This document shows, piece by piece, positions 1 to 15,451 of a stretch of DNA of 15,451 nt. The stretch is taken from contig PJAB01001311.1 of the NCBI GenBank assembly GCA_002887195.1, positions 1 to 15,451 on the forward strand, written 5' to 3'. Numbering within the stretch: the first letter of the stretch is position 1; each line of letters starts with the position of its first letter. This stretch comes from Chrysochromulina parva. Lineage: Eukaryota > Haptophyta > Prymnesiales > Chrysochromulinaceae. Made by a program: the position numbers and the translations under genes. The notes beneath the pieces are model-generated. The model ran no database searches and had not been told where the DNA came from. It saw nothing but the letters and a program-made list of their open reading frames with translations.

Positions 1-23
1 CCCCCCCATATCCCCCCCCCCCC
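1..23. other. Poly-C tract at window edge
   Basis: Seven C, then ATAT, then twelve C. On the minus strand this would encode a short Gly run at the cut end of the first gene. It may be genuine low complexity, but a homopolymer exactly at a sequence edge is also typical of a contig end or sequencing artefact. Confidence 0.5.
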
Positions 24-1699
24 TTGGAATCGCCCGCGAGAGTGCCGGTGACCGCGAGCTGGAGCAACCGGAAGCAGATGAGCTCCGCGGGAGACTCGAG
101 CTTATCATCGAGCTCTAAATCTCCGCCCGGGTAACCACACTCCTGCAGCAGCTTGGCGACGTTGGATGCTGGGTTCGACTTGGCGGCCGCGCGGTACAAC
201 TCGGCGTAGTACTGCGGGTTGCGACTCACCTTGTCGAGCGTCGTGGCGATCGCGCGCAGCTCGGGCGCGTCGCCGTCCATCGTCCCGTCCTCACCATCCA
301 GGAACTCGAGGTGCTGCAGCACCATGCGGAAGGGCACTTGCGCGCGGTCGACCGACCCCTTGACAGAGCCACAGCACGGGCAGCGGAAGTAGTCCCGTGG
401 CAGCGAGCCCGAATACGCGAGCACGGGCTTCGTCACGCGCGGTGAGAGTGGCACCTGGGAGGCGTTGGCCACCTCCGTCGGCGCCTCCTCGTTTCCTTCC
501 TTCTCCTTGTGCATCAGGACGACTGACGGGCAGTAGAGAAAGTAGAGCTTAGAGTCGGCATGCACGCGGAAGTACGCGGTCGCCTCTGCGATCGCGTACG
601 TGTCGGGGATGTGCTCCTGCACGTGCGTGATGACCTCCCTCATCAGCCGGGTGAGATGCTGAGAGAGCGCTGCGTTCGAGGGTACGGAGTTGGTGCGGGA
701 GAGGTGCTCCTCGCCGTCAAACGTGGCCGCGCGCTCGATGAGAGTCCGATCGCCACCGGTGATGTAGTGCACGTTCGTGCAAGTCTCGACCGTCGCCAGC
801 CGCGAGCCCACAAACCGAGCGCGCACCATATTCGACTTGCTCCCGGTCGGCACGACGAAGACCTGAACGATGCCATCCCGTTTCGTCGCGCGGTGCGCCA
901 AAAAGTCGCGCAGCAGGTCCTCGTCGAAGTATTCGGTGCGCGTGCGAATGCGCACCTTGCCCTTCGCGTCGACGACGCGCACCGAGCAGATGTAGATCGC
1001 GACCACGTCGACTTGGCCGTCGAGGTCCAGCTTGGCCGCCTCGGCGTCGGCCTCGTTGAGGAATCTCGCGATGATCTCCTCCGAGTCGGTGGACGCGGGC
1101 TGCTCGATGACACCGCCGCGCCTGGGTGAGAAGTACCACGTGTGCGGGCGCGAATGGCGCAGCGAGAGCGTCAGCGGCATGCGCACGGACGGCACGCCAC
1201 AGCTGCCTGTCGTGGGCGGCAAAAACTTCAAAAAGTCGACGAGCCAGTCAGTGGTCTCGAGGCCACGGCCGCGCGGCAGCGGGTTGCGATTCATAGCGTT
1301 ACCCCCGCGGGCACCAACTGAGCCCAGCGCAGCGAACAGGCCGAAGACTGCGCAAGCGAGTCACACACGAGCGCGAGGTGAGGCGAGTGGCCTGGCAGGG
1401 CAAGAGACGCGGCGGCGGGCGCTCGCGGGCTGCGAGCCGCGTGGGCTGCACGCACGTGCGTTGGCCTGCTCGGTGGTTTGTTGCACCGCGTCGATCCATC
1501 CGTCATCTTCGCCATCGTCTTCAAAGCCCTCGAGATCTTTCTCACTATGGGCAACTTTCATGCCATTCACCCGGTTCTCAAGCGACTCCTGCGTGGGGTC
1601 TTCCTGCTTAAGCTCGGCCGCCATGATCTTCTTCATCTCAGATTGCTCAGCCTGGTCGACGTAAGAATTGCCCCTTAGGAGCAAGCCCGGCTCCGCCAT
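1..1699 (-). CDS. Partial two-exon gene, unrecognised eukaryotic protein
   Basis: The gene is read leftward and is cut by the window edge, so the 3' end is missing. I propose exon 1 at 1456-1699 (start ATG at 1699, 81 residues), an intron at 1318-1455, and exon 2 at 1-1317, giving at least 520 residues. Exon 1 encodes an acidic, Glu/Lys-rich, probably helical head containing DDGEDDGWIDA. Exon 2 is open from 1317 to the edge. It has folded-looking segments, including HSRPHTWYFSPRRG near its start, a Gly/Arg-rich beta-like stretch, YFRVHADSKLYFLYCPSVVL at about residues 330-349 of the spliced protein, and a CPCC cysteine cluster at about 394-397 that could bind metal. I do not recognise the family and assign no function. 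Alternatively these are two genes: a 112-residue protein (1361-1699) and a separate one starting at ATG 1294. The in-frame splice and the gap of only 66 bp favour one gene. Confidence 0.6.
1318..1455 (-). other. Predicted GT-AG intron, 138 nt
   Basis: On the minus strand the donor is GTGCGTGCAG, starting at 1455, and the acceptor is GCTCAG, ending at 1318. Splicing joins an Ala codon plus C to TT, giving Leu, and continues in frame through GARGGNA into the Met codon at 1294. An alternative acceptor (CTTGCGCAG, 30 nt earlier) is also in frame. Without splicing, exon 1 reads into a stop at 1361-1363. The donor matches nine of ten bases of the intron donor at 11943, which supports both. Confidence 0.55.
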
Positions 1700-1904
1700 T
1701 GCGGCGCCGGCGAGGCAGGCGCTCGGGCTACGCCGGGCTATGTAAGAGGAATGAAACGGTGTGGAGCCGCGCCAGCGCCGGTTGCATGGAAGGTGTCTCG
1801 CGACTGGGTGATGCTCAACTCGTTTCGTTTTCGGCGAATTCGCGCCGAAGCGTAACAAGTAGCGAAACTCGAATGCACTCGACACGTTCAAATTAGGATC
1901 GGCC
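1700..1904. promoter_or_regulatory. Divergent promoter region, 205 bp
   Basis: This separates the start codons of the leftward gene (ATG at 1699) and the rightward securin-like gene (ATG at 1905). It has no TATA-like box that I can support. It contains a 7-bp inverted repeat, TTCGGCG at 1830-1836 and CGCCGAA at 1843-1849 around AATTCG. The overlapping ATTCGCGCC at 1838-1846 differs at one base from the E2F/DP consensus TTTSGCGCS. A binding role is inference. Confidence 0.5.
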
Positions 1905-2642
1905 ATGCTCGAGCACGAGAACGCGCCGTATCTCGCAACACCGGGCGCGCCGTCGGCGAGCAAGGCCACCGCCAAGACGCCCGGGCGCACATTTGCACCT
2001 CTGGGCGGGCTTGAGACGCCAGTCGCCCCGCAGTCCAAGGCGAGCGCCACACGCCGGCCGCTGGGAGAGATCAGCAACCGCACACAGCGCCCGGGCCAGG
2101 CGCCCGCGACGATGCTCAAGTCGATCATGGTTGCTGACGCCTCTGCCGCTATCGATCTTCCGCCCATTGAGCGGATGCACCTGGTAAGCCCGAGCCCGGC
2201 CATGTGCCTCGACTGCGCCGGTGCTGAGCTCGAGGCGCAAGTGGACGCGCTCGCATCCTTCAGCAGTGTGCTCAGCGCGTCGTACGCGACGATCGCGCCG
2301 GATCCGCTGCTGCGATCACCCATCGTGCCCGATGCCCCGCCAACACCTCGGCATCTCCTGGCCGAGCTCCCATCGTTCAGCGCCCCAGCGCCCACGCACG
2401 CGAATGCAGCCCGTCTGTGCTCGGTAGTCGAGGGCATCGCCGAGGAGGAGGAGAGGCTACCCACGTCGCAGGCGCACACCCCAGCAGCGCATCGTGGGCC
2501 AGTAGCGTCCGTTTTCACACCATATGCCACGGCCTCGGACGCGAGCCTCGAGGCCGAGCTTGACTTCGACGCACTCGAGCTGGTACCGCTTACTCCATGG
2601 ACCGCTGAGCAGGAGAGGGAGAGCATGCGATGGAGCCAGTAG
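1905..2642 (+). CDS. Securin-like APC/C substrate candidate, 245 aa
   Basis: A single-exon frame from ATG 1905 to TAG, rich in Ala, Pro and Ser and predicted largely disordered. Three seen features suggest a protein destroyed in mitosis by the anaphase-promoting complex. The first is a KEN-like HEN at residues 4-6, at the extreme N-terminus. The second is RRPLGEISN at 50-58, an exact RxxLxxxxN destruction box flanked by basic residues. The third is about ten S/T-P sites, including KTPGR at 24-28, as in CDK-regulated proteins. The C-terminus is acidic and hydrophobic (LDFDALELVPLTPW, residues 219-232). Securins share this layout: N-terminal degrons, a disordered middle, and a short separase-binding segment near the C-terminus. 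They are known to be almost unalignable between lineages. Securin is therefore my inference; another D-box protein (sororin, shugoshin or geminin type) is possible. It shares a promoter with the leftward gene to its left. Confidence 0.6.
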   Translation: MLEHENAPYLATPGAPSASKATAKTPGRTFAPLGGLETPVAPQSKASATRRPLGEISNRTQRPGQAPATMLKSIMVADASAAIDLPPIERMHLVSPSPAMCLDCAGAELEAQVDALASFSSVLSASYATIAPDPLLRSPIVPDAPPTPRHLLAELPSFSAPAPTHANAARLCSVVEGIAEEEERLPTSQAHTPAAHRGPVASVFTPYATASDASLEAELDFDALELVPLTPWTAEQERESMRWSQ

Positions 2643-3165
2643 TCTGTGGCTAGTGCGCGCCTGAGCAAAAAAAAATCGCGACTTTCTACAAACACGACGA
2701 CACTGATCGGTGATGGTGCCGATGTTCTTTGGGCCAAAGAACCGCAACCTCAACCGCGTACCGCGCTCGTCCGCGGCACGGCATCCGCCACCGATCCGGC
2801 GAACCAACTCGGTACTCGCGCGCGGCGGCGCCGGCGGCGGGCCGCGGCAGTGGGCGGAGTTCCTATTCCACCTCGATCCCCATCCTTGACCTTCCACTCG
2901 TCGTCGTCGTCGAGGCAGCCCTGCGTGTCGACATGCGACGACCCCCTCCCGACCGCCGACCGCCCGAGCCCGGCCTCGCGGCGGGCGGCGGCGGCCGTTT
3001 GCGCATCTCGCTAGCATCTCGCTAGGCGAGGGCGTTGCCCGACCAGCAAAACCCTAAAACAGCCGTCAGCTCGAGGTCCTCAGTCACCCACATTTGCAAG
3101 ACGAAGACCCGACCAGCGTCGAAGGCGACGCTCTCTCAGGCGCGGTCCTGACCGTCTCACGAGCC
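2643..3165. other. Convergent 3' intergenic region, no gene seen
   Basis: This lies between the 3' ends of the securin-like gene (+) and the acetyltransferase gene (-), and presumably holds both 3' UTRs and polyadenylation sites. Seen here: nine A at 2667-2675, a short TCG microsatellite near 2896-2911, a 2x11-bp direct repeat GCATCTCGCTA around 3002-3023, and one telo-box-like AAACCCTAAA at about 3049-3058. Open frames on both strands are Arg/Pro/Ser-rich, lack an ATG context or recognisable domain, and look like GC-rich noise. Confidence 0.6.
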
Positions 3166-6100
3166 TTACATGGGGTCGTCGGCGGACGGGAGCGCTGTCG
3201 TGAGCGCCTGCGCGGCGTGGGCGAAGGCTGAGCGCAACGGGCCGGCAGTTGCTGCAAATGGCGCGAGTCCCAGCCGGTGCACGTCCGCGAGGAGCTGCGG
3301 AGTGTCAATGTAGAAGCGGCACATGCGCCGCTCGTCCGCCGAGCAGAGAGCCCGCAGTTCCATCGATGCGAGATTGGGCTGGGCGAGCGTCTGCTGCAGC
3401 GCACCGTCCAGCGCAGCTGCCACTGCGCTGCTGCCGCCACCGCCGCCGACGGCACTACCGTAACCACTTTCAAGTAGGGCGGAGTGGCCGTACTCAACGG
3501 GCACAAGGCGCGTTCCCACGCCGCACCCAAAATCGGTCGAGAGCCAATCTGGGTGGGCGAGCTGACGGCCGCTGCGCTCGAGGGCCGCCTCCAAATGACG
3601 GCCGAGGGTGCTGCTGAGCACATGGCTGCCGCCCCCATGCTTGATGATGCTCGCGGAGACGCCGCTGCGCCGACCGCTGCGCTCGCCTCGTCCGCCTTTG
3701 CCGCCGCCGTTCTCCTTGCCCTCGCGTGTCGGGCGCGCGTTTAGGCGCGCGTCAGGGCGCTCGCGCAGCACCGCGTGGCGTGCGAGCCGAATCAGACGCG
3801 GCAGACGCGTGTACGGCAGCTCGGGATACAGCACGCACTCCATGAGTACTGCCCCTTCGAACTCGCCGATGACCCCCTTGTAGGCATCGGGCGAGAGCGA
3901 CACGCGGTGCGTGAAGCCCTGGCAGTGGAAGAAGGAGAGGGCAAATTGGTCTGCGTATGCGAGGATACGTCCAATGCGCTGCTGGAGCAGCTGAGCCTTG
4001 AGCCGGTTCATCAGGCGCGTGCCCAGCCCCTGCACCTGGCGCGAGCTCTCCACAGAGAAGAGGAGTAATTCCGCAAAGGCCGTCGACGACTCCGTTTGAG
4101 CGAGCTCGAGCGGCGCAGTCAGCGCAAGCAGCGCCGCCGCGCCATTGGCGTCGGCGGCAGCGGCAGCACTGCTCTTGTCGAGCGCGGCAGAAGCGTGGCG
4201 TGCGACGGCGGCGGCATCCCCAACGTGCTGGCACTCGGCGGCCATGCCAAGCGGGCCGACTGAGGCGGCGGCGGCCGGGTGCGGACGATAGAGCAGGCCG
4301 CCGCTCAGCACGCCGCGGCTGATGCATGCCATCGCCACATTCTTCGGGTCCAGCAGGCACTTAGTGAAGTACTTGTCGTCCATCTCCGGCAATTGAGCGC
4401 GGAAGAGCTCTTTGAGCAGAACAGCCGTTGAGAAGGAGGGCCCATGCTGCTCCAGCCCATCGAAGCGCACGAGCTCAAATCGCAGCTCACCTGCCGCCTC
4501 GGCGTCGCAGTGGCGCTCTTCGAGCTCCATGGCCGCCACCGCTCCGCGTCCGCCCGCGGCCATCAGACGGTCCTCGTCGTCGTCGCCCTCGGCGCACGGG
4601 TCGATGGGCGAGGCGGGGCACATTTGCAGCGCAGCTTCTGTCTCGGCAAGCTGGGCCGCCGTTGCCGCCTCCGCCGCCTCCGCCGCCGCCGCGGCCTCGT
4701 CCGCCGCAACTGCCTCGCACTCGACGTCGATCGCGTCGATGCCCAACTCGTCGACGAGTGCCATCGGCGGTGCAAGCGGCGGCAGTGCGTGCGGCCCGTC
4801 GTACTCTGTCGCCTCGAGGCTCACGTACGATGGGCTCAGCGGTTCCACTGGCTGTGATGATAGCAGCAGCACGAGCGCTGTCGCCGGTGCCGAAGGCGGC
4901 TCCATCACCGGAGCCGCTGACGGCATCGGCTCGTCGCCGAGGGAGGCTGCGAGCGGGCGCGGCAGCTCGAACGGGTCCTTTCCAAGCGCGAGTGCCGCCA
5001 TCGTCTGCTCGTCACGCGACGATTGTGCCTCGGTCTTCATGCGCTCGCCCCGCGCCGCAGCTTCACCGGGCATCATCTCGAGCCCCGCGGGCGCTGCGCG
5101 TATGGCCGCGAGCTCGTTGCTGACCAAAGTCCGCTTCTTCTTATTCTGCTGGCCGGCGTCCTCGGCCACCACGGCCGCATTGCGTGACGCTCGCGCCTCC
5201 TCCTCGTCGTCGTTGCTCTCCATGCACATGCTGCCGTTGGAAAAGGCCTCATCAGCTTCAGCCATCTCGGCTTCCATCTCGAGCGTTGTCGTGGGCTCCA
5301 CCTCTTCCTTCGGCGCCTCCGCCGCTGCGACTTTCTCCTCCTCTAGCTCCACCACTGCCTCCTCTTCCTCCTTCTCCGCCGCCTCCTCCTCATCCTCTTC
5401 TACCACCGCGAGCGTCTCTACCTCCTCCGCTACCACGGGCCGTGGAAGCTCAGCGCGCTCGCTCTCGGCCTCGGCGACGCCCCGTCGGAACTGGACGAGG
5501 CGCTTCGAGCCCTTGAGCTTGCTCTTGGCCTCACGCTCGCACTGCTCCCGGTGAGCTTCCCATGGCAGCTGGTGACGCGCCCACCCAAAGTCGGCGGTGC
5601 CAAAGAAGCGGACCCACGTGCAGCCGTCGCGCGCGCCGACAGTCGATGTGGGCGCCACGAGCGCCGCCGGCCAGTAAGGGAACCCGTCCATCTTGGCCCA
5701 CACGATCGTCCCCACATGCCCCGCGCGCGGCGCCGACACGGCGGGGTACATGGGCATGGGCTCGGGCTTGGGCTCGGGTTTGGGCTTGGGCTTGGGCTTG
5801 GGCTTGGGTGCGGGATCCTTCTCGGGCGCTGCGGCAGCACCGGTACTGGAGCTGTTGGGGAACATGCTGGCGGCCGCCTCTGCCGCCTGCTCCGCCGCCG
5901 CCGCAGCCGAAGCTGTTGCTGCCGCCGTTGCTGCCGCGGCGGTCTTGGCGTCGAGAGTCATGCGGCCAGCCGCTGAGGCGGCCGCCCTCTCCCTCGCAGC
6001 CGCCCGCTCCTCCGCCACTTTGAGTGCCGCTGCCGCTGCCGTGGCTGCTGTGGCGGCGAGGACGTTAGCTATGGCCTCATTCGCTCCGGCGGCCTTGATG

Positions 6101-7278
6101 GCTGCCACTGCGGCAGCAAACTTTGAGTCTCCTGCTGGGATCAGGCCCGGCGCCCAAGGCGCCAACCCGATTGTGGGAGTGGGTAGAGGCTCGGGCTCCT
6201 TGTCGGGCGCTGCGGCTTTGGGTAGAGGCTTGGATGCGGGCTTGGGCGCAGTCGTGGCACCATTCGTGCGCGCGCTCTTGCGCGTAGCCGCTGGGTCGGC
6301 CGTCGGCCGAAGACGCTTTGGCGGCGCGATCTTGAGCACTGCCGAGATGGCATCCGTCGGCTCGGCCGCGGCCTCGTGCGATGGTTCTGGCGTCGACCGT
6401 TGGCAGCGAAGGCTTGGGCGGCGACCCGTCGGCTCGGCAGCGGCCTCGTGCGATTCTTCGGTCGACTGTTCGAGCGTCGGTGCCTGCGCGAGCGTGCGCG
6501 TCGCAGCCGCGGGCGTCGCAGCCGTGGGCGTCCGGACACCGTGATCAGCCGCCTCCGCCGTTTCTCCCGTCTTCTTGTCCGGCTCGTGCGTGCTTTTTGT
6601 GTGCTTCAAACGCGCCCGTCGGTTCTGGAACCACACCTGGACCTGACGCGTGGTCATGTCGAGTTGCTCGCTCAGTTCGCGCGTCTGCTGGTCGGACGGA
6701 TACGCCTCCTGGTCAAAGGCCTTGAGGAGGATCTCCTTTTGTTGGTCATCTGTGAAAGCGTCGCGCGGGTGGAGGGAGCGATTGGCTGCCGCATCCATGG
6801 GCGCGGCGGCCTCCTTGCCCTGAGCGGCGGCACACGCAGGATCGACGCCTGCCGCTACCGCATCCGCTCCATCGTCCGCCTTGTGTCTCCGCAAACGTGG
6901 CCCCGCACGCGTAAGGGGGCGCTCGGCGAGTTGCTCGGACGTGGTCGACAACTTGCACTCGGACAAGTCGTGGAGGAGCTGCGTCTCGCAAGGAAGCATC
7001 ATCTCCTCCTGGGTGCACTTCGACTCTGCCTTCGTGGATGACGCTGCCGATTCTGGGTCCGCGGTCGCAGTGGGCTCGGCATTTCGTGTAGCGGCCGTGG
7101 TGAGTGCGTCGGGCCTGACGGGCACGGCGTCTGGTGAGGCCACCATGGCCACGTGGGCGGCATCGTTGGAACACGGCGAGACGAGGGCCAGCTGGTTCAG
7201 GTCATCCGCGAGGGCCTCAAGGGGACCGTGCACGTCGGGAGACGCGCTGTAAAAGAGGTCGAAGTTGCTGCCGCTCAT
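3166..7278 (-). CDS. Homeodomain-PWWP-Gcn5-type histone acetyltransferase fusion, 1370 aa
   Basis: One uninterrupted frame from ATG 7278 to the stop at 3166-3168. Domain order: homeodomain at about 167-228, with helix-3 signature RQVQVWFQNRRARLK (Trp216, Phe217, Asn219, Arg221 are the DNA-contact or core positions); Ala/Pro-rich linker with PPKRLRP (319-325), a possible NLS; KP repeat at 491-510; PWWP domain at about 518-600 (GTIVWAKMDGFPYWPA, then VRFFGTADFGW), the fold that binds methylated H3K36 plus DNA; acidic run at about 617-672; second basic patch NKKKR; Gcn5/PCAF-type GNAT domain at about 930-1160. The GNAT part has QLPEMDDKYF, FAELLLFSV with Glu1070 at the catalytic-base position (yeast Gcn5 E173), the acetyl-CoA loop QVQGLGTRLM (1081-1090), and AYADQFALSFFHCQGF. 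The substrate should be histone H3 lysines, in the nucleus. A 200-residue tail follows with no bromodomain. The acetyltransferase domain carries an Ala-rich insertion of about 65 residues (1000-1065). The promoter is shared with the coiled-coil gene. Confidence 0.9.
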   Translation of the reverse strand: MSGSNFDLFYSASPDVHGPLEALADDLNQLALVSPCSNDAAHVAMVASPDAVPVRPDALTTAATRNAEPTATADPESAASSTKAESKCTQEEMMLPCETQLLHDLSECKLSTTSEQLAERPLTRAGPRLRRHKADDGADAVAAGVDPACAAAQGKEAAAPMDAAANRSLHPRDAFTDDQQKEILLKAFDQEAYPSDQQTRELSEQLDMTTRQVQVWFQNRRARLKHTKSTHEPDKKTGETAEAADHGVRTPTAATPAAATRTLAQAPTLEQSTEESHEAAAEPTGRRPSLRCQRSTPEPSHEAAAEPTDAISAVLKIAPPKRLRPTADPAATRKSARTNGATTAPKPASKPLPKAAAPDKEPEPLPTPTIGLAPWAPGLIPAGDSKFAAAVAAIKAAGANEAIANVLAATAATAAAAALKVAEERAAARERAAASAAGRMTLDAKTAAAATAAATASAAAAAEQAAEAAASMFPNSSSTGAAAAPEKDPAPKPKPKPKPKPEPKPEPMPMYPAVSAPRAGHVGTIVWAKMDGFPYWPAALVAPTSTVGARDGCTWVRFFGTADFGWARHQLPWEAHREQCEREAKSKLKGSKRLVQFRRGVAEAESERAELPRPVVAEEVETLAVVEEDEEEAAEKEEEEAVVELEEEKVAAAEAPKEEVEPTTTLEMEAEMAEADEAFSNGSMCMESNDDEEEARASRNAAVVAEDAGQQNKKKRTLVSNELAAIRAAPAGLEMMPGEAAARGERMKTEAQSSRDEQTMAALALGKDPFELPRPLAASLGDEPMPSAAPVMEPPSAPATALVLLLSSQPVEPLSPSYVSLEATEYDGPHALPPLAPPMALVDELGIDAIDVECEAVAADEAAAAAEAAEAATAAQLAETEAALQMCPASPIDPCAEGDDDEDRLMAAGGRGAVAAMELEERHCDAEAAGELRFELVRFDGLEQHGPSFSTAVLLKELFRAQLPEMDDKYFTKCLLDPKNVAMACISRGVLSGGLLYRPHPAAAASVGPLGMAAECQHVGDAAAVARHASAALDKSSAAAAADANGAAALLALTAPLELAQTESSTAFAELLLFSVESSRQVQGLGTRLMNRLKAQLLQQRIGRILAYADQFALSFFHCQGFTHRVSLSPDAYKGVIGEFEGAVLMECVLYPELPYTRLPRLIRLARHAVLRERPDARLNARPTREGKENGGGKGGRGERSGRRSGVSASIIKHGGGSHVLSSTLGRHLEAALERSGRQLAHPDWLSTDFGCGVGTRLVPVEYGHSALLESGYGSAVGGGGGSSAVAAALDGALQQTLAQPNLASMELRALCSADERRMCRFYIDTPQLLADVHRLGLAPFAATAGPLRSAFAHAAQALTTALPSADDPM
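5749..5808 (-). repeat. Hexanucleotide repeat encoding Lys-Pro/Glu-Pro run
   Basis: Imperfect GGGCTT/GGGCTC hexamers on the plus strand encode alternating PK and PE dipeptides (residues 491-510) just before the PWWP domain. The run is a charged, extended spacer in a coding microsatellite and is likely length-variable between strains. Confidence 0.8.
6354..6453 (-). repeat. 72-bp-period direct repeat inside the fusion gene
   Basis: The stretch beginning CCGTCGGCTCGGC recurs 72 bp later (copies starting at 6354 and 6426, each about 28 bp, one clear mismatch). In protein it repeats SHEAAAEPT with a 24-residue period in the linker after the homeodomain. This looks like local slippage or duplication of a disordered linker. 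Confidence 0.75.
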
Positions 7279-7526
7279 GATGAAGTCAGGATCCGAAGTG
7301 GCGCGCGCGCGCCTTGGGAAAGGAGAGCACCGTTGATGATTTGCCGCGAAGCATGCAAACTGTCAAACGAGGATGGTAAATGTGGAAGGCAGACTGAAGG
7401 CATTACGAACGGGGATTTCAATAGCGTGAAACGACACGGGGCATTTGCATGCTTCGATCTGAATTACTTTTGGAAAACTACTGGCGACATTCACGATCCT
7501 GAACTGCAGCAAAACTTGTGGCTGCG
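7279..7526. promoter_or_regulatory. Divergent promoter of the acetyltransferase and coiled-coil genes
   Basis: These 248 bp separate ATG 7278 (-) and ATG 7527 (+) and are visibly richer in A/T than the flanking genes. They hold a 14-bp alternating GC palindrome at 7300-7313, probably in the acetyltransferase 5' UTR, and a perfect 13-bp inverted repeat with arms at 7347-7359 and 7444-7456. No TATA box is evident. The coiled-coil start is taken at the ATG at 7527 because the frame upstream offers only a GTG. Confidence 0.6.
7347..7456. repeat. 13-bp perfect inverted repeat in divergent promoter
   Basis: CGAAGCATGCAAA at 7347-7359 is the exact reverse complement of TTTGCATGCTTCG at 7444-7456, with 84 bp between them. 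The right arm extends to ATTTGCAT (7443-7450), identical to the POU-homeodomain octamer. Each arm also contains the self-complementary GCATGC. A function as paired transcription-factor sites is inference from position and symmetry. Confidence 0.7.
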
Positions 7527-10205
7527 ATGAGCTTGCGCTCCACGCTCAGCTTCAACCGTATCAAGAAAGCCGTCAAAGAGGTCAAAGGCGTCAATGCCTT
7601 CAGCTCACCGACCCGAAAGAGCGAGACGAGCTCTGCGGGGAACTCGCCAGGGGTGGATCCCTCACCGACACGTCTTCGGACGTTTGTGGAAGGCCTCGAA
7701 GAAGAGACCATTGGCATCGAGTCCAACCAGACAGATGTGATCGCGTCTCCCGTGACAGTGATCGCCAAGACGGCGGCTCCCGAGGTCGTGCAGGCGACGC
7801 CCGAGGTGGATGCGGCGCTCGCAGCGGCGGCGAAGGGATTCTCGGCGGCTGAGGCCGAGAAGGCGGCAATCACACTGCAGGCTGCCATTCGAGGAAAGGC
7901 GGATCGCGCCAAGGCGGCAGAGCTTCAGAAGGCGGAGGACCAGCTTGACTCGAGAGCCGAGCGCGAGCTCGAGAAGGAGATGAAGGAGATGCGCAGGAAG
8001 AAGGAGCAGGCGTTTGCCGCGGAGGAAGCTGCGCAGGCCCGCGCAGCGTATCAGGAGGCCCGAGCAGCCGAGGAGAAGCTCGAGAAGGTGAACGAGAAGG
8101 CCGCGCTCGAGGCCAAGATTGCGGCGATGAGCGAAGACGAGCTCGTCCGGATGCAGATGACCATGAAGCTCTCGAGCGATCTCGAGACGTGCGCCAAGTC
8201 GCTCGCGCTCGCGGCCAAGGCGGTCGTGGCCACCGAGCTCGAGATCGGCACCATCCAGGTGGGCCTGAAGGAGGATCGTGCGACGGAGACGCACAAGGTC
8301 GCCGAGTACGATCGGAACATCAAGTCCATCAACTCGATGCTCAAGCATGTCGAGGCGTACGATGAGCAGTGCAGCCAGCTGAGATACGAAGTCAACCAGC
8401 TTGTCTCGATGGAGAACCAGAGGCGCATCGACAGCTACGGCATCACGGGGCGCGTGCGGCGGGAGGTGACCGAGGCGCAGGACCGGATGGCCAAGCAGAC
8501 TGACAAGCTGCACATCATGCAAAACGAGCTCAAGAAAATGTACACACAGTATACGAGCGCAGAGAAGCAGTCGGAGGCGCAGTTCAGCACCATCTCAAGC
8601 GAGGTGGTCGGCAAGACGCTTCGGGTGGAGCTCGCTGAGCATCGCCTCTCGCACCTTCGGGCGGAGCAGAAGAAGCTGAACGAGCAGGTGGCCGAGAACA
8701 CTCGTTTCATCGACTCAAAGACGCGCCGCGTCTCGTCGACGACCGCGCAGGTGGAGGAGATCAAGGCCAAGATGGCGCTCGATGAGCAAACTATCGGTGG
8801 GTGCAAGGCCCGCGAAGCGGAGCTCTACGCCGAGGACCAGCTCGCCGAGGCGCAGAAGGAGCACAAGGTGCGTGAGTTCGACGCGGACCGGGACTCGCTG
8901 CGCTCGCTCATCGCGCTGCAGGAGTCGTTCCGGTCGGACAAGCTGATGAGACTCGACGAGGAGCTCACGAGCAACCCTGTGCTGGGAGATCAGGGAGATC
9001 CGACCAAGAAGACTCTGCTCGAACGCGCGCGCGCGCTTGTCGAGAAGACCTTGAGTGACAGCAAGGGGCGACTGGCGCTCATTGAGCAGGCTGCGAGCAC
9101 GTACATGCACAAGTACGACGAGGCGAAGGGTCTTCGTGACTCGGAGCTGCGCCAGCTGCGCGCCGAGCGCCGGGCGCTCGTGACAGTGCACGCCGAGAGA
9201 AACCGCTACCTGCACGAGAAGAGGAACCAGCTCGAAATCGAGGAGAAGCAGCTCGCTCGAGCGGAGGGCACCATGCTCGACCACAAGTACTGCATGAGCG
9301 TGCTGCAGACGGAGCACGACCTCTTGCAGAAGACCATCAATGAGCGACAGGACGAGCTGGCCGCCGCCTACAGCCTCAAGCAGGCTCTCGGCACAAAGCT
9401 CGAGAGCGTCCAGACGTCCAACATGCTCAACCTCGGCCGCATGAGAATGGCCATCGAGTCGGAGTCGAGGGTGGTCACGGAACAGCAAGCGTACATCGAG
9501 TCGCTGATGGGCCGCATGCAGCACAATGAAGGTACCGTCATTGAGGAGAATAGCACCGTCAAGCAGCAGGTGGCCGCGATGGAGAAGACGGGAGTGGAGG
9601 AAGCCCCGGTGGAGCCAATCCAAGGGAATCACGGCCTCGCGCTTGCGCACAGTAACGAGCTCGCCGTACACCTATTGGTGGACGATCTCAAGGCGCAGCG
9701 AGCGCAAGCGACGCAAGGGTTGCTCGCCTCGCAGGAGAAGCTCGAGGCCGTCGAAAAGGCGGCGCAGACCGCCCTGGCCGCCGTGGATGCGGAGCGCTTC
9801 ACGCTACAGCACGAGATGTCGAACCTGCACCAGTACAGGCTCTCTCTCGAGTCGAGGCTCGCGGCCATCTCGCCCTGTCCCCCATCTCCCCCCAAGATCA
9901 CAGACGTGCCGGCGTCGCCGAATGGCGATCTCATCAAGCCGGAGGCCGATGAGCATGATCACTCGCCGCCCTCAGACCGGTCGACCCCAACGCCATACCG
10001 TACGACCAACAGGCTCCTCGTCACCTCCGACAAGTTTAGCCCCCCTCTGTCGCAGTCCGGCAATCTCACCGGTGCCCTGTATGGCGCCTCCCTCGACGAT
10101 GAGGCGAATCATTCGATGTACAATCCCGACATTAAGGTGGACGACTCGCCCTCGAGTGAGAAACGGACCACAATTCGGTCCCGCATCTTTGGCCGTTCCG
10201 CGTGA
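7527..10205 (+). CDS. IQ-motif long coiled-coil protein, 892 aa
   Basis: A single-exon frame starting at ATG 7527 and ending in TGA. The N-terminus (residues 1-25) is basic and amphipathic (FNRIKKAVKEVKG), followed by a Ser/Thr-Pro region. An IQ-like calmodulin or myosin-light-chain-binding motif lies at about 113-127 (AAITLQAAIRGKADR, approximating IQxxxRGxxxR with Leu replacing Ile). Residues 128 to about 780 are almost entirely charged heptad-like coiled coil, broken by NPVLGDQGDPT at about 483-493 and a loop at about 687-712. The tail (781-892) is disordered, with several S/T-P sites and a basic end. This architecture suits a cytoskeletal, centrosomal or basal-body structural protein, but long coiled coils are poor guides to orthology and I assign no name. 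It shares a promoter with the acetyltransferase gene. Confidence 0.85.
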   Translation: MSLRSTLSFNRIKKAVKEVKGVNAFSSPTRKSETSSAGNSPGVDPSPTRLRTFVEGLEEETIGIESNQTDVIASPVTVIAKTAAPEVVQATPEVDAALAAAAKGFSAAEAEKAAITLQAAIRGKADRAKAAELQKAEDQLDSRAERELEKEMKEMRRKKEQAFAAEEAAQARAAYQEARAAEEKLEKVNEKAALEAKIAAMSEDELVRMQMTMKLSSDLETCAKSLALAAKAVVATELEIGTIQVGLKEDRATETHKVAEYDRNIKSINSMLKHVEAYDEQCSQLRYEVNQLVSMENQRRIDSYGITGRVRREVTEAQDRMAKQTDKLHIMQNELKKMYTQYTSAEKQSEAQFSTISSEVVGKTLRVELAEHRLSHLRAEQKKLNEQVAENTRFIDSKTRRVSSTTAQVEEIKAKMALDEQTIGGCKAREAELYAEDQLAEAQKEHKVREFDADRDSLRSLIALQESFRSDKLMRLDEELTSNPVLGDQGDPTKKTLLERARALVEKTLSDSKGRLALIEQAASTYMHKYDEAKGLRDSELRQLRAERRALVTVHAERNRYLHEKRNQLEIEEKQLARAEGTMLDHKYCMSVLQTEHDLLQKTINERQDELAAAYSLKQALGTKLESVQTSNMLNLGRMRMAIESESRVVTEQQAYIESLMGRMQHNEGTVIEENSTVKQQVAAMEKTGVEEAPVEPIQGNHGLALAHSNELAVHLLVDDLKAQRAQATQGLLASQEKLEAVEKAAQTALAAVDAERFTLQHEMSNLHQYRLSLESRLAAISPCPPSPPKITDVPASPNGDLIKPEADEHDHSPPSDRSTPTPYRTTNRLLVTSDKFSPPLSQSGNLTGALYGASLDDEANHSMYNPDIKVDDSPSSEKRTTIRSRIFGRSA

Positions 10206-10262
10206 GACTTGGCATGAGAAGATCGGCGTTGGCTGAGGCGGTGATTCCCGGTGACAGGAGAC

Positions 10263-10302
10263 AGCAGGTGAGAGCAGGTGAGGGCATGTGAGAGCAGGTG
10301 AG
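10263..10302 (+). repeat. 10-bp minisatellite, four copies
   Basis: Three exact AGCAGGTGAG units and one variant (GGCATGTGAG, third position) in perfect 10-bp register, shortly after the stop of the coiled-coil gene. The unit reads CAG|GTGAG, a splice-donor-like string, so donor-like matches here are likely repeat artefacts. Confidence 0.85.
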
Positions 10303-10680
10303 GTCACGGCGGCAGGTGGATCACAAAGGTGGTGGAACAGCGGCATTCCTTGGGGGCAGCCACTCCCTCGGTCACTCCTGAGATTGAGCCATGCGATGAC
10401 TCCGATGATCATGAGCGGTGGCATGAGGAACCGATGGAATCCGACCTGATGACTTTCGAATCGGTGCCGCGTGCAGGAGCTTTACAGTACTGTGTGCGAG
10501 CCGCATGGCGAGCCGCTGCACGAGCCGCGATCTTGGCGCGGGTGCAAAGTGCGCGTTGGGCAGAGCTCTGAGTTTGAAAGGTCGATGTATCCCTAGTCTG
10601 CTGTGGCATGGAGCGCCGATCGACATGTGTATCTCGGATGAAGGGGTGAAGGGAGTGCGCGAACGGTGGGTCGTCGGTCG

Positions 10681-10703
10681 GGAGTCCGCCTAGGAGTCCG
10701 CCT
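10681..10703. repeat. Short direct repeat pair
   Basis: GGAGTCCGCCT occurs at 10681-10691 and again at 10693-10703, separated by one base. A minor tandem duplication in non-coding sequence. Confidence 0.8.
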
Positions 10704-10946
10704 GTCGGTGTCCCGTGTCCGCTCCGGGCGGGGGTCCCGAGGTCGCGCGCGCCTATCCAGTATCCTATGGGCCCCCGCGTGCCTGGGCTGTCGAGAGTGT
10801 GCCCTCGCCGTCCGGGGACTGAGCACACAGTCGAGAGGCCGTGTGACGCGTGAGGGCTCTTTGTCATTCACACTAACATTGAACCATGAACGGAACGACG
10901 AACTGACATCGGACGCCCATGCCCACAGGCAGCGGACTACCTTCGC

Positions 10947-13508
10947 TTAAGAACTACCGGACGAGAAAACCCCGCCAACTCTGAATTTCCGGACCTCTCG
11001 GGCACGCGCGCCGACATCGCGTGCGCCGACGCTTGGGTTGTCGTGCTTGACGAGGGCGGCGAGGATGGCGCGCCGCAAATCTTCATCGCTCACGCCGCTC
11101 ATGCTGGGCGACTCGCCGTTCTCGGTGCCGCCGGCAGCATGCGCCGCATCGGCGTGAGTCCCGGCGGCACCCCTGCTGTCGGCCTTGCTGTCGGCTGCGT
11201 CAGCGCCGGCGGCCGACGGCTCGGCGGCGGCGCTCTCCGTCGTACCGCCGAGGAGCCACGACGACCACGTCTCTTCGGGCTTCGAGGTCTCCTGCGCCGC
11301 CGCCGGTGCGGCGGCGGCCGCAGTGGCGGCCGCATCGGCGGCCGCAGCGGCGGGGTCGGTGGGCGGCGTCCGTTTGATCTTCATCGCGTGCGGCGCGACC
11401 GCGTGGCTCGCGATCCACTTGTGGATTTCGTGCCGGATGAGCGATGCGGCCGCCCGCCCGACCGGTAGCCCGAGGGAGACGCCGACGTCGAGGGAGATCT
11501 CCGAGTCGATCGCCATCTCGAGTTTCGGCATGGCGGCAAAGGAGAGGAGCACGTGCCCCATGTCGCTCGGGAAGGAGAGCGACATCTCGCCCTGGATCGT
11601 CATGGTGCTCACCCGTACGAGTAGCTTGAAGGGGACGAGGGCGGCACGCCCCTCGAGGCACATCTCCATGCGCCACGACGGGGCGAAGGACACTGTCCAC
11701 TGGGAGGCCTCTAAGCTTGTCCAGCTGAGCAGCTGCAGCTGGGGGGCGTCCGACGGGATGCTCGGGAATGAGCACTTGACGTACCTGTGACACGGAATGC
11801 GCGCGCACCGCCCAGAAGAGATCGGCTCGAGTTGCAATCGGGGACAATCACATTCAATCACGGCAATCACATGCCATCTGCATGCCACCGTGGCATGCAA
11901 TCTGCAGGCCATCCGCGTGCCATCGTAGCATCTCTGTACGCACCGCACAGCCTGGATCTGCTCGAGCTTTCCAATGGCCTTCTCCATCATCTTGCCCATC
12001 TTGAGCTCATATTTGAGGAGCATGCGCGGGTTGAGCAGGAGCGCCTGGAACATAGCGCGCACGCACTGGCTCCACTCGCTTGAGATCTCTCGGGCTGAGC
12101 GCAGCTCCTCCTCGGTTGCACTGAGCTGCGCAGCGAGCGTCGCGACTTGCCTGCGCAGCTGCTGCACGAGCGCACCGTCGGGCGATGGCTCCGCACAGAA
12201 GCTTCCCAAGGCCGAGCTGTAGGCGAGCCCTGAACCCCCAGGGCCGCCACTGCCGCCGCCCATCGCCGCTCCTATTGACGCCGCGCCCTCGGCGCCGGCC
12301 TCAGTGGAGCCGTGGGTGGCGTGGTGGAGCCAGTCGGCACCATCGGCGCCGTGACGGGCTCCTTCGGCGCCATGCGCAGCATCACTCGCGTCGCTCTGCG
12401 GATCCTCGTCACTGTCGTCCATGCTGTCCACGGAGGCGCGCTCATGCCGGCTCGAGTCATGTCCGGGACGTGGCGGGAGGCCTCGCCTCGCAAGCACCAG
12501 ATCCGCGAACAGCACCACATCGGGGTCGGGCACCGCGCTCTCGTCAATGAAGCCCGCACGAGATTCGCGCTGTGGCACGAAGGAGCGAGTGCGCGCGATC
12601 ACCTTGGTTGCCCTGGCACGAGACGCGGCGAGCACAGCGTCGCCCTTGGCCCGTGCTTCATCGAGCAGAATGTCAGCCTTATCCCTCAGCTGCGGCCCAA
12701 GATCCCGCGCCTTGTCGAGCAGAATGTCAGCCTTATCACGCAGCTGCTCGGCCTTGGCGCGTACCTCGTCCCTCAGAATGTCGGCCTTGGCGCGCACCGC
12801 CTTCTCCAGCTTGTCGCCCTTGGCGTGCAGTGCTTCGAGGCGCATCGCTTCCCGAAGCTGTTTCTCCAGCATGTCGCCCTTGGCGTGCAAGGTATCGAGG
12901 CGCATCGCGTCCTTCAGCATCTGAATGTCCACCAGCCGTGAGCTGCTCAAGTTCGGCTGCTCGCCGATGGCGTAGGCGGCCCCATAGATGGGACGGCCTA
13001 CTTCATCGGGGTTACTCCATCCGCGGTCGGGCGAGAGCATGCGCGCTCTAGGCGCAGCTGCCCATGGCGCCGATGCTATGTGGCTGCGACGGCGGAGGTC
13101 GACATCCTCAAACTCTCTGGATCCGCGCTTGTTCGTCAAGGTTGATGCTTCTGTGCTCCCAAAGTCCCGTGATGCTTGATGCCCGGGCACGGGCGCGGGC
13201 GTCGTATCGCCCTCGGCGGCGAGGTCAATCATTGCCCGCACGAGCTCGTGTGTATCGGTCGCATCGGGCTGCATGGGTTTGGGCTTCGGCTCTGGGCTTC
13301 GGCCGCGGCGCTGCTCGGCTGCACTCGCATGAATGGGCAGAGGCGGAGGCGCCGCTGCGCCGGACGGCAGGCGCAGGCGCTGGACGGCTGAGGGTGGATC
13401 GAGGTGCTCCTCGGTAGCGAGGACGCTCTCATCGACCGAGGGTGGATGGAGGAGCTCCTCGAAGGTCGTCGCGAGGACGCTCTCGACGTGAGCTTGGGTG
13501 GGCTTCAT
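10947..13508 (-). CDS. SMP-domain lipid-transfer protein with amphipathic helix, about 800 aa
   Basis: The start is ATG at 13508; an upstream GTG at 13616 keeps the frame but is not a convincing start. The coding part is 11944-13508 joined to 10947-11784 around a 159-bp intron. The N-terminal 195 residues are disordered. Residues about 196-300 form a charged, 11-residue-periodic amphipathic helix (VRAKADILRDE then VRAKAEQLRDK; LRDKADILLD twice) like those of LEA proteins, synuclein and apolipoproteins. After a Gly/Ala/His-rich linker and a short coiled coil (446-475) comes an SMP domain at about 475-660. It has an EW...F opening, IPSDAPQLQLLS, MEMCLEGRAAL, TIQGEMSLSFPSD and FAAMPKLEMAID, closest in pattern to the TEX2/Nvj2 type. 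SMP domains shuttle lipids at ER contact sites. I see no transmembrane segment, so the helix may be the membrane anchor. The C-tail is Ala-rich. Function is from family knowledge. Confidence 0.8.
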   Translation of the reverse strand: MKPTQAHVESVLATTFEELLHPPSVDESVLATEEHLDPPSAVQRLRLPSGAAAPPPLPIHASAAEQRRGRSPEPKPKPMQPDATDTHELVRAMIDLAAEGDTTPAPVPGHQASRDFGSTEASTLTNKRGSREFEDVDLRRRSHIASAPWAAAPRARMLSPDRGWSNPDEVGRPIYGAAYAIGEQPNLSSSRLVDIQMLKDAMRLDTLHAKGDMLEKQLREAMRLEALHAKGDKLEKAVRAKADILRDEVRAKAEQLRDKADILLDKARDLGPQLRDKADILLDEARAKGDAVLAASRARATKVIARTRSFVPQRESRAGFIDESAVPDPDVVLFADLVLARRGLPPRPGHDSSRHERASVDSMDDSDEDPQSDASDAAHGAEGARHGADGADWLHHATHGSTEAGAEGAASIGAAMGGGSGGPGGSGLAYSSALGSFCAEPSPDGALVQQLRRQVATLAAQLSATEEELRSAREISSEWSQCVRAMFQALLLNPRMLLKYELKMGKMMEKAIGKLEQIQAVRCVQRCYDGTRMACRLHATVACRWHVIAVIECDCPRLQLEPISSGRCARIPCHRYVKCSFPSIPSDAPQLQLLSWTSLEASQWTVSFAPSWRMEMCLEGRAALVPFKLLVRVSTMTIQGEMSLSFPSDMGHVLLSFAAMPKLEMAIDSEISLDVGVSLGLPVGRAAASLIRHEIHKWIASHAVAPHAMKIKRTPPTDPAAAAADAAATAAAAAPAAAQETSKPEETWSSWLLGGTTESAAAEPSAAGADAADSKADSRGAAGTHADAAHAAGGTENGESPSMSGVSDEDLRRAILAALVKHDNPSVGARDVGARAREVRKFRVGGVFSSGSS
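11785..11943 (-). other. Predicted in-frame GT-AG intron, 159 nt
   Basis: The donor GTGCGTACAG starts at 11943 and the acceptor CCGTGTCACAG ends at 11785. The length is 53 codons with no stop in frame, so it is easily mis-annotated as coding. Its translation is Cys/Arg/His-rich and interrupts the SMP fold. Removing it joins LEQIQAVR to YVKCSFPSIP, which restores the expected SMP spacing. Confidence 0.8.
11879..11899. repeat. 21-bp palindrome inside the intron
   Basis: TGCATGCCAC at 11879-11888 and GTGGCATGCA at 11890-11899 are exact reverse complements around a single base. In the transcript this would be a 10-bp stem, with folding only by opening the innermost pairs. Related words (GCATG, ATGGCA) recur nearby in the intron. 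Confidence 0.85.
12609..12923 (-). repeat. Degenerate coding repeats of the amphipathic helix
   Basis: The DNA encoding residues 196-300 of the SMP protein consists of related units: a 60-bp period (AMRLDTLHAKGD / AMRLEALHAKGD), a 33-bp period (VRAKADILRDE / VRAKAEQLRDK) and a 54-bp period (LRDKADILLD twice; DNA copies starting at 12661 and 12715). Mixed periods suggest repeated unequal duplication of an 11-residue building block. Confidence 0.75.
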
Positions 13509-13633
13509 GAGGGGGGGAAAAGCGTCTGATGACGCCTCCCATTGACGAATTCTTTTCTTCACAGCCCCGCGAGGCTCATACTCACGAACCACCCCCCTCC
13601 TTGGGTTCTCGTGCACCGTACCTCGAGACTAAA
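13509..13633. promoter_or_regulatory. Very short divergent promoter, 125 bp
   Basis: This lies between ATG 13508 (-) and ATG 13634 (+). It contains a hairpin GCGTC-TGAT-GACGC (13522-13535). On the plus strand it has a polypyrimidine tract ending in CACAG at 13564, which resembles a 3' splice site. On the minus strand it has GTGAGTATG starting at 13585, which resembles a 5' splice site. One or both genes may therefore have a spliced 5' UTR. Confidence 0.5.
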
Positions 13634-15207
13634 ATGGACACCAGCATGCATTTGTGAGTTCACTCAAGTTCCGCACTGTTTTCTGTTTCGAGAGCTCCAG
13701 TTACTCCAGCATGCTTCATAGTACATACAACTCCCCCGCCCCCAGGCCCAGCACGAGGCAGAGCGCGACCGCCAACATAAACGTCCGTCCGTCGGTTAGC
13801 AGAGAGGCCCAACATAAGTTCGCTGACAAAGAGGAGGCGCGCAAGTACCTCCTGGCTCATGGCGTGGACACAGCCACATGGGGGGCAAACGGCGCCAAGC
13901 GTGTCGAGGACCTGCTCGAGGAGATGCAGGACAAAGAAATTTCACTGCAGCTCATCGATGGCAAGATGTACCGCACCGTGGGTTTGGTGAAAGTCGTGGT
14001 GCGTAATCCGGAGGTCCCGAGGCACCACCTTGTTTGCTACGAGCAGCAGTTGGCCGACGGGCGCAAGCGCCCATGCAACGCGCTTCTGGCGGAGAAGAAG
14101 AAGCCCGACGAGACCGCGCAGCAGGCGGCGACCCGAGCCATCGAGAAGGAGCTGGGCAGCGTGCTTCCCCACGTGCTGCCCCAAGAGCTGGGCAGCGTGC
14201 TGCGCATGGGCACCTGGCTGCGTTTGGAGAAGATCGAAGAGCCACACCTGGGATCCCGAAGAGACGTGAGAAGCAGAGACGGGAGGACTGCTCGGGCGGA
14301 CTCCTCGACGTCATACCCGACGCTCTGCACGCGGCGCGAACTGCATCAAGTGGAGGTGCACGTGCGCGGCCTGCCCATCCAGCCTTTCGTCTCGGAGCTC
14401 ATCACAGACTACGTAGGCGATGGCACGAGCAAGTGCAAGGGCTGGAAGTGGGTTCGCGACTCGGAGGAAGATCTTCGGCACGAGGGGCTCGGCCCTCGCC
14501 TTCGCCCCTCGACAGCCCAAGCAGAAGGTGACCAGCGCAAGGGTTTTGACGTGTCGTTCATCAACTCGCCGATGGGCTCTGCCACCTACTGGCCGGCGGC
14601 GACTGCCTACTTGTCGCCGCGCCGCTGGCATCGCTGGCAGCCTGCCGTGAGCAACGGGGCGGGGATACTCACCCCGATGAAGTGGAATGGGCGCCAGCCT
14701 CCGCCGATCGGGTCGCGTGCGTTTACTTATGACCATGTACCGCCGATGTCGCACGTGGGGTTGCGCAGTGCGGACTTACGACGGCCTGCAAACAATGACG
14801 TGGTTGCCTCAATGCCGATCCCGGCCTGCAGTCCCGCCTTGGAAGAGGTGCTCGCGCCTCCGTACTCCCAGCATGGGGGGACACCGTCGCCGCGAGGCAT
14901 GCGCGTGCCGCTCCGTCGCGTGGGTGTGGCCAAATCTGTGCAGGAGGGTAAGGATGAGCAGGTGGATCTGGCGGCTGCAGCTGTCGGGGCACCGGCATCC
15001 ACGGTGCCGCATGCCCTTATTCGCCGGCTGTACACGAGTCCTGGGCTCCAGGACACGTCCACTGAAAATGACGAGGGCTTCATAAGTACAAGGCCGTTCT
15101 CGGCGAGAGCTCGCGCGCGCCGGCTCGCGACGCGCGTGCACATGATGCGCGTGCATGCGCATGCATCGAGGGGAAGTCTGTTGAAGTTCAGCCATGGTGC
15201 AACATGA
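13634..15207 (+). CDS. Degenerate Nudix-like domain protein, about 493 aa
   Basis: My model is exon 1 at 13634-13653 (MDTSMH plus two bases), an intron at 13654-13745, and exon 2 at 13746-15207. The frame without splicing has its first ATG at 13711, the fallback start. In the spliced protein, residues about 30-75 (KEEARKYLLAHGVDTATWG...AKRVEDLLEE) precede a Nudix-like region at about 78-250. The Nudix box is PDETAQQAATRAIEKELG: the E-x7-R spacing, the last Glu (142) and the Gly (144) remain. The leading Gly is Glu, and two of the three glutamates of REUxEE are Ala138 and Lys141, so diphosphate hydrolysis is doubtful. SYPTLCTRRELHQVEVHVRG follows. From about residue 260 the protein is low-complexity Pro/Arg/Ser with no domain I recognise. 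It probably belongs to a protist family of inactive Nudix-like proteins; function is unknown. Confidence 0.65.
13654..13745 (+). other. Predicted GT-AG intron, 92 nt
   Basis: The donor GTGAGT follows a short ATG-initiated exon (13634-13653), and the acceptor is a C-rich tract ending CCCCCAG at 13745. Splicing joins TT to G (Leu) and enters the long frame at PSTRQSATAN. Without splicing, ATG 13634 hits a TGA after seven codons, and the long frame would begin at ATG 13711, inside this proposed intron. Confidence 0.5.
14149..14201 (+). repeat. 17-bp direct repeat within the Nudix-like region
   Basis: GAGCTGGGCAGCGTGCT occurs at 14149-14165 and at 14185-14201, a 36-bp period. In protein, ELGSVL repeats 12 residues apart, immediately after the Nudix-like box. 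The exact nucleotide identity suggests a recent small duplication in the fold. Confidence 0.85.
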
Positions 15208-15240
15208 TCAGCAACCAGACATGCGACGTCGAACAATCAG

Positions 15241-15451
15241 TTCAAAATCAGGTGGTGGAGATAGTGTGTGAATCCAGAAAGAATACCTCCCCTTTCATGT
15301 ACCCCTTTGCCCTTCCCCTATTTGCGCTTTGCACTGAGTTCAAAATCAGGTGGTGGGGATAGTGTGTGAATCCAGAAAGAATACCCTCCCCTACCCCTTT
15401 GGGTCAACCACTGAGTTCAAAATCAGGTGGTGGGGATAGTGTGTGAATCCA
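15241..15451 (+). repeat. Interspersed tandem repeat array, three copies, open at right edge
   Basis: A 47-bp block starting TTCAAAATCAGGTGGTGG and ending GAAAGAATACC is present at 15241-15287 and 15339-15385. A truncated third copy runs from 15416 to the window edge. The copies differ by one base (A at 15259, G in the others). Spacing is 98 then 77 bp. The spacers are pyrimidine-rich (CCCCT-type), and copies two and three are preceded by CACTGAG. The first copy begins 34 bp after the stop codon of the Nudix-like gene. Blocks are far better conserved than spacers. No coding or known RNA signature is seen. Confidence 0.9.

Follow-up and report, generated by a model that had tools for sequence, protein, structure and literature searches.

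A single open frame in DNA of the haptophyte Chrysochromulina parva is predicted to encode a Gcn5/PCAF-type acetyltransferase that carries, in one chain of 1370 residues, a homeodomain and a PWWP domain ahead of its GNAT domain. The frame occupies positions 3166..7278 on the minus strand of the window, by which we mean the whole stretch of 15,451 nucleotides that was analysed (contig PJAB01001311.1), with an ATG at 7278 and a TAA at 3166. The three-domain chain suggests an enzyme equipped with its own chromatin address label. In the reading we prefer, with a probability of roughly 60%, the acetyltransferase would be docked by its own homeodomain and PWWP domain and would acetylate nearby histone tails, the catalytic core being constant among related proteins and the targeting modules varying.

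The original prediction gave the correct coordinates and did not name the strand, which is minus by ORF analysis. The plus strand over 3166-7278 contains stops in all frames, and the remaining two minus-strand frames contain 24 and 26. The frame measures 1398 codons from stop to stop and 1370 codons from the ATG. With a G+C content of 67–69% and domains that sit on long low-complexity linkers, the region invites the suspicion of a joining artefact, in which two or three adjacent genes or exons are read as one because stops are few in GC-rich DNA, or in which the assembly itself is wrong. We regard this as very improbable. When the window was copied 1000 times by a first-order Markov model, the longest open frame in any of the six reading frames reached 595 codons (mean 336, 95th percentile 447), which rejects a chance frame of 1370 codons and upholds the uninterrupted frame originally described. 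Third-position G+C is 0.776 for the 1370-codon frame as a whole; in 23 bins of 60 codons, which take in the linkers, it ranges from 0.62 to 0.88, and it exceeds second-position G+C in 20 of these bins. Positions 3166..7278 most likely constitute one protein-coding gene, predicted to translate 4.1 kb without introns. A counterpoint to the intronless reading is the C750 gene, on another contig of the same genome, which is interrupted by stops and apparently contains introns.

The homeodomain (residues 172-225; 6604..6765, minus strand) is matched by PF00046 with E 4.1e-17 (62.2 bits against a cut-off of 22.9) and by the engrailed and DUX4 homeodomains in PDB. The canonical helix 3 motif on which its prediction had rested, WFQNRR, is found at residues 216-221. 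We take R172 to be homeodomain position 5, and V215, W216, F217, Q218, N219 and R221 to be positions 47-51 and 53, which gives a domain with a recognition helix and N51. By manual count, helix 1 or the part before it is longer by one residue when the stretch F175-W216 is compared with what we assume to be the F-W spacing of engrailed; the three-residue loop extension is absent and the domain is not of the TALE type. The combination of Q50, N51 and R5 is that of TAAT-type homeodomains, and a TAAT-like site is the most likely target predicted from these residues.

The PWWP domain (residues 523-607; 5458..5712, minus strand) is likewise where it had been expected, with a PF00855 match of E 3.1e-12 (47.3 bits against a cut-off of 25.6), the motifs PYW and FFGT, and an alignment to the PWWP domains of HDGF and DNMT3B. 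Its putative methyl-lysine cage consists of the residues M530, W536 and F558, in agreement with the HDGF alignment; they presumably correspond to M15, W21 and F44 of the LEDGF cage. Judged from these residues, the domain would most likely bind methylated H3K36.

The GNAT domain is divided into two halves. The N-terminal half (residues 953-1002; 4273..4422, minus strand) is delimited by alignment to PCAF (PDB 1cm0, domain 1), and a yeast Gcn5 query matches it weakly, at 4276-4416 with E 0.006. The C-terminal half (residues 1066-1157; 3808..4083, minus strand) contains E1070, the sequence QVQGLGT at 1081-1087 and the LMEC and PYT motifs. E1070 aligns with the catalytic Glu of yeast Gcn5 and PCAF, and QVQGLGT with their acetyl-CoA loop; on our understanding of which Gcn5/PCAF residues are catalytic, E1070 is the putative catalytic Glu, accompanied by a Q/R-x-x-G-x-G/A loop. 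A phmmer comparison with PDB sequences gave PCAF at 2.4e-23 and KAT2A at 7e-23, and PCAF, KAT2A and Gcn5 entries were the best PDB matches for the GNAT stretch, so that the claim of a Gcn5/PCAF catalytic domain with Glu and loop intact holds. From the residues involved, the domain would most likely acetylate histones, probably H3. AlphaFold models of the PWWP domain (pLDDT 46.7, with 1 sequence in the alignment) and of residues 922-1370 (pLDDT 37.5, with 5 sequences) are of low confidence and lend the folds no structural support.

Between the two halves lies an alanine-rich insertion of 63 residues (1003-1065; 4084..4272, minus strand), at what we take, from comparison with PCAF and its strand names, to be the beta3-beta4 turn. 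This interruption of the catalytic domain, together with a generic Pfam GNAT score barely above its cut-off (PF00583, 21.5 bits against 20.7), would suit an acetyltransferase that has been repurposed, acting on non-histone substrates or weakly, in a protein that serves mainly as a DNA-binding scaffold. We think this quite unlikely: the window protein and both of its more distant relatives (P0004 and P0005, see below) retain the acetyl-CoA loop and the Glu that aligns with the catalytic one, the GNAT halves differ at only 1 of 178 residues from the close relative P0003 and are among the most constrained parts of the protein, and the insertion sits between two strands and varies in length among relatives. 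A retained intron is also disfavoured as an explanation of the insertion. It is nearly unchanged in two close relatives (0 of 63 residues differ in P0002 and 1 of 63 in P0003), and its counterparts decrease in length from the window protein through P0005 to P0004, which gives it the look of a loop whose length varies within the family.

The original prediction had proposed a tree of the GNAT domain against Gcn5 and PCAF. We built one with 12 rows, consisting of the GNAT domains of the window protein, P0004, P0005, yeast Gcn5, PCAF, C750 and six others from the genome. Eight GNAT loci were sampled among at least 46 genome matches; seven were used in trees, six of them in the 12-row tree. The window domain grouped with yeast Gcn5, PCAF and C750 against the six other genome domains with support 100/99. 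When two long rows (C956 and L004) were added, giving 14 rows, the support for the group was 80/84 and C956 fell inside it. In the 12-row tree, a position of C750 outside the window protein, P0004, P0005, Gcn5 and PCAF had low support (62/44).

Like Gcn5/PCAF (KAT2A/KAT2B), the window protein thus has the catalytic domain, the aligned catalytic Glu, the acetyl-CoA loop and a place in the same tree group. Unlike them, it carries an insertion in the GNAT domain, a homeodomain and a PWWP domain ahead of it, and no bromodomain after it. Pfam detected no bromodomain in the 1370 residues with E up to 1, in accord with what had been noted from the letters. KAT2 proteins have a C-terminal bromodomain; the window protein has a different conserved C-terminal region (residues 1225-1341; 3256..3606, minus strand), which is common to P0004 and P0005 and has no Pfam match. 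A cryptic bromodomain in this region was rejected: a profile of its three sequences compared with a profile of 9 bromodomains gave an hhalign probability of 0.1%, whereas the same bromodomain profile recognized the partial bromodomain of C750 with 91.7%. Nor was any known fold assigned to the region, the only PDB matches being weak ones to gyrase A (best E 0.076). The label "Gcn5" therefore stands as regards the type of catalytic domain, and needs qualification as regards the family, which lacks a bromodomain, has an insertion in the GNAT domain and possesses a conserved C-terminal region of its own.

Homologues were sought among 5.8 billion proteins by a search that requires shared five-residue words and candidates of limited length, and which spliced or distant relatives may escape. 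The first search, in which at least 7990 candidates were scored, took many of its words from the alanine-rich insertion, and later searches were therefore seeded with the second GNAT half only (117 and 145 candidates). Two proteins are near-identical to the window protein: P0002, with 28 member sequences (JGI and ENA), and P0003, with 3 members and a contig of 19,185 bases. Both share its start, MSGSNFDLF, have the homeodomain, PWWP and GNAT domains in the same order, and keep all five motif strings tested; in P0002 the residue directly after WFQNRR has changed from A to V. As P0002 and P0003 come from other data and carry all three domains, an artefact of a single assembly is rejected. Gaps relative to P0003 occur in linkers only; those relative to P0002 also occur in linkers, apart from three extra residues at the extreme C-terminal end. 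This indicates that the frame is kept through changes in linker length and argues further against the joining of separate genes or exons.

The distribution of amino acid changes relative to P0003 is uneven. The linkers and N-terminus differ at 46 of 826 aligned residues, compared with 4 of 327 in the homeodomain, PWWP and GNAT domains together; the C-terminal part has no change in 149 residues. The three domains and the C-terminal part both differ significantly from the linkers (p = 6e-4 each by Fisher's exact test). The homeodomain and PWWP domain by themselves (3 of 149 against 46 of 826) do not differ significantly from the linkers (p = 0.07). P0002 and P0003 are the only two close proteins that the search returned.

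With other size limits, the search with the second GNAT half returned its 145 candidates, of which two were matches, P0004 and P0005, both from ENA. The GNAT piece of P0004 is 60% identical to that of the window protein; the protein, of 346 residues on a contig of 1,514 bases, is too short to judge the N-terminal domains. P0005, with a GNAT piece 53% identical, is a single frame of 931 residues on a contig of 5,837 bases, and its long N-terminal part in one frame also speaks against a joining artefact in the window. P0004 and P0005 share with the window protein the GNAT domain and the C-terminal region of about 117 residues. P0005 had no homeodomain or PWWP match in Pfam; its start, MS..DLF, resembles that of the window protein, and the remainder of its N-terminal half aligns unconvincingly. 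A SAP domain suspected by eye in P0005 found no Pfam support. These comparisons indicate that the constant part consists of the GNAT domain and the C-terminal region, and that the targeting modules differ. Judged by its sequence, the window protein is a member of a bromodomain-less Gcn5-like family with differing predicted targeting modules. Among viral contigs there was one pattern match, and none was confirmed.

We also surveyed the draft genome (45.07 Mb in 2199 contigs), which may be incomplete. Profile searches gave at least 46 GNAT, at least 20 bromodomain, at least 10 PWWP and at least 27 homeodomain matches. Among the matches listed, only the contig of the window bears both a homeodomain and a PWWP domain, and bromodomain and GNAT matches share a contig only in C750. 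PWWP and GNAT matches, again among those listed, fall within a single frame both in the window and in C956, and in C227 they lie on one contig but in different frames; on C1076, roughly 7 kb separates a homeodomain from a GNAT domain on the other strand. C750 (L023:68-4696) encodes a bromodomain, a PHD finger and a Gcn5-type GNAT domain in pieces over about 4.6 kb. Its interruptions contain short tandem repeats and have GCCTCCCTCATCAG in common, which gives the introns the look of being related to one another. C956 (L036:2340-6857) is a frame of 1505 codons with PWWP, PHD and GNAT domains and a sub-threshold Agenet match; the long C-terminal part that follows has no Pfam match and, by eye, begins like a methyltransferase (MEAFAGSG).

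The genome thus offers a second gene of Gcn5 type, this one bearing a bromodomain, as the original prediction had suggested looking for, with the domains in the order bromodomain-PHD-GNAT; no gene with a GNAT domain followed by a bromodomain was found in the draft with the yeast Gcn5 query and the profile searches. Since the completeness of the draft is not given and matching proceeded exon by exon, the failure to find an orthodox Gcn5 counts for little. The best bromodomain for the yeast Gcn5 query lies in C743 (L037), in a frame of 380 codons starting from 850, on a contig with no GNAT match; by eye, this frame has a SANT-like N-terminal stretch.

It is possible, if on balance unlikely, that the window protein is the working Gcn5 of the alga within an ADA2-containing coactivator module, having lost or never possessed a bromodomain and having gained the homeodomain and PWWP domain as modulators, with targeting left mostly to the complex. 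With the yeast Gcn5 HAT domain as query, the window protein is the top of two clear Gcn5-type domains in the genome (E 1e-16, followed by C750 with 6e-15 and, next, C1817 with 0.015), and C614 bears an ADA2-type domain (PF22941, E 8.5e-25), for which a Gcn5-like partner would be expected. However, C750 is an equally possible ADA2 partner, PF22941 by itself is no proof of a SAGA complex, and the draft from which the ranking derives may lack genes.

Several other features of the window and the genome were recorded. On the plus strand of the window, a divergent neighbour at 7518-10205 is a frame of 895 residues that by eye resembles a coiled coil and has a single IQ motif below threshold; its listed start is GTG, about 240 bases from the ATG of the homeodomain gene. 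A further plus-strand frame of 517 residues at 13654-15207 has a sub-threshold NUDIX match (E 0.08). The genome contains light-harvesting genes (at least 58 PF00504 matches); one sampled protein (L048) matched light-harvesting proteins in PDB, the top four entries being LHCI chains from 9vfj and several of those that follow bearing the name fucoxanthin protein or iFCPI. Such matches fit a photosynthetic eukaryote of the chlorophyll a/c type, perhaps a haptophyte; iFCPI is a name used for Isochrysis.

Chromatin readers and acetyltransferases occur together in several settings. C750 resembles the window protein in having a Gcn5-type GNAT domain (KAT2A, 1e-20) beside chromatin readers; it is 22% identical over the GNAT stretch and has a bromodomain and a PHD finger instead of a homeodomain or PWWP match. 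Arabidopsis IDM1 is itself a PHD-GNAT protein and is not known to have a homeodomain or PWWP domain. The IDM1 complex relies on DNA-binding partners (HDP1/HDP2, MBD7) to send the acetyltransferase to chosen loci (PMC5758694), that is, on separate subunits, unlike the window protein. The PWWP protein Pdp3 reads H3K36me3 and guides Mst2/Sas3 in NuA3b/Mst2C (PMC7052950), and an H3K36me3-reading PWWP domain guides the acetyltransferase in MOZ-BRPF1 (PMC9873972); there the PWWP domain belongs to a separate subunit and the enzyme is of the MYST type, whereas in the window protein it shares a chain with a Gcn5-type enzyme and a homeodomain. A survey that covers the PWWP proteins of animals, plants and green algae describes lineage-specific PWWP combinations in algae; its text has no word starting with "acetyl" or "gnat" and two starting with "homeo", one of them "homeostasis" (PMC3457860). 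The open-licence PMC literature searched, judged by titles and the starts of abstracts among the matches listed, yielded no description of a homeodomain-PWWP-Gcn5 protein, consistent with the earlier statement that none was known. The combination of homeodomain, PWWP and Gcn5-type GNAT domains therefore looks new, while the gain of PWWP domains and the joining of readers to acetyltransferases are already known habits.

We return to the preferred reading, an acetyltransferase docked by its own domains. In this scheme, the homeodomain would read a TAAT-like DNA site and the PWWP domain would hold H3K36-methylated nucleosomes through its methyl-lysine cage, the two together docking the enzyme on chosen nucleosomes. 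The GNAT domain would then acetylate nearby histone tails, probably those of H3, with the long flexible linkers providing reach; the GNAT core and C-terminal region would be the constant part of the family, and the targeting modules would differ between its members. We infer DNA and histone binding, catalysis, substrate and this division of labour from the sequence. The chain points to built-in chromatin targeting, and probably DNA targeting, of a Gcn5-type enzyme. Of the original claim of built-in targeting, the presence of three domains in one frame stands; the reader-acetyltransferase combinations of C750 and C956 show that such targeting would not be unique to this gene.

On the usual view, an acetyltransferase is directed to its genes by other proteins, namely transcription factors and subunits of its complex. 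We offer, as a speculation that is unlikely to be right, the notion that Gcn5 was rebuilt in an algal lineage, where the acetyl-lysine reader is gone, one chain acts as transcription factor, H3K36me reader and writer, and the family swaps its targeting modules. A natural single chain that unites DNA recognition, a reader of methylated histones and a Gcn5-type enzyme would provide a simple test system for the targeting capacity of the enzyme itself, and a constant catalytic core with differing address domains would show how protists rewire the control of their chromatin.
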